Positions 1 to 64,000 of a stretch of DNA of 64,000 bases are shown one piece after another. The stretch is from Arbacia lixula (Eukaryota > Echinodermata > Echinoidea > Arbacioida > Arbaciidae). The notes under the pieces are model-generated. The model was not told the DNA's origin. It did not search any database and worked only from the letters and a program-made list of their open reading frames with translations. Where the stretch lies: NCBI GenBank assembly GCA_963669155.1, contig OZ022583.1, forward strand, positions 12,594,359 to 12,658,358, read 5' to 3'. How positions within the stretch are numbered: position 1 is the stretch's first letter; the number at the start of each line of letters is the position of its first letter. Both the position numbers and the translations under genes were made by a program.

Positions 1-461
1 GCCGACATACCTCATAACCTCTTGACCAGTCGATGTTTGTTTCCGTCACCCTGGGCCTTGTGTAGTGATATTCAACAGGCGCCCTCTATAAACTACATTT
101 ATCTGCAAGGGAACATTTAGGTAGTAAGTCGCCTTTGATTTCCGCGGGGGATCCAAATGATTGGCTTATGAGGAGCTAACCTAACATTAAGTATCTCAAG
201 TCATATAGGTCTAAATGAAGAGGGATAGGGGGTGGTGGAAGTATGGGGGGGGGGGGGGGGGTGAATCTATATCACACCTTTCGGCCGCATACCAATTATA
301 CAGCTTTGAACGAGCCAATCTAAAGTAGATATCAAACTACTCCAGCGCACATCAATAAGGGGTTTCTTGTCATTTGGGTTGACGACGCGAATAAACAAAC
401 ACACATATTAACACCCTTATCCAACCGACTGCCGGTGTATACTGACCGAGAAGTCGAATGT
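1..461. other. Unique sequence with a G17 homopolymer
   Basis: Nothing codes here convincingly. The only structure is an uninterrupted run of 17 G at 245-261, preceded by a G-rich lead-in from about 225. Poly-G runs of this kind recur through the window (1127-1140, 36960-36978, 43948-43959, 63070-63090). Confidence 0.6.
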
Positions 462-557
462 TTAACGCCCTCTTTTAGCATTTCATGTACAAAATGTGAC
501 TTTTCCACCAGTAATACATAGAAAAACAGTACATAAGCTGGCACCCAAAAGGGTTAA
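462..557. mobile_element. TTAA-bounded mini-element, family 1 (candidate copy)
   Basis: A 96 bp segment begins TTAACGCCCTCTTTTAGC and ends GGCACCCAAAAGGGTTAA, with TTAA at both edges. The right end fits the family consensus (TTTGGCACACAAAGGGTTAA) best seen in copies at 18-25 kb. The interior is diverged, so membership rests mainly on the ends and the length. TTAA duplication is the known target-site signature of piggyBac-type transposases; the assignment to that superfamily is inference. Confidence 0.45.
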
Positions 558-1108
558 AGGCGCACAACTTGAAAAGAGCTATTACGATGAAGCGTGCATT
601 ATCCTTCTCTCTCCTTCACTTTGAAACTTGAAAACCTTCTCGGATTATTTGTGTTACTCCTCGTGTGTTGGACGGAATGTTGTCCTGTGGGACTTGCTTC
701 CATTAATTGTTCAAAAGCCCACCAATCGCCTCTAAAGAGTTACATAGAATCACTTCTATCTGTGACAAGGTACTACAGCGCTGCGCATACCTGTATGTCT
801 AATATTAGTACGGATAGCTCTTAAAAAAAAGAATCCACATTGACAACGTCATTGCATTAGAGACGCTAAACTAATAGTAGCTGAAGTCATCCGGTTTTTA
901 ATCATCCCCTACGAACAATGATATAAAATAGATCAGGTTGGAATGTGCGTCACTAAGTCAAAAAAAGAGCATCGGAAATCAAAACGTTGTGGGTATGTTA
1001 CTCGGCCTTAGTTATTGGTGTGGTCCCTGGTAAAACGAGGTCCCCTGTATTGCGATCGGGCTTATGTAAATACATGTAGTAAGACGCGAGATGCGAGGGG
1101 AGATAGGA
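558..1108. other. Unique sequence, no feature seen
   Basis: AT-rich, non-repetitive DNA with only short chance open frames, such as the frame at 594-824, which lacks splice context or domain character. Confidence 0.5.
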
Positions 1109-1159
1109 GTGGGGTGGTGGGTGGGTGGGGGGGGGGGGGGAGTGGGTGGGTGGGGGTGG
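1109..1159 (+). repeat. G-rich tract with quadruplex potential
   Basis: Spaced G runs (GGGTGGGTGGG spacing) flank an uninterrupted G14 at 1127-1140 and continue as GTGGGTGGGTGGGGGTGG. Four or more runs of three G with one-base loops satisfy the usual intramolecular G-quadruplex pattern on the plus strand. Confidence 0.7.
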
Positions 1160-2479
1160 CGCTGCCCTTATAAAACAGCGCCAGAGTACATGCATATAAA
1201 TTGTTTTGCACTTTGCCGCAAGCTAACGAACACAAAATCTCACCCCCAAATAAGAATTAATAAGTAAATAGTAAACCAAAATAAAATACAATGCCGTCAA
1301 AGTGATGTCAGACGATAATTGTTTGTTATTGTCTCTCGGGTGCATTTATACCTGATTTATTTCCTAAACTCCAACACGCCAATCTCCCTAAAATAATACA
1401 GATTGAGGTACGGGAGAAACACACAATACCCTGCCATCGTATATAATCACGTGCCATGGAAATAAAGTGACACCCATTACGTAACGCGGTTAACATGCTC
1501 GCGAAAGTTTGAATTAAAACAAAGTCTTGACCAATATCCACCTGGCGATAATTTGGTGCATAAATAGAAAAGGCCCTCGCACCGGATGGCCATTTCAATC
1601 AATAAATCTAGGGTCAGAAAGTATTTACAACGGAACGAAGTGTTTTGTTAGAGATGTTGGTTTACTAGGCACTTTTAATTGATTGGTATAATTATGTTTA
1701 AGAGCCACAAATTTGTTAGCAGCGTATTCGCTCTCTGTATAAGTAGCACAATTATTGTGTGTGTATTCATTCTTCTTTTTATCTTCTTCGTCCTTCGCTT
1801 TGTTTCCTTCTTGTTCCTTTTCATCCTCTCCCTCCTCCTACTCTTTCTCCTTGTTTTCTTAATTCCCTTTGTTAGAAGTGTGTGATTTTGCAGCTGGAGG
1901 ACATTGCTTTATCTACGGGCCAACATTTGATTTCCCGAGAATACCTTATTCCCCACTGCTAGTCTATCTATCTATCTGCTTCATTTTTCATCGTTGTGAT
2001 TATTAGGTGTATATTATGGTATTCATCTTTCTATTTTCTTTCCACATCATTAATGATATCGTAGATTAATTTGTGACAATAGACACGATTGGTACAACTT
2101 CGCCAACATAGTGACAGTTTATGCGTGCTGTGTGTGTTTTACCTTTGCGAGACGCATTAGTGGCGCATTGAGAGATAAGGGTTAACACAAGCACTACCCA
2201 TCAACCTCTGCTACTGTCATAAAGACGAATAGTTAATGTGTCTCGAAGGGCTAATTGAAAACTTGACAGAATTAAGGCATCTACACTCTGGCAACCATTT
2301 ATCAGTGATTGTTAATGGAACGAGGGGTGAGCTTTAAAGTTTGTAGCTCTCTGCTGAAGTCGTGTGCTAGTGGCCTTGTTTGTGTGTACCGTGGGGGGAG
2401 GGAGTGAGGGAATTTAAGATTGCGGCTATGTGCCGATATCGCGTGCTGCCTACTAGTCGAGTCTCTGTGTGCCTTACAG
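1160..2479. other. Unique sequence with a CT-rich patch
   Basis: Mostly AT-rich unique DNA. A pyrimidine-rich patch at about 1768-1863 gives a hydrophobic Phe/Leu open frame that is composition, not a gene. No other feature is visible. Confidence 0.5.
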
Positions 2480-2576
2480 GCGTAGACATGTCTGAAGCGT
2501 CAGCGATGAGTCCACAGTTTGACTTTCTCCCGAGATCAAACATGACTCGGCGTCGTTGTGTTAACCGTTTACCAAC
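2480..2576 (+). CDS. Speculative 97 bp internal or first coding exon
   Basis: An acceptor-like sequence (CTGTGTGCCTTACAG) ends at 2479 and a strong donor, AAC|GTGAGT, starts at 2577. Between them one frame is open, has an ATG at 2488-2490, and reads as a mixed-composition peptide beginning MSEASAMSPQFDFLPRSN and ending in a basic stretch. The open frame continues slightly upstream to 2380. I recognise no domain and no partner exon. A 97 bp stretch open between two decent splice sites can occur by chance, so this stays a hypothesis. Confidence 0.15.
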
Positions 2577-2630
2577 GTGAGTGGCATAAAAACGCCCCTC
2601 GCCCTGCTCCGGGCGACTTCCAGCTTAAGA

Positions 2631-2711
2631 TTAACCCTGACATTACCAGGCCTTGAAAATAAACATTGGCTTAAATACGCGTTTCCATGCCAATGGTGTT
2701 GGGAGGGTTAA
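2631..2711. mobile_element. TTAA-bounded mini-element, family 2
   Basis: 81 bp with TTAA at both edges. The left end is TTAACCCTGACATTACCAGG and the right end is GTTGGGAGGGTTAA. The interior carries the palindromic pair CATTGGC ... GCCAATG, so the unit folds as a stem. It is closely related to the segment 140 bp downstream and to the one at 49375. Family 2 shares size and border logic with family 1 but not its internal sequence. Confidence 0.6.
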
Positions 2712-2850
2712 CGTTTCATTTTTTTTTGTTCATGTCCCGCTGAAAACCTCAGAAGAGGCGCGCAAATCGCCCCAATTGTTAGTGGTCGTCTGCGGGCTGC
2801 TCGCAATGCTCGCGGTATACCACTAAATCACTTGCAAATTAGAGTCAAGT

Positions 2851-2929
2851 CTAACCCCTCCATCACAAGGCCTTCAAAATCCTATTGGCTTACTACGCCT
2901 CTCCATGCCAATGGCAATGAGATGGTTAA
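2851..2929. mobile_element. TTAA-bounded mini-element, family 2 (decayed left border)
   Basis: A 79 bp relative of 2631-2711. The left border is CTAACCCCTCCATCACAAGG, with one substitution in TTAA, and the right border is GAGATGGTTAA. The shared interior runs GGCCTT, then a TTGGCTTA block, then CTCCATGCCAATGG. The two copies lie in the same orientation, which suggests local insertion or duplication. Confidence 0.6.
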
Positions 2930-5049
2930 CTGGTAGCGTAAACGTATTTTTTTTTTGAGTAAGTGTTATAATGTCTGCTCGAAATATGTAAGCATTCCTG
3001 TTTTCATATTATCAGCATGTGTTTATGAATAAAGTAGAAATGCGAGAGAGCGATGTATTGTTCTTATCAACAGTTATCCACGCTATAACAACGTGATATT
3101 GTCTCTTAAATTATAAAATGGGATGATAATTAATCAGAGAGTAGACACATAGGCAAAATCTGTCCTATTCACTTTACGGCGTCTAAAATAACTCATTTAG
3201 CATTAGTCATGTTAGTAAAAGCATAGGGGCGCAGGGGTGACAGATTTAATTAGTTCCACATTCTTAGTTTACGATACCCACGTACACGTTGGGTCAGTCA
3301 CCTTTGTACATAATGCAGGTTCCAAGTTTAATGAACGATTTTCATTGTTCCTCTGGGAATTAATGCCTTGTCCATGACACGGGCTCATTATCATGATAGA
3401 GAATGATAACATAATCGATATTCGCATATCGATCGACAGCCACAACGTGGTATTGTACGTGCTATTAGATGGCGGTTACGCTCCACTCCGGAGACGATTC
3501 TTTATGATGTATTTTTCTGATTAATGAGTCAGCGAAGAACGACAAAGTTTTTTCTCCGAACTGAGATTGATTTCTTGTTAAAATAACTGCTATAATTTCA
3601 CTACGATACGAAAGGTGTCTAAGGTATAGTTGCCACAGCAACGAGGCTTACTATCCGGTATAGAATTATCATTATTAAATGAGAGAAAAATGAACTGTGA
3701 TTCTTTTAATTATCTACTACATGTTTGTTCAGACAGACAAAAAATATATCCTTCCTCTTTCGGAAAGAAGTTTGTTTCATGGCTCATTATAGAATGTACA
3801 ATCGTATTGTCTACCTTTCCCGTAAGCCTGCTCCGTGATAGAATTATTCACATCATACCACATCGTAACTTGACGCTCTTTTTCACCACTGATCGCCTAT
3901 AATATACTTTTAACTATAACCAGATGTATCGCTGTCAATGTGTACACAGACTGCAATGCAAAGGGAATCAATATTGGGATATTGGGCAATATTACTAATG
4001 CCGTTGCTTGCCAAATTTACAAACCTCGACACGCTCTACTTGAAGTCAAAGACGTACTTCTAGTTTGACCGCTTAGTCATGTGAGTAGAGCGTAGTGGTC
4101 TCTGCGGCAATAGAGCTGCGGTACCTTGCCTTCATCATTTCTCCTGCATGGTCTGCTTAAGGATTGTCTAAATGACAAGAAATGGTGTATGTACGTTACG
4201 AAATACCGAAAAGTAGCATATTTTGTCAGTCTGACCTTAATCCGGGTAAACGTAGGATTTATGACGTCACTCAGAAAGTCGAAATGTGTCCGGTCAAGGC
4301 CTGGTTGGGAGAGCAGCGTGAACCCAATGGTCGATAGGGGCACTTCTGTCAAGGTTGAGCATTTGGGCGACTTTAGCTCTCCTGTCGGCGCTGTGAGAGT
4401 GTTATGTCGCCGTGCCTTGGGGGAACAGAGTTACTACTAGTAGGAGCGATAGTGCCGATGGGGATAACTGTTTCTTTAAAACAAAATGTTCCCTCGTCAA
4501 TACGTACATGTCATGTGGTTGAACTATCCTCACCCCTCGCGACATGTCATTTCAAATCGCCTTTTCTCTCATCCTTTACTCCGTCCTTGTTCGTCTGAGC
4601 TTCTACGATACCCCCTGTTGCTTCTCCTAGCGACCGATATTTGTCAAGAAGCCGTGCTCATTTCCTGCTGTTTGATAGCTGCGCATCGATTTAAATATGA
4701 AATTGTGTAAGCGATACGCGGCAGTGCTGGCACGAGCCCGCCGCTCTATTTGCCCGGGTAAGTCCGGCCGACAGATTTGTGAGCCGTCGCTAACCCGTGG
4801 CTCTGACAGGCACTGTAACCCTGGACACTCGACAAACACTTCTCTTTTATTACATCATCGATTCAACACGTATACGCAGCGCCCAAACCAGCCATCAGAT
4901 GGTGGATACCATTCGACGCCGCCGAAGTATGAAATGGGACGAATTTCGCAGAAAGTATACTCATCTCCGCGAGTATCTTATTGGTTTTGTGGATATTGAT
5001 AACTCCCATAATACTCCAGTTGAGATATAATGATGATACATTAGGTACA
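2930..5049. other. Unique AT-rich sequence with isolated regulatory-like words
   Basis: No repeat or gene is evident over about 2.1 kb. A full CRE palindrome TGACGTCA sits at 4262-4269. A short ATG-initiated frame at 4697-4757 (MKLCKRYAAVLARARRSICP) runs into a strong donor word G|GTAAGT at 4758. That is a possible first coding exon, but no acceptor or second exon could be tied to it. Longer frames at 3630-3902 and 4126-4440 look random. Confidence 0.4.
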
Positions 5050-6003
5050 GGCGTGAGGATAATGATGATGGAGAAGAAGAAGTAGGAAAAAATGACAAAA
5101 TGGAGGAGAACGGAGATAAATGGAGGCGAGAGGACCAGTAGAGGAAAAGGAATATGAAAAGAGAAAGAAAAGCTGAAAGAAAACAAGTTAAAAGGCGATT
5201 GCAAAAACAATGATTCAAATGAGAAAAAAATAGGAATACCGGAGAGAAGAGAATTAACAAAGAAAGTGCACTTTCAACGGTTAAAAAGCAGAGGGGAAGC
5301 TAACAGACGACGTAGAAGTAAGTTTAACTTTGACGCGGAGACAAAAAAGAGTCGAATAGGCAAAATTAGTTAACCGAACAGACAATATATGGAGGACGAT
5401 AAGAAGAAGCATGGGGAAAAAACCCACAGAAGAATATTTTGAAAGAGGGGGAGATGAAACAATACGAACATTTAAGAAGGATTAGGAAACGAAGGTGGAG
5501 AAATAATAGTATTAATAGTAGGAGCAGGGGAGGAGGAGTGGAAGAAGAAGAAGGAGAAGAAGGAGAAGAAGAAGAAGAAGAAGAAGAAGAAGAAGAATAA
5601 GAAGAAGAAGAAGAAGGAGAAGGAAGAAGGAAAAGATGGAGAAGACGACGAAGGGTAAGAAGATGAAGAAGAGGAAATAGAGAAAGAAAACAAAAAAGAC
5701 GACGACGAAGAAAAAGAAAAAGAAGGAGAAGACGAAGAAGAGGAAAAAGTGGAAAACGTAAATGAAGAAGAAGAAGAAGAAAAAGTAGAACATAGAAGGA
5801 AAAGGAGAAGGAGAATGAGGAGGAAAAGAGGAAGAAGAAGAAAAGAAGAAAAAGGAATAAAAACACGAAAAATACGAAGAGAAGAAGACGAAGAACAAAA
5901 AAAGAAGGAAGGAGAAAGAGAAGTAGAAGGAGAAGAAGAAGAAGAAGAAGAAGAAGAAGAAGAAGAAGAAGAAGAAGAAGAAGAAGAAGACGAAGAAGAA
6001 GCG
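5050..6003 (+). repeat. Polypurine (GAA/GAG) tract, about 950 bp
   Basis: The plus strand is overwhelmingly A and G, with (GAA)n runs at about 5548-5616 and 5930-5990 and degenerate AAG/GAG elsewhere. Open frames across it on both strands encode only Lys/Glu or Phe/Ser/Leu runs and are translations of the repeat. Long mirror-symmetric purine tracts can form triplex (H-DNA). The tract stops abruptly at a CpG-rich segment at 6003. Confidence 0.9.
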
Positions 6004-6210
6004 CTCTGCCTTCATTTACGAGTCTGGGCCGAGCAGAGCAGGCGCACTCGGGCGCACCTCGGGGCTACTCGGAGCATTTATCGATCGATTACGAGACAAC
6101 AAGTGATAACACGACACCAGCCGATTCATTACCGTTCCATCGCTCAACCAGCCGCTATCTTCAGCCCCGCATCCCGGGAGCGACGCTCCGAAACTTTTCT
6201 TATATAAGCT
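6003..6210 (+). promoter_or_regulatory. CpG-rich segment with canonical TATA box
   Basis: Immediately after the purine tract the composition changes to GC- and CpG-rich (GCGCTCTGCC, CGGGCGCACCTCGG, CCCGGGAGCGACGCTCCG). This ends at a perfect TATA consensus TATATAAG at 6201-6208, inside the palindrome CTTATATAAG. A start site would be expected near 6230-6236. No transcript is identifiable downstream, and the palindrome leaves direction ambiguous. A core promoter is inferred from composition and motif only. Confidence 0.25.
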
Positions 6211-6936
6211 CGGAAAACAAGAAGCCTAAATATAGGCGCTTTCCGATGTTCGTCCCTATAATAATCAGAGTGCTACTTCGACGTAAAGAACAGAACAAAT
6301 TCTCTTCTTTTCAAAAAGTACACAACATAATGTTCATATTTTTTATTTGATGATTGTTAAGCATTCTTCAGTCACTGTTAAAAAAAAACCTCGATCAGTA
6401 AATAAGGCTATTTTGTACAAAGGTTGGGTGATGACCTATGTTCTTTGAAGAAATAATACAATGGAACAAATAATACAGTTGACATATTTGAGCTAATGTA
6501 TGATGCTTAAATGCCGCATGAAATATTGAGTTTAAAGAAATCACCTGTCGATTCGGGTGAAACACTGACATAGAAATTCATTTTGAACACAACTGGAAAC
6601 GCTCCAAAACCTGTTTACATATTGTTTTTCCGCTTAAAACAATATGAATTGTAAATTGAAGAATTACCTCAACGCAGGGGTTGTGGTTGTTGTGAAGAGG
6701 GCTCTGATTACCAATCGTGGCATACAGAAGATATTATGGATAATTCGACCACTAATTTTTATGTTCCTCTTGACATACGCACACGTAGTATGTCAGGGAT
6801 AACCGCTATATATTTTTTTTTAAATTCACACAAAGGAATCTTACTATACTGCTAGATAGGATTTAGGGCGCTTGGACTTTGACTTTTGTGATATTTTATG
6901 AGAAGATAATTTAACTGCACGACATGCACGACGCGG
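6211..6936. other. AT-rich unique sequence, no feature seen
   Basis: Non-repetitive AT-rich DNA with short A and T runs and no credible open frame or motif cluster. Confidence 0.5.
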
Positions 6937-7504
6937 TAAAGGGTTACTAAATTAGAAAAATAAGTTCCCACTAATCTTTGTAAAATTATCCACTAAAATC
7001 GAATTTCACATTCGTTTGCCGCAATAAAGTCTCAGTTTAACGAAAATTTGAAAAAAAAAACCGCACGCCTCCAGTGACGTATGAGAAGTCAAAATTCCAT
7101 AGATTGTACGAAAGTGAACAATAGACCATTTTCGTAATGTATTCACAACTTTCCCCCTAACTGCGTAGTAACGTGTCATTGAACTCATCTGTATCTTGTC
7201 ATTCAGATTCAATGGATGGAATGCACTTTGAATCTATTAGTTGTTGCTACTCAGACAAACCTTGGACAAGCTTTGGGGTTCCCATTGGTAACGTATTGTT
7301 TGAATTGCATGAATAAAACATTTTATTTACGCCGTTGGCATTTATGGCATTTTTACTTCTTATACGTCACTGGAGGCGTGCGTTTTTTTCAAATTTTCGT
7401 GAAAATGAGACTTCATTGCGGCAAACGAATGTGAAATTCGTTTTTAGTGGATAATTTTACATAGATTAGTGGGAACTTATTTGTCTAATTTAGTAACCCT
7501 TTAA
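6937..7504. mobile_element. Non-autonomous DNA transposon (MITE) with ~150 bp terminal inverted repeats
   Basis: The sequence from 6937 to about 7090 is the inverted copy of about 7351-7504, with only scattered mismatches. Ends read TAAAGGGTTACTAAATTAG and its complement. The left arm begins and the right arm ends with TA, so the borders fit a TA target duplication as used by Tc1/mariner-type transposases. About 260 bp lie between the arms and do not encode a transposase. Part of that interior (7126 to about 7310) recurs at 26046-26217, so the core is a family in its own right or is shared between elements. Superfamily is inferred from the TA border. Confidence 0.8.
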
Positions 7505-7842
7505 GTTTGTTTTCGATACGATACCATGGATACGGAGTGGCCAACTCCGAGCTCGCTAACGGCGCACCGCCATGGCTGGCCATCTTCGTGTTAGTCCTGG
7601 ACCTGAAACAACATGACCCTAATAACACACAGCGTCAGAAGGGTTTACAGGGGGTAGATTTGTGCCTGGGACGTGGCGTCCCCACACTCCCCAAGGTCTA
7701 CTTCGTGATATCCTGGTTACTAGTTTAACTCTAGGTTGCACCGTTGTTTTCGCGTTCCCTTCTCATCAGCCCCTGCACTTTTACGTTCTTCTAAAGGGAA
7801 TTACTTGTGCTTGTTCTGCTACCCCTATCACCCCTTTCCTTT
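7505..7842. other. Unique sequence, no feature seen
   Basis: Moderate-GC unique DNA between the transposon and the CA repeat. Short open frames at 7507-7728 and onward run into the CA repeat and look accidental. Confidence 0.5.
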
Positions 7843-8106
7843 ACACACATACACGCACACACATAAACACAAACACTCTTTTAAAAGATATACACCATAC
7901 ACACATACACACAAAAACAAACACAAACACGCATACACCATATACACACACACACACGCACACAAACGCACATTTTTTTTCTTCTTTTTTTACACGCATA
8001 CACCATACACACATACACACACACATACACACACATACACGCACATACATCATACACACACAATACACACACACGCACACATACACACATACAATCACAC
8101 ACACAC
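7843..8106 (+). repeat. (CA)n-rich microsatellite with higher-order motif
   Basis: Imperfect CA repeat interrupted by a T/C-rich spacer at about 7971-7990. Blocks such as ACACGCATACACCATACACA repeat inside it, so units of 8-20 bp have been reduplicated. Open frames here encode Thr-His or Val-Cys runs. Confidence 0.9.
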
Positions 8107-8402
8107 GAGTGACGTATAATGTATTCCAAGCACGTGCACTCTCCTGTCAATGCCCGTCTCTGTGAAATCAGCAGCGCCGGCCGATTTGCTATCAATTACA
8201 ATCTATTTGAGCGCGAAAACACGGGCAATTTACCCGCGTCTTGTATCGCTTTTCCGCTGCGTTCATTGTCAATCAGTCCACATGTACTATCCGACAGCGG
8301 CCAATACGCGAATTTAGGTTACAGCGAGGAGTTATTAGGTGAGGATTGAAAGCAGCAGGAAAAGGTGAAAAGGGGGAGAAACAAACATAGACGTAAAGAA
8401 TA
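8107..8402. other. Unique sequence, no feature seen
   Basis: CpG-containing unique DNA between the CA and GA repeats. No gene or motif cluster was identified. Confidence 0.45.
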
Positions 8403-8427
8403 AAGAGGATGGGTAGAGAGATAGAGA

Positions 8428-8480
<53 letters not shown>

Positions 8481-8675
8481 ATTGGTGATAGAGGGAGGGA
8501 ACGAAACAAGAGGCGCGAAGGGGGGGGGGGGGAGGGGGTAGAGAAAAAGATGGAGAGAGGGGGTTGTAGTTTTAACATAATTAGTTGGTCTGGGTATGAC
8601 AGACATAGAGAGAAAGACAGAGATAAAGAGAAAATGAGAGAGATAGGGAGAGAGAGAGAGATGGAGTTGATGTGA
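8403..8675 (+). repeat. (GA)n microsatellite with G run
   Basis: A pure GA core at about 8432-8478 is followed by a G12 run near 8521-8532 and a second, degenerate GAGA block at about 8605-8662. Confidence 0.9.
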
Positions 8676-8883
8676 AGGCGAAATAAGCAAATTCATTCAT
8701 TTTAAAGGATTGCTAAGGACTGCATAGACACATACCGAAACACTGTTGAATGTGCTTCCCTTACAACAGTGTAGATTAAATTTCAGCTTTGTTACTAACG
8801 TATCCTTACGATTAACTCTGTTCATATATTACTTTGAAAGAAAGAAAAAAGAAAGAGAAAAGAATGAAAAACACTATTACCAT

Positions 8884-8894
8884 GACTACTACTG

Positions 8895-8960
<66 letters not shown>

Positions 8961-9027
8961 CACTACTTCTACTACTACTTCTTCTACTACTACTACTTCT
9001 TCTTATTACTACGACTACTACTATTAC
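8884..9027 (+). repeat. (CTA)n trinucleotide microsatellite
   Basis: A nearly uninterrupted ACT/CTA array runs from 8895 to about 8960 (some 22 units), then degenerates into mixed CTT/CTA units to about 9027. Poly-Thr, poly-Leu and poly-Ser frames across it are repeat translations. Confidence 0.95.
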
Positions 9028-9888
9028 TGCTACTATTTCTATATTGGGATATGCTGGCTGTTTCAATATTACCGAGTGTGTATGATATTTTTGCACGAAA
9101 ACATGTTTTTCAAAAACACTGGGAACCAGAGTTTCATCTTAGTCCTTGTATCATGATTGATTTGTTGAAGCTTTAAATATTCTCGTATGACAGGATTGCC
9201 CGCATTACAGCATTAAGGCATAATTTATCAACATTATTTGTTCATTACGAACTACTGGCGGTTAGTACCTTCAGTCACAGAACATAATGAGCAGTCACGT
9301 ACATGATATCATTTCATATTGAAGGTCACTTCATGATATATGTCATTACGTTAGACGGAGGGATATAATAGCTATGTATTCCGCAGTGGCCCGTGTTAAT
9401 TCACGATGATTTAATCAACTTCAAAATTCTGCTTAACGCAATCTTGATTTGACATGTACCAAATAAAGCAGCACACTGAATGCATAAAGCTGCTTAATCC
9501 CGATACAAAATACTGCGGATTATTTTTGTCAATTTTACGCAAGCCTAATAATCAGGGGAATGTCTAAACTACAACTATATCGCAGTGGTCCCAACTGAAA
9601 CGAATCGTGTACGTATTTAGGTTAATGGCTGTCTCGACATGTAATTGAAACTCGATATTTTTGTGTGCCTCATAGAAAAAACACGCTTTTCCGTTGTTCC
9701 GTCTCGCTTGGGAAGCGATCGCTGCGGACAAAGTATGGAGGTACGGACTTGAATCCCTGGCTCAGTTTCCCCTGTCAAGCTAGGGGATATTTAACCCCGT
9801 CCATTGGAGTATTTCCGGGGAACCTTTCCCGCTAGTCCCAGGTAGGCAAATCGATGTCGTGGAATTCGATGAATGAATGGACGCGAGA
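9028..9888. other. AT-rich unique sequence
   Basis: No gene seen. A faint tRNA-like patch near 9700-9770 is too degenerate to call. The rest is featureless. Confidence 0.45.
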
Positions 9889-10010
9889 GGGAGGGATAGG
9901 GAGAGAGATAGAGAAACGGAGAAAGAGCTAGAGAGGGAGGAGAAAGGACAGAGTGAGAGAGAGAGAGAGTGAAAAAGAGAGGGTGAGTGAAAGAAAGAAA
10001 AAGAGAAATA
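9889..10010 (+). repeat. Degenerate GA-rich repeat
   Basis: Imperfect GAGA-type purine repeat with G and A variants. Open frames here encode Ser/Leu runs on the minus strand. Confidence 0.85.
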
Positions 10011-10119
10011 CAACCAAGTCTGTCTGGTAAAAAAGACTACACTCTAACCCATGCACATGAGGGGTCTAGCAACGTGGGGAAGGGCGTAGTCTTGTTAACC
10101 AGACATTTGTAAAGCGATA

Positions 10120-10224
10120 GAGGCAGGCATACACAAAGAGACAGACAGGCACAGAAAGACACAGAGGGAGACAGACATAGAGAGAGAGAGGAGTAGAGAG
10201 AGAGAGAGAGAGAGAGAGAGGAGA

Positions 10225-10272
<48 letters not shown>

Positions 10273-10380
10273 ACAGAGAGATAAAGAGAAACAGATAGAC
10301 AGAGAATGAGAGACAGAGAGAGAGAGAGAGATAAAGAGAGAGAGAGAGAGAGGGGGGGAAGACAGACAGACAGAGAGATA

Positions 10381-10444
<64 letters not shown>

Positions 10445-10446
10445 AG
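10120..10446 (+). repeat. Compound (GA)n / (GACA)n microsatellite
   Basis: More than 300 bp of GAGA with interspersed GACA blocks, ending in a (GACA)n run at about 10425-10444. The alternation of GA and GACA blocks points to repeated slippage events. Confidence 0.95.
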
Positions 10447-11010
10447 GGAGGGCATGGTCGAACGATGGGGCCGACGTTTAAGCGCTAAGACCGGTCAATG
10501 TTGTAAGCGGAGATGTGAGGAGAGGAGCTTGGTAGGAATGACGGGTAGAGGCCGGGTCAGTTTAAGAACACTTCCCTGAAACAAAAGACTCCGTTCTCGT
10601 CCTCGTTTATTATCTTCTACGACAAATTGGCTGGTTGCCCCTGAACTGCTGTGACAGAAGGAGACTTTATAGTCGCGCAAACGTTTTTGTTATTGGTTTA
10701 TTTACTGCCATGCCAATCTTCCTTTGATTATTTAACAGTGTTTGAGACCGAAGTGTTTGACAGAAAGAGACTTAATAGTGGAGCTACTGTTTTTGTAAAA
10801 GACATTACGTTTATGTCATACGTACTGCGGTATCTAATAGTCGCTTTCCTTCACGTCTTCGTTAAAGGAAGTATAATTATGTTCAGTTGAAAAAAAGATT
10901 CCTTTGAATGACTGATGACATGGAAGAGCCATATGTCCCATTTTTAATAAATTTGTCAACAACTTTTATATCTACCAGCGGCATCATCTCCTTTTCATAT
11001 CATCTTCCAA
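10447..11010. other. Unique sequence, no feature seen
   Basis: Unique DNA between two microsatellites. The open frame at 10651-10890 has no domain, no splice context and average composition. Confidence 0.45.
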
Positions 11011-11222
11011 TACCACTCGTCATCGTCATCGTAACCATTATCATCATCCCAATCCTCACCATCATCATCATCATCATCATCGTCACCATCATCATCTTCG
11101 TCACCATCATCGTCGTCGTCATCATCATCATCATCATTACCATCGCACAACCATTCAACATGATCATGATCGTTATGGTCGTTATCATTATCAGCATCAT
11201 CAATTTCATCATCATATATCGG
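11011..11222 (+). repeat. (ATC)n degenerate trinucleotide repeat
   Basis: Imperfect ATC/CAT repeat with CGT interruptions. Opposite-strand frames encode poly-Asp and poly-Met/Thr and are artefacts of the repeat. Confidence 0.9.
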
Positions 11223-11777
11223 CATCACCACTAGAGATGCTCTTAGGTCTGTTCGATTCATTAAGCTGGAATATTACACTATTTTGTGACGAAATAGCAG
11301 TGACAACATTTACAGCTCTTCAATTTGAATGAACGAGCAGAACATACAATGATGAGAGGACAAATAATAGGTTGGAGGAGAGAGGAAAGAAAGAAGAATA
11401 TAGTATTAGAAAGCTGGGTGGAAAATCAGTACAATCCACACGAACGTAAGTAGGCATATGAGTTACACAAGGTGATGGAATGAAACATTTTGTCTTAAAA
11501 TATCGATCAAAATATAAAACGAACCTGAATTCTAGGCAATGGGATGCAAAATCGATACGGCCTGAATGTCTCACAATCTTGGGTTGACAGTTTACACACG
11601 AGTTAAGATTCGTCATCTATTGAAGTTATTCGAGTTAATGAATATGGGCGTGAGTGCACCGAACTTACCTCCGACGGGATTCATGTTAAAGGCGTACACC
11701 TTGTCCTGTTTCGGACCCCCCGGTGCTACAGCGTTATCCATATTGACCCTGGCTCGCTCCGTTCAGTCACTACCTGG
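11223..11777. other. Unique sequence, no feature seen
   Basis: AT-rich unique DNA with a mild purine bias at 11340-11420. No gene or strong motif. Confidence 0.45.
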
Positions 11778-11785
11778 AGAGAGAG

Positions 11786-11849
<64 letters not shown>

Positions 11850-11950
11850 AGAGAGAGAGAGAGAGAGATGAGGCAGATATATATATATATATAGAAAGAG
11901 GGAGAGAGAGGGGGAGACAGAGATAATGTAATGTAAAGAGTAAGAGGTGT

Positions 11951-11987
<37 letters not shown>

Positions 11988-12086
11988 TAAGATAAGGATC
12001 AAGATGGGGAAAGAGAGACAGAGAGAGTACAAGTGTAGAGAAGTAAAGAGAGATAGACAGAGAGACAGAGAGACAAAGAGAAAATA
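11778..12086 (+). repeat. Compound (GA)n and (TA)n microsatellite
   Basis: A long GA array to about 11870, a short (TA)n at about 11877-11893, then further GA/GACA blocks to about 12080. Confidence 0.95.
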
Positions 12087-13717
12087 ATCAAACAGTGAAC
12101 ATGGGTGGTATTTATCGAAACGCCATGAAGACCGATCATGTTTCAGTCCAAAGGAATCGTAAATATTGATGCTTTCCGGTGAAATGTGACTTGGTGGTTG
12201 CCTTGGTGATTTTTTTTATTTGGCGGTCGGGTTTGACGAGTGCGTGAGGATGGAGGAGAGAGAAATAATGGAAATTTCCTTCGTGGTATGTCTCACCTTT
12301 CAGTGAAACAATCACTTGTCAGGTTTAGTAGCTTGCACGGAATCATTATTTGCATACAACATTCAGTACTACCTCTGAAAGTATTTTTTTAAAACCAATA
12401 AGCTCTTTTTAAAATACAAATACGAGGTAATATTCACCATGATCATGTTAAACAAATCAATATGGATATTAAATACAAATTAAGCATGCATTTCCTAATG
12501 TAACTATGGTTACGGCTCGACGGACTCACATGTTGCACTTTAAGTGTGAGGTGTAACGTGAGACGATCTAATGAAAAAACAAATCCAGACGCCCGCTTTT
12601 CTGTCTATGGCATAAAAAAAAAGGAATTGACAAATATCTTAATAACAATGATCATCTAGGCATCATATATGATGTATCATATTACTTACACTATACGTTT
12701 ATTCTATTCTCTTATTTTAAACCAAAAATACTATTCCACTTTGCATAATTGTGTCACGGAAACGAAATAAATTTTCAGAATTCAACCGTTCAGATTCATT
12801 TCTAGAGGGGAAATTGTGTGTGTCATTCAATAGCATAGCCCGAAAAGGCTCATGTATTAATGCATATATCGCCAATATACATCGTATCGAATATCGCTCA
12901 AGTTTACAAAATGCCCGAAGACAATTCTTTCAAAGAAATGATACCGAGGACAACATTCCTCCACTCACGTTATTATCCAAATATGAACTATTGTTCTTTG
13001 TGCGCACTAGCGTTGTTCAGGTATTTTTTCCGAGAAAGGTGAGATATTCGGAATATCTAGCTATTTCCGTGGACCTCATGTTGTAGTGAGCTTTCACTCC
13101 CCGTGAGTGCGTAATTCGTAATTTTTGTTAGCGGTACGATCTCTTTTCTGTCTTATTTGCACTTTTTACCAGTTCTACCCGGTAGCTCTACACCATAGGA
13201 AGAATCAAAGACTGATTGACAGGTATCGGCGACGTAGGGGTCTACTGTAGATGACGGGGTAGCGGGGTTGGGGTAAGGTTAGGGGTGTGTGCGCGTACGT
13301 GTGTATGGAGGAAGAGGGGGTGGATAAAAAATCAAATTTTCGTTAGATAAAAACACATTCCAAATAAATATTGGTGTTTGCATTTCAGTGACACATGTAC
13401 AATCTCATGCGAAATTACAAATATATCACCGTTTTCTCTCTTTTTTAGTTTCGGAAATGTGATCTCCATCGTCCAGTATTACACACACCAATTCAAAGAA
13501 ACACAGGAATTCGAGTGAAGGAATGTTTAATAAAAATCATTGTCATCATTTCGTCCAGGAAATGAAGAACAGTCATGTACTATTGCGACACCTGAAAAGA
13601 ATAGGAGAGCCTAGAGTATAGAGACTCCCTCTCTACAAATAGAAATGATAAACAAGCAATTCCAAGAAAGATATAAATATATGGACGGAACAATGAAAAG
13701 AGGGTATATAAGAGAGT
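12087..13717. other. AT-rich unique sequence with TATA box near its end
   Basis: No gene is recognisable in 1.6 kb. The frame at 12751-13086 (111 codons) is AT-rich and unremarkable. A canonical TATATAAG occurs at 13705-13712 just before the GA tract; without downstream evidence it is only a word match. Confidence 0.4.
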
Positions 13718-14138
13718 AAGAGGGAGCGAGAGAAAGAAAGAGAGAGAGAGAGGGGGGGGGTGGGGGAGAAGAGGAGAGAGAGAGTGAGAGAGAGGGGGGG
13801 AGGGGGAGAGAGGAGAGGGGAGAAAGGGAGGGGAGGGAGAGAGAGGGAGAGAGGGAGAATGAGATGGAGGAGGAAGAGGGAGAGAGAGAGGGGGGGGAGG
13901 TAGAGGGGGAGAAAGAGAGAAAGAGAGAGAGGGGGAGGGGGGGGGGAAGGGGAGGGAGAGAGAGAGAGACAGAGAAAGAGAGAGGGAGAGACAGAGAGAG
14001 AGACAGAGAGAGAGAGAGGGGGGAGAAGACAGTCGATAAAGAGGGAGAGAGGTGGGGTGAAAGGTAAAACAGAGAAAGAGATAAAAAGTGAGAGAGGGGA
14101 AAGAGACAGAGAGGAGACAGAGGGAAGAGACAGAGAGG

Positions 14139-14173
<35 letters not shown>

Positions 14174-14175
14174 GG
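13718..14175 (+). repeat. GA- and G-rich polypurine tract
   Basis: About 450 bp almost purely purine on the plus strand, mixing GAGA units with many GGGG-GGGGGG runs (for example about 13752-13760, 13794-13806, 13937-13947, 14163-14175). Both triplex and quadruplex formation are plausible from sequence. Arg/Glu/Gly frames are translations of the repeat. Confidence 0.95.
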
Positions 14176-15946
14176 ACTACATAGACATGGTGTACAATCT
14201 TACGACGATCAGTATAAAGGCTATGGTAAATATAAGGTATTTCGTGTTTATATTTGAAATATAATCAGGAGAGAAGTTAGGTAGCCGATACAACATTTCG
14301 GGTGAGCTTAGCAGTACACTTCTTCATACTTCATTCTAACATCAACGACAGAGCATGCAGTTCAAAAGTGACAGCTTTTGAATGCCCTAATGTTGCTTTG
14401 ACATCTAGCTGTAACAGTCCCCAATACAAGTCATGATAAACATAGTTTTGTTAGATATACATTGTATCCTTTCTTCCGAATTTCAAAACGTTTCATGCTT
14501 TCTTTCTTTTAAAACACACCTATAGATAAACAACACGCATGAGTCTCTCAATGTGCAGGTTTACATAAATTATTTTATAAGGCATGGGATTGATCAAAGG
14601 ACAAATCAAAGGAAAGTTCATCACGATTCATCACCACGTCTAATCTTATAATAACCTAGAATCCGATATCTGCATTTCGTTAAACGATACATTTCAAGGA
14701 CCACTTGAGTAAAAAAAAATCCATTAAAAATGACATTAAAGAGTTTTAAAGAATATTATCTATTACTGTATAGTAAATACAAGCCATTTGTGTGTTATGC
14801 CTGCAAAAACGATAGACTGCTTTGAAAGATAGTCAAGATCTACTCGCTAGTCAACGAAATATGAGTTACATAAAAATTGGACTGCATAATTATTCGCTTG
14901 TTGTACACTCGTTGGACCGTGGTCTTAACACGCTGACCAGCGAAAAATCCTGGATTAACCAGACGAACGGGTTAAAGGGAGACGTTTGGTTCTCTTTAAA
15001 TTCACACAGGTTAGCTTTAAAGACAGGGTATCCTTTGAAAAAAAACAGAAGTCAAGAAAACTGGCATGGTTTACCAGCACAATGCATACAATATAAAATA
15101 AAAGTCTCACAGTCATTGCTTTACAAACATTTTCAGGAAAAGTGGAACACCATCCTTGCTTACGTTTGAAACGTCTCATTTCGTAACGACCATATTTACA
15201 TTAACATTGCAGCGGCCAGCGGCGTGGTGCTCGCATTGCACGCGCGCCTTGCACACATTACCGCGGACATTCATAGACCTCTATACGGAGAATTCTGAGA
15301 ACAGCGATGTATGCTGAGTGCAGTCTCGATCTCTAGGCCACAGGAACCGTGGAGGCCTTGGACGACCCGTCTAAAACCAACTCGAAATCTTCAGCTCAAT
15401 ATAAATCCACCTATAATTCAATTTATGGCTTTGGGAGGGATGAACTATTTGTTCCATTTCCCGTGGTTTAAAAACATTTTATTTTTGTTTTTACCAGCAA
15501 AAGGGCAGCACTGTCTTTACTATGTTGTCACTCTAGAATCCAGGAACATATTTTAGCCGGTTTCTGATAAGAACCTCATACGGGGATCTGTAAAATGGCA
15601 TTAGTGCAACCTTTAGTAGAGTCGTTTAAGTCGTGACACGTTTAGCCTTTCCATTCGATCCGGCTAGGAATACCATCATCACGCAGCTAGGGGTGCGTGC
15701 CCCCCGCTCTGCACCGGCCACGCGCGGGCCCGGTACGCTGCGAGTAGCTCGCCGTGCTCCCATAACCGACATGGGGCACACACAAGTCGTGCCATGGCAA
15801 TTCGAGTAGTTCTTCTTTTTTTTACTTCTTTTACTTTGGTTTACATAGTCTGTCTCCTTCAAACGTTCCTCCAGATATATCACATTATTGTGTAATATAA
15901 GAATAAAACACGTTTTCAACCTGTACTCTCTTTGAAGTGTTATGCT
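14176..15946. other. Unique sequence including a short GC-rich block
   Basis: Mostly AT-rich unique DNA. Two CpG-rich islands of about 100 bp stand out, at 15211-15275 and 15680-15790 (containing CGCGCGGGCCCGG-like words relative to either strand). Neither is linked to a recognisable exon. The 115-codon frame at 14822-15169 has no domain character. Confidence 0.4.
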
Positions 15947-16116
15947 TCTTGTTCAGGCCATCGCAGGTGACACGATTTTGCCACGATTCTGCGATCGTCA
16001 GAGCCTTCGACTGGAAATATGATCTCACCTGCTTGTACATATCCAATGACCGGGTCTTGCGATTGTGCCAGTCGCAGAGTCGTACGATTGATCCGATCGG
16101 GCCGTCAACACTGGCC
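15947..16116 (+). repeat. Dispersed repeat, copy 1
   Basis: This 170 bp segment aligns, with many substitutions, to the reverse complement of 20203-20372. Shared blocks include GGCCATCGCA at the start, CTTGCGATT in the middle, and GTCGCAG followed by ACGATTGATC-type sequence near the end. Numerous CGAT/ATCG words give it internal dyad character, typical of a non-autonomous DNA transposon. Boundaries and superfamily are not determined. Confidence 0.6.
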
Positions 16117-17020
16117 TTGACGTTGTTACAGTGTGCGATCTTCCAAAACATAGCTTTAAATTGCAAGTCAACGGCATGATACGTGATAAATGTCTTTTTA
16201 AAAGCACATTTTACAGCTTAACTTGCTATCACATTATTTTGTGTGTGTGCATGTTTTGTGGGTTACCATATTAATATCTCAGAGGCGTTTAGACATTCAC
16301 TCGTGTGAAATCATTTTGAGAGAGCGTGGGCCAGTGACATATGGGACTCGACGTTTCGGGCGGTACGTTCCGCCCATCGTTCGGAGAATGACGAGGCGGG
16401 TTACAGCAAGATATGGTTGCTATCGTTCTCCAGATCGCAACACACCCACCGAAACGCTGAGTTTTCAACGGGACCTGTTTAAAGACACAGTGTCCTTTTT
16501 GCAGGTCAAAAAATAAAAAAAAATTGTTAAAACCACGGTAAATGGAGGAAAATACTGTAACAGAAGTTTCTTCCCAATACTAGAATTGGAACTGACTTTA
16601 AGCAAAATTATAGCGCTCGCTAAACGTGCTAGATTTGGAGGAAAATGTAGCCTGGGGACCGGAGACCGCTGTGCTCTATGATCCGCACCGGTCCACTCCA
16701 TAGTACATGCGTACAATGGGAGCAATGCCGGCATCACGTGCTGACTGTGACTATATTTCAGACGTTAACAAGGATAGTTCCTCAGTTTTTCTGAAAATGT
16801 TCGTGAAGTTATGAAGCTATGACTGAAATTTCATACACGTTTTCGCTAGGGTACGGAGTATACTGCTGATTAGTGCCGAGTTTCAGCTATTTGTACTGCC
16901 TTGAAGATTCTAGAATTTGGAAGAACTGTCTGGGCCAGGTGTTATTTACATAGAAAAAATGTAACAATCCTAAGCTAATTAGCATAACAAAAGAGGCATT
17001 GATTGTGAGTGTGCCTGTGG
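16117..17020. other. Unique sequence, no feature seen
   Basis: Unique DNA of average composition. A 7 bp inverted pair GGACCGG/CCGGTCC near 16657-16695 is too short to interpret. Confidence 0.4.
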
Positions 17021-17126
17021 AGTTCAGTGACCTTTTAGGCCAGTGATGAAAGAACATTCTTGAAAGTAGTGGAATTCAGTGACCTTTTAGGCCAGTGATG
17101 AAAGAACATTCTAGAGAGTAGTGGAT
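17021..17126. repeat. 52 bp tandem duplication (two units)
   Basis: The block starting TTCAGTGACCTTTTAGGCCA at 17023 repeats at 17075 with a 52 bp period. The two units differ at only a few positions (for example CTTGAAAG versus CTAGAGAG). A local duplication. Confidence 0.9.
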
Positions 17127-17385
17127 CCAATAAAATCTACAACATGCCATTTTGTTTCGGCATGTTTGCAAGCATGGATAGAACTTTCTACATGTACAGA
17201 TTGGAATATATATATATATATCAGTCGTTTTGGACAAGAGTTGAGAGTTTCTGTCATCTTAGCTCCAGTCATTTTAGAGTTTATTGGGACCTTGGCTCGA
17301 TACACACCTGCGAATTTATACGAGAATTTCTATGTGTGGATACTTACCTGCCTGTTTAATAGTGCTTATGAGATCCTGCCTGAGA

Positions 17386-17560
17386 AAGAGTTTGAATTTG
17401 AGTTTGAGTTTATTTTATTTCAACACGGCAACTTGCTTCAGCCAATGGCTGTTCTTCTGCAAGTCCGTGCAAAGGTAAAATACAAAGATACATAGACAAC
17501 ATTATATACAGAGTATAATCAAACTACAATAATACATATAAAACGACATTACAAATAAAA
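17386..17560 (-). mobile_element. Probable 3' end of a retroelement (minus strand)
   Basis: Read on the minus strand, the segment passes a small hairpin (CAGCCATTGGCTG), then a GAAATAAAATAAA run, and ends in a short tandem tail of ACTCAAA/ATTCAAA units before 17386. A polyadenylation-like AATAAA followed by a short tandem 3' tail is the usual appearance of non-LTR retrotransposon or SINE termini. No reverse transcriptase is visible upstream (higher coordinates), so it would be a truncated copy. Confidence 0.45.
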
Positions 17561-17600
17561 AAACAAACAAACAAACAAACAAACAAACAAACAAACAAAA
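17557..17600 (+). repeat. (AAAC)n microsatellite
   Basis: About ten uninterrupted AAAC units. Confidence 0.95.
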
Positions 17601-18336
17601 AACAGCAGCAAAGCCTTACACTCTGTGGATTTGACCATACTCTATCATCTGCGGCAACTGGGAGTAACTTGTGAGATGTGTGAAGTTACGCTGAACATTG
17701 TTTTCATCTGGGATATCTGCTACATCCTGCTGTATTCTGCCAATGTGACATTATAACACTCATACCTGCTATTCAGCCGTACAACATTGGGATCAATATC
17801 GCGATCATAATTCGGGAATACTGGATCGGATTAGCAAGTGGACCATCAACGGGAGCCGTGGATTCAGTCGACTAGAGCATCCTCTAACATTGTGAGCTAA
17901 CATCTACATGTATGTAGAGTAAGTGATAAAAAAATTGTGAAAGTTTAATTGTATTGTCTTGATCTTAAAGGGAAAATACCCCATGTAGGCCTAATAAATA
18001 ACACATAAATTAAATATTGGTGTCATTTTGTATGGTCATTTCGGTTGTGAATTGATAGGAAGAGTTATCAATTCTCTCTCTTATTACATCTCAGCCTCAG
18101 CATGGAAGCACCAAAGATACCCTGTCATTCTTACCCAATCTTCCTATCATACCGTTGCGAAGATGATGGACACGAAACCCAGGTATTTCTGCGATACCAA
18201 TTATGTTGTTATCGATCCCGTGATCGCCGATCCCAGCAGGTGTCTAGAGATTGGCTGCTGACGCTTAAGCCCCGCCCACAGGATTAATAAGCAAGGTCGC
18301 AGCTGCCTGTGGTCCTATAGTTTCGCCCTGAAAGCG
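17601..18336. other. Unique sequence with a GC-moderate block
   Basis: No gene recognised. The block 18230-18300 (GATTGGCTGCTGACG, CCCCGCCCACAGGATTAATA) is denser in factor-site-like words than its surroundings (CCAAT-like, GC-box-like, GGATTA) and could be regulatory. Confidence 0.3.
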
Positions 18337-18420
18337 TTAACCCTTTGTGTGCCAGACGAAATGTGTCTGATACGATATGTTACAGTTGGGTAAATGTAAC
18401 TGCGGCACTCATCGAGTTAA
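18337..18420 (+). mobile_element. TTAA-bounded mini-element, family 1 (intact borders)
   Basis: 84 bp with TTAA on both sides. Left end TTAACCCTTTGTGTGCCA, right end CACTCATCGAGTTAA. An internal GTTACA ... TGTAAC pair can fold. This is the best example of the family's left end and opens the dense cluster that continues to 24.8 kb. Confidence 0.7.
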
Positions 18421-19139
18421 CTCGTGTTGTGTGAGACAGAATGCCGCTTTACATGACCTGTGTGTATAATTGATGCATTGATGTTATAGTGTGGCACATA
18501 CATGGGTCACTTCTGATGTCCCATGAAGAATCGTGCTCTATGAAACCCGGCCTTGCAGCATGACGGTGAAACATGCAGAGTTGATTCCTTCTGTGTTAGG
18601 CACAATGATGCTCTGTTGGAACTTTGGCGCACGTACCACACACAACTGGTCAATGATCCACTCAAGGGTATTTTTTTTTAAAATAAATATATTCATGAAT
18701 ATTTTCTCCCTGTTGGCCTGGAGACGACCATTACTGCTAGATTGGAGAAAAATGGACGATAACCATTATAGTTATCATCAACCATCTCCGTGTCAAATCT
18801 TGTCTATAAAAGCCACATTGAAATGAAAACTTCGTCCGTCCACTGGCGCGAGAAAGTTTGGGGTGTTGGGGGGAAAATCTTTCAGTACCAGTCCAAGAAA
18901 AGCCCATTGACTTATTACACATTTCAAGCACCTATAGTACTAAGATGGTTAAACACTACCCTGAGAAGGGTGTGGTATAGTTATTGCGTTTGTCCACATA
19001 ACTATTACAGCGAATAATTTAAATCACCCAGTCTTGAGATTCTGCGATAAAACTCAATCATGTTATGACAGCATCAGATGACTTATTTTTCGCCTCATGA
19101 AGTTCAGTCTCACTTCAACCATCGTTGTCAATACGGACC

Positions 19140-19230
19140 ATCATCTCTGTACATGCCAATGGTGCGTTTTTGCACACATGATACATATAAGCCTCATTGA
19201 GGCAGGTAATGCATGGTACTTCAAGGGTGA
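19140..19230. mobile_element. Family 1 mini-element, decayed borders
   Basis: Contains the internal family blocks CCAATGGTGCGTTTTTGC, CACACATGATACATATAAGC and, near the end, ACTTCAAGGG. The TTAA borders are lost by mutation. It is followed directly by another copy in the same orientation. Confidence 0.5.
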
Positions 19231-19318
19231 ACTCGTTACGCCCAACGATGCATTTTTGCATAGCTTATACGCACAAGACCCATACTGCCCTACTCTGACA
19301 AAAGGAAGCAAGTGACAA
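19231..19318. mobile_element. Family 1 mini-element, decayed borders
   Basis: Carries CCAACGATGCATTTTTGC, TTATACGCACAAGACCCATA and CTGCCCTACTCTGACAAAAG. The last block forms one arm of the 34 bp inverted repeat with 19499-19532. Confidence 0.5.
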
Positions 19319-19532
19319 ATCAATCAAATCTGGTTATTGGTACTCTTAGATTGTACCCATCATTCCCTACGTACGGCCAAAATCTGGACAAGAAATATTC
19401 ATCTTGCTGCAAGATATTCAATCTAACATGATGTGGTGTTGCACTGATACCAATGCAAGTGACAGACACATTTTGCTCATTTCCAAGAAAAGTCTCTTTT
19501 GTCAGTTGCTTCCTTTTGTCAGAGTAGGGCAG
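19285..19532. repeat. 34 bp inverted repeat with 180 bp loop
   Basis: The left arm at 19285-19318 starts CTGCCCTACTCTGACAAAAG; the right arm at 19499-19532 ends CTTTTGTCAGAGTAGGGCAG. They pair with one mismatch in 34. The arms include the ends of two oppositely oriented family 1 copies plus about 15 bp beyond them, so either the element is longer in this subgroup or an inverted duplication occurred. Confidence 0.8.
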
Positions 19533-19569
19533 CATAGGGCTGCGGTATGTTTGGCACACAAAGGGTTAA
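19499..19569. mobile_element. Family 1 mini-element, right border intact
   Basis: The right border is TTTGGCACACAAAGGGTTAA (19550-19569), the clearest version of the family's right end. The interior includes CAGCATAGGGCTGC. The left border overlaps the inverted-repeat arm and no TTAA is visible there. Confidence 0.55.
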
Positions 19570-20041
19570 AATTATTTTCAACGATGGTGAACTGCGCATG
19601 AATGTGATGACGTCGACACCCAGTAGGAGGGGCTTAGGAGCGTAGAGGAAACGATGTGAGCCTGGTGAGATAAAAAAACTGAAATTTAGAACGAACTAGT
19701 CTGGCTTTCAGGCCGTCGGGTATTTCTAAACCAAACAATTCAATGAAGGGGTCTGGCGGCCGTAGACTAATCATTCTCATTTTCTTCTCTAGGACTGAGA
19801 AAAGAGGAGAAATGATACAGTGATTAGTCTTAGAGTACTCGGATGGGATCAGAAATGTCCATGAGTCTGGAGGACAGGCGAGGAATGGAGAGGTGAAAAC
19901 ATAATGAGAAAACAGAATCATCATCTCAATCTGACGTCCACAATTGCATATTGAGAATGATCATGATTGCCGACTGTCTTCACTGTTGACATCGTGCAAC
20001 CATGACCTTGTTACGAATTGCCAAGGTGACTGAGAGCGACG
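19570..20041. other. Unique sequence, no feature seen
   Basis: Unique DNA between two mini-elements. No gene or repeat noticed. Confidence 0.4.
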
Positions 20042-20135
20042 TTAAACTGTATGTGCTGTTGAGGTATTTTTTTGCACTGGTGTAATACACACTATTCCCA
20101 TAGGGCAGTATGGGGTATAGCAAATAAGGAGTTAA
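20042..20135. mobile_element. Family 1 mini-element
   Basis: 94 bp between TTAA at 20042-20045 and TTAA at 20132-20135. Internal family blocks are TTTTTTTGCACTGGTGTAAT, ACACACTATTCCCATAGGG and AAATAAGGAGTTAA. The left end lacks the CCCTTT block, so the exact left border is uncertain. Confidence 0.55.
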
Positions 20136-20202
20136 AACACGGACTCTGTGGTTGGTTAAAGGGAGTGCCTATGGAAGCACGTTTCACTACAGTAGGTCAC
20201 GT

Positions 20203-20372
20203 GACCACCGCAGACGACAGGATCCGATCATTCGTGCGACTCCTGCGACTTGGCTTAATCGCAAGGCCCGGTCTGGAGATTTGTGCAAGAATGTGACGTA
20301 ATATGTCCAGATGTAGGTCCTTACGACTGCAGGATCGCAGCAAAATACTGCCGATTGCGATGGCCTTAACAT
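20203..20372 (-). repeat. Dispersed repeat, copy 2 (inverted)
   Basis: Reverse-complement relative of 15947-16116. Diagnostic shared blocks on the minus strand are AAGGCCATCGCA, GGGCCTTGCGATT and GTCGCACGAATGATCGGATC. About 4 kb separates the two copies, in opposite orientation. Confidence 0.6.
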
Positions 20373-20784
20373 AATTATGAGAAGTTATTGGGCGTGACGT
20401 GACTCGACTGGCTTGAAACAATGTCTGAATGTGGAGGGTTGCGATGAAACACATAGCAGCCCGCACATGACGTCCCTTCGATTGACGATCTTTAACTGCT
20501 GGTGTTAAGCTAGCCTTGGTTACGGACACTAACACAACAACAAAAACGCAGTCCCAGTAGAGCCGCTTTCAAATCGCGGAGGTACCGTGCTATGGCATAT
20601 GGTTAAAAAAACCACTTGCCATCGTGAGGTTGTTGATGATTCAAAATATGGTATTTGCATGACAACAATCGTAAAAAATGTGAAAAACGCCTCAATGGAC
20701 ACCATCCTACCGTGCCCAGGAGAATTACCTAGAGACAAGGTAGAAGAAGATAGTAAAGTTTGTTTTCCACGGGCCCTTAAAAAA

Positions 20785-20878
20785 GGCAACCACCAAGAAA
20801 TGCAAAAAAGAAAATGCAAGAAAAAACAAAACTATTATTATCCAACAAAACTATTCAGGGCATTTCTTGGTGATTGCC
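20785..20878. repeat. 19 bp inverted repeat hairpin
   Basis: Arms GGCAACCACCAAGAAATGC (20785-20803) and GCATTTCTTGGTGATTGCC (20860-20878) pair with one mismatch around a 56 bp A-rich loop. Could be a small transposon relic or a structured transcript. No TA or TTAA border was identified. Confidence 0.7.
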
Positions 20879-21108
20879 TGAAAGGCACCATATAAGAGAC
20901 AAGCTATGAGTGATTTGGACTCATTCCACTTTAATCACCAAATACTATATCATCCTTGAGACCAGACTAACTCGAAGCACAAGGAATAGAACTATCTTTC
21001 AATGCTCTAGCCAGCTGTTTCGTGCCGTGTTTTTAAAGAACAGTGCAGCATAATGTTCCAAAATAAGACAGCAGTGCACTGAGATTGTGACACGGGATTG
21101 TGCAACCC

Positions 21109-21181
21109 TATAACCCATTCTGTGCAAAGCAAAATGCTGCCCTTTGGGACATATTGGCCCGGATTCCCAACGGTGGTTTAA
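21109..21181 (+). mobile_element. Family 1 mini-element (decayed left border)
   Basis: Starts TATAACCCATTCTGTGCAAA and continues AGCAAAATGCTGCCCTTTGG, matching the copies at 22560 and 23229. It ends at TTAA 21178-21181. Length is about 73 bp. Confidence 0.55.
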
Positions 21182-22559
21182 CTTAAACCACGTACTAAAC
21201 CTAGACTTACTTTGTGATGCGCAATACAAATCATTTGATGCTGTCACAAAGTCATTGATTTTCATCACAGAATAACACGGATTGGGTGATATGATTTTTT
21301 CCCTGTGATTGTTATGTGGACAAACTCAACATTCCCTAGTGATTCCTAGTACAATATCAATCACAATTTATGTTGTTTGATATGGCGTCCATAAAGTTAG
21401 TCCAGGTTTAGAAAACTTTTTGCATTAAACCACTATTTAGGATACGGGCCAATCCGCACTAGTATTACCTTTTGTGCAAAAAATGGCTCAATGGCATATA
21501 CATTAATAAATTAGGACAGTAACATGTAGTAATGTAAGCTACGCAGATTTCAAATTGTCTCAATTATCGTATCCCCTTATCTCGCTACGTCTTATCACTA
21601 GTTACGCATAAATCCCACCGAACAGTAGTTTGACCGGCACATAATGGAAACACATTGTATAAAAATGATTTTCTAAACAAAATTGATGAATTCCACGTTT
21701 AATTTGTTGACACACGGACCGTTTGTCTTAACTCTGTATCTGCCACATAGGATTTTTTTTTCGCAAATCATACACGCACATCCCAACGAGTTACATTTGT
21801 TTGACACTGAACGAGTTAAGAGGTATCGTGGCTTTGAACGTTGCAACCTGCTCCCGCCGGGAGAGTGAACCCTGCAGCCCTTGCAACTTTGTGCTGGAGG
21901 GCTCGACTCGTTGAACCCAATTAGTGAGAAGGTTTAACAGGTTAAACGTCATAATACTCGATACATGGTGATAAACAAGTGTCTTCGAACACATGCGTGA
22001 CGATAAAAGATGTTTTCACTGTGTTTTCCCGCGTCCCGACCCCAGCGATCACTACCGATACTGCTTTCCGATAGTTCTCTGTATTTCCATTCACATTTTT
22101 CTGATGTTTGTTTGTCTTCAAAGCGTTTTCCCGTACTTACCGTCTATACAAGAAATAGTTAGGTTATCTGGTATAGACATGTCACTTAGAAATGAAAATA
22201 CAATATTTGTATATTTGTTTGCGTTATCAGCGTTATCACACACGTCATACACTCGCAATTACATTTATCACGATGATACATATAAATCAATCAATAATGT
22301 ATTTTGATTGTTAGGTGATTTGTTTGATTTAGATATTCTCACCATTTCTAGTAAATGTTGATATAACATAGAACAACACTTTAAAAAAGGAAAAACATCA
22401 GCAAACGAAAATGGAACTTTTCAAATGACGCAGTGACCTCTAATCTGTGGTACTGGGAGACTTCAGTATCACATCGTTGTCACTGCCATTGCTGGCGTAA
22501 GTGAGGGAAAACAATGAAAGTCATTGAATTGCCAAATGTGTGTCAGCTAATGACTCGCA
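21182..22559. other. Unique sequence, no feature seen
   Basis: About 1.4 kb of AT-rich unique DNA. The frame at 21993-22307 (104 codons) is AT-rich with no domain and no splice context. Confidence 0.4.
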
Positions 22560-22640
22560 TTAACTCATTCTGTGCCAAGCAAAGTGATGCTCTGTGGATT
22601 ACGGGTGTATCATTGGCGTCTAAATTCCATAGCGGGTTAA
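22560..22640 (+). mobile_element. TTAA-bounded mini-element, family 1 (intact borders)
   Basis: 81 bp, TTAA at both edges. Left TTAACTCATTCTGTGCCAAG, internal GCAAAGTGATGCTCTGTGG, right CCATAGCGGGTTAA. Same subgroup as 21109 and 23229. Confidence 0.65.
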
Positions 22641-23228
22641 GGATTTAGTTCCGATCGTGATTTACTTGGTCGACGTTGGTCAAAGGCTACCTTTATGTCT
22701 GTTAACTGGCCCTGTCCTCATTGCTAATGCTGTATTTTTTCAGTACTTCATCAGAGAAGAGGGTCTTTTTTATAGACATGTTGGCTAAGTCATTGCAGTT
22801 GCTTTCTTCCAATGGACATGATGTAGGTCATGGTAAGATATTTTCATTACCAGAAACTCAGATAGGCGAACGAAATCATTACAGACACTCGATATTTCTT
22901 CTAGTTTGGTTTCTTTATTTTTTTTTTATCCAAAAGTAGTAACACGTTATAAGGATCGAAGCACACGTTTTCTCCTTTACTTTCTATTGTCATAAAACGT
23001 GTTTTATGTATATGTAGTACGATTTCGATATGGCAATTGTAATGGATGAAACTACATGATTACAGTCATGAACATGATCTGTCAAAGTGAACAAACCTTT
23101 TCAACGTGTCCGATTAAGTCAAACCAAAACACGATTATCAGTTATTGGAAATTGGCTAGTTGGCATTTTAGGCTCATCTGTTTGATGTTCAACAATACAA
23201 TTCTGCAAAACAACATTTCCAGCCTTTC

Positions 23229-23307
23229 TTAACCTGTTGTGCACCAAACAAATTGCTACCCTATGGAGTTTGTGTGAATTCCGTGTGCATTGCGCATAAA
23301 GAGCTAA
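23229..23307 (+). mobile_element. Family 1 mini-element (right border CTAA)
   Basis: Left end TTAACCTGTTGTGCACCAAA, internal TTGCTACCCTATGGAGTTTG and GTGTGCATTGCGC, right end ATAAAGAGCTAA with a single change from TTAA. 79 bp. Confidence 0.65.
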
Positions 23308-24149
23308 TCCTCATCAAAGTTTTTAGGTTCCTCAAGTCTCCTCTCTCAACCCGGTCGTGACAAAAAACAAATCTTCAAAAAGTGCGATAAACCCGCCTCA
23401 TCCGATCAGGCGAATCGGAAGCCCATGTAACTCTCACTTTCTGTCCAGCAAATCTCAGTCCTTAACCCCCCATGTCAGCTCCAATTTGGCGCCCACTCTG
23501 TTCCTATTAAACCGCCCAATTTGATCTGTCAAGGTTATGGCCTTCACAACGTGCCTTTCATGGACCGTAAAGAGACGGTCCTTTTTACAAACAGTAGCAA
23601 GTGTTGCGATAATTCCAGAGGTATATTAGATTGGAGGGCGCGTCTTTGTGCGCGGAGGAACACACACGTGGGGGAGCACATGCGCACGCACTCGTCAACA
23701 CCCACCCATACCCTCCCACCTATCAAACACACAAACACACACACATGCTCGCCCAGATCAACAGGAACTTACTAACTTCAAAATATACAAATAGAAGAGA
23801 GGTAGTATTCTGAAAGAAACTTTTGTCCAAAATTGCGAGGTTCGTCAGTTGGTTTTCTGATAACTGACTTGAGTCAAAATATGTACTGATAGACCAATCA
23901 ATTTTTTTTTTTTTATCGTACGGGACTTACGTCAGAACTTGAATCAAAGCTCGTTTTTAGAATACTACAGAAGAATTGGAATATTGTTCTTATTGCCGCG
24001 ATGATTCCATAAAGCTGTAATTGAACTATTCAATGATACTTTTTGTATCAATGTTAAGGCCTTGGTCTAAAAGAGGTTCTAAGAAGAACTGGAGAGGATT
24101 GAAAGCTGATTGAGGAAATACGCACCAGGCAAATGCGTTTCTTAGGACA
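23308..24149. other. Unique sequence with short CA and T runs
   Basis: A small CACA patch at about 23723-23745 and a T run at about 23901-23915. No gene recognised. Confidence 0.4.
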
Positions 24150-24379
24150 TACACTACAGCTCAAAGGAATTGGTATCGGGTAAAGGGAAGGGAAGAAAGG
24201 GAAGGATCCGCAGTTTTAAACCGGATTATATTTTGTCTAGTTCAGCATGAAACATGATGCATTAGCCTAAAAAGCATCATGTTTCATGCTGCTGAACTGG
24301 ATAAAATATACCGCGGTTCAAAACTGCGGCTCCTTCCCTTTCCCTTTACCAGATGCCAATTCCTTTGAGCTGTAGTGTA
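24150..24379. mobile_element. Tc1/mariner-like hairpin MITE, copy 1
   Basis: A 226 bp element (24152-24377) flanked by TA on both sides. It is almost entirely an inverted repeat centred near 24265. Ends are CACTACAGCTCAAAGGAATT and its complement. The arms contain poly-purine GGGAAGGGAAGAAAGGGAAG and the block GTTCAGCATGAAACATGATG. The CACTAC...CTCAAA start and TA duplication are typical of Tc1-type elements. Coding capacity is nil, so mobilisation would need a transposase in trans. Confidence 0.85.
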
Positions 24380-24594
24380 GGACAAGAAAGAACGGCTTGG
24401 AATATCTAGCGATGACAAGAAAGATAGAATAAAAGAGGTGAAGATTAAAGAAACGGGTGAGTTGGGTGACCAGTATGAATACATGGATTGCACAGGGAGG
24501 TGCAGATTAGTGGGAGGTGGATCTGATCCAGAAAGTTAGAAACAAAGATTTGTGGCACAACATGATCGCTTAAGTCTTCTGATACGGTACTTAG

Positions 24595-24642
24595 AGAGAG
24601 AGAAAGAGGGAGAGAGAGGGCGAGAGAGAAAGAGAGAGAGAC
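24595..24642 (+). repeat. Short GA-rich microsatellite
   Basis: About 48 bp of GAGA/GGGAGA between the hairpin MITE and the next mini-element. Confidence 0.85.
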
Positions 24643-24688
24643 CTTGGTCCTAGGATACAAACCGATATACGATGCAACATTGAACATG

Positions 24689-24798
24689 TTAATTGTATAA
24701 ACTTTGTATCCAATGGTATCCGCCATTGATGCATTTTTGTACAACTAACACACACGAATCCCGCAGAGCAGCGGTGCATAAGGCACTTAAAGTGTTAA
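24689..24798. mobile_element. Family 1 mini-element (long variant)
   Basis: The family interior is clear: CCATTGATGCATTTTTGT, AACTAACACACACGAATCCC, GCAGAGCAGCGGTGCATAAG, ending CACTTAAAGTGTTAA. TTAA at 24689 gives a 110 bp unit, but the left end does not match the consensus, so the true left border may be nearer 24715. Confidence 0.55.
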
Positions 24799-24817
24799 CT
24801 AGAACTTGTTTTGTATG

Positions 24818-25042
24818 TACATTACAGCTCAAAGGAATTGGCATGGGGAAAGGGAAGAAAGGGAAGGAGCCGCAGTTTTGTCCAGTTCTTTTGTCCAGTT
24901 CAGCATGAAACACGATGGTATAGCCTAAAAAGCATAATGTTTCATGCTGAACTGGACAAAATATACTGCGGTTTAAAACTGCGGCTCCTTCCATTTCTTC
25001 CCTTTCCCTTTCCGAATGTCAATTACTTTGAGCTGTAGTGTA
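24818..25042. mobile_element. Tc1/mariner-like hairpin MITE, copy 2
   Basis: A 221 bp relative of 24150-24379 in near-tandem arrangement, again with TA at both borders (24818-24819, 25041-25042). It differs by the repeated block TCTTTTGTCCAGTT near the left arm and by a shorter purine stretch in that arm. The interior retains the CATGAAACACGATG / CATAATGTTTCATG hairpin. Confidence 0.85.
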
Positions 25043-26045
25043 GCTCTTGGTTGGAGAATAATATATAAACACGATAAACCCTGATGCTATTGTCAGGATT
25101 GTTATCGCGCAAAACGTCGGGGAGAACCAAAATTGCGATTGAAGTACCACCTTGACTTTGATTCGTATCGCATACGCACTTCGTTCATGAAACTCACGAT
25201 ATTGTAAGCAAGGCGAGTAACTTTCCAAGGCTAGCTGGCCGTCAAGAGAAACATCAAAACATCGACAAAAAGAGTCTAAAGTAGATGGTTTGAGAGCGCG
25301 ATACACGTTCAACACGTACGTGAAATGAGACATTGAGAGTAAACGTGTGCGCGTGCCAACATCCGCGTATTGTTGCACTGGTGGGTATGACACCACAGAT
25401 CTTGAAGAGTTCAACTTTGTTCGGAGCAATCGAGGTTAATAACACGACTATGTATATTGTATTTAGTAGAAATGGTAAGGATATATCATTCGATTTCAGT
25501 ATTTTCACATAGTAAAACTATAGTTCAAATATCGAAATGGTATGTGTAAGAATGCACATTCATATATGGTTGTTGTAAATCGACATGAAACAACATCAAA
25601 TACCAGTACAAATATGTAATGCAATTTGTATATTGAATCAACAAGTGATTTCGTTTGCGTTTACTCCTTATGTATCTAATTTAACGACAATTATTACGCG
25701 TGCGCACGACATAGATATCAGAACAGGATGCTTCCACAAAACGCTTGATCTTGATCTGTAATGTTTATCTGTGCCTGTACATTTATTACATTTTATTGCA
25801 ATAAATCATTTTAAACTTGCTGATCTTTTTTACATGATCTGTACAAATCAAACCTTCCGGTATCTCATAATGATAACCAAGACAACGCTTCCTAGGTAAC
25901 GATACCTAATGCAATATATTTGCTTTATTATTATTATTGACATCGTTTCTGTCATGCATCTATCATGCCATTGTAATGTAAATGTAAAAAATGAATGGCG
26001 GATTGGATATTGTTAATCTTATCTCCAGTGTTTAAAAAGGAATAA
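25043..26045. other. AT-rich unique sequence, no feature seen
   Basis: One kilobase without repeat or convincing open frame. The minus-strand frame 25019-25429 (136 codons) starts inside the MITE and has no domain character. Confidence 0.4.
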
Positions 26046-26217
26046 TTCATTTTCGTAATGTATTCACAACTTTCTCTCTAACTGCCTTGTTTGAATGGAT
26101 GGAACGCATTCTGAATCTATTAGTTGTTGCTACTCGGACAAACCGCGGACAAGATTTGGGGTCACCATTAGTAACCTGAATACAATTTGCATACGTAACG
26201 AAAATGGTCCATTCTCT
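26046..26217 (+). mobile_element. Second copy of the 6.9-7.5 kb transposon core
   Basis: Aligns to 7126-7310: shared blocks are CATTTTCGTAATGTATTCAC, GAATCTATTAGTTGTTGCTA and GACAAACC...GGACAAG. It lacks about 45 bp present in the first copy and lacks the 150 bp outer arms. Its own ends form a short inverted pair (CATTTTCGTAATGT versus ACGTAACGAAAATGG), suggesting that the core is a separate small element nested in the first copy. Confidence 0.7.
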
Positions 26218-26689
26218 GATGCTGATTTTTCAACTGCTTAAAAACTTAAGACCATAAACGGGTTTACACATCACGATCGACGAAGGCCACACATATTGAA
26301 AGTACAGTGCTTTTTCTTAACATAATCCACGATGATGTGTATCATTTTTTTTCGGTTGGTTCAAGATTCTTTAAGAGTTAATTTCATAATGTTACATTAA
26401 TTTGTAATCGCCTTGATATCATACATTGGGATTTGAATCACATACCAGTATCGACGGAAAAGCAAACCGACTTCCAACCCTCTCCGAAACTTCTGAGATC
26501 TGGGATATGTGAATCACTTCTTGCAGACCGATAAACCACGATCCAAGTAAGCATCCACACAAAAATCACTGGTCAGTTCTCTCCTCCAAGTGTTTAAATC
26601 ATCCAATATCCACAAGACTCGGAAAGTGCCGATGATGATGATGGGGTGGAGGATACAGACGGTCGATGTTGGTGGTAAATTTTTGACCG
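26218..26689. other. AT-rich unique sequence
   Basis: A possible family 1 relic (TTAACATAATCC ... TTTAAGAGTTAA, about 26318-26382) is too degraded to count. Nothing else is visible. Confidence 0.35.
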
Positions 26690-27060
26690 CTCTTGTTTTC
26701 ACGCGCACAAGCCCGCAGCGGAGGTAGAGATAAAGATGCGAGGTGGATGGATGGATGGTGGGTGGGAGTGAGTGAGTGAGTGCGCGCGTTCACCGAGGGC
26801 TGCCGAGCAGCGACCGAATAGATCGCTCGTGACACCGCCGATCCAGCCGACTGGCTTCCACGGAGAAGATGGGGCGCGACACGACGAGGCGAGGCGACCG
26901 CTGCAGACTACTTGAGACGCAGCAACAGGTTGATTTTACTTTACTTTCCTCATCATCTTCCCGCCGCCGTGTGCAAACTTTCTTGACGCGCGCGCGCTCG
27001 CGGTACGTTGTGCTTATGTGCTGCATGCAGGTGCGTTCGCACGTCCAGTGCGAATACGAT
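26690..27060 (+). promoter_or_regulatory. CpG-rich segment, candidate promoter/first exon
   Basis: GC- and CpG-dense (GCGCGCGTTCACCGAGGG, CGACACGACGAGGCGAGG, CGCGCGCGCTCGCGG) against an AT-rich background. It includes an ATG at 26869 followed by an open frame, and two donor-like words: CAG|GTTGAT near 26928 and CAG|GTGCGT near 27030. A 5' exon is plausible, but no downstream coding exon could be linked. Short GGAT/GAGT repeats lie at its left edge (26747-26780). Confidence 0.25.
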
Positions 27061-27540
27061 GGTATATCCAAACACACGCATATACTCACATACACACATC
27101 ACAAACATACATACATATGTACATGTGAAACATACATCAACCACGTACACTTTTCTATTTTTTTCTTATCTTTCATCCTTTCGTAATTGTAACGACACCT
27201 TTTATTTCCCCCTGCAATGTAAATATCTATTAAAAGCAGTTTGCAGTGAAAGTCCATGACCTACGATCGTTGGAAGCCTACATTTAAAAAATACAATACA
27301 AACCATACAATCAAGGGGGTGAAACTTTCGAGCATTTTCCAAGAAATTTCGTTAGAAGTGAAATCGAAGCATTTGTCACGATGTGCATATTCCGCCTTTC
27401 CGTTCGAAGTCGATACATCCATTTTATCATCTACCGTTGATTGTTAATCCCTTTTCTTTATTGATTTTTTAAAAACTTATTTTTCATTTCGTTTATCTAT
27501 TTCGTATATATGCCCACTTCTTTATTTAATGCATTTGTCT
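27061..27540. other. Unique sequence with short CA patch
   Basis: Contains a short CATACA-rich patch at 27068-27125, then AT-rich DNA without feature. Confidence 0.4.
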
Positions 27541-28321
27541 ACTCTCTCCCCTTTTCGCCTCTGTGTAGTGTCTTCTTTCTCTCCTATATATCAATTTTTC
27601 TTCCTCTGATTCATGTACTGCATCTAATCCTCCTTTTTCTTCTTCTATGTCATCTCCTTGTTCTTACCTTCTCCTTATTTATTTGTTGTTATTTTCCTTC
27701 TTCTTTCGATCTTCTTTCGATCTTCTTTCTTCATCTCCTTGTTTTTCTTTTTCTTCTTTATCTTGTACTTTCCGTTCTTATACTTCTTCTCATGTTCCTT
27801 TTCATTGTAATAGTTTTATTTCTTTCCCCTTTTCTTCATCTGCATCTTCTTCTCCTTCATCTTCTTCTCTCTTCTTCTCGCTCTCTCTTCTCCAACACTT
27901 GATCATACTGCATGTCATGCACATTACTTTACCTCCTCCCAACATTCTGTTCTTTTTCATCTTCGTCTCCTTCTCTTTCTTCTTTCTCTTCTCCTTCTTT
28001 TACTTCTCCTTCTTCTTCTTCTTCTTTTTCTTCTTCTTCTTCTTCTTCTTCTTCTTCTTCTTCTTCTTCTTCTTCTTCTTCTCCTCCTTCTTCTTCTTCG
28101 CCTTCTTCTTCTTTTTTCGTCTTCTTCTTTTTCTTCTTCTTCTTCCTCTTCTCCTCCTCCTCCTCCTCCTCCTCCTTCTTCTTCTTCTTCTTCTTCTTCT
28201 CCTTCTTCTTCTTCTTCTTCTTCTTCTTCTTCTCCTCCTTCTACTCCTTTTTCTTCTCCTTCTCCTCCTTCTTCTCCTTCTTCTTCTTCTTCTTCTTCTT
28301 CTTCTTCTTCTTCTTCTTCTT

Positions 28322-28352
<31 letters not shown>

Positions 28353-28410
28353 TTCATCTTCTTCTTCTTCTTCTCTTTCTTCTTCTTCTTCTCTTCATCT
28401 TCTCCTTGAC
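27541..28410 (+). repeat. Polypyrimidine (CTT)n tract
   Basis: CT-rich from 27541 and becoming (CTT)n with CTC interruptions from about 27960 to 28410; the longest pure CTT run is near 28280-28350. The 290-codon Phe/Leu/Ser open frame through it is a repeat translation. It is the same sequence class as the GAA tracts at 5-6 kb and 50.5-51.2 kb, on the opposite strand. Confidence 0.95.
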
Positions 28411-29398
28411 ACCCCACTCTTCCCCCCAATTCTTCATATTGCATGTCATGCTCATTCCCCTCCACCCCCTTACCGCCCCACCTCCCCTATACCCCACCCC
28501 ACCCTCCCTACTCGGTTGAACCACCCTAAGCCAATATCCTTCTACCTCGGTCACTCGCAGGACTGTGTTTTAATTAAACCTCCTCGCACTAGGCAGCCCG
28601 TAAATTGCAAGCCTTTTCCGCTTCTCCTGCTACCCCGCTGAAAATATTATTATCGATTTTCTTTCTCCACCGTCCCAGGACCGTCCCGCATGTTGACTCA
28701 AAAATCCTTTCTGTCCAGGGTTAGGGAGAGAAAAGTTATAGAATCTGGTACCCCCTTTCTCTCTTTTTACGAATCCCCAAATTTTCGGCTGCTGTGGCTT
28801 ACGGCGTAAAATGCTTTTTGGTTGCTCGATGCTCGTATGTCTGACTACAAATGCATCAAAAGAGAGGCGAGTCTTCGACGTTAGGTTCGCAACGGCGCCT
28901 GGCACAGTCTCAGCAGAAACATCACGACACACTCGTTGCGCAACACATTTTCTGGGATCCCGGGATATTGCATTTTATTCCGAGATGCTTTTTCCGTGTT
29001 GTCAATAACTGCATAACTTTGGGCTGGGTGTAGTTACTGGTGCGTGTCGCAAGTGGGGCGAGGCTTTATTGCACGAATATATGGACAATCTTTTTGGATG
29101 AATTGGTCATGAGATCACAGTTTACCATGTATGGGATAGGCATGAAAGCTCATAATTAAATGAGGAGTTTAGATAAATTCATCATTGAAATCAGGTCAGG
29201 TTCACAAACTTAAAAGCATTGTACGCCTTTGTCGTAATCATATTGATTAGATATGCTGTAATTTGATAATGATTGCCAGAATGGATTCGACTCCAAAGTG
29301 CTTGCTTTAATGAGACAAAACATAACTTGAGACATTTAAAAACATTGAGTCAGTAACTCTATACATCGCATGTCGGATAAATCAGAGTTGTAATTCCA
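28411..29398. other. Unique sequence with an unassigned minus-strand frame
   Basis: 28440-28530 is C-rich. The minus-strand frame 28630-28932 (100 codons) has mixed composition and no low-complexity runs, but matches no family I can name and has no clear splice sites. Treat it as non-coding until shown otherwise. Confidence 0.3.
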
Positions 29399-29466
29399 GA
29401 GAAAAATATGTTTCTGGCTAGGTCATTCAAGGCAGACACAAATAGACCCAGAAACATGTTTTTCTC
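29399..29466. repeat. 68 nt hairpin with 19 bp arms
   Basis: Arms GAGAAAAATATGTTTCTGG (29399-29417) and CCAGAAACATGTTTTTCTC (29448-29466) pair throughout, with a single position that would be a G-U wobble in RNA. The loop is 30 nt and has a further GGTC/GACC pairing. The length is in the range of a miRNA precursor, but no mature miRNA was recognised. Confidence 0.6.
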
Positions 29467-30054
29467 TCGCCTTTCGTGTCAGACTTGTCGCCATTAATAT
29501 CTATGAGGCGCCGAGAGGGTCACCACTGTACACTGCGGGGGGCATGTTATTTGGGTCAAGAGTTTGATGTAATTTTCTAAAATTGGAGTGAAAAGGAGAA
29601 ACTTAATGAAAATGTAGTGAATGTTCACGTTTCAAGCTACATACACGTTATCTGGGAGGCAGGGTTTCAATTCTATTATCTGTGTATATACATAAATCAT
29701 ACGTTGCCAGAGAACCTCAAGGTGATATTGAAGAAATATAATTTCATTTTGCAGTTACAGTTACCGCCTTTTTTTGTACGATTATCTCATGAGGTAATTG
29801 CATCGATTGTCTCTCTTTTTGTAGGCAAATTCGACACGAGCGTTATTAGTTTAATACATAATTTACCCAATTTACCCAGATATAACTCAGATATAACTCA
29901 TACGATCTGATGCAGTCATTTTCCCTCAAATGATATGTCAAATAGGAATGAGCTGAAGCTATTTTTACCATTTGTAGTATCTTCGAGATATCAAAACGTT
30001 TGAAGGAAAACAATATTTTCAAATAAAAATAACATGTCTGACTTTTGGAAAAGA

Positions 30055-30185
30055 TTTTTTTAGGTATTCACCCTGTAGTAAGCATTGCGTGGTTCATTCT
30101 GTAAATGAATGATATCACAAGTCATTCATTTACAGGATGGACCACGCTATTCTTACTTCTCTTGGGTGTATGCCTAATTCTTCTC
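30055..30185. mobile_element. Palindromic element, ~60 bp imperfect arms
   Basis: The left arm (about 30059-30112) and right arm (about 30122-30178) are inverted copies: AGTAAG.AT.GCGTGG...TGTAAATGAATGA pairs with TCATTCATTTACA...CCACGC.AT.CTTACT around a 9 nt loop. A third, directly oriented copy of the right arm lies at 30252-30335. The three-arm layout suggests a MITE partly duplicated after insertion. Confidence 0.65.
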
Positions 30186-30251
30186 TTTTTTTCTTCAAAT
30201 TGACATTTCTCCAGAAAATACGTTCATTGAAGTGTAATGCCTTATTTGTTT

Positions 30252-30335
30252 TTCATTCAAGTGCAGAATGGAGCACGCTATCCTTGCTACTACTGGGTGT
30301 ATTGTCTAAATCTTTTTTTTCAAAATTGAAATTTA
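30252..30335. repeat. Direct copy of the right arm of the 30.1 kb palindrome
   Basis: TTCATTCAAGTGCAGAATGG and GCACGCTATCC...CTACTACTGGGTGTATTG parallel 30122-30175, offset 130 bp. The downstream T-rich stretch also matches. A TTAA occurs at 30337-30340. Confidence 0.6.
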
Positions 30336-30884
30336 GTTAACTTTTCTTTTCGGAATATCGTGCTGTTATATACACGAAGTAAAGTCATGTTGGTATTGTT
30401 TACGTAGATATCTCATTAAAAAAGATCTGCAATCTGCCTATAAATCAATCATATGCTGGAAATACACTGAAGATTCGCAATGACAATTTTTTTTTTTAAT
30501 TTCCGTAAATCAATATACAACGATCAATACAAAATTTCAAAGGATACGGCGGATAGCCCATTTCAGTCACTGTGGTAATAAACAAATTACCGCTGTTCTT
30601 TTTGCATATAATTATGTGCAAAGAGTGACTACAGAATGGTATCAAAGAACAACACAAAGCAAATGTATTAAACATAATGATATATCAATTCAACTACAAT
30701 TCAATTTTGATTACAACTCCCGCATTCAATACGTTAAAGTGCGCATCGGCTCGCCATGTTATCAACTCATACAGCAAATCTAATGGTAACTGGATTTAAA
30801 GTGATAGCGACCTTGACTTGATATAATCAATGGGTTGACTTAATTGGACTTGTCCTGCACTGTAGAATACGCGCTCTTCAGGTA
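30336..30884. other. AT-rich unique sequence, no feature seen
   Basis: No repeat, motif cluster or open frame of note. Confidence 0.4.
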
Positions 30885-31015
30885 TTAAAGGCGGTGTCAT
30901 CCTTGTGTAGACGAAAACGAATCTCGTATACCTTCTGTGCCATTGGTGCATGTCGACACAAGCGATACACAGAAAGCCCAACGAGCAGCAATTGGTCTGA
31001 CGTACAGGGGGTTAA
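30885..31015. mobile_element. Family 1 mini-element (long variant)
   Basis: The interior matches: GTGCCATTGGTGCATG, GACACAAGCGATACACAG, AAAGCCCAACGAGCAGC, ending GGGGGTTAA. TTAA at both sides gives 131 bp, longer than typical. The left part up to about 30925 may be unrelated flank. Confidence 0.5.
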
Positions 31016-31771
31016 CAGGGGTAAAAATTACATGAACCACACGTACGAACATCACTTTGATCAAGTTTGCAAGAAAAAATCATGAAAAACAGACTCTGTA
31101 TAGGCTATCAGCTTCTCAGGCCCAAATTCTATTTACAATATAAACAAAAAAAACAACAAGTTTTTGCCCTAATAATTATACCATTTCACGAAATTAACAA
31201 TATCATTTGGTTATATGAAGAGCGTTAATCAATTTGGGGCCATTAACATTGTGGTGTGCAAAGCGACGGCGTCAGTGTACAGGTCTGCAGGTTTAGGACT
31301 ACACTTTTAGACGACCAGCCCAAAAACTTTCAAATGCAAAGGACAATGTGAATACATCAAAATCTTTGTAGCTGCTATGTTCTGAAGGAAGCTCTTACAC
31401 AAGGTTTGGTTCTATAATCCTGTTTAAAAAACAACAACAACAAAAATTTCAAAGATATGATTGTGAAAGTGATCCCCGGTCTTTAAGCTGCGTAATCACG
31501 CTAATGTAAAGTGTGTAGAGTGCAGAGAACAAATCGCATCATTAGAGTCACACGCATAGTACTGTTTGTGGAAGCCATTACAGCATACGGCACGGATTCA
31601 ACTGTAATTACACGCAATCCACGAGATAAATTGTGCGTTATTATGGATTATCATCTATTGTAGATATATTTTTTTTATACTGTACTCATATGTGTTGTTC
31701 TAATGACGTGTTTTCATAGTTTAGTTCAAGCTAAGGGAAATTCACGCGCGAATCAAACCTAATCTAATCTA
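31016..31771. other. AT-rich unique sequence, no feature seen
   Basis: No gene or repeat. Short A and CAACAA runs only. Confidence 0.4.
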
Positions 31772-31843
31772 GGTTTTGCACAGAATGATACACAGCATAC
31801 AAATCCCATAGAACAACACATTGTCTGTCAAACAAAGGGTTAA
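31772..31843. mobile_element. Family 1 mini-element (left border lost)
   Basis: TTTTGCACAGAATGATACAC, CATACAAATCCCATAGAAC and TGTCAAACAAAGGGTTAA match the family interior and right end. The left border is not recognisable. Confidence 0.55.
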
Positions 31844-32159
31844 AGTACATCATTTTATGATACAATTCATAATATTAACATGATAAATAAGGGGCGAACT
31901 TGATACTACTCCTTTTCATAGCTATTAATCTACGAAAAGACTAAAATCGTATAATAAGTCTTGATGCTCAAATTTTCAACTTTCTCAAATTTAGATCTAC
32001 ATGTATTTAGTTAAAGTAGTGTATTTGCAATGACTGAAAAGTTATCGCACAGCTCACAATCTTGGAGAATCAAAAATAGACTGAACTTTTGTTTATAGTA
32101 TGTAATTGCCTGCCTAATTTGGTAAGCATGGGCCTAAGGTGTATCGATCGAGTTTTATA

Positions 32160-32480
32160 TAGCGAATCAACATTGGGACGGAATGTCTTGCCATTGTTAC
32201 GTCACCAAGCGCCATATTACATGGTATTACGAGCCGTTTAACTACGAATCTCGCCCGGTGTGTCAAGTATATAGCAGTATGGCGGGCACCACATGTAAGG
32301 CGGGGAGTATTAGTTTGTTACTATAATTTCGATGCATCGTCAGAATTTCAATAAGAGTTTGGCGGGACGGAACGGTAGCAGGTAATTGGGATTGCGCTCG
32401 GGCGTTATTAACCTTTGCATTGTGCTAGGGCCATTATAACGCAACACGAGGTGTGCAAATTAATTTGGCCGCGTTTACGC
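32160..32480. promoter_or_regulatory. GC-moderate unique block with factor-site-like words
   Basis: This block contrasts with its AT-rich surroundings. It contains TTTGGCGGGAC (E2F-like) at about 32357, TATGGCGGGCAC, CGCCATATTA and GTTACGTCACC. A short TTAA-to-TTAA unit, starting TTAACCTTTGCATTG, occupies 32408-32463 and may be another mini-element. No exon is recognised; the frames that follow are hydrophobic because they are T-rich. Confidence 0.2.
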
Positions 32481-33734
32481 GCTGGGGTATTAGCCATCTT
32501 GTTGTCTTAATCAAATGTCTCCTCTTCTTCTCGCTTTTGTGTTTAATAGCTGCTGTCTTGGCGGCGCCTTCGATTTTTTCCTTCTCACTCTGTCTTTTTT
32601 TCTTCTTCAAAAGGGTTACTACCCAAATTGCTCGAAGGCTGTGGTAATGATACACGCTATGTCCATAGTTGTCTTAAACCTAAAGGGAGGCGGTTTATGA
32701 CAGTACGTGTGAAACGCCTTCTTCTTTATGCCGAAACCTTGTAATATGTAAACAATTAAGACAATATACGGTATGGACCTTGTAATTAAATACAGAATAA
32801 TTTGTATTACATAACCACGATCGCTACAAGTGTCGGGCATGGATGCTTTGTTTCGGTATTTCAGAAGCTATACGTGCACATTTTATCATACATGTACATT
32901 GTATCTCTGTGTGTGGTTTTCGAATAGGGCATGTAGGGGGCCTATAATCGGTGATAATGTTGAGAGGAATCTGTGTTCTATTTCTGTTTCCTGTATTTAA
33001 TCTTCCTTCTCTCCTCATGAATTCACTTTTTGTCAGCGTCTCTTCCTATGGTTTATCTCCGTTTGCTTCCTGTGTGCTCCTTCCTTAATTCTTACACAAA
33101 ATATTGTCTTGTTCTCTATATACTTCACTGTTATATTTGTTAAAATCATCTGTCTTTATCTTCTCTGAACATATATTTTCTTCCCATCTTTTTGTTCTCA
33201 TCTTTTCTGCTTTAGTTTTATATGCTTATCGATTATTCTCTCCTTTTCATTCTTTGATTATCGTTTCTATCCACAACTTAGCCTTCACTAATCCCCTTTA
33301 CTGTATATGTGTAAAAAAAAAAAACCCCGAACACTTAGAGCTGAGAGCTGTTTATTTCAAAATAGGGAAAATTTGATGGTCGTATCGATTATCATAATAG
33401 AAATGATAGTTGCATAGAAACTCATTTTTACCACCCCGTATAAGATATATATTCCGTTGTGATCCTCATTTCTAAGCTATTCCCTGTATTCCTTGTCTCC
33501 ATCAAAGTCCCTGTTTTCCCGTTACGATTGTTACCATCCTTCCTGGTACATTCCCCACTATTTCATCATTCTTTCTTCTTGCTCTCTTTCCATCATCAGC
33601 GACCCACCCACATCTCTCCCTTTTATCTCTCCTTCTCCATGTTCTCTTATCCTCATCCTCAAACTGAATCTCCACTTGTTAATACCCGCTGCAACCCTGT
33701 TATGATCCCCCACTTATTACTTCAACCGTCCTCT
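32481..33734. other. AT- and T-rich unique sequence
   Basis: Pyrimidine-biased DNA leading into the CTT tract. Hydrophobic frames at 32453-32647 and 33104-33376 are composition effects. Confidence 0.4.
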
Positions 33735-34063
33735 TTTCTTCTTTTCCTCGTTTCTTCTTCGTCTTCTCCTCGTCCTTCTTCTTCTTCTTCTTCTTCTTCT
33801 TCTTCTTCTTCTTCTTTTTCTTCTTTTTTGTTATTGTTCTTGTTCTTCTTCTTTTCCTTCTTCTCCTTCTTCTTCTTCTTCTTCTTCTTTTTCTTCTTTT
33901 TTGTTATTGTTCTTGTTCTTCTCCTTCTTCTCCTTCTTCTTCTTCTTCTTCTTCTTCTATTTTTCTTCTTTTTTGTTCTTCTTCTTCTTCTTCTTCTTCT
34001 CCTTCTTCTTCTTCTTCTTCTTCTTCTTCTTCTTCTTCTTCTTCTTCTTCTTCTTCTTCTCTT
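33735..34063 (+). repeat. (CTT)n tract with a ~73 bp higher-order unit
   Basis: Within the CTT array a block TTTTTCTTCTTTTTTGTTAT occurs near 33816 and again 73 bp later. A third, partial copy (TTTTTCTTCTTTTTTGTTC) lies another 72 bp on, near 33960. A nested minisatellite inside a trinucleotide array. Confidence 0.9.
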
Positions 34064-34436
34064 TCACCCCTTTCATCTGCAGCTCCTCACGTCCCCCCTT
34101 CTTCCCCTCTACACCCTTCTCTCCTTCCATTATCCTCAAACCTGAATCTCCACTCTTCAATATCCTCCATACCCATCTCCCTGCCTCTCCCATCTACCTA
34201 GCCGCAGTGCCGTGTCACTACTGGTTACTTAAGAAGACCTGGAAGCTTTGGGTAAGATGCAATTAATACCGCGAACAACAGAAAGACAAGTGGACAAGCA
34301 TGCTTTGCCCGGGGGCTACTGCTATCGATTCATCGCGTCAATCGATACAGCTTATGTCGGAGCAAAATGAAATTGTATGTTGTGAAATATATCGATGATG
34401 CAAGGGATAATGGAGGTGATCATATACATACGGGGA

Positions 34437-34830
34437 TGGCGAGAGCGAAGTTGATTGCGATATCAGTGTCATTGATGCTGGTGGTAGCGGTAGTAGTGGT
34501 GATGATAATAATGATGCAGATGATAATGATAGTAATGATAATGATGATGGCGATTATGATGGTGACGAGGATGGTTAAGATGATAGTGATGAAGATGATG
34601 GTGGTAATGGTTATGTTTATGAAGATAGTGATAATGATGGTGGTGATGATGGTGATGATGATAAACTTATGATGATGGTAGTGATGCTAATATGAATATG
34701 GTGATGATTTTGATTGTGATAGTGAAAATAACGACGATGATGATGATGATGGTGAAAATGATGCAAAAGCCGGTGCTGATAATTGTGATGTTCTTGGTGG
34801 TGATAGTGTAGGAGATAACTACTTGGCGAT
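34437..34830 (+). repeat. Degenerate (GAT/ATG)n repeat
   Basis: Imperfect GAT/GGT/AAT triplets. Poly-Met/Val frames and the His/Ile frames on the other strand are repeat translations. Confidence 0.85.
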
Positions 34831-35225
34831 GAACGTGAAGCCAATTACGTAATCGTTTCATTTCAATCTCAGCAGTTTACAGTCCCTATGCAAAGAAGGG
34901 CTCGGAAAAAAACTGTTATTTCAATTACTGCAAATATTTCAATTACTGCAAATTATGATGATGGTAGTGATGCTAATATGAATATGGTGATGATTTTGAT
35001 TGTGATAGTGAAAATAACGACGATGATGATGATGATGGTGAAAATGATGCAAAAGCCGGTGCTGATAATTGTGATGTTCTTGGTGGTGATAGTGTAGGAG
35101 ATAACTACTTGGCGATGAACGTGAAGCCAATTACGTAATCGTTTCATTTCAATCTCAGCAGTTTACAGTCCCTATGCAAAGAAGGGCTCGGAAAAAAACT
35201 GTTATTTCAATTACTGCAAATATTT
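34667..35225. repeat. Tandem duplication, 286 bp period, 273 bp identical
   Basis: 34667-34939 and 34953-35225 are identical as far as I can read, and include both repetitive GAT sequence and about 100 bp of unique sequence (TTACGTAATCGTTTCATTTC, CAGTCCCTATGCAAAGAAGG). The junction carries a 16 bp duplication of TTTCAATTACTGCAAA. Either a very recent duplication or an assembly artefact. Confidence 0.95.
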
Positions 35226-35367
35226 ACCAATAATAATGAGGTCTGCGAGTTATTTTGGTCCAAACTACAAATAGTCCGTAGACTATGTACACACAATCTG
35301 TGACCTTTCTCTCCTCCTTTCGAAGAATCAACGTTACAAGCTGTGACATAACCAATAAACCCAACTT

Positions 35368-35452
35368 TGACGTCATCCGATGAGCGATTGTGACGTCATA
35401 CACAGTACTAACCACATGACCTTGATGTCACGCATTATAATGTATTACGTAG
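35368..35452. promoter_or_regulatory. Cluster of CRE/ATF-type sites
   Basis: Two perfect palindromes TGACGTCA at 35368-35375 and 35391-35398 (23 bp apart, about two helical turns), a near-CRE TGATGTCA at 35423-35430 and a TTACGTA half-type at 35445-35451. CREB/ATF proteins bind TGACGTCA across animals. Function here is inferred from clustering only. Confidence 0.4.
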
Positions 35453-35705
35453 GCATTAAGAATTGTGGATAGGGTTAAGACACTTTTTAATCAATCGCAG
35501 TACATGTAAATGAGGATGACTGACACGCAAGTCGATACCTCGGGTATAGCAGCTAACATGTCACCGGGTAATGATCTAGCATCAATTACGAAGCTCGAAC
35601 AATTAAGACAGTATTACTCAACTTCTACCATCAATGACATGTCTGATACAAATAAAATTTCCTCGAGAACGTGAAGTGGCATTCCTTTTTGGAAATGATA
35701 GATGT

Positions 35706-35800
35706 TTAAAATGTTTATGCGCCATTGGTGCTTTTTTGCAAAAGTTATACACACAAAACCCATAGAGATTCCATTATTCTGGAACACAAAGGACTACTAA
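35706..35800. mobile_element. Family 1 mini-element (right border CTAA)
   Basis: 95 bp: GTTTAAAATGTTTATGCGCC at the left, ATTGGTGCTTTTTTGCAAAA and TATACACACAAAACCCATAG inside, GGAACACAAAGGACTACTAA at the right. The left flank resembles the copy at 49975. Confidence 0.6.
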
Positions 35801-36053
35801 AGCAGACACTAAATGCAAATTGGTTTTGTTGAGCTGTTTTAAGCAGAATATCTCAATTTACAATGTGCATTTCATAGGTGAGTAACATATCCTACATATC
35901 ATAATGATACAACAGATATAATTTGGTAATACAATATACAAAGTTAAAATAAGTGAGTCGCAAAGCTATATTTCTGGCTACTTTTAGAGACAGTCGGACA
36001 AAAGAACAGTTACGTATTGGTTGTTTGTATGACACTTTCTGCCTCTCTCTATA

Positions 36054-36056
<3 letters not shown>

Positions 36057-36107
<51 letters not shown>

Positions 36108-36146
36108 TCTCTATCTATCTCTCTCTCTCTCACACAAACACACACA

Positions 36147-36184
<38 letters not shown>

Positions 36185-36232
36185 CTCTCTCTCTCTCTCT
36201 CTCTCTTTCCATCTCTCTTCATCTCTCTTAGT
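36057..36232 (+). repeat. Compound (CT)n-(CA)n-(CT)n microsatellite
   Basis: CT array to about 36130, CA array at about 36131-36180, CT array at about 36181-36230. The symmetric arrangement is unusual. Confidence 0.95.
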
Positions 36233-36239
36233 TTGACAG

Positions 36240-36660
36240 AAATTACTTCCACGATCATCAACGACAAATTAAAGATAAACAGAAACATGTTAGACAGGGA
36301 AATGAGGAATGATGAGGACAAAGTCAAGACAAATGCGAAAGACAGTGTGGATGCAAATAAGGAGGGGAGAATAAAGAGTAGATAGTAAGGAAGCAGAAGA
36401 AACAAAAGAATGAAAAGAAATAATAGGGAAGAATAAGAAAAGAAGAGAGAGAGAAGGAAGGAGGTAGTTTTACAGCAGAGAAAGCATGTACAACGTTCGT
36501 AAGAAGAAGGAGATGAAAAAGGAACAGATGGATGAACTTGAAGAATAGAAGAAAAAAATGATTCAATTGTATATCGTAAATCCAACTCATGCCATGTCAC
36601 CGTTTTTCAAATAAAAATTATGTGGCACCTCAGATAGCCAAAAAAAAAAAAAAAAAAAAA
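36240..36660 (+). pseudogene. Possible retroposed transcript end (AATAAA plus A21)
   Basis: AATAAA at 36610-36615 lies 25 nt before an uninterrupted A21 at 36640-36660, the spacing expected of a reverse-transcribed polyadenylated RNA. Upstream to about 36240 is A-rich sequence. A frame ending at 36385 has mixed Lys/Asp/Asn composition but no recognisable family. No flanking target duplication was found, so an A-rich microsatellite next to a chance AATAAA is the alternative. Confidence 0.3.
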
Positions 36661-36759
36661 CAGGCTTGGAAGGCAGTTCAAAAACAGGAACGCTATTGCA
36701 CACAGGCGGGCGTCTATGTAAAACATGTACATATCTAAACTGTCCTCGCACTCTCTAAC

Positions 36760-36978
36760 TCACCTGTGACGTCACCAGGGGCATGAAAGCATCACCTTGG
36801 CGTCACGGTCAATTTGTGGAGCGCGGGAAAGCAGTGATCATGGGATTATGGGTAGTGAGAAGACCGCTCGATGTGACGTAGGCGGTTTGTGAACGTGCAC
36901 TGTGATATGACAGCTCATCGCCTGCTAGTGCAGTACTAGGGTTGGGAAGGAGACGGGATGGGGGGGGGGGGGGGGGGG
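36760..36978. promoter_or_regulatory. CRE-containing GC-moderate block ending in G19
   Basis: TGACGTCA at 36767-36774, GGCGTCACGG near 36798 and TGTGACGTAGGC near 36872 lie within 110 bp. The sequence CATGGGATTATGGGTAGTG lies between them. A 19-base G run follows at 36960-36978. The clustering suggests a regulatory element; no transcript is identified. Confidence 0.3.
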
Positions 36979-37695
36979 ACTGGTTTTAGGGCCCCCAACC
37001 CCCTTCCTCAGTATCAAAGCAGTTGAATGATCCATAAATACGCGCACAAGACAGAGCAGGGCGCCCTTAATTGTAAAGCAGTTTTATAACTGAATGTGCA
37101 TCCGTTTATGTAAGAAATGAAAACAAAATCATTAATGAAATCCATCTTCTATTTATACCTCCTTCAGACAAAGTTACTGGTTGTCACACGTCCGTTTCTT
37201 TAGATTGTTATTGTTCAAACTGTCTCAATACATTCAATCGCTACTTGTTTATTAAGGGTATGTAGCCCGATCATTGTAATATTTTGTCATATTTGCCAGA
37301 CTAAAGAACGGACCACAAAACGGTATCGCAGATGTTTGAAATTCTTTGAAAGTAATGCTAGACGTCACAACATTTTCCGATCGGCACGCGTTGAGCTGAG
37401 CCGGCAGGTCCCGCGGGATGTTAATCATAGAAATGAAACATTTTTACTAGGTCATAATCATGTGCAGCGTGTAGATGGATGAGAGACGTATGGGTAACGT
37501 GATGACAGAAATGTATATGTTCTCTGCCCGACAACTGAAGACAGCGAGGTCATGTGATTGCGCCAGAAAGTGTGCCGTAGTTACATTTCTACATTTCTAT
37601 ACAAGCAGGATCAAGGAGCTTATATCGGATAGTAAGCGCAGAGAGAAAAATAAAATCAAATACGCTTTTGGATAAAGAAAGAGGAAGAGGAAGGC
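36979..37695. other. Unique sequence, no feature seen
   Basis: AT-rich unique DNA. No gene or repeat recognised. Confidence 0.4.
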
Positions 37696-37698
37696 AGA

Positions 37699-37756
<58 letters not shown>

Positions 37757-37772
37757 GAGACAGAGAGAGAGT

Positions 37773-37806
<34 letters not shown>
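37696..37806 (+). repeat. (GA)n microsatellite
   Basis: About 110 bp of GAGA with a few GACA interruptions. Confidence 0.95.
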
Positions 37807-38144
37807 AGGTGGGGGGTATGATAATTCTGATAATAGGAGAAAAGGGTGAGGGAGGTAAAGATTAAAAAGGGGAAAAGAGAGAAAAAAATCAGATGAATAC
37901 AAGTGTAAATTGTTTCTTTGTTTGTGAGTGTATGTGTAATTGTGTGGTAGTTTATTTTCGTTGTTTTTTGAGGGATATCGGATAAAAGTATGACACTTAA
38001 TATCCTGCCAGATATGCTGCACGTTATACCCCTGGCTACATCGATATGCCCATCTCACCTGTTCGTGTACCCTGCATTGAACACACGGAGTAGTATCGGA
38101 TGACCCCAGGGGCTTTCCCGCCAAAATGAATCTTTTCCCCTTGT

Positions 38145-38187
38145 CTATCTCTCTCTGTCTGTCTCTGTCTCTGTCTGTCTGTCTCCC

Positions 38188-38249
<62 letters not shown>

Positions 38250-38458
38250 CCTCTCCTCTTTTCTCTGTAATGTTCTCTTTCTCTCTCTGTCTCTCTTTAC
38301 CTCTCCCACCCCTTTCTCACATACTCTCTCTCTTTTCCTCCCTATCTTTTTTTTCCTCTCAATCTCTCCACCCACCTCACATCCCGTCTCTATCCTCCCC
38401 CCCCTCTCTCTCTCTCTCTCTCTTTCTCTCTCAGCCCCCCCCCTCTCTCTCTCTGACT
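38145..38458 (+). repeat. (CT)n / (CTGT)n pyrimidine tract
   Basis: CT array with a clean (CTGT)n run at about 38188-38217 and C-rich interruptions later. Confidence 0.95.
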
Positions 38459-40980
38459 GACAACAGGTCATAATATGATGACATGCGTGATTCTCACTGA
38501 TTCCTCAAAACAAAAAGGTAATGTTGCTGTTTTCATCGTTGATAACTTCCGTGTGATTGTGTATGAGTGAGAACCAAAGTCACTAATTGTCACTTCTATG
38601 ACATTACGATGAATGCATATTCCACCACGTGGTTATGTTGATCTACCGCCCATCATCGTCAACTTTCCAACGCTGCTACTTGTATCCTTTCTCCTCTTTT
38701 CGCCCCTCATCATTTATCTTCTGTCAATCACTCATACAAGTTTACAAAGTCACTTCGTCCCCGTCTAACCCGCTTATTGACACGAAGCAACCCAAGGGCA
38801 AGCTGAAACTACATCAATATGATACCAATACTGACTTTCACTTATTGCGCAAACTACGGACCAGTCGACGACAAAATTACAACTGGCCCATCAAGAAGGA
38901 GGATTTACCACATATTTTGGCTTGTATTGTTACAGAACTGGCATGGAAAATGATAAAAGCATAGACAACATCATGGCGTGCGTATAGGATTGGCTGGATT
39001 TACCATCGAGAGGGCTTGTTGTTAGCGACGTGTGTTGTTTTACTGTAAACTATCTGACAACGCTTCGCACTACCTAGAAGCACAAAATGAATATGATATC
39101 ATGAACTTCCAAGAGTTGTTCGAATCAATATTTGCTCATATTCTGAGAAAGATGTGGAAATGGCTTTTAAGCCCTAACATAGAAAAAAAAATGACCTCGG
39201 TCATTATTACACACTTGCATCGCCGTTTAACTACAATAAAGGGAAAATTGTCTCAATACTTTGAATTAATAAGACGCAATTTACATTTGCTTTTCTTGGA
39301 AATGTCTTAGTCATGTTTAACCTTGTGTAAGAAGAATCGTATGAGTGAAGCATCTTTCTCGCAATCCTTCTTCGCCCTTGATCGATCAATATTCATAAAT
39401 GGTCATTTGATGTCAACTGGAGGGCAGCAGCGGGCGTCTATTGTTTTTAAAACAATGAGATGAGTGATTAATTGACCGTAGCTAACTAAGGTACTGATTA
39501 GAGGGAATAAACCTTGGTGTATCACGTTTAGTCCGTGAATCTTAAAGAGAGCAACCCACACTACAGATATAGACGCATGCCAGTGATTTTACACAACGTC
39601 GTCACGTCATGTTACAAGTAAAATATGCACGCTTGACTTGGTGCCAATGTCTCTTTTGGAAGTGGAAAGATAATTAGAGGGAAGAAAGAGGTATTGTTAA
39701 AGAGCAGAGGGAGGAAGTAGAAGATGGGGAGGAGGAAGAGAAAGAGAAAACGATTGAAGAAGCGATAGGAATTGTCAGATAGCGTAGAAGAAGGAGAAGA
39801 GAAAAGAAGAAATAGGGCGCGAATGGGAGGGAGGTGCACGAGGAACAGAAGAATGGAAGGTGAAGAAAGTGAGAAGGAACAAAAGTTAAAAAGATTGAAA
39901 GAGGGAGAAGATTTCACGGTAAAGATAACGGATGTCAGAGTTCATAATCCTTTAGAACGCAATCTATATCATTTCTCCGTCAGAAAGGCATCGTGAAATT
40001 TAAAATCTCCCTACAAACCGTTAATCGATTGTAAGCGCTTAAGTGTTGCTTTTGCATTTTGAATGATTAGGAAGTTGCAATAAATACACACTGTCTTAGA
40101 ATTCTTCAATTTGCTTTGCTATGTGCACACATCGTGGTTTCTTTTTCAATAGAAGACATTCCACCACAGCCCATCTCAAATTGATGATCTTATCTTTGTC
40201 TTGTTTGTATGCTCTTTGGTACAAATGTACTGGAAATGCACCACTTATTCACCATGTTCAAGTTAAATACTTTAATACTTCTGAACGCAAACATACATAC
40301 ATGTATTGGGAATAAGAACTATTATATAGATACACCAATACAGAGGAGTGGGGGTTGGCCTAATGTAATATAATGGCAAATGTTGACAAGCACTGATCAA
40401 AGATTTCGAGTAAACTATAACAATTACATTGGCAACCAATCAGTCAGGGTTCTTCATTAATCGTATCGACCTTTCAATGACGCATAAACGCAGTGGGTGT
40501 GAGTAGCGACCTTGCTTACAACTCTTGTCACTTTTTCACGATCGCCAAGCAAATGTTCAGCATGGTCAGTCCTCATAAGAAGCTCCACGTTGCTCTACAA
40601 CAATCTTAAATGAAGATGAATCGATTGCCATATAAGTGCTTATCAAGTGAGCGATCGATTAATGGCATGCTAGGCCTGCTGCTGTGGTTCCGTCGTGATT
40701 CAGTGATTAATACCAATCGATTGCCAACATGTCGACAAGAGCCCGCGTCACACCACTGTTCGAGATCTTATATTGTTTTTTTTTATGGTTCCAGTAGACG
40801 CAGAGATATGCTAGTCCATAAAAGTACCAAGAAGAATTGGCTCAATACAGTATGTTTTCTCGGAATCTGATTGTGTGTTTATATGTCTTTTCACAACAGA
40901 AAAAATATAAATTCTGTAACAACTTTTCTCTATCCTCTATATTTCCAATCTTATTTCTAGGACAAATTTTACAATGAGAC
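38459..40980. other. Unique sequence with two unassigned frames
   Basis: Largely AT-rich. Frames at 38629-38964 (111 codons) and 39032-39310 (92 codons) are free of simple repeats and follow one another in different frames. Neither shows a domain, and no strong splice pair connects them. A purine-rich stretch lies at 39660-39905. Confidence 0.3.
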
Positions 40981-40996
40981 TATCATCATCATCATT

Positions 40997-41029
<33 letters not shown>

Positions 41030-41030
41030 T
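40981..41030 (+). repeat. (ATC)n microsatellite
   Basis: About 15 ATC units with one ATT interruption. Confidence 0.95.
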
Positions 41031-41717
41031 TCCATGTCGATGTCTTCGAGGTATGATTTTTCAAAGAGTATGATAAACTCCACGGCACAACCTAAATAGC
41101 GTGATTAATTCAGAATGGGGCCGCGACACCATGCAACAACGGTGTAGCTGGAGATGAAAACACAGATCAGTGAAAAAAAAAAAAACGTAATTCGATCACG
41201 TGATCAAGGTAGATCGAAGCACGTGTAAGAATGTGTGCCTGAGGAACACGAATGAGAAACGAAATACGTATCGGAAATACCACAGGGTGATAAAAGGAGA
41301 TAATTCAAAAGGCTACTTCCAGATCTGGCGCATGAGCGCACGTTCATCAACACGACACCGTCGATAACACGATTTGCAATGACGCAGTCGGGTTCGCGCC
41401 TTGTCGTTAGCCCGGTGTGGCGTGGCCTTTCCGAATTGATATCGACCCTCCTCGGACGGTTTTACTTTGAAAAAGTCGCCAGTGTGTCATTAATTAATGG
41501 CGGTATTAATCACCAATCAGCTGGTGATTACTCCTGGTCAAGACATGAATGGATTGATCCATAGGACTCGTTAACCTGTTAACGCGATGGGGCTCCGGCA
41601 TTGTCACGTGATTGTTTGAGATCGATGATGCGGCCATAACAACATGTATCATCCTGAATCACGGTTGTAATTCTGCCGAACATAAACACGATAGCAACGA
41701 AACAAGGGAAAATATCA

Positions 41718-41719
<2 letters not shown>
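41031..41719. other. Unique sequence with an enhancer-like block
   Basis: 41330-41600 is CpG-containing and holds TTAATTAATGG, GGTATTAATCACC and CAATCAGCTGGTGATTAC: homeodomain-type TAAT/ATTA words plus an E-box CAGCTG. This could be a conserved non-coding element; conservation cannot be judged from one sequence. Confidence 0.25.
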
Positions 41720-41758
<39 letters not shown>

Positions 41759-41896
41759 CTCTCTTTCTCTTTCGCTACCCCTTCTCCTTTCATGTTTCTT
41801 CTTTTTCTGTCTTCCCCCTCTCTCACAGCTCTCACACGTTCTTTCTCTCTCTTTATCTCTCTCTCCCTATCTCACCTCTCTCTCTCTCTCTATCTC

Positions 41897-41947
<51 letters not shown>

Positions 41948-41985
41948 TCCCTATCTCACCCCCTCTCTCTATCTCTCTCTTCATA
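41720..41985 (+). repeat. (CT)n polypyrimidine tract
   Basis: Two long CT arrays (about 41720-41752 and 41900-41943) joined by degenerate CT-rich sequence, with CTCTATCTCACC blocks repeating near 41866-41900 and 41950. Confidence 0.95.
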
Positions 41986-42787
41986 CCTTCCTCATTGTCG
42001 TTGAGTTCCTATCCTCCCCTTTTTCTCTCTCATAACGTTTTACTTGTGCATGAACAAATATATATTTCCTTTTCGTTATTTTTAGGTCTTCAGGGGGTTA
42101 TTTGCTTAACATCCTTTTCTATGTAGAGTGTACAAATATTTGTTTATTTAAACACGTATCTGCAAAATTGGTTACGTGCACCATATTTTCAGTATAGCCG
42201 TCTGTATTATCACAGAGAACAACGCGATTTTACTGAGTGTAGCTACACTATCAAACGGAGACCGAATACATTAATCCACCTTAATAAATAAGTGATTGAG
42301 CTAATACATATTACAATATTACATTTGTGTTAGTGAAATTCACTTTGCACGATCAACCATCCTCATTCCATCTGCGTGACATTGTTTTCATACTTCAAAA
42401 AAATAAACAATTTTACCAGATTTTTCCTCAAATCCTACCTTTACAATACTCATTGTGACCCTAAATCACATTGTTCTTTATTTCTCTCCCACTTTCGCAA
42501 TAACACACCTTTTTTCGTTTAGTTTCCCCTTTTTACTATCCTTCCAAATGAATACAGTGTCTTTAGTACATAACATACCAATTTCTTGAATGCATCTCAC
42601 CCAACAAGCCAAGCATAACTGAGATCATTTTCTTTTCCTCTTCAATCAAACTATTTAAAACAATCGTATTATTTAAGTTGTTCTTTGTCTTTGTTAGTGA
42701 AATCTGAATTTTATGCACATGTGTTATTATAATTCGAATCATTCTTCAAAATAATCATTTTCATTACTACTACTATTAATATCATTA
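41986..42787. other. AT-rich unique sequence, no feature seen
   Basis: Strongly AT-rich. Nothing recognised. Confidence 0.4.
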
Positions 42788-42927
42788 TAGTAATTATTAG
42801 TAATATTGTATTATATTATTGTTTTATTGCATTATTCATTCAATAAACAATTGAATTATAATAATTATTATCAATATTGTATTATATTACTGTTTTATTG
42901 CATTAGTTATTAAATAAACAATTGAAT
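42788..42927. repeat. AT-rich tandem duplication, 71 bp period
   Basis: AATATTGTATTATATTA begins at 42802 and again at 42873, and each unit ends with AATAAACAATTGAAT. The two copies differ at several positions, so the duplication is older than the one at 34.7 kb. Confidence 0.85.
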
Positions 42928-43947
42928 ACATTTCAATGTAATACCAAAGATGACACGCTTAGTTTAGAATGTCATGATTTCAAGTATGAGGCAACAGTTG
43001 GAATCTTAGATTTCCCGAGGGAATTCTCATTGTCATTGCCTGCAGGTAGCAACAGTTTATACTCACAGACGGCAAGATTAATGATTCTACAATTGGACAG
43101 CGCGGAGCAATCGACTTTCTCATCACGTCTGGAACTAGGGTTTTGCAATTGCCAATATCACAGAAATTGAAAGAGATTGTCTACGTCACAAGTCGAGAAA
43201 AATAAAAGCCGCGTGCTGGTTCGTCGGGTAAGAAGGCGTCCAAAAGTGGATGGTTGGTCAAAGATATCCGTCGTTTTATATAGGCTGCGAGGGATAGTGG
43301 CTATTATTGGGATTCTACTGAATTATTTGTTGCAGAAGAGCACTCATGAATGTAGAATATCGATTATGGCTGATTAGGTAGCGTGAACAAGTGCTAGTTA
43401 AGGCGGGGAGTTAAGATATGCGAGTACATTATCATAATCATCATCATCATCATCACCAAACTAAACCGTATCATCATGTTCGTCAGCATAATCATTGTCA
43501 ATACCCCTCGGGTACAACATTAGCCTCTTACGTTACCTCCAATTAATCCACAATAACCCGCTTGAGGGGGTAGGTAGGGGTATGATATCGCCCTCCATAT
43601 CACGAGATAATGTTTTGAAGTTATTCTTGACGTGGACTGTTCCGTAGCAATCACAAAAGCCATAAACATGGAGAAATCAGTAAACAGGTACATGATGAAG
43701 ACTGCTTCCTTCCAAATTTGGTCTCGAAAACGTTATTATACGAATATTTTGTAAACCCCCCAAATTGTGATTTCCTACTGAGATCCACGTATGTACAAAT
43801 GATACAAACACTGTACCTGTGGTACAGTTAGACTTACCCTTCAAAATTTAAACTAGACCGGTTTGAGAATTTCCATGCAGAATCAATGTTCACCTAAAAG
43901 AGTTTCTCGTTTCAACAGACTTTGAATGGATGCAATGACTGGTGAAG
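42928..43947. other. Unique sequence with short ATC repeat
   Basis: A short (ATC)n lies at 43434-43458. The frame at 42922-43170 is of average composition without a domain. Nothing else. Confidence 0.4.
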
Positions 43948-44138
43948 GGGGGGGGGGGGGGAGGGGGTGTATGCATCCTGCCCCTCCTCCCGCTTTAAGA
44001 TTGATATAATCGTTTGTTACATGAATAACTCAAAAACCTACAATAATGAACAAGAGTACACGTGTGTGGATATGAGTGTGAAATGGGGATGGAGGGGTGG
44101 GGTGGGGGTGGGGGGGGGGGGGGGTGGAGGAGGGGGTA
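43948..44138 (+). repeat. G-rich tracts with quadruplex potential
   Basis: A G12 run near 43948-43959 and a denser block at 44086-44138 (GGGGTGGGGTGGGGGTGGGG followed by a G13 run). Confidence 0.8.
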
Positions 44139-44355
44139 TCGCACCTATACATACAAACTTCAATGAACATAGTGTTGCCTCTCGTGAATAAAGTTTGCCT
44201 AATCTTGTCGGGTAATGGATTAACTGGAGGGTGCGGAAGAAGATGATGTTGCCCCCGGGTTACTTTTCCGGTATACCTGCGCACGATTTTCGTTACCTAT
44301 AGCACTGGGCAATGAATTGAAAATAGCTACCAATTTCCTTCCCCCCGAGTTGTTG

Positions 44356-44363
44356 TATATAAG
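44356..44363 (+). promoter_or_regulatory. TATA-box word
   Basis: TATATAAG at 44356-44363, about 110 bp upstream of the CTCF-like site. No start site or exon is visible, so this is a motif match only. Confidence 0.15.
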
Positions 44364-44466
44364 GTCGATCGTGCGACCCCCTTACTTTCGACATGTTTCA
44401 TTAAGAGAGAAAGGAACAAACGAAAAAAAAAAAAAAAATGGTCTCACAAAACTGTGCTTAAACTTA

Positions 44467-44480
44467 CCACTAGATGGCGC
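44467..44480 (+). promoter_or_regulatory. CTCF core consensus site
   Basis: CCACTAGATGGCGC matches the core CTCF consensus CCASYAGRKGGCRS at every position. CTCF and its zinc-finger recognition of this core are conserved across bilaterian animals. By base-composition arithmetic a full match is expected only a few times per hundred windows of this size. It could mark a boundary or loop anchor if the species has a typical CTCF. Confidence 0.45.
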
Positions 44481-45339
44481 TACTGTGCATGCACCAGTGA
44501 GTTAAACTCATTTTTAGGCCATGTACAGTGGTACATAGACGACTTAAATTCTTGATTGTATATGTGTACAGTAAATGAAGAACCTCTTAACGACAATTTG
44601 CGACAAGGGTGAGATGCAGTCATGAATAATAACATGTAGTTCAACGACCAAAATAGATTGAAACCCGGCCGTGCAGAAAGTTTCTAAACACGAGTATTAG
44701 CATTATTTGTACATGCCCTGCTCTTGAATAGTTTGTAGTTTCTGTGGGTCTGAACCGCCAATATTTGCTAACGTGTTGTTTCACCAGTGAATCGGAAAAA
44801 AAATCTGCTTGATCGAGTAGTAATTCAAATTGACACGACGCATCATATAACAAAACCAAGTCTTGGCCTATATGACTTCCATTAGGTGATAAAGTAGCTA
44901 CTGTCTACTATTATTAAGTAATCGAGAAATAAATGTATACAGAACGAAACGACTGATCGATACTCGTATTACCGTGAGACATCAGTCAGCACATAATTGA
45001 GCCAATGCGTAGTTTCAGAAGGTTACAATGATATGCCATTCATCAAATTGAAGTTTAAAAGTTCAGGACATAAGGTCACCGCAGACACACGATATCGACG
45101 TGATTCTGCCCGCAGAAGTAAGGCCTACAACTGGAAGGGTGACGTCATTTTGTTTTTATATTATGGCTTTGCTCATCTTGTATTTTTGATCCAACCGTTG
45201 ACATTCCTACATGATGTAATATGGTTGCAATAAATTATTATGCGTATCTTCTTTTTGTTTTAAATGGGATGTACGTACAGTCAGAACCCCAACGTCGTTT
45301 ATGCTACAACACGACGGAATGGGATGGTGGAGGGGGAAA
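44481..45339. other. Unique sequence, no feature seen
   Basis: AT-rich unique DNA without gene or repeat. Confidence 0.4.
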
Positions 45340-45382
45340 TACAGCTCCTGCCCCCCCCCCCACCCCCCCACCTGCCCCCCGT
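45340..45382 (-). repeat. C-rich tract
   Basis: CCCCCCCCCC with CACCCCCCCA interruptions. G-quadruplex potential on the minus strand. Confidence 0.8.
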
Positions 45383-45462
45383 GGAGAGATCAATGTATCA
45401 CTCAGATTTCCAATGGCCCATTATGTCATAACAAAAAGAGATGGGTTGGTGCAACTGCTGCC

Positions 45463-45473
45463 CCCCCCCCCAT

Positions 45474-45509
<36 letters not shown>

Positions 45510-45607
45510 ACACACATATATATACACACACATGCTCTCTCTCTCTCACACACACACACACACTCACACACACACACTCACACACACACTCACACACACA
45601 AACACAC

Positions 45608-45667
<60 letters not shown>

Positions 45668-45695
45668 GCACCACACACACACACACACATACACA
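45463..45695 (+). repeat. Poly-C followed by long (CA)n microsatellite
   Basis: C10 at about 45463-45472, then CA array with (CT)n and (TA)n inserts at about 45515-45548. The longest pure CA run is near 45612-45664. Confidence 0.95.
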
Positions 45696-45907
45696 TTCTG
45701 CCCAGCGTCGGATTGCTTTCTGGGTCGGTCAGTAGCACCCCATACAGTCATGCCAGCTAAACGTCATAAGGCCAATCACCGCCAGTCTCTCAGCACCGCG
45801 AATATCTCTCCTGCCACACGGGCACAAGTTCATCCAATCACCGTCACCCCGCAGACGACTTCTTGACTCGGGGTGTCAGCAGAGAGCTTGCCAATGTCAC
45901 CCCAAAC

Positions 45908-45955
45908 ACCCCCCCCCCCCCCACCCCTCCCTACCCCATCCCCTCTCCTCTCCCC
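45908..45955 (-). repeat. Poly-C tract
   Basis: A run of about 15 C, then a CCCACCCCTCCC-rich segment. Quadruplex potential on the minus strand. Confidence 0.8.
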
Positions 45956-47071
45956 CGTTTGATTAAATGCTCAAACCCGAATTTGGGACACACATCCATT
46001 ATGACCGTCGCGTTGTCGGAAAATAGTTAACATTAAGACGGAATTGATTTAATTTTAACCATAATGTGTTCGACAAACTGCTGTGTAGGCTGATTACGTA
46101 AGCAAGGGGTTACCAAATGCACTTTCAGAGTTTCAAGGAAGACTATAGTGGATTTGATGGAGCATTAAAATCATCACATTATCGAAACTATTAAAAGAAA
46201 ATGGTTAGAAATCATTCCGTCTGAGAGAAATTCACACTGTCATCTAAGATAATATGTAAAAGATATGCGATAACATTATAATTCGAACATGCTAGTACTA
46301 ACACACAATAATAATAAAACATACAGGTTCATCAGTCTAAATTCATATGTATTTCGTAGCATGTAGCTTATGAAGGTACGTGACGGGTTCGCTAATGTGA
46401 TATGTCCTTGATCATAATTCAGTTGATCATGTTCAAATTTCACCCTCTTTGCTCGACACAATGAGGCAGTAAAAATACACTTCTAGAGCAGTACAACCAA
46501 CTAAAATCCAATCTGACATACCGACACTGCGATCATCGCCAAATTGGTCATCAGAGGAACCTCATTTACGTTTCTTGGCCCGAGATATCAGAAAGTAGGT
46601 CAGAAAACGCGGGCTCCCCGGGAACAATAATTGATGTTCCGCGCAGACGATAAGTGGCAATCCAGTGTCAAAAATGAGCGCGCTAATGTTTTTCGCCTCG
46701 TCCGATAAACTGCCATAATTCGTATCACAATTCCATTTGTAAACTTGATTCGGTGGGTTCAACCACCTACCAAACGCGTGGAGTATTTCCTTTTTCTCCT
46801 TCTGGGCGGGTCATGAGGTGTGATGGACGACGACGCTTTGACAGGTCATACATTCGAGGAGGTCTTGATCCTATTCAATCTTGAACTATCTGTCAGAGAA
46901 TAGTGAAATGCGATGCGTAAATTGTTACTTCAAACAGGAGATTTACGAGGTGTCGCGTATCAGTAACACAACGTTGACTTTGAACTATGTGACTATCATG
47001 TTCAACGATCAGTGTTAAAATGATGGAATGTAGTCATAAAACATGACGTTGTGAAACGCGTACGCTAGCAG
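45956..47071. other. Unique sequence, no gene called
   Basis: Mostly AT-rich. The CpG-containing stretch 46560-46790 holds a minus-strand frame (46562-46762) with mixed composition that I cannot assign. No splice pair supports it. Confidence 0.3.
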
Positions 47072-47635
47072 CAGTGGCGTAGCCAGGGCCTAGTGATTAA
47101 ACATCGAGGGAGAGCAAAACATGAGCCGATAATCCTTAAGAAAAGTGCAAAGCAATTTTCCATCTGCATTCTTCAATTCCTATGAGTGGAAATGTGAAGC
47201 TGGGGATGAAGAATTTAGAAGCAATCTTAGTTACTATACAGTCCCACTGATCATTATCAACAGTCGTTTGGAAATGATGACATAAATTTACCTTTTTAAT
47301 AGTGACTCCCAAACACAGACACGCAAAACCCCTGGTGCATATACCTCAATGAACTGGTATGATATAAAAGAAATTATGCAAAGTTGGTTTTAAAAGAAAC
47401 GATGCAATTCTTCACCTGTCCATGTATCATTTGATGATATGCAACCTCGTGGTTATTATGATACATCCCCCACTTCTTATTCATGGTATTAGGCAATATT
47501 GATATTTCATTTTTTTAATCATTTATTTTCCTTCTTTCTTTCTTTCTTTCTTTCTTTCTTTGTTTTTTATTCTTCATTTTTTTGTTTTATTTATTTTAGA
47601 GGGGGATACACCCATTTTGCCTTGCCTACGCCATG
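47072..47635. mobile_element. Decayed hAT-like or similar element with CAGTGGCGTAGCC ends
   Basis: Starts CAGTGGCGTAGCCAGGGCC at 47072 and ends with GCCTTGCCTACGCCATG at 47635. The latter is a diverged inverted version preceded by GGGGGATACACCCATTTTG. This start and a G-rich lead into the far end are seen in many invertebrate DNA-transposon remnants, with hAT-type termini beginning CAG. No 8 bp target duplication is evident and no transposase remains. Contains a (CTTT)n run at 47530-47561. Confidence 0.4.
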
Positions 47636-48585
47636 TACACCATTTACCTGTAGCCAAGGATACGTCAACATGTGCGCCACTTAGTGAACGAACGAAGCAA
47701 GTGAGTGATTAATTAATACCTATATCAAAATGGCGTGATGGAACGTGGAGTTAATATGCTTAATAGCAGATTTTATGCACCCGTTCCCCATCCCCTTCTT
47801 TCTCGCCCCCCCCCCCCCCCCGTTATTGCTTTCCCCTACCCCCCCCCCTCCCAATCCATGATATACATACACCTTTTTCCATCTCACTTCCTTTGTTATA
47901 AAGTAAAGGACTGTTTGGTTATTCTTCAAATCGGCAATACCATTATGATGTATTTTGATCTAATTGGAACTATTCCAATGTTATCTATGCCGTCGTATAC
48001 AAAGTCCTCTAAACACTGTCATACTCAATCTCTTATGGAAGATGTCAGTAATAAAATGCATCTACATTGGTGTAAAGACCAATGACTACCTCACTATATA
48101 CCATGATTAAGTCGACTACTTGTATCATCCTTTCAAAAAAAAATATACTTAGTAAAAAAACAAACAATAATAAGTGGTCTGCTAACATATATATAACGGC
48201 GCCACGTTCATAATTACCAGACCACCACAACGATTTTCTCCCTCAGGGGACTTTGCCCAATCTGTGACTGATGTGATGCTCCAATTTGCATCCTTTAAGT
48301 GAAAAGGAAACTGTCCAGCAAACAGATTAAACATCAAACCATGGTCCCGAAAATAATTATTCAAAAACCTTTCTTACTCTATATTTTCTTGTAATGATAA
48401 TGATAATAAGAAATACCTTGCCTTAAAGATTGTCCGTCCCTTTTGCAAGCTTAAAATTTGAAATCGTCTATCACGATCGTAAATTGAAGAAAGTGTGATT
48501 CAAGACCATTTCTAAGAATATAGCATGTTGAAGCTTTCTGTACACCTGGTACATGTAAAAATTTCAGCCGTTAAATTTCAAACCG
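47636..48585. other. Unique sequence with poly-C runs
   Basis: Poly-C runs lie at about 47806-47821 and 47840-47848. Otherwise AT-rich with no gene. Confidence 0.45.
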
Positions 48586-48610
48586 ACTTTTTTCGTACTA
48601 CGAAAAAAGT
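48586..48610. repeat. Perfect 12 bp palindrome with 1 nt centre
   Basis: ACTTTTTTCGTA and TACGAAAAAAGT are exact complements around a single C. On the minus strand the arm reads as stem plus A-run. Too short to assign; could be a hairpin terminus of a decayed element. Confidence 0.8.
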
Positions 48611-48866
48611 ATTAATCTTTGTTACAGTATCTATGTGATTATTATGCATGTGTGAAATGCTAATTGTATGAGTAATTACCAAACTTTGGAGATGATTCCT
48701 TCTGTAGAACATTTTTTTTCATAATGCGTTTTATAATTTAACAAACAGATTAATCAATAAAGCAGATATTTCAACACAAACTGCTAGAAGCCTGAGGTAA
48801 AGACTATTAATCAGACGTTGTTGACGTGCATCATTTGAATTTTACTCTACGTATCAGCTTCAAATT

Positions 48867-49274
48867 ATGAATATACAGCTTGCTAACACTTCTCTATATG
48901 TTTTGCCAAAGTTTCGATGGTTTTGTGGTGATCTGAAAAAGGGACGGACTGTCTTTAAGAGTGTTTTGGTTTTGTATCGTTGTTATTACGTTCTGACTGA
49001 TGAGTGGGGACAGTTCCCTCCAAACTCTGGAAGAAACGACACTGTATCCAAAAATTCAAGGACTCTTCCGGAGGGCCTATTTGTTGAGCCGGGCTTAATC
49101 CGTAGAGCAAAGCCGATGAGAACATTCAGGTTTAGACGAGCTAATCAAACGCCATTTTCCCGATTTGCCCAAGGTTTGAAAGATATGAAAAGAAGCGAAT
49201 CCGTCAGATTAAACGCTTGTCATTGTGAAAACTGGAATGGTATAAGAAATTCCATGGCGAATTTATCACGATAA
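48867..49274 (+). CDS. Unassigned open frame, 135 codons
   Basis: The longest frame in the window that is free of simple repeats. It is mixed in composition, moderately basic, begins MNIQLANTSLYVLPKFRWF, and has a C-terminal half rich in Arg/Phe. I see no signal peptide, domain, splice site or poly-A context that would confirm it. In a 64 kb AT-rich animal sequence a frame of this length is expected by chance. Confidence 0.12.
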   Translation: MNIQLANTSLYVLPKFRWFCGDLKKGRTVFKSVLVLYRCYYVLTDEWGQFPPNSGRNDTVSKNSRTLPEGLFVEPGLIRRAKPMRTFRFRRANQTPFSRFAQGLKDMKRSESVRLNACHCENWNGIRNSMANLSR

Positions 49275-49374
49275 CGTATTACGGGAGACAGGACTTGAAA
49301 AGGCAAGGACAACATGAAGCCGGTGCCTTCTGCGGCTTCAAAGAGAGTTGGACTAACTACTCCAGAGATCTCAG

Positions 49375-49452
49375 TTAACCCTTACATTACCAGGCCGTGG
49401 ATACCACATTGGCTTCAATTCAGCCTTATGATAAAGGTAATGGAAGGATTAA
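49375..49452. mobile_element. TTAA-bounded mini-element, family 2
   Basis: 78 bp with TTAA at both edges: TTAACCCTTACATTACCAGG at the left, CATTGGCTTCAATTCAGCC inside, AAGGTAATGGAAGGATTAA at the right. The left and right ends are inverted versions of each other (CATTACC / GGTAATG). Third copy of the family found at 2631 and 2851. Confidence 0.65.
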
Positions 49453-49596
49453 ATGTTTGCAGAAATTACCCTTCAGAACGTCGCTTTACTTCAAATATGT
49501 CAAAGGGATTTCGATCATGCTTGAATCACCCGCAGTGTCTCTCCATTTGACACGTTTGAAGTTGTTTATCTCAACAAACTGAGAGCCTGTTGAAAT

Positions 49597-49664
49597 GACC
49601 CCCCCCCCCAACACACACACACACAAACACACCCTTTCTTCCTGTATTAAGGGCACTGTGATGT

Positions 49665-49722
<58 letters not shown>
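49597..49722 (+). repeat. Poly-C, CA and (GA)n microsatellite cluster
   Basis: A C run and ACACAC at about 49600-49632, then a 50 bp GA array at 49672-49722 that abuts the SINE remnant. Confidence 0.95.
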
Positions 49723-49725
<3 letters not shown>

Positions 49726-49930
49726 ATTCGCTCTGAGAGGTCCTGGGTTCGAGCCGTCCCGATGGTGTACTCTTGAATAAGATGCTTTGCTCAATCAAGT
49801 TTGTCCCTCTCAAGCCAAGCATTCCACGTGTTGTAAATACGTACTTGGCATGATTCATTCCTGCTCTAATTACATCACTTAGCCCCCAGTGCTGAACTCG
49901 ACCGCTTGGCTAAAGCCTTGGTAACATTTC
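49723..49930 (+). mobile_element. tRNA-derived SINE remnant
   Basis: A pol III B-box-like GGGTTCGAGCC lies at 49744-49754. About 25 nt later comes ACTCTTGAATAAGATGCTTT, then GTAAATACGTACTTGGCATG; both resemble conserved body blocks of SINEs in many aquatic animals. The tRNA-like head is truncated by the adjoining GA repeat, so no A-box is seen. Confidence 0.5.
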
Positions 49931-49974
49931 TGGTGTTTCGAGGTCTGGAAAAATACTGCAATGTCATGTTCTGT

Positions 49975-50068
49975 TTAAATGTTTATGTACCATTAGTAAC
50001 ATTTTGGCACTAGAAGCACGAACAAATTGTACAAAGCTTTATTTTTTCCCCTGGCGTATAAAGAGTTA
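49975..50068. mobile_element. Family 1 mini-element (diverged)
   Basis: 94 bp between TTAA at 49975-49978 and TTAA at 50065-50068. The left part TTTAAATGTTTATGTACCAT matches the copy at 35706. The right end is GGCGTATAAAGAGTTAA. Confidence 0.5.
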
Positions 50069-50564
50069 ATGACTTCAAACAGGTAAGTTTGTTCACTTGT
50101 CAAACGGTATATTAGTTGTAATGAACTTGACCCCTTAACTGACCGCCGACCCAGTAATAGGTCTAATGATCGCTTCGTTTGAACTATACCCTCTATTCTT
50201 TGCCGCTCTGGCTTGAGCGATTGAGCAGACCGATTTGTTTGGGATAACCCCAATAACAATTTCAGCTGATGTTTTTTTTGCAGTATTTGTACTACTTCTT
50301 CTATGTGTGTGATATATAAATTACATGGGATTTTATATCAAAGTCAACTCGGGAGAATACATGTGATATATTGTTGAATTTATTTTTGGACACCCTCGCG
50401 CACAAAATAGTACACGTAGGAAGACCACTTAAATTCACATCGCGTACATCATGTGCATGGCGTCTTGATAACAGATTGAATGAGATGGTGAGAGTGATCA
50501 CAGGGATGGAGAAGATCAAGTGACAGGGACGAGTAAGATGATGCTGAAGAAGATGAAGAAGAAA
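50069..50564. other. Unique sequence, no feature seen
   Basis: AT-rich unique DNA between the mini-element and the GAA tract. Confidence 0.4.
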
Positions 50565-50606
50565 TTGATAAAGGAGAAGAAGAAGAAGAAGAAGAAGAAG
50601 AAGAAG

Positions 50607-50638
<32 letters not shown>

Positions 50639-51178
50639 CAAGAAGAAGAAGAAGAAGAAGAAGAAGAAGAAGAAGAAGAAGAAGAAGAAGAAGAAGAAGG
50701 AGAAGAAGAAGAAGAAGAAGAAGAAGAAGGAGTAGAAGAAAAAGAAGATGCTAAAGAAGAGAAAGAGAAAGGAGAAGAAAATGAAACAGTATAAGGAAGA
50801 TGACGAATAAGAAAGAGATGAAGAATACAAGGAAGGATATGAATGATGGGGAGGAGGAGGAGGAGGAGGAGAAGAAGAAGAAGGAGAAGAAGAAAAAGAA
50901 GATGCTAAAGAAGAGGAAGAGAATTAGGAGAAAAAAATGAAACAGTATGAGGAAGATGATAAATAAGAAAGAGATGAGGAATACAAGGAAGGAGATGAAC
51001 GAGGGGGAGGAGGAGGAGGAAGAGAAGAAGAAGAAGAAGAAGAAGAAGAAGAAGAAGAAGAAGAAGAAGAAGAAGAAGAAGAAGAAGACGAAGAAGAAGA
51101 AAAAGAAGAAGAAGAAGAAGAAGAAGAAGAAGAAGAAGAAGAAGAAGAAGAAGAAGAAGAAGAAGAAGAAGAAGAAAA
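50565..51178 (+). repeat. (GAA)n tract with 154 bp tandem duplication
   Basis: Three (GAA)n runs (about 50576-50735, 50870-50890, 51025-51175) are separated by two copies of a non-simple spacer. GATGCTAAAGAAGAG occurs at 50747 and again at 50901, and AAATGAAACAGTAT, ATAAGAAAGAGATGA and GAATACAAGGAAGGA follow in both. So the array grew by duplication of a 154 bp composite unit. Confidence 0.95.
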
Positions 51179-51399
51179 GCGATGGGGGAGAATATCATTT
51201 ATTTATGGTCATTGATATGGGAAATCTTTTGTCACACATGGGTCCTAACTGCCATCACTAATGCAAGAAACCAGATTAAGCACTCACGGACAAACAAAGC
51301 TTAAATCGGCTCTTTCATGGTAAAACAATTCAGACAGAGGTCTATAGATTACAAAAATACATATTTATTATTTTAATTCACACCTTTACCTACCTGATG
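51179..51399. other. Unique sequence, no feature seen
   Basis: Short AT-rich interval. Confidence 0.4.
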
Positions 51400-51911
51400 T
51401 AGGTGATGGAAGCCGCGAGCAGCTTAGTGACAGTACGGACAAGCCCGGGTCAGGCCCGGGGAGACAAGGGGACTCTATGAGGTCCCGCTGTAGCACCGGG
51501 CTTTACGTATCCGATTTTAAATAGTCGCACTTACGAGGGAGTATCTCCTGCGAATTATTCCAAATGGTTAATCCAGCTAGCATATAATGTAGGTCGGATC
51601 AGCAGCTCTCAGCACATCGAATGACTCAAAACTAAACCGCAACGAGTATCAAGTCATCAACACATCAACATGATCAATGAATATTCCGGAAGTCAACAAC
51701 CGTAGTTGTAAACGCGATGTTCGGTTTCCAAATCGGAATATGAACAAATAAAGCAAATCACGATGATCTCGACTGATTAAAGGACAACACGAAAACTGAT
51801 CCACATCCATAAATGTTGTACAGCGCTGGATGTTACCAAAGTTTCAAGAGACACGACAAAAATCCATCGAAAGAGATGCAAGTAACCCTGGTAACAACGC
51901 CAGTTGAGGTA

Positions 51912-52088
51912 TCAACCGCGGTCTTCCGCGAAGTCCATTCTTGGTTCTACGTACTTCAGGACGGTAAACATCAAGTCTGACTGACCTTTCAGTCCACAGG
52001 GTTCCTCATCAGGTCCAGCGCCGTTTCCCCACACATAAAACGTCATCACGAAATCAAATATCGTAGATAACTTTCCCGCCGTGACGAG
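51912..52088 (-). CDS. Unassigned minus-strand frame, ~58 codons
   Basis: Open from 52088 down to a stop at 51914-51912, with an ATG at 52046. The peptide (MTFYVWGNGAGPDEEPCGL, then a QSDLMFTVLKYVEPRMDFAE-like end) is mixed in composition with no repeats. Too short to classify; it may be a single exon or chance. Confidence 0.15.
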   Translation of the reverse strand, partial: LVTAGKLSTIFDFVMTFYVWGNGAGPDEEPCGLKGQSDLMFTVLKYVEPRMDFAEDRG

Positions 52089-52459
52089 TTATATGCAGAC
52101 GATCCACGAAGGCGATTTTGGGTGTTCGGAGAGGCTCGACAGCGCGCCGGAATGTTGGAGCTATGACAAGGGATCCCTGTGAACTTTCTGGGCTAGTTTA
52201 TGCGGCTTGTTATTTTAGATATAGGTCCCGTGTTGTTATATGCGTCTATTTCTACAAAAATAACAAGGGTTATCCAAATATTTTATAGTAGGAGAAGTTG
52301 TGAAGATCCACGGGAACCGTCCACAAATAAAACAAGGGAACGTGGATTTCAAGTCGCGTGACTGTATTGTACGTGGTTTAATGATCATTGTTTAGCGAAA
52401 GGAAGAACAAAACTTCCGCAGAAAAGCGGAGTAGATTTCTTCGTCATATTGTTATGTGA

Positions 52460-52705
52460 TTAGAGTTTAGTGGAAAAAACAATACGAGCGTGTATGTAGG
52501 CAAAGATAGTTCAATCAAAAATGAGGATCGTCGAAATGAAATGAACCCTTTATGGAGCCAAGATAACACTTCCGACGACAATTCAATTACAATGGAGAGC
52601 AAGGTGTCAAGTGGCGATGAAATAGCCGAAATTGCACCTGTTCTGTCGCATTTGCGGTCAATACCCACACACGACGTCCGGCAGCGTTCGGCCAATTTGG
52701 CGTGA
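52460..52705 (+). CDS. Unassigned plus-strand frame, possible first coding exon
   Basis: Open for 81 codons with the first ATG at 52540-52542 (MNPLWSQDNTSDDNSITMES). It is followed by an acidic/polar stretch and a short hydrophobic patch, ending at a TGA at 52703-52705. The polar, disordered-like composition and CpG-rich third positions resemble real coding sequence more than other frames here. An acceptor-like TTTAG lies at 52466-52470. No domain is recognised. Confidence 0.2.
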   Translation, partial: LEFSGKNNTSVYVGKDSSIKNEDRRNEMNPLWSQDNTSDDNSITMESKVSSGDEIAEIAPVLSHLRSIPTHDVRQRSANLA

Positions 52706-52740
52706 CGCGAGAGTGCGAGACACGCTGAAAACAAAAATAA

Positions 52741-53941
52741 TCCTGAAAAGAATAGGACAGATAATCGAGTCTTTTCCTTTCTTGAATTGTTTTGTGATCA
52801 GTTTTGCGTAGGTTCTTTTTTTTTCAAATGTTTAAAGATGAGGGACGGGCTTAGACAAGCAGCCGATAAAGCCATTCTTATATATCGGATTAAAAGGGAT
52901 CACATACACTAACATTATATTACCTGTGGGTGGGCGACTTAAGACTTAACTAAACTGCAAAGACAGTACTAAGGCTATAGGTTAGTAATCCTAATAACCC
53001 GTTAAGTTCCAGGTCTATGGAATTTGTGTGCACTGTTGTTGTAACAGACATGACAGACGACATAGACAGTGGTACAAACAGAATTAAGGTAAGCTCATCC
53101 TCAAATTATTTGATTTATCAAATAATTCTATACTTATCTCACATTTCTGCAATATCCGCTAATGAAATTACTTATTATCGAGAAAGTAGTGGACTATAAG
53201 TATTGAGAGACTAGTTTGTTAAACGGGGTAGATATTACCACCTTTCACCAAGTTGTCATCACGTGATTATAGCCGCATCGCCAACCATCGTGTCATATCG
53301 ATCTTTACTCAACCTTACCCGTGATACCGATCAGTGCAGGTCTATACAGTATTTGGTAGCATGAATCGATCACAACAGCCATCATCGTTCACAGCTTTTG
53401 TGGTTGACAGTCGCAATAAATGATTTTTAAAGACCTCACGGTAAGTAACCCTACAGTAACTACAATATATTGATTTTGGCAGGGATTGCACTGATGACGA
53501 TTCCGCACGTGATAATAACAGCTGTAATTTGATCATTACAACACATTCAATGAACACACTTTCAAAATGCATATCCTCAATTACAACATACTCAACACTT
53601 AAGCAAATCTTAAGCGACAACGTTGATCCGTCCAAAGGTTTTGGTTAATTGTCATCACATTTTGCAACGGTACATTACGCTGGTACCATGGGTAGCGGAC
53701 CACATCATAGCAGTCACGAGGAACGCCAGCGTGAAGACCGGTAGCAATTAGATACGGTAGCTCCTTGGCTGTACAAGGAGGATGTAAGGATGTATAAGGA
53801 GGATGATGTTAAGTTCTGCTCAGAATCCCAAGTTCTGTCTCTTGTTCGATCAATGTTGAGACAGGATTGCCACCTCGGATGAGATGCGATGAACATAGCA
53901 CTCGTGGAGGGGGTTATACACCAATGTGTGAGCCGGGGATT
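52741..53941. other. Unique sequence, no feature seen
   Basis: AT-rich to 53640, then moderate GC with a short GGAGGATGTAAGGATG repeat at 53778-53808. No gene recognised. Confidence 0.4.
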
Positions 53942-53985
53942 GGCCGGGGACTGGTCGGCGATTGGTCGGCGATTGGTCGGGAGGC
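53942..53985 (+). repeat. 11 bp minisatellite, four units
   Basis: GGCCGGGGACT, GGTCGGCGATT, GGTCGGCGATT, GGTCGGGAGGC in succession. Confidence 0.9.
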
Positions 53986-54057
53986 GAGTGGGGGTCTGAT
54001 GGGGTGGAGGTCCTCTCGAAACGCTTGGGGCGGCGATAACCAAGTTCACGTCTCCCT

Positions 54058-54063
54058 CCCCCT

Positions 54064-54124
<61 letters not shown>

Positions 54125-54160
54125 TTCCCTCTCTTCGCTCTCTCTCTATCTCTCTCTCCA
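54058..54160 (+). repeat. (CT)n microsatellite
   Basis: A CT array of about 50 bp inside a 100 bp pyrimidine tract. Confidence 0.95.
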
Positions 54161-54827
54161 ATGTTTGTTCTTTCTCTGCGTGCGTACAAGTTATGAAAAC
54201 AATGTTGTTGTCGAAAATCATTTCAGACTAAAATATTTCATGGGCAAATGGAAATGATTACAACAAACAGTCTTACGGCAAATCTAGGATTATTTGCGCT
54301 TGTTAAAGACGGAACGGAAGCCCACCCTGTTGGGACAAAATTATTTTAAGCGATGAATATCAGATTATTAGTGGGTCAATGTAAGAGGGTGGGAAGGGAT
54401 GCATCAAGATCCCCTGCTGTTTAGAATCAGCACTGGTTGAAAACAGATTTCATCTCCATTTTACAGCGAACACTGAATCTGAATTTTGAATCCTTGATTG
54501 CCAATTATTTTTTTTTTCAAGAGTAATTCACACAATTCCCAAAGAGAAAGAGTTTATATAGCATATAAAAGGTTAAAGGTAAGGGAAATTAGTGTTCAAG
54601 TTTAGGGTAGTCGTGATCATCATGATAATAGCTGGAATGTCCAGGCCCCACCATAGTTATAACACGAGATGTTGCATATATAGAGCGATCATCGATTCGA
54701 AGGAATAAAGGCATTCACTTGTAACCAAGCACATGCTGTTACTCTGTTCATGCCTGCTCAAGTCAACATCTCTAGTCATTCAAGTCAACACTTTTTAAGA
54801 TGAAAATGTTGTTTTTACTAAGCACTT
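54161..54827. other. AT-rich unique sequence, no feature seen
   Basis: No gene or repeat recognised. Confidence 0.4.
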
Positions 54828-54920
54828 TTAACTCTTTAAGTATCACATGTGCATTTGCTCACGAAGAACATACACATTTTCCAACAAGTGGCAGTTTGTT
54901 TGACACATAAATGTTTTCTT
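54828..54920. mobile_element. Family 1 mini-element (right border lost)
   Basis: Starts TTAACTCTTTAAGTATCAC and contains GTGCATTTGCTCACG, AACATACACATTTTCC and TTTGTTTGACACATAAATG. The last aligns with the family's right end, but the terminal TTAA is mutated. Confidence 0.5.
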
Positions 54921-56411
54921 CAAGCACACTGTTTAAATTCTTGCTCTAATGTTGCCATTAGGTTTTCACAATCGAGAAAAAGGGTCAGCTTAAATAAGAC
55001 TTCCTTGCATGGACTCCTAATATTCTGTTTGTTTTTAGCTTCGTCTTCTTTACAAGGTCTTTTCTAGTTATGAAATGGTCATTTTGTTATGTTTCATTTA
55101 TGAGATGAATCAATTAAGAAAAACTTGAAACTTAACATAATCAGAGGGGGTAGATGAAGCCTATTTTTTCATTTAAATACGTGTATAACATCAAACATGA
55201 AGTTATACAAAAGTATTTCTGTTAAAGGAGTGACGTTACTTTGAATTGGATCAACAAGTAACTTCTAATGACGACAATTCCTGTAACTTCCCTAAAGTTG
55301 AATACCGTCTCTAATCGTTGCGCGATGGAATACGCCGATGTATGATGAACTTACATCTGACTACTGATACGGATACCCTGGCCCCGTCTTTTAAACATTT
55401 ACGACTGGATGCAACTTGACTTGCGATTGATATCAATGGTAGCTGTACATTATAAAGAGGGGATTCAGATCAATCATAACTCTTTATAGGACGGGGGCCC
55501 TGTTTTGCATACGTCACCGATGTGAAACCAGGGAGGTCATGGAGGTAGTCTCACGTCCCTGGTGAAACGATGTATTATTGTCAGATATCGAGGTGAACAC
55601 GTGTTATACCATATATGGAAACAATTTCAAAACAGCAGGCGTACTGTTATTGATAATGACAGGCATATATGAGAAAATAACCAAACTGATAATTCATTTG
55701 AAGACATGTGAGCTGGTTAATCGTTTAACATTACACAAATAAGCACTTTTTGAAACCCCAAACTTAAGAATCCTGCAAGTAATATACTTCCAAATCCCTT
55801 CTTGACTCGACATAACTTTTGGTCTCGCCTGGCTTCCAGGCTGTAAGGCACTTATGATCCCAACTGACAAATAGAGTCTAGTAATCTAAGACTAGTTACT
55901 GTATCATTCTCCCCTTTTCCTAGTCTAGGTTCGAGACGTATTTTACCAAACTCCGGTCTGGCAATTCTCGGCGATCGCGCGATCACTCGATATCGTTGCT
56001 CTGAGTTTCGTCGCGCGCTGTGTATACGAATTCGGGCTGATAAAATACGTCACGATTATATTGCACTTTTTCCCTTTTCAATGTAGAGGTGGGATCATTG
56101 TTTTTTTCCAACTCACTGTGGCATCAAGACAAAAACGATTATGTGTGTATATGCGCGTGTTCATGTGTCATTGAGACTTTTTGCGGGTGGTAATAAACAT
56201 CATCCCCACAGTATGGCGACTGACAGAGAAGGGGTTAATTTGCTTTCATTTCCGAAGCTAAAGCCATTCTCTAAAAACAAGAAAAAAAAAGGGGGGGCGG
56301 GTGTCAAAACTCACATTCAGCAAAAACAGAAGACTGTGAAGAATAAACGGATGGAGAAGGGTAACTCGAACATGCGTAATTCAGACACTGAATCAGAACA
56401 CGTGGAACAGA
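54921..56411. other. Unique sequence, no gene called
   Basis: About 1.5 kb of unique DNA. 55960-56020 is CpG-rich (GGCGATCGCGCGATCACTCG, CGTCGCGCGCTG) and could be a small regulatory island. The frame starting at 56141 runs into the GGA repeat and is not credible. Confidence 0.35.
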
Positions 56412-56604
56412 GGAGGAGGAGGAGGAGGAGGAGGAGAAGGAGGAGGAGGAGGAGGAGGAGGAGGAGGAGGAGGAGGAGGAGGAGGAGGAGGAAGAAGAAG
56501 AGGAGGAGGAGGAGGAGGAGGAGGAGGGGGAAGAGGAGGAGGAGGAGGAGGAGGAGGAGGAGGAGGAGGAGGAGGAGGAGGAGAAGGAGGAGGAAGAGGA
56601 GGAC
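56412..56604 (+). repeat. (GGA)n trinucleotide microsatellite
   Basis: About 60 GGA units with a few GAA interruptions. Frames give poly-Arg, poly-Ser or poly-Pro. Confidence 0.95.
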
Positions 56605-57899
56605 ACATGAAGAGAGGCCTGTTGATAATTCTCGAACATTTTAGCCATGATTCTCCCCCCCCCCCCCACTCTTCTTTTGGTCGAACCCAGGCCAACATCC
56701 GGGCACTCTTTGAGCGTTCACAGAGGAGCAGGTAGGATCAGTGTAATGTACGTAGGATGATGCCATCAGAGACAGAAGGTACATACTTTATCCAATGCAA
56801 ATACACAGGTCTGGCCGATGACAGCTATCTACTTTCAAAAGCGATTTTGTTGGAACTAGACATACGGACATCATGATTATAAAGGTGTGCTGAATTGCTT
56901 GCATATGATAATGTATTTGAATTGCTTTTATGTGAATATGTATGTGTGTGGGTGTACCTGTGTACAGTGCACTTAACCAAATACAATATATGAACCTCCT
57001 TTCCCCCATCTTGTTCTCGTCTGCTCTTTCTTATAGTGGTGCTGTTTTCTCGCTCGTGTTCTTGTCCTTCCTTTTCTTGTTCTTCGTTTCCCTTTCTCAT
57101 ACTTACATGTCTTCCTCTCTCAATTCATCCAAGTCACATAAGCACCAGCAAGTTCCATTATTTTTAAATGCGATTTAAATCGTGTCATATTAAAAAAAAA
57201 TCCATATTATGATCGCTAAATCTCAACAAATTAAAGTGCATTAACCTCGTATGTTCGTCTGCATCCTGACACAATATAATCCAGGGCGATAATTTCATTC
57301 TAAGACAGCAGCTTGGCACGTGTCATCATGGTCATAGGGGCCCTATTATATCAGGCGAAAGTCATTCTCATTAACAAAAAATGTAACACGATCACTGGAT
57401 CATTTAACGTGCAGCACGAATGTTCTGACTGTGAGAGGAGAGAGAGAGAGATGCGATCACTTTACACGTCAACTTGCGTAGGAAATTAAATATTATCGAT
57501 TGATCGATAGCAAGATGGTTGCTAGGGCAACATGTTTTTAGAGTGAAAATTGACGGCGGAAGTGGCGCCCCACTCCGCATCCTCTTATACATGTACATAG
57601 TCATACAATAACTTTATCAGTGCACAGTCCTAACCTTTTATATTAAGCAACATGTTTTAATCGCTGCCGATCTATATGAAACAAGTGATTAGAAGAAACG
57701 TTCCTCTAAGAATAGTGTTAACATTTAATTTCTCTCCCATGCACTTTCATTGCGGAAAGGATGGTACCGTGTGCAAATGTTGTGGCGTATTATTAAGAGT
57801 TGACTGTAATAATACGTAACGTTGAACACGGTAGCGATAATCACTAAGGTTCAGTGCATGTACTGAGGTTTCTTGCTTACACCAGCCTTCACCTTTTCA
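56605..57899. other. Unique sequence with poly-C and a weak tRNA-like patch
   Basis: C14 at about 56655-56668 is followed by TTTTGGTCGAACCCAGG, whose complement has a degenerate B-box. Not enough to call a SINE. The rest is AT-rich. Confidence 0.35.
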
Positions 57900-58095
57900 G
57901 TCTTCGTCCCAATTTCCTGTGAACTCGTGGCTCACGTACCCTCCCTACACCCATCGAACAAGGGCCAAAGGGACCCACACGGGGCTCGAACCTAGAACCC
58001 TTGTATATAATTTTATGCGAGCACTCCGGTATGTTAAAGCATGCACCCAGCGAGTGTGTCGTCCTCCGTTCTACACCTGTTTCATCGTTTTGTCA
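57900..58095 (-). mobile_element. tRNA-derived SINE remnant (minus strand)
   Basis: On the minus strand an A-box-like GCTGGGTGCATGC (near 58040) lies about 50 nt upstream of a clear B-box, TAGGTTCGAGCCCCG (near 57982-57996). Spacing and order fit a tRNA-related pol III promoter. The acceptor stem does not pair well, so this is a decayed SINE head or tRNA relic, not a functional tRNA. Confidence 0.4.
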
Positions 58096-59136
58096 ATGAT
58101 CCAAGAAATTCGCGCATACGCGAGGTAAAGTGCCTCTGATCTACTTACCGCCTTCACAAGAAGAATGGTTAATCTTCATTAAATTAGATCATGTTTGCAA
58201 ACATAGATAAATCCAATTCTACTTACCTCACAGCAGTGGAATAATACAGTTCTGCTTTATTTCCTTTCGTATGGATCTCAGATCGGTGATTTCTTCATGA
58301 TTCCAAGAGATGAGAAGGCGATCCAGGATTTATCCAGCACATAAATATAGTTCCTCGGCAATTCACTGATTTTTAAGAGCATGAGTAATGTGATGTCCAG
58401 TGCGAAGCGAGAACGTCGATCTCATTCTCATATCTAATTGAGATTAGCGTTGATAGTTGACGTTGTAATCCACAAAACAGATTTGACGTTACGCTTCGGA
58501 CTGGTCATGACGTGAAGTTAAACCGCGCTGAGGAATCTTCTCTCTCCCTGCTAGTAGTACCTCTCGCTCTCCCGGGGTGCCTCCTAAGAATGGGGCAAAT
58601 CAGGAAGAAGAAGAAAAAAAAAAGACCTCACCTTTTGTAAACTATCCGTCTTGCACTGGTGTGGAGCGAAGAGTGCAAAATCTGGCAAGGTGTTCACGGG
58701 GGGAGAGAGAAAGGGGAATCAGCAGTGCGAATTATGACGTCAAGAAGCAAAAGGCCTCGACGGGGGATGAATACCAAAAGAAAAAAAAAAGCCTGATCAT
58801 GTTATCTCTCCATGTGCCAAAGGCTCTAAATTTAGCGAGCTTCTAGCTGCTGCATGCCTGGCTGTTCCCGGCCCCAGCCTAGCGCGACTATGTTGTGTAA
58901 ATCTGGACTAAAGGGGTGAGCAGATTTAAAGCTACGCTTGACATGCTTGAGGTCCGATGAAAGGGGGCTTGCTCTGACTTCTGCTCTGTACCCTTCAGAA
59001 GCAGCCAAACAAAAGAGGGGGAACCCAGAGGCTACCCTCCCAAGCGGAAGGGGGCGGGGGAGGAACCCAAAGAAAAAAAATACGGTCCGTGGGCGAAGAA
59101 GCGCCATTAGCAAAGCGCGCAGCATTCACGTCTGCA
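58096..59136. other. Unique sequence, no gene called
   Basis: A TGACGTCA site at 58735-58742. Frames at 58577-58846 and 58938-59210 are partly Lys/Glu-rich and have no domain. Confidence 0.35.
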
Positions 59137-59218
59137 TTAACCCTTTGGGCGCTATTAATGCCTTTCTGCACATGATGATATACGCACATGCCATAGAGTC
59201 TGGCACTTAAAGAGTTAA
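59137..59218. mobile_element. TTAA-bounded mini-element, family 1 (intact borders)
   Basis: 82 bp including TTAA at both edges. Left TTAACCCTTTGGGCGCTATT, interior CTTTCTGCACATGATGATAT and ACGCACATGCCATAGAG, right GGCACTTAAAGAGTTAA. The terminal inverted repeat CCCTTT / AAAGAG is plain. The best-preserved complete copy. Confidence 0.75.
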
Positions 59219-59574
59219 TTTGCCGATTTGTAACCGGGATGAGTTTGTTGTCATCAGGCATGAGTGGGCACGTTGTGGTGTTAGTTCAGAGAGCGACAAC
59301 ACACAAAAGACATTCCTCCTTCCTCTACAACAACTGTCATCGATTGCGCGTAACTTTTTGGATAATGACAAGAGGATCGCAGAGTTTTCGTTATTTCTAT
59401 TCGTATCCGCATTCTACCCCAATTTTAATTTGCCTTTCAGATCTGAAATACAGAGGTGGATCTCGTTCATTTGATATCATTTTACCTTCATTTGAGCTCC
59501 CTACGTTTGTCTACTTTTATATAATGTATTGTGATGTTTGTAAAAGGTGTTGACAGGTTTTATGGTTTCTGGAA

Positions 59575-59679
59575 AGAGAGATGGTGAGATAGAGATAGAT
59601 AGACATATTGAAATTGATATAAAGATAGATCGATCGATCGATATCGATATAGAGAGAGAAAGGGAGAGAGAGAGAGATG

Positions 59680-59721
<42 letters not shown>

Positions 59722-59728
59722 TAGTGTA
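59575..59728 (+). repeat. GA/GATA-rich repeat
   Basis: GATAGATA and (GATC)n (about 59625-59650) pass into a GAGA array to 59720. Confidence 0.9.
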
Positions 59729-60982
59729 GGAAGTACAAAAGGGACAACAAGGAAGAGGGACTGAGAGAGAAGAAAAAGGACGAAAAAGGACGATATCCGT
59801 CCGCTTGCCGCCATTTGAATAGAATACATGGTCGATCGACCTGCGTCGAACAACCGCACTGACCCAACTCGCCATCTAATTTACGTGAAAAAATCAAGGA
59901 GAAAAAAAGAATTTATCACAACTGTTCAACTCACAAAAATGGTGGAATCTTGTTGTTCTATTCCCATCTGGCCCGTAATGTAGTTAGACGACAATGCCAG
60001 GTATGTCATAATGGCACCACGTGACCAATGATACCGTGGCGTGTGTGCACAAGTGCTCCCGTGCAGATGGAATACCAGGGCTCCCTGGTAGAGTTTTCAA
60101 CCACTGAAGGGCCTACCCTGGGTACATGATATTGATGAATACAAAATAGACTAGAAATACTCATTTGTATTCATTATGATATCTTTATACAATCAGCCAT
60201 GTAACCTATGCCCTTGATTGATCGAAATTGGTAGTTCATGTGTAAATTCATGTCATCCAAGTTAACAATTTCATAGTAAATATCTATTCCATTGAGTGAC
60301 ATCAATAATATAATTTCCCCTCTTGTCATGCTAATCATCTCGGTGTCTCTTTCTATGTCTGTTATTTTTCTCTGTCTCTATTTTCCATGTCTTTCTCATT
60401 TTCTCTTGCAATTGTCATCTTCCTCGTAAGAATCATTCAAAAAAACATGTATCATAATCCACTGACTGGGCAGGCACACGATGGAGAGATGAGACTCATT
60501 CTTAGTCACATTTCACCTTGATCCCAAGTCCTGACATTGATTGAGCCCGAAGCAGTACTGTGGTCAAGTGAACAATTCTTCGCTGGAGACCACCTTCTAA
60601 CTTTTACCCCCCGTCCCCATACCCAACAACCACCACGACTCACTCACACACGCACAGTTGTTCCCGGACGAAAACCTCGACGTCATTTATCACGCGCATT
60701 CATGATGCGAGACAGCGTCTCTCCTTCGTTGAGTTACTTTGTCTCCTCATCAGTAAAAACAATTATTTTAGTGCAATGTGCATGTTTTTTGTGCTTGATG
60801 TGAGCACTTCATACACAATACTGACAGTGCGAAAATGTGTTTTGTAAAGGTATCTACTTGTACCTATGGAGTGAATTTGGAGAGGAGTGGTGTAGGAAGT
60901 GGTGGATAGAAGGGTGGATGGGGGTCGTGGTAAAGTATATCGGGAAGTGTAATACCCCCGGGAACATTTGGGTGCATCCGTG
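59729..60982. other. Unique sequence, no feature seen
   Basis: AT-rich unique DNA with a short CA/CT patch at 60630-60655. No gene recognised. Confidence 0.4.
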
Positions 60983-61050
60983 GAAGTGGTATGGTGTAGT
61001 AGACCATTCCCCTCCCAATCAGAATGATAAGGGTTCGAACCCAGCACTTC
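60983..61050 (+). tRNA. tRNA-like sequence (SINE head or tRNA pseudogene)
   Basis: 5' GAAGTGG pairs with 3' CACTTC (six of seven positions, read as an acceptor stem). A D-arm-like TGGTGTAGTAGACCA has a 4 bp TGGT/ACCA stem, a region CCCCTCCCAATCAG sits where the anticodon loop should be, and the B-box GGGTTCGAACCC is intact. The anticodon stem is broken, so a functional tRNA is unlikely. It most resembles a glycine-type or SINE-derived tRNA head. Confidence 0.45.
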
Positions 61051-61140
61051 TCTGATTCGATTAATACATTTGGAAAACAAATATTGAAAAAAAAATGTTA
61101 GCCATACTCCCAGTAGTACCGATTGCGTGCTCCATCCGTT

Positions 61141-61165
61141 AACCCCCCCCCCCAAAAAAAAAAAA
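61141..61165 (+). repeat. C/A homopolymer junction
   Basis: A run of about 11 C is directly followed by about 12 A, then A-rich AAATAAATAAATAA. On the minus strand this is a T-run followed by G-run, consistent with the end of a SINE. Confidence 0.9.
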
Positions 61166-61189
61166 ATAAAAAAATAAATAAATAATAAA

Positions 61190-61345
61190 ACTGAAGGACA
61201 CATTTCAAATATCTTATTTGCAGCTCCGTACCTGGGAAAGAAACAGTGACTAGGGTAATGATAATGCGGGGCACTCGTGAAAGGCACCATTTACACCTGG
61301 GTAAATACGACCTGAGTAAACCTAGACTGGTATTCGTGTAGTAGT
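61190..61345 (-). mobile_element. SINE body remnant (minus strand)
   Basis: On the minus strand: TTTACCCAGGTGTAAATGG, CCTTTCACGAGTGCCCC, CTTTCCCAGGTACGGAGC. These word combinations recur in tRNA-derived SINEs of aquatic animals. The tRNA-like head at 60983 lies on the opposite strand, so the two belong to different insertions. Confidence 0.35.
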
Positions 61346-63062
61346 TGACCGCCATTCAGATACACTGTTGGTGTGCACATTCAACACGTTTCACACACGT
61401 GCACTACAGCTTGTGTGCTCAGGCCTATTTTTCTCTGTCAACAATATTTCTACAAAGCCTGTGAAAGTACCCCCTCCCCCCCCCCCTCCCCCGATTACAT
61501 TGATACCATAAACGTATGGTTTACACCACTTAGATCGCTTTATTCGTTACGTTGAACGTGATCAAATTATTCCATATAAAAGTAAGAAGCGTATGATGTA
61601 AGAAACATATGATGTAAGAAGCATAATGATGTGATGTAAGAGGCAAATAAATAACAAATGCTGACGACGGGCGTAAAATACAAAACCTTTTTCTTTTTTA
61701 AGGAGTGGGTATTCATTCAACCCCTCTACATTCCGCGTATTTATCACAGTGGTACTGACTAGAAGAATGGACCATATATTTGTGAGCCCTTAAATCGTGC
61801 ATCTAGTATTCCTGTTCACGGCCCCTGTGGATATAATACAACAGTGACATGATCGGTATCATTGGAGAGATTAGCGACAAAGCCAGCATCGCGATTAGTG
61901 GAAGGAGGTATATATTGCCCCTATTTTACTCCTTTTTTACCTCCCAAAGCGACCCCCTCAATCCCGACGTGGCACTTGAGGAGATACCCTGACACCTTCG
62001 CCCCCACTTTTTCTTTTCAAAGCCGGCCGAAAAGCACCCTCCCCGTTCCTTTTTATTCCTCCGCACATGAATACTCCCTTTGAAAGCCTCGATCCCCGAG
62101 AACGAAAACACGGGGGGTTGGGAGAGAGTGTGGGGGATTTGAGTTTTGAACAGGTATGAAAGGAACGAGGATGTATAGTCCTTTGAGAAGTATTCAGCGA
62201 AGGAGCTCGAAGCATAGGCCAACAGTACTCCCCCAAACATTGTCCACAGTTTTTCTTTACCACCCCCATTCTTAACTCCGCTTAAAGCAAGTCAACGGAC
62301 TTTTCCTTTCACAATACCAACCCTATAGGCTAATTCTTCCCAGTTGTGTATATACCTCCACGGGTTATTTCACAACGAAACAAATACGATCAAGAAAATT
62401 ACCCAATTTGTTCTTCCACTCGGTATAACTTGGAAATAGAGAAAAGCATGAGTTTATGTTATCTTTAGACGGAGTCTCACTTTTGGGCCTTCTTTGGCAT
62501 GTTTGAGATTGAACGATGTTTGCGTATTTCCCAGGTTTTGACAAATGAGTGATATTGATTATTTTTCTAGGTCGGATAATTGATGTTTTCTTAAGATAGG
62601 ATTTCGTGATAACAGTCCCCCCTGGAGGAACAGTCCCATAATAAAAGAAATTTGCCCCGTTTTTACCCAGCCAAGAGGGGGCTAACCTCTGAGTCCCTTA
62701 TATCTCAGGCTGGGGCGGGGAGGGGAGGGGCAATGCAGGGGGTGGGGGTGGCAATCATATATGTTTTCATAATTCAAAAACAAGTGGTGCTCATACAACT
62801 GCGATTGATTCCAGACTTGATGCACAACTTATGCAAGTCATATATATCAAGGAAATAAATATATCATGAATTATATGCCATTGCTTTGATTACCTAAATC
62901 AAATTTATGTAGAGAGAACAGAGATTTTCTAAATGGTTTTCTGGGGATACGATGAGGAAAAGAGTGCCAAGCGCACACTATCGCGCCCAGTAGCACAATT
63001 TGAGATTTGCCATGATTTACTTTCATGGTTGTAACGAAATTCATTATCTTCAATCATTCTCT
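61346..63062. other. Unique sequence, no gene called
   Basis: Poly-C patch at about 61470-61492, T-rich and C-rich stretches at 61920-62050. Frames here are short and without domain. Confidence 0.4.
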
Positions 63063-63138
63063 TCTTGGGAAGGGGGGTGGGGGGGGGGGGGTGTTAGAAT
63101 AGTTCAACAATGACACTCTCAACCCCCTCCCCCACCCC

Positions 63139-63222
<84 letters not shown>
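63063..63222 (+). repeat. G-run and long perfect (CT)n microsatellite
   Basis: GGGGTGGGGG plus a G11 run at about 63073-63092, then a C-rich lead and an uninterrupted CT array from 63142 to 63222 (about 40 units), the longest perfect dinucleotide array in the window. Confidence 0.95.
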
Positions 63223-63225
<3 letters not shown>

Positions 63226-64000
63226 TGCCTCTCATCTTGCCTTTTGTCTCTCCCTTTGCTCTTTTAATTCGATATCATTTCTGTACCGTTTACTCTATTC
63301 TACATCGTACTTTTTCTTACTATATTTTCGTTTATTTACTCCATGATAATGCAATTCTTAATTAAATATCAGTAGGCTTATTTCTGTGTTTCCTTTTTAT
63401 CAAAAGAGGATCAACAAATGTTGTTGACCACTTAATATTTTGTCAGAGGAAGAGGATTTAAATTACATGGAAGGCTTACAGGGCAGAATAACAATAAATA
63501 TATATAGGACATCGAACATAAAAGAATAATAAAAAAACAAAGACTACAATGATCAACACCGGAAGAAATAAAAATCACGAATAGGGAACAAAAAGATATA
63601 TGCCTTTTGATCTTTTCACTTCAACGAACCGAATGAATATCTTGAAATACCTTGGGGTTAGGATTATGTTATTTGGAATTTGATTCCTCTTTTGATCAAT
63701 CTTTTGCGCGAAATCACCTTAAAAGCGGTGAGTGATTGAGCGATAAGTCGAGTATTGGAACACTTCAAAACAACAATGGTTCAGTAAGAAAGGCGCAAGG
63801 TATGGAGTAATGGTAAAACCATACCACAGAACGTACAGTGGCAAAAGTGTTTGAGTAGGTTTCAATACTAAGTAAGCACAACAAAAAAAGTAAGTCCCCC
63901 CCCCCCCCTAAGCAAAATAGCATAACTTTTGATCGAAAAGGTTTTGAGCAAAATAATTTGGCAGGATTGTTCCCTAACTCATTGACTAACTTCCGTGTGA
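63223..64000. other. AT-rich unique sequence to window end
   Basis: A C13 run lies at about 63897-63909. No gene or mobile element recognised before the window ends. Confidence 0.4.

What the first reader, a model, noticed from the sequence alone, without database searches (positions are those of the whole stretch)
18337..24798. Cluster of ultra-short TTAA-bounded repeat elements (family 1)
Nine related segments of about 70-110 bp lie in 6.5 kb (18337, 19140, 19231, 19499, 20042, 21109, 22560, 23229, 24689). More copies sit at 462, 30885, 31772, 35706, 49975, 54828 and 59137. Intact copies have TTAA on both sides, a start like TTAACCCTTTGTGTGCCA, an end like TTTGGCACACAAAGGGTTAA, and internal blocks AAAATGCTGCCCTATGGG and GCAAAAATGCACCAATGGC. 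TTAA is the known piggyBac target, but about 75-85 bp is unusually small for a transposable unit. The local density suggests a preferred target region, chain insertion, or a selected function.
Basis: partly seen in the sequence, partly recalled or inferred. Interest (0 to 1): 0.75.

Follow-up and report, generated by a model that had tools for sequence, protein, structure and literature searches.

The report
Ancient 91-base piggyBac-type hitchhiker transposons
These short repeats are old, gene-less passengers moved by a piggyBac-type transposase; at about 91 bases they are hardly more than the two ends the enzyme grips, and this echinoderm genome holds tens of thousands of them.

Summary
A profile built only from copies elsewhere in the genome finds all 16 listed segments and none in 20 shuffled windows. 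Two listed segments (19231, 19499) are halves of one copy split by another 248-bp repeat. The window holds 21 copies, 11 of them in the 6.5-kb cluster.

The family is genome-wide: 968 exact and about 26,500 near-exact ends, an estimated ~90,000 copies. The consensus is 91 bp with 17-18-bp inverted ends. Similarity stops at TTAA, and related copies of one host repeat lack the insert: a MITE that duplicates TTAA.

The left tip (CCCT) fits piggyBac and both tips contradict Kolobok. A young 5.2-kb piggyBac-like element here has one end matching 17 of 18 bases. That end carries a palindrome centred 24 bp from the tip; the MITE's right end has one at 24.5, as do two other piggyBac families here. In piggyBac and piggyBat the transposase's cysteine-rich domain binds a palindrome at about that place. 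So the MITE looks like two transposase-binding ends with almost nothing between.

It is ancient (median 78% identity to consensus). Similar ~100-bp coral elements (CMITE) are published. A new family of a known kind; the cluster is a real local excess of unknown cause.

The parts
18337..18420 (+). family-1 copy, TTAA both sides; its right TTAA is shared with the next copy
   Evidence: profile 30.6 bits; overlap of 4 bases with next copy
   Evidence: profile 21.6 bits; span
19141..19231 (-). family-1 copy, abutting the split copy and sharing one mutated border (TTCA for TTAA)
   Evidence: profile 24.7 bits; overlap of 4 bases
19228..19569 (-). one family-1 copy split in two (19228-19284 and 19533-19569) by a nested repeat; left end TTAACCCTTTGTGTGCCA at 19552-19569
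19285..19532 (.). nested second repeat, 248 bp, inverted ends CTGCCCTACTCTGACAAAAGG, 4-bp target duplication CATA (not part of family 1)
20042..20135 (-). family-1 copy, TTAA both sides
   Evidence: profile 27.1 bits
21111..21150 (+). family-1 partial copy (left half)
   Evidence: profile 20.6 bits
   Evidence: profile 26.4 bits
   Evidence: profile 34.6 bits
22560..22640 (+). family-1 copy, TTAA both sides
   Evidence: profile 29.9 bits; right TTAA read
23229..23311 (+). family-1 copy, right TTAA decayed
   Evidence: profile 37.4 bits
24689..24798 (-). family-1 copy, TTAA both sides
   Evidence: profile 44.4 bits over 24718-24798; outer TTAA read
462..557 (-). family-1 copy outside the cluster
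   Evidence: 15.7 bits, 21.1 bits
   Evidence: 27.1 bits, span
30920..31015 (-). family-1 copy (reader gave 30885)
   Evidence: 44.0 bits, span
31776..31843 (-). family-1 copy, right part lost
   Evidence: 32.3 bits
35706..35797 (-). family-1 copy
   Evidence: 45.9 bits
49974..50069 (-). family-1 copy
   Evidence: 16.0 bits
52998..53049 (+). weak family-1 fragment
   Evidence: 15.2 bits
   Evidence: 35.7 bits, span
54828..54913 (-). family-1 copy
   Evidence: 44.0 bits
59137..59218 (-). family-1 copy, TTAA both sides
   Evidence: 29.7 bits; both ends

Best explanation
Family 1 is an old, non-coding MITE (miniature inverted-repeat transposable element) of the piggyBac superfamily. A master copy of about 91 bp was cut out and pasted into TTAA sites by a transposase supplied by full-length piggyBac-like elements of the same genome, leaving TTAA on both sides. 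Shown: borders at TTAA, a length around 91 bp, inverted ends, very high copy number, unrelated flanks, related copies of one host repeat without the insert, no recent copies among the best matches. Inferred: that the transposase was of the lineage with ends TTAACTCTTAGTGTGCCA; that the element is reduced to the transposase's binding sites, namely one tip at each end plus, at the right end, a palindrome centred 24.5 bp from the tip where the dimeric cysteine-rich domain would bind. The local cluster is an accumulation of independent old insertions, a few of which used the TTAA of an earlier copy; no host function is needed to explain it.
For: 18-mer end: 968 exact matches, 0 for the reversed control; <=3 mismatches 26,860 against 349. 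968 of the 1618 matches of the 14-mer CCCTTTGTGTGCCA carry TTAA directly before it. Of 60 copies chosen by an exact left end, 57 align; the other end is TTAA in 28 of 57 against 2 of 456 shifted positions; of those 28, 15 are 91 or 92 bp long. Of the 40 best genome matches to the consensus 24 run exactly from base 1 to 91. Host repeat around the C1:38450706 copy: 39 other places listed (a capped list), 25 of them aligned through the joint and at least 10 bases past the TTAA, 14 stopping earlier and saying nothing; ten of the spanning ones and one from the 40-kb sample were read, all 11 without the element. 120 matches to the piggyBac transposase domain PF13843. Element at C4:17939547-17944775 and its 97% identical copy on C1: homology begins at TTAA and ends within one base of TTAA; its 5' end equals the MITE right end at 17 of 18 bases. 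Its two open frames match DDE_Tnp_1_7 and zf-Tnp_2, nearest solved structures piggyBat 9e-29 and piggyBac 8e-23. Palindrome (perfect arms >=6) centred 24-24.5 bp from the tip in the MITE right end and in 3 of 8 ends of four autonomous families, P 9e-6; in piggyBac the cysteine-rich domain dimer binds the palindrome at bp 17-33.
Against: The candidate partner is young (97-99.7% between copies) while the MITE is old, so it can be at most a relative of the enzyme that moved it. The similarity is confined to the 18-bp end; inner sequences do not align, and its 3' end matches at only 14 of 17. The right tip of the MITE is CTCT, one base off the published CC[C/T]T rule, though the candidate partner has CTCT at both tips. 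CCCTTT..TGCC-like ends are common in the superfamily (Acropora examples), so part of the match is expected. Only 30 of the 120 transposase matches were read. In 9 of the 11 empty relatives read the TTAA itself has decayed, and they are paralogues, about 73-88% alike, not alleles. The palindrome range was set after seeing some ends; two further putative 5' ends (L056, L057) were not in that test and showed no palindrome, where a looser score singled out only the MITE right end (P 0.0045) of 18 ends.
Confidence: 0.88

Rival explanations
1. The copies are MITEs of the Kolobok superfamily, which also duplicates TTAA.
For: Kolobok makes TTAA duplications and a Kolobok lineage is listed for the starfish Patiria miniata (passages of PMC9587614).
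Against: Kolobok termini are 5'-RR..YY-3'; family 1 begins 5'-CCCTTT and ends AAAGAG-3'. A piggyBac-type element with a 17/18 matching end is present. No search for a Kolobok transposase was made.
Confidence: 0.04
2. The segments are fragments of a larger repeat or satellite, and the TTAA borders are incidental.
For: Two copies lie in a duplicated stretch (L140 and L141 have similar flanks) and some copies stand close together or in tandem (L081, L082, L098).
Against: No two of 20 copies matched each other in their flanks; the flank hits found are to other dispersed repeats elsewhere. 24 of the 40 best genome matches run exactly 1-91. Host-repeat relatives run through without the element.
Confidence: 0.02
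3. The cluster at 18.3-24.8 kb is kept by selection (for example as a regulatory or replication element) and is not just an accumulation of insertions.
For: 11 copies in 6.46 kb against 0.98 expected, Poisson P 8e-9, with no excess of TTAA (41 sites in 6.46 kb, 394 in 64 kb).
Against: The 16 window copies measured are only 62-77% identical to the consensus, in both orientations, some truncated or interrupted. No Pfam domain in 9 of the window's 61 open frames of 120 aa or more (the other 52 were not scanned); no Rfam match. The cluster was picked after the fact. Shared-border pairs account for part of it.
Confidence: 0.06
4. The MITE was moved by another, now extinct or unread piggyBac lineage and not by relatives of the C4:17939547 element.
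For: Only the terminal 18 bp match; 90 of the 120 transposase matches were not read; the MITE is much older than that element's copies.
Against: Of the four families whose ends were found, this one fits best (5' end 16/18 to the MITE left end, 17/18 to the right end; the TTAACCCTTTCCTGCCCA family 13/18; the other two have more than 5 mismatches).
Confidence: 0.4

Closest known systems
CMITE families of Acropora corals (Wang et al. 2010, PMC2872659; abstract and passages seen)
   Same: About 100 bp, TTAA duplications, CCCTTT-type ends of 13-14 bp, related to piggyBac-like elements, tandem arrays, an allele with and one without the insert.
   Different: CMITEs share a conserved 75-bp internal region across families; it was not compared with family 1 here. 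Family 1 is 91 bp, far more numerous by estimate and more decayed. A palindrome at a fixed distance from the tip is not mentioned in the passages seen.
piggyBac and piggyBat transposon ends (PMC7351741, PMC11707139; passages seen)
   Same: TTAA targeting; one end with a palindrome centred about 25 bp from the tip (piggyBac bp 17-33; piggyBat about bp 19-32, derived from '3 bp downstream' of bp 11-16); asymmetric ends. The sufficient piggyBac ends, 35 + 63 = 98 bp, are about as long as the whole MITE.
   Different: Those are transposons with a gene; palindrome sequences differ; family 1 has one palindrome in all, piggyBac one at each end.
Made1 (human mariner MITE, PMC1784062; passages seen)
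   Same: An 80-bp MITE.
   Different: Related to Hsmar, two 37-bp inverted repeats; that it does not use TTAA is recalled.
Kolobok (PMC9587614; passages seen)
   Same: TTAA duplications; a lineage listed for Patiria miniata.
   Different: Termini RR..YY; family 1 has YY..RR.

Membership tests
piggyBac/TTAA MITE | insertion at TTAA with TTAA on both sides | tested here: met
   28 of 57 other ends are TTAA against 2 of 456 shifted positions; host-repeat relatives that span the joint lack the element
piggyBac/TTAA MITE | inverted ends of 12-19 bp | tested here: met
   consensus TTAACCCTTTGTGTGCCA.. / ..TGGCACACAAAGAGTTAA, one mismatch in 18; definition
piggyBac/TTAA MITE | CC[C/T]T tip | tested here: inconclusive
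   left tip CCCT fits; right tip CTCT is one base off; the piggyBac-like element of this genome closest in its ends has CTCT at both tips
piggyBac/TTAA MITE | short, homogeneous, non-coding, high copy number | tested here: met
   91-bp consensus; 21 of the 28 copies with TTAA at both ends are 90-93 bp; ~26,500 near-exact ends; 6 copies in 40 kb of arbitrarily placed stretches
piggyBac/TTAA MITE | autonomous element with the same ends in the genome | tested here: inconclusive
   5.2-kb piggyBac-like element with 17/18 matching 5' end, but no inner similarity and a 3' end of 14 of 17
piggyBac/TTAA MITE | mobilised by a piggyBac transposase | not testable with these tools
   needs an excision or integration assay
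Kolobok | 5'-RR..YY-3' termini | tested here: not met
   family 1 begins CC and ends AG inside TTAA; definition
CMITE (Acropora) | conserved 75-bp internal region shared across families | not tested
   the published 60-bp probe was seen but not aligned

The most novel reading that the evidence does not exclude
The 91-bp element may be a natural near-minimal piggyBac substrate in which one palindrome serves both ends: it lies 24.5 bp from the right tip, where piggyBac's left end has its binding site for the cysteine-rich domain, and 59.5 bp from the left tip, not far from where piggyBac's right end has its own (about 53 bp, derived from the passage that RE bp 34-63 repeat LE bp 7-35). A transposon would then consist of two overlapping transposase-binding ends and no interior at all.
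Probability: 0.2. Interest if true: 0.6.

Novelty: new member of a known kind. Interest (0 to 1): 0.36.

Why it matters
It adds a large MITE family of an echinoderm and ties a ~90-bp MITE to the end architecture seen in piggyBac structures: one tip plus one palindrome about 25 bp in. That gives a concrete, testable lower limit for the length of a cut-and-paste transposon, and suggests that short TTAA MITEs can be matched to their transposase by palindrome position and not only by the terminal bases.

Tried and rejected
Host: the chiton Acanthopleura granulata was considered because of assembly size (606.9 Mb) and dropped; its assembly has 87 scaffolds, the largest 50.9 Mb (passages), here 590 contigs with C1 of 55.6 Mb.

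Idea that the ~249-bp second repeat specifically hunts family 1: it came from a first query that spanned both repeats. Counts do not support it: 1731 exact ends of that repeat, only 10 with the CTCTATG context of family 1 (exact matching, so the 10 is a lower bound). It does use the same CTATG site when it lands there, in both orientations.

Palindrome score allowing mismatches: 15 of 18 ends had P > 0.2, two 0.07, and the MITE right end 0.0045; it did not show the common pattern. Perfect arms of 6 or more were then used. Both are reported.

Density from piggyBac loci: 0 copies in 121.5 kb (30 loci). Not used as background, because in the 9 loci whose element ends were found (L031-L033, L036, L040, L048-L051) most of the stretch is transposon; for most of the other 21 this is not known, so the zero stands as a result against an even density. 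The background used is the 40 kb.

Rows dropped before counts: 5 of the 20 first copies (L064, L068, L072, L073, L079) were left out of the first profile as reversed or rearranged, and one (L080) was turned round; 3 of 60 copies aligned below score 50 and were left out of the end counts; 16 of the 21 window copies went into the window consensus, the split copy and partial ones being left out.

Joined flanks of 37 copies compared with the sequence held: the hits flagged as crossing were within the copy's own place, from tandem neighbours; one copy (L084) showed a usable host repeat.

Pattern for the shared-TTAA junction genome-wide: not completed, so the frequency of chained copies is known only from the window and the 40 kb (2 shared and 1 nearly shared border among 27 copies).

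Text searches: the end sequence is in 0 papers of the library. The listings for TTAA or piggyBac MITEs with mollusc, bivalve, starfish or echinoderm terms were seen as titles and abstract starts; none there describes this family. Repeat databases were not available, so this does not show that it is uncatalogued.


Full report
OBSERVATION. The 6.5-kb stretch was read. TTAACCCTTTGTGTGCCA occurs six times in the window with up to three mismatches, 0.11 expected. A profile was built from 15 of 20 copies fetched from contig C1, none from the window; it finds all 16 listed positions and several unlisted ones, and nothing of 14 bits or more in 20 shuffled windows. With a refined profile (33 copies from other loci) the window has 22 rows, or 21 distinct copies. 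The listed segments 19231 and 19499 are one copy split by a 248-bp repeat. Eleven distinct copies lie in 18337-24798.

GENOME. The window lies in G000, 607 Mb in 590 contigs. The cytochrome oxidase gene of contig C590 has TGA inside (12) and is open under table 9, the code of echinoderm and flatworm mitochondria. Its four AAG codons stand at NHKDI, AGKSE, GIKVF and WSKVQ, its two AAA codons at asparagines, one of them in PPLSSN; that these sites are conserved lysines and asparagine is recalled. So the host is read as an echinoderm. Contigs C1-C20 and C22 are 18-56 Mb long, which would fit a starfish such as Patiria miniata; the species is my guess and was not tested.

COPY NUMBER. The exact 18-mer occurs 968 times, the reversed control 0; the 14-mer without TTAA 1618 times; with up to three mismatches 26,860 against 349. 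Twenty arbitrarily placed 2-kb stretches hold 6 copies, 0.15 per kb, so about 90,000 copies (33,000-198,000 by Poisson limits, my arithmetic). Thirty piggyBac loci, 121.5 kb, hold none; much of that is transposon.

BORDERS. Sixty copies chosen by an exact left end were read. Fifty-seven align to the consensus; the other end is TTAA in 28 of 57, against 2 of 456 at eight shifted positions; of the 28, 8 are 91 bp, 7 are 92, 4 are 90. No two of 20 copies matched each other in their flanks; 7 of the 40 flanks matched other repeats held. Of the best 40 matches to the consensus 24 run exactly from base 1 to base 91.

EMPTY SITES. The copy at C1:38450706 sits in an older dispersed repeat. Ten of the spanning ones and one from the 40-kb sample were aligned; all 11 run through without the element, and TTAA itself is intact in 2.

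AGE. Outside the matched end the median identity to the consensus is 78% (57 copies); the best match over all 91 bases is 91%, the best partial one 97% over 69. Sixteen window copies are 62-77% identical to the genome-wide consensus and have a slightly different consensus of the same 91 bp. The family seems long silent.

TRANSPOSASE. The piggyBac domain PF13843 has 120 matches; 30 loci were read. Ends of four families were found. One family (L054, L055, L058; 97-99.7% identical; C4:17939547-17944775) starts TTAACTCTTAGTGTGCCA: 16 of 18 bases of the MITE left end, 17 of 18 of its right end. Similarity between two of its copies starts at TTAA and ends within one base of TTAA. Its other end, TTAACTCTTAGCCTGCCC, matches at 14 of 17. 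Nothing further inside aligns with the MITE. Two open frames carry parts of the DDE domain (profile positions 2-85 and 150-349) and a zinc finger; nearest solved structures are piggyBat and piggyBac. Whether the gene is intact was not tested.

ARCHITECTURE. The MITE right end carries ACTTGTG-8-CACAAGT, centred 24.5 bp from the tip; the 5' end of the C4 element carries ATAGCG-9-CGCTAT, centred at 24.0. Two further families have perfect palindromes centred at 24.5 on one end; a fourth has one at 35. That makes 3 of 8 autonomous ends at 24-25.5, P 9e-6 under shuffling. Against this: the range was chosen after a first look; two more putative 5' ends (L056, L057) were not in that test and showed none; and the looser score singled out only the MITE right end of 18. 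In piggyBac the cysteine-rich domains bind, as a dimer, a palindrome at bp 17-33 and bend the DNA; ends of 35 and 63 bp suffice (passages of PMC7351741). In piggyBat similar palindromes lie 3 bp inside repeats of the left end, the first at bp 11-16, and none was found on the right end (passages of PMC11707139). The MITE thus keeps an asymmetric pattern in 91 bp. Folded as a single strand the consensus forms a hairpin with z -3.5, as expected of inverted ends.

CLUSTER. Eleven copies against 0.98 expected is far from Poisson (P 8e-9 for that stretch alone); it was chosen because it is dense, and the genome has about 94,000 such stretches (my arithmetic). TTAA is not denser there. Two pairs share a border, and one pair in the 40-kb sample nearly does. 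By end counts the window as a whole is only twofold above the mean (6 against 2.8, P 0.07). The cause of the excess is open.

VERDICT. A new family of a known kind, piggyBac/TTAA MITEs, with coral CMITEs as close precedent.

Noticed in passing
window 19285-19532; L003, L004, L006, L012, L014, L016, L018 and others: A second repeat of about 249 bp with inverted ends CTGCCCTACTCTGACAAAAGGAAGC and 4-bp target duplications (CATA/TATG often; AATT, AATA, CGTA also seen), 1731 exact ends in the genome; when it lands in family 1 it uses the CTATG site, in both orientations. Its superfamily was not determined.
   Followed up: partly
window 24150-24380 and 24818-25042: Two neighbouring foldback repeats (arms 87-93% complementary) flank the family-1 copy at 24689-24798; relatives in L007 and L079.
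   Followed up: no
L031, L048, L055, L036 ends: Four piggyBac-like families each carry a perfect palindrome on one end only, centred 24-24.5 bp from the tip in three and 35 bp in the fourth.
   Followed up: partly
window 15098-15170 and 16757-16885; L094, L091: An old dispersed repeat; 39 further places are listed in the genome for its relative around L084, which served for the empty-site test.
   Followed up: partly
L140 and L141 (C1:34482805, C1:34595246): Two family-1 copies with very similar sequence and flanks about 112 kb apart, probably a duplicated stretch.
   Followed up: no
window, many places (e.g. 5366-6064, 27569-28519, 45215-45760): Long simple repeats give spurious open frames; no Pfam domain in the 9 other open frames tested of 61.
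   Followed up: no
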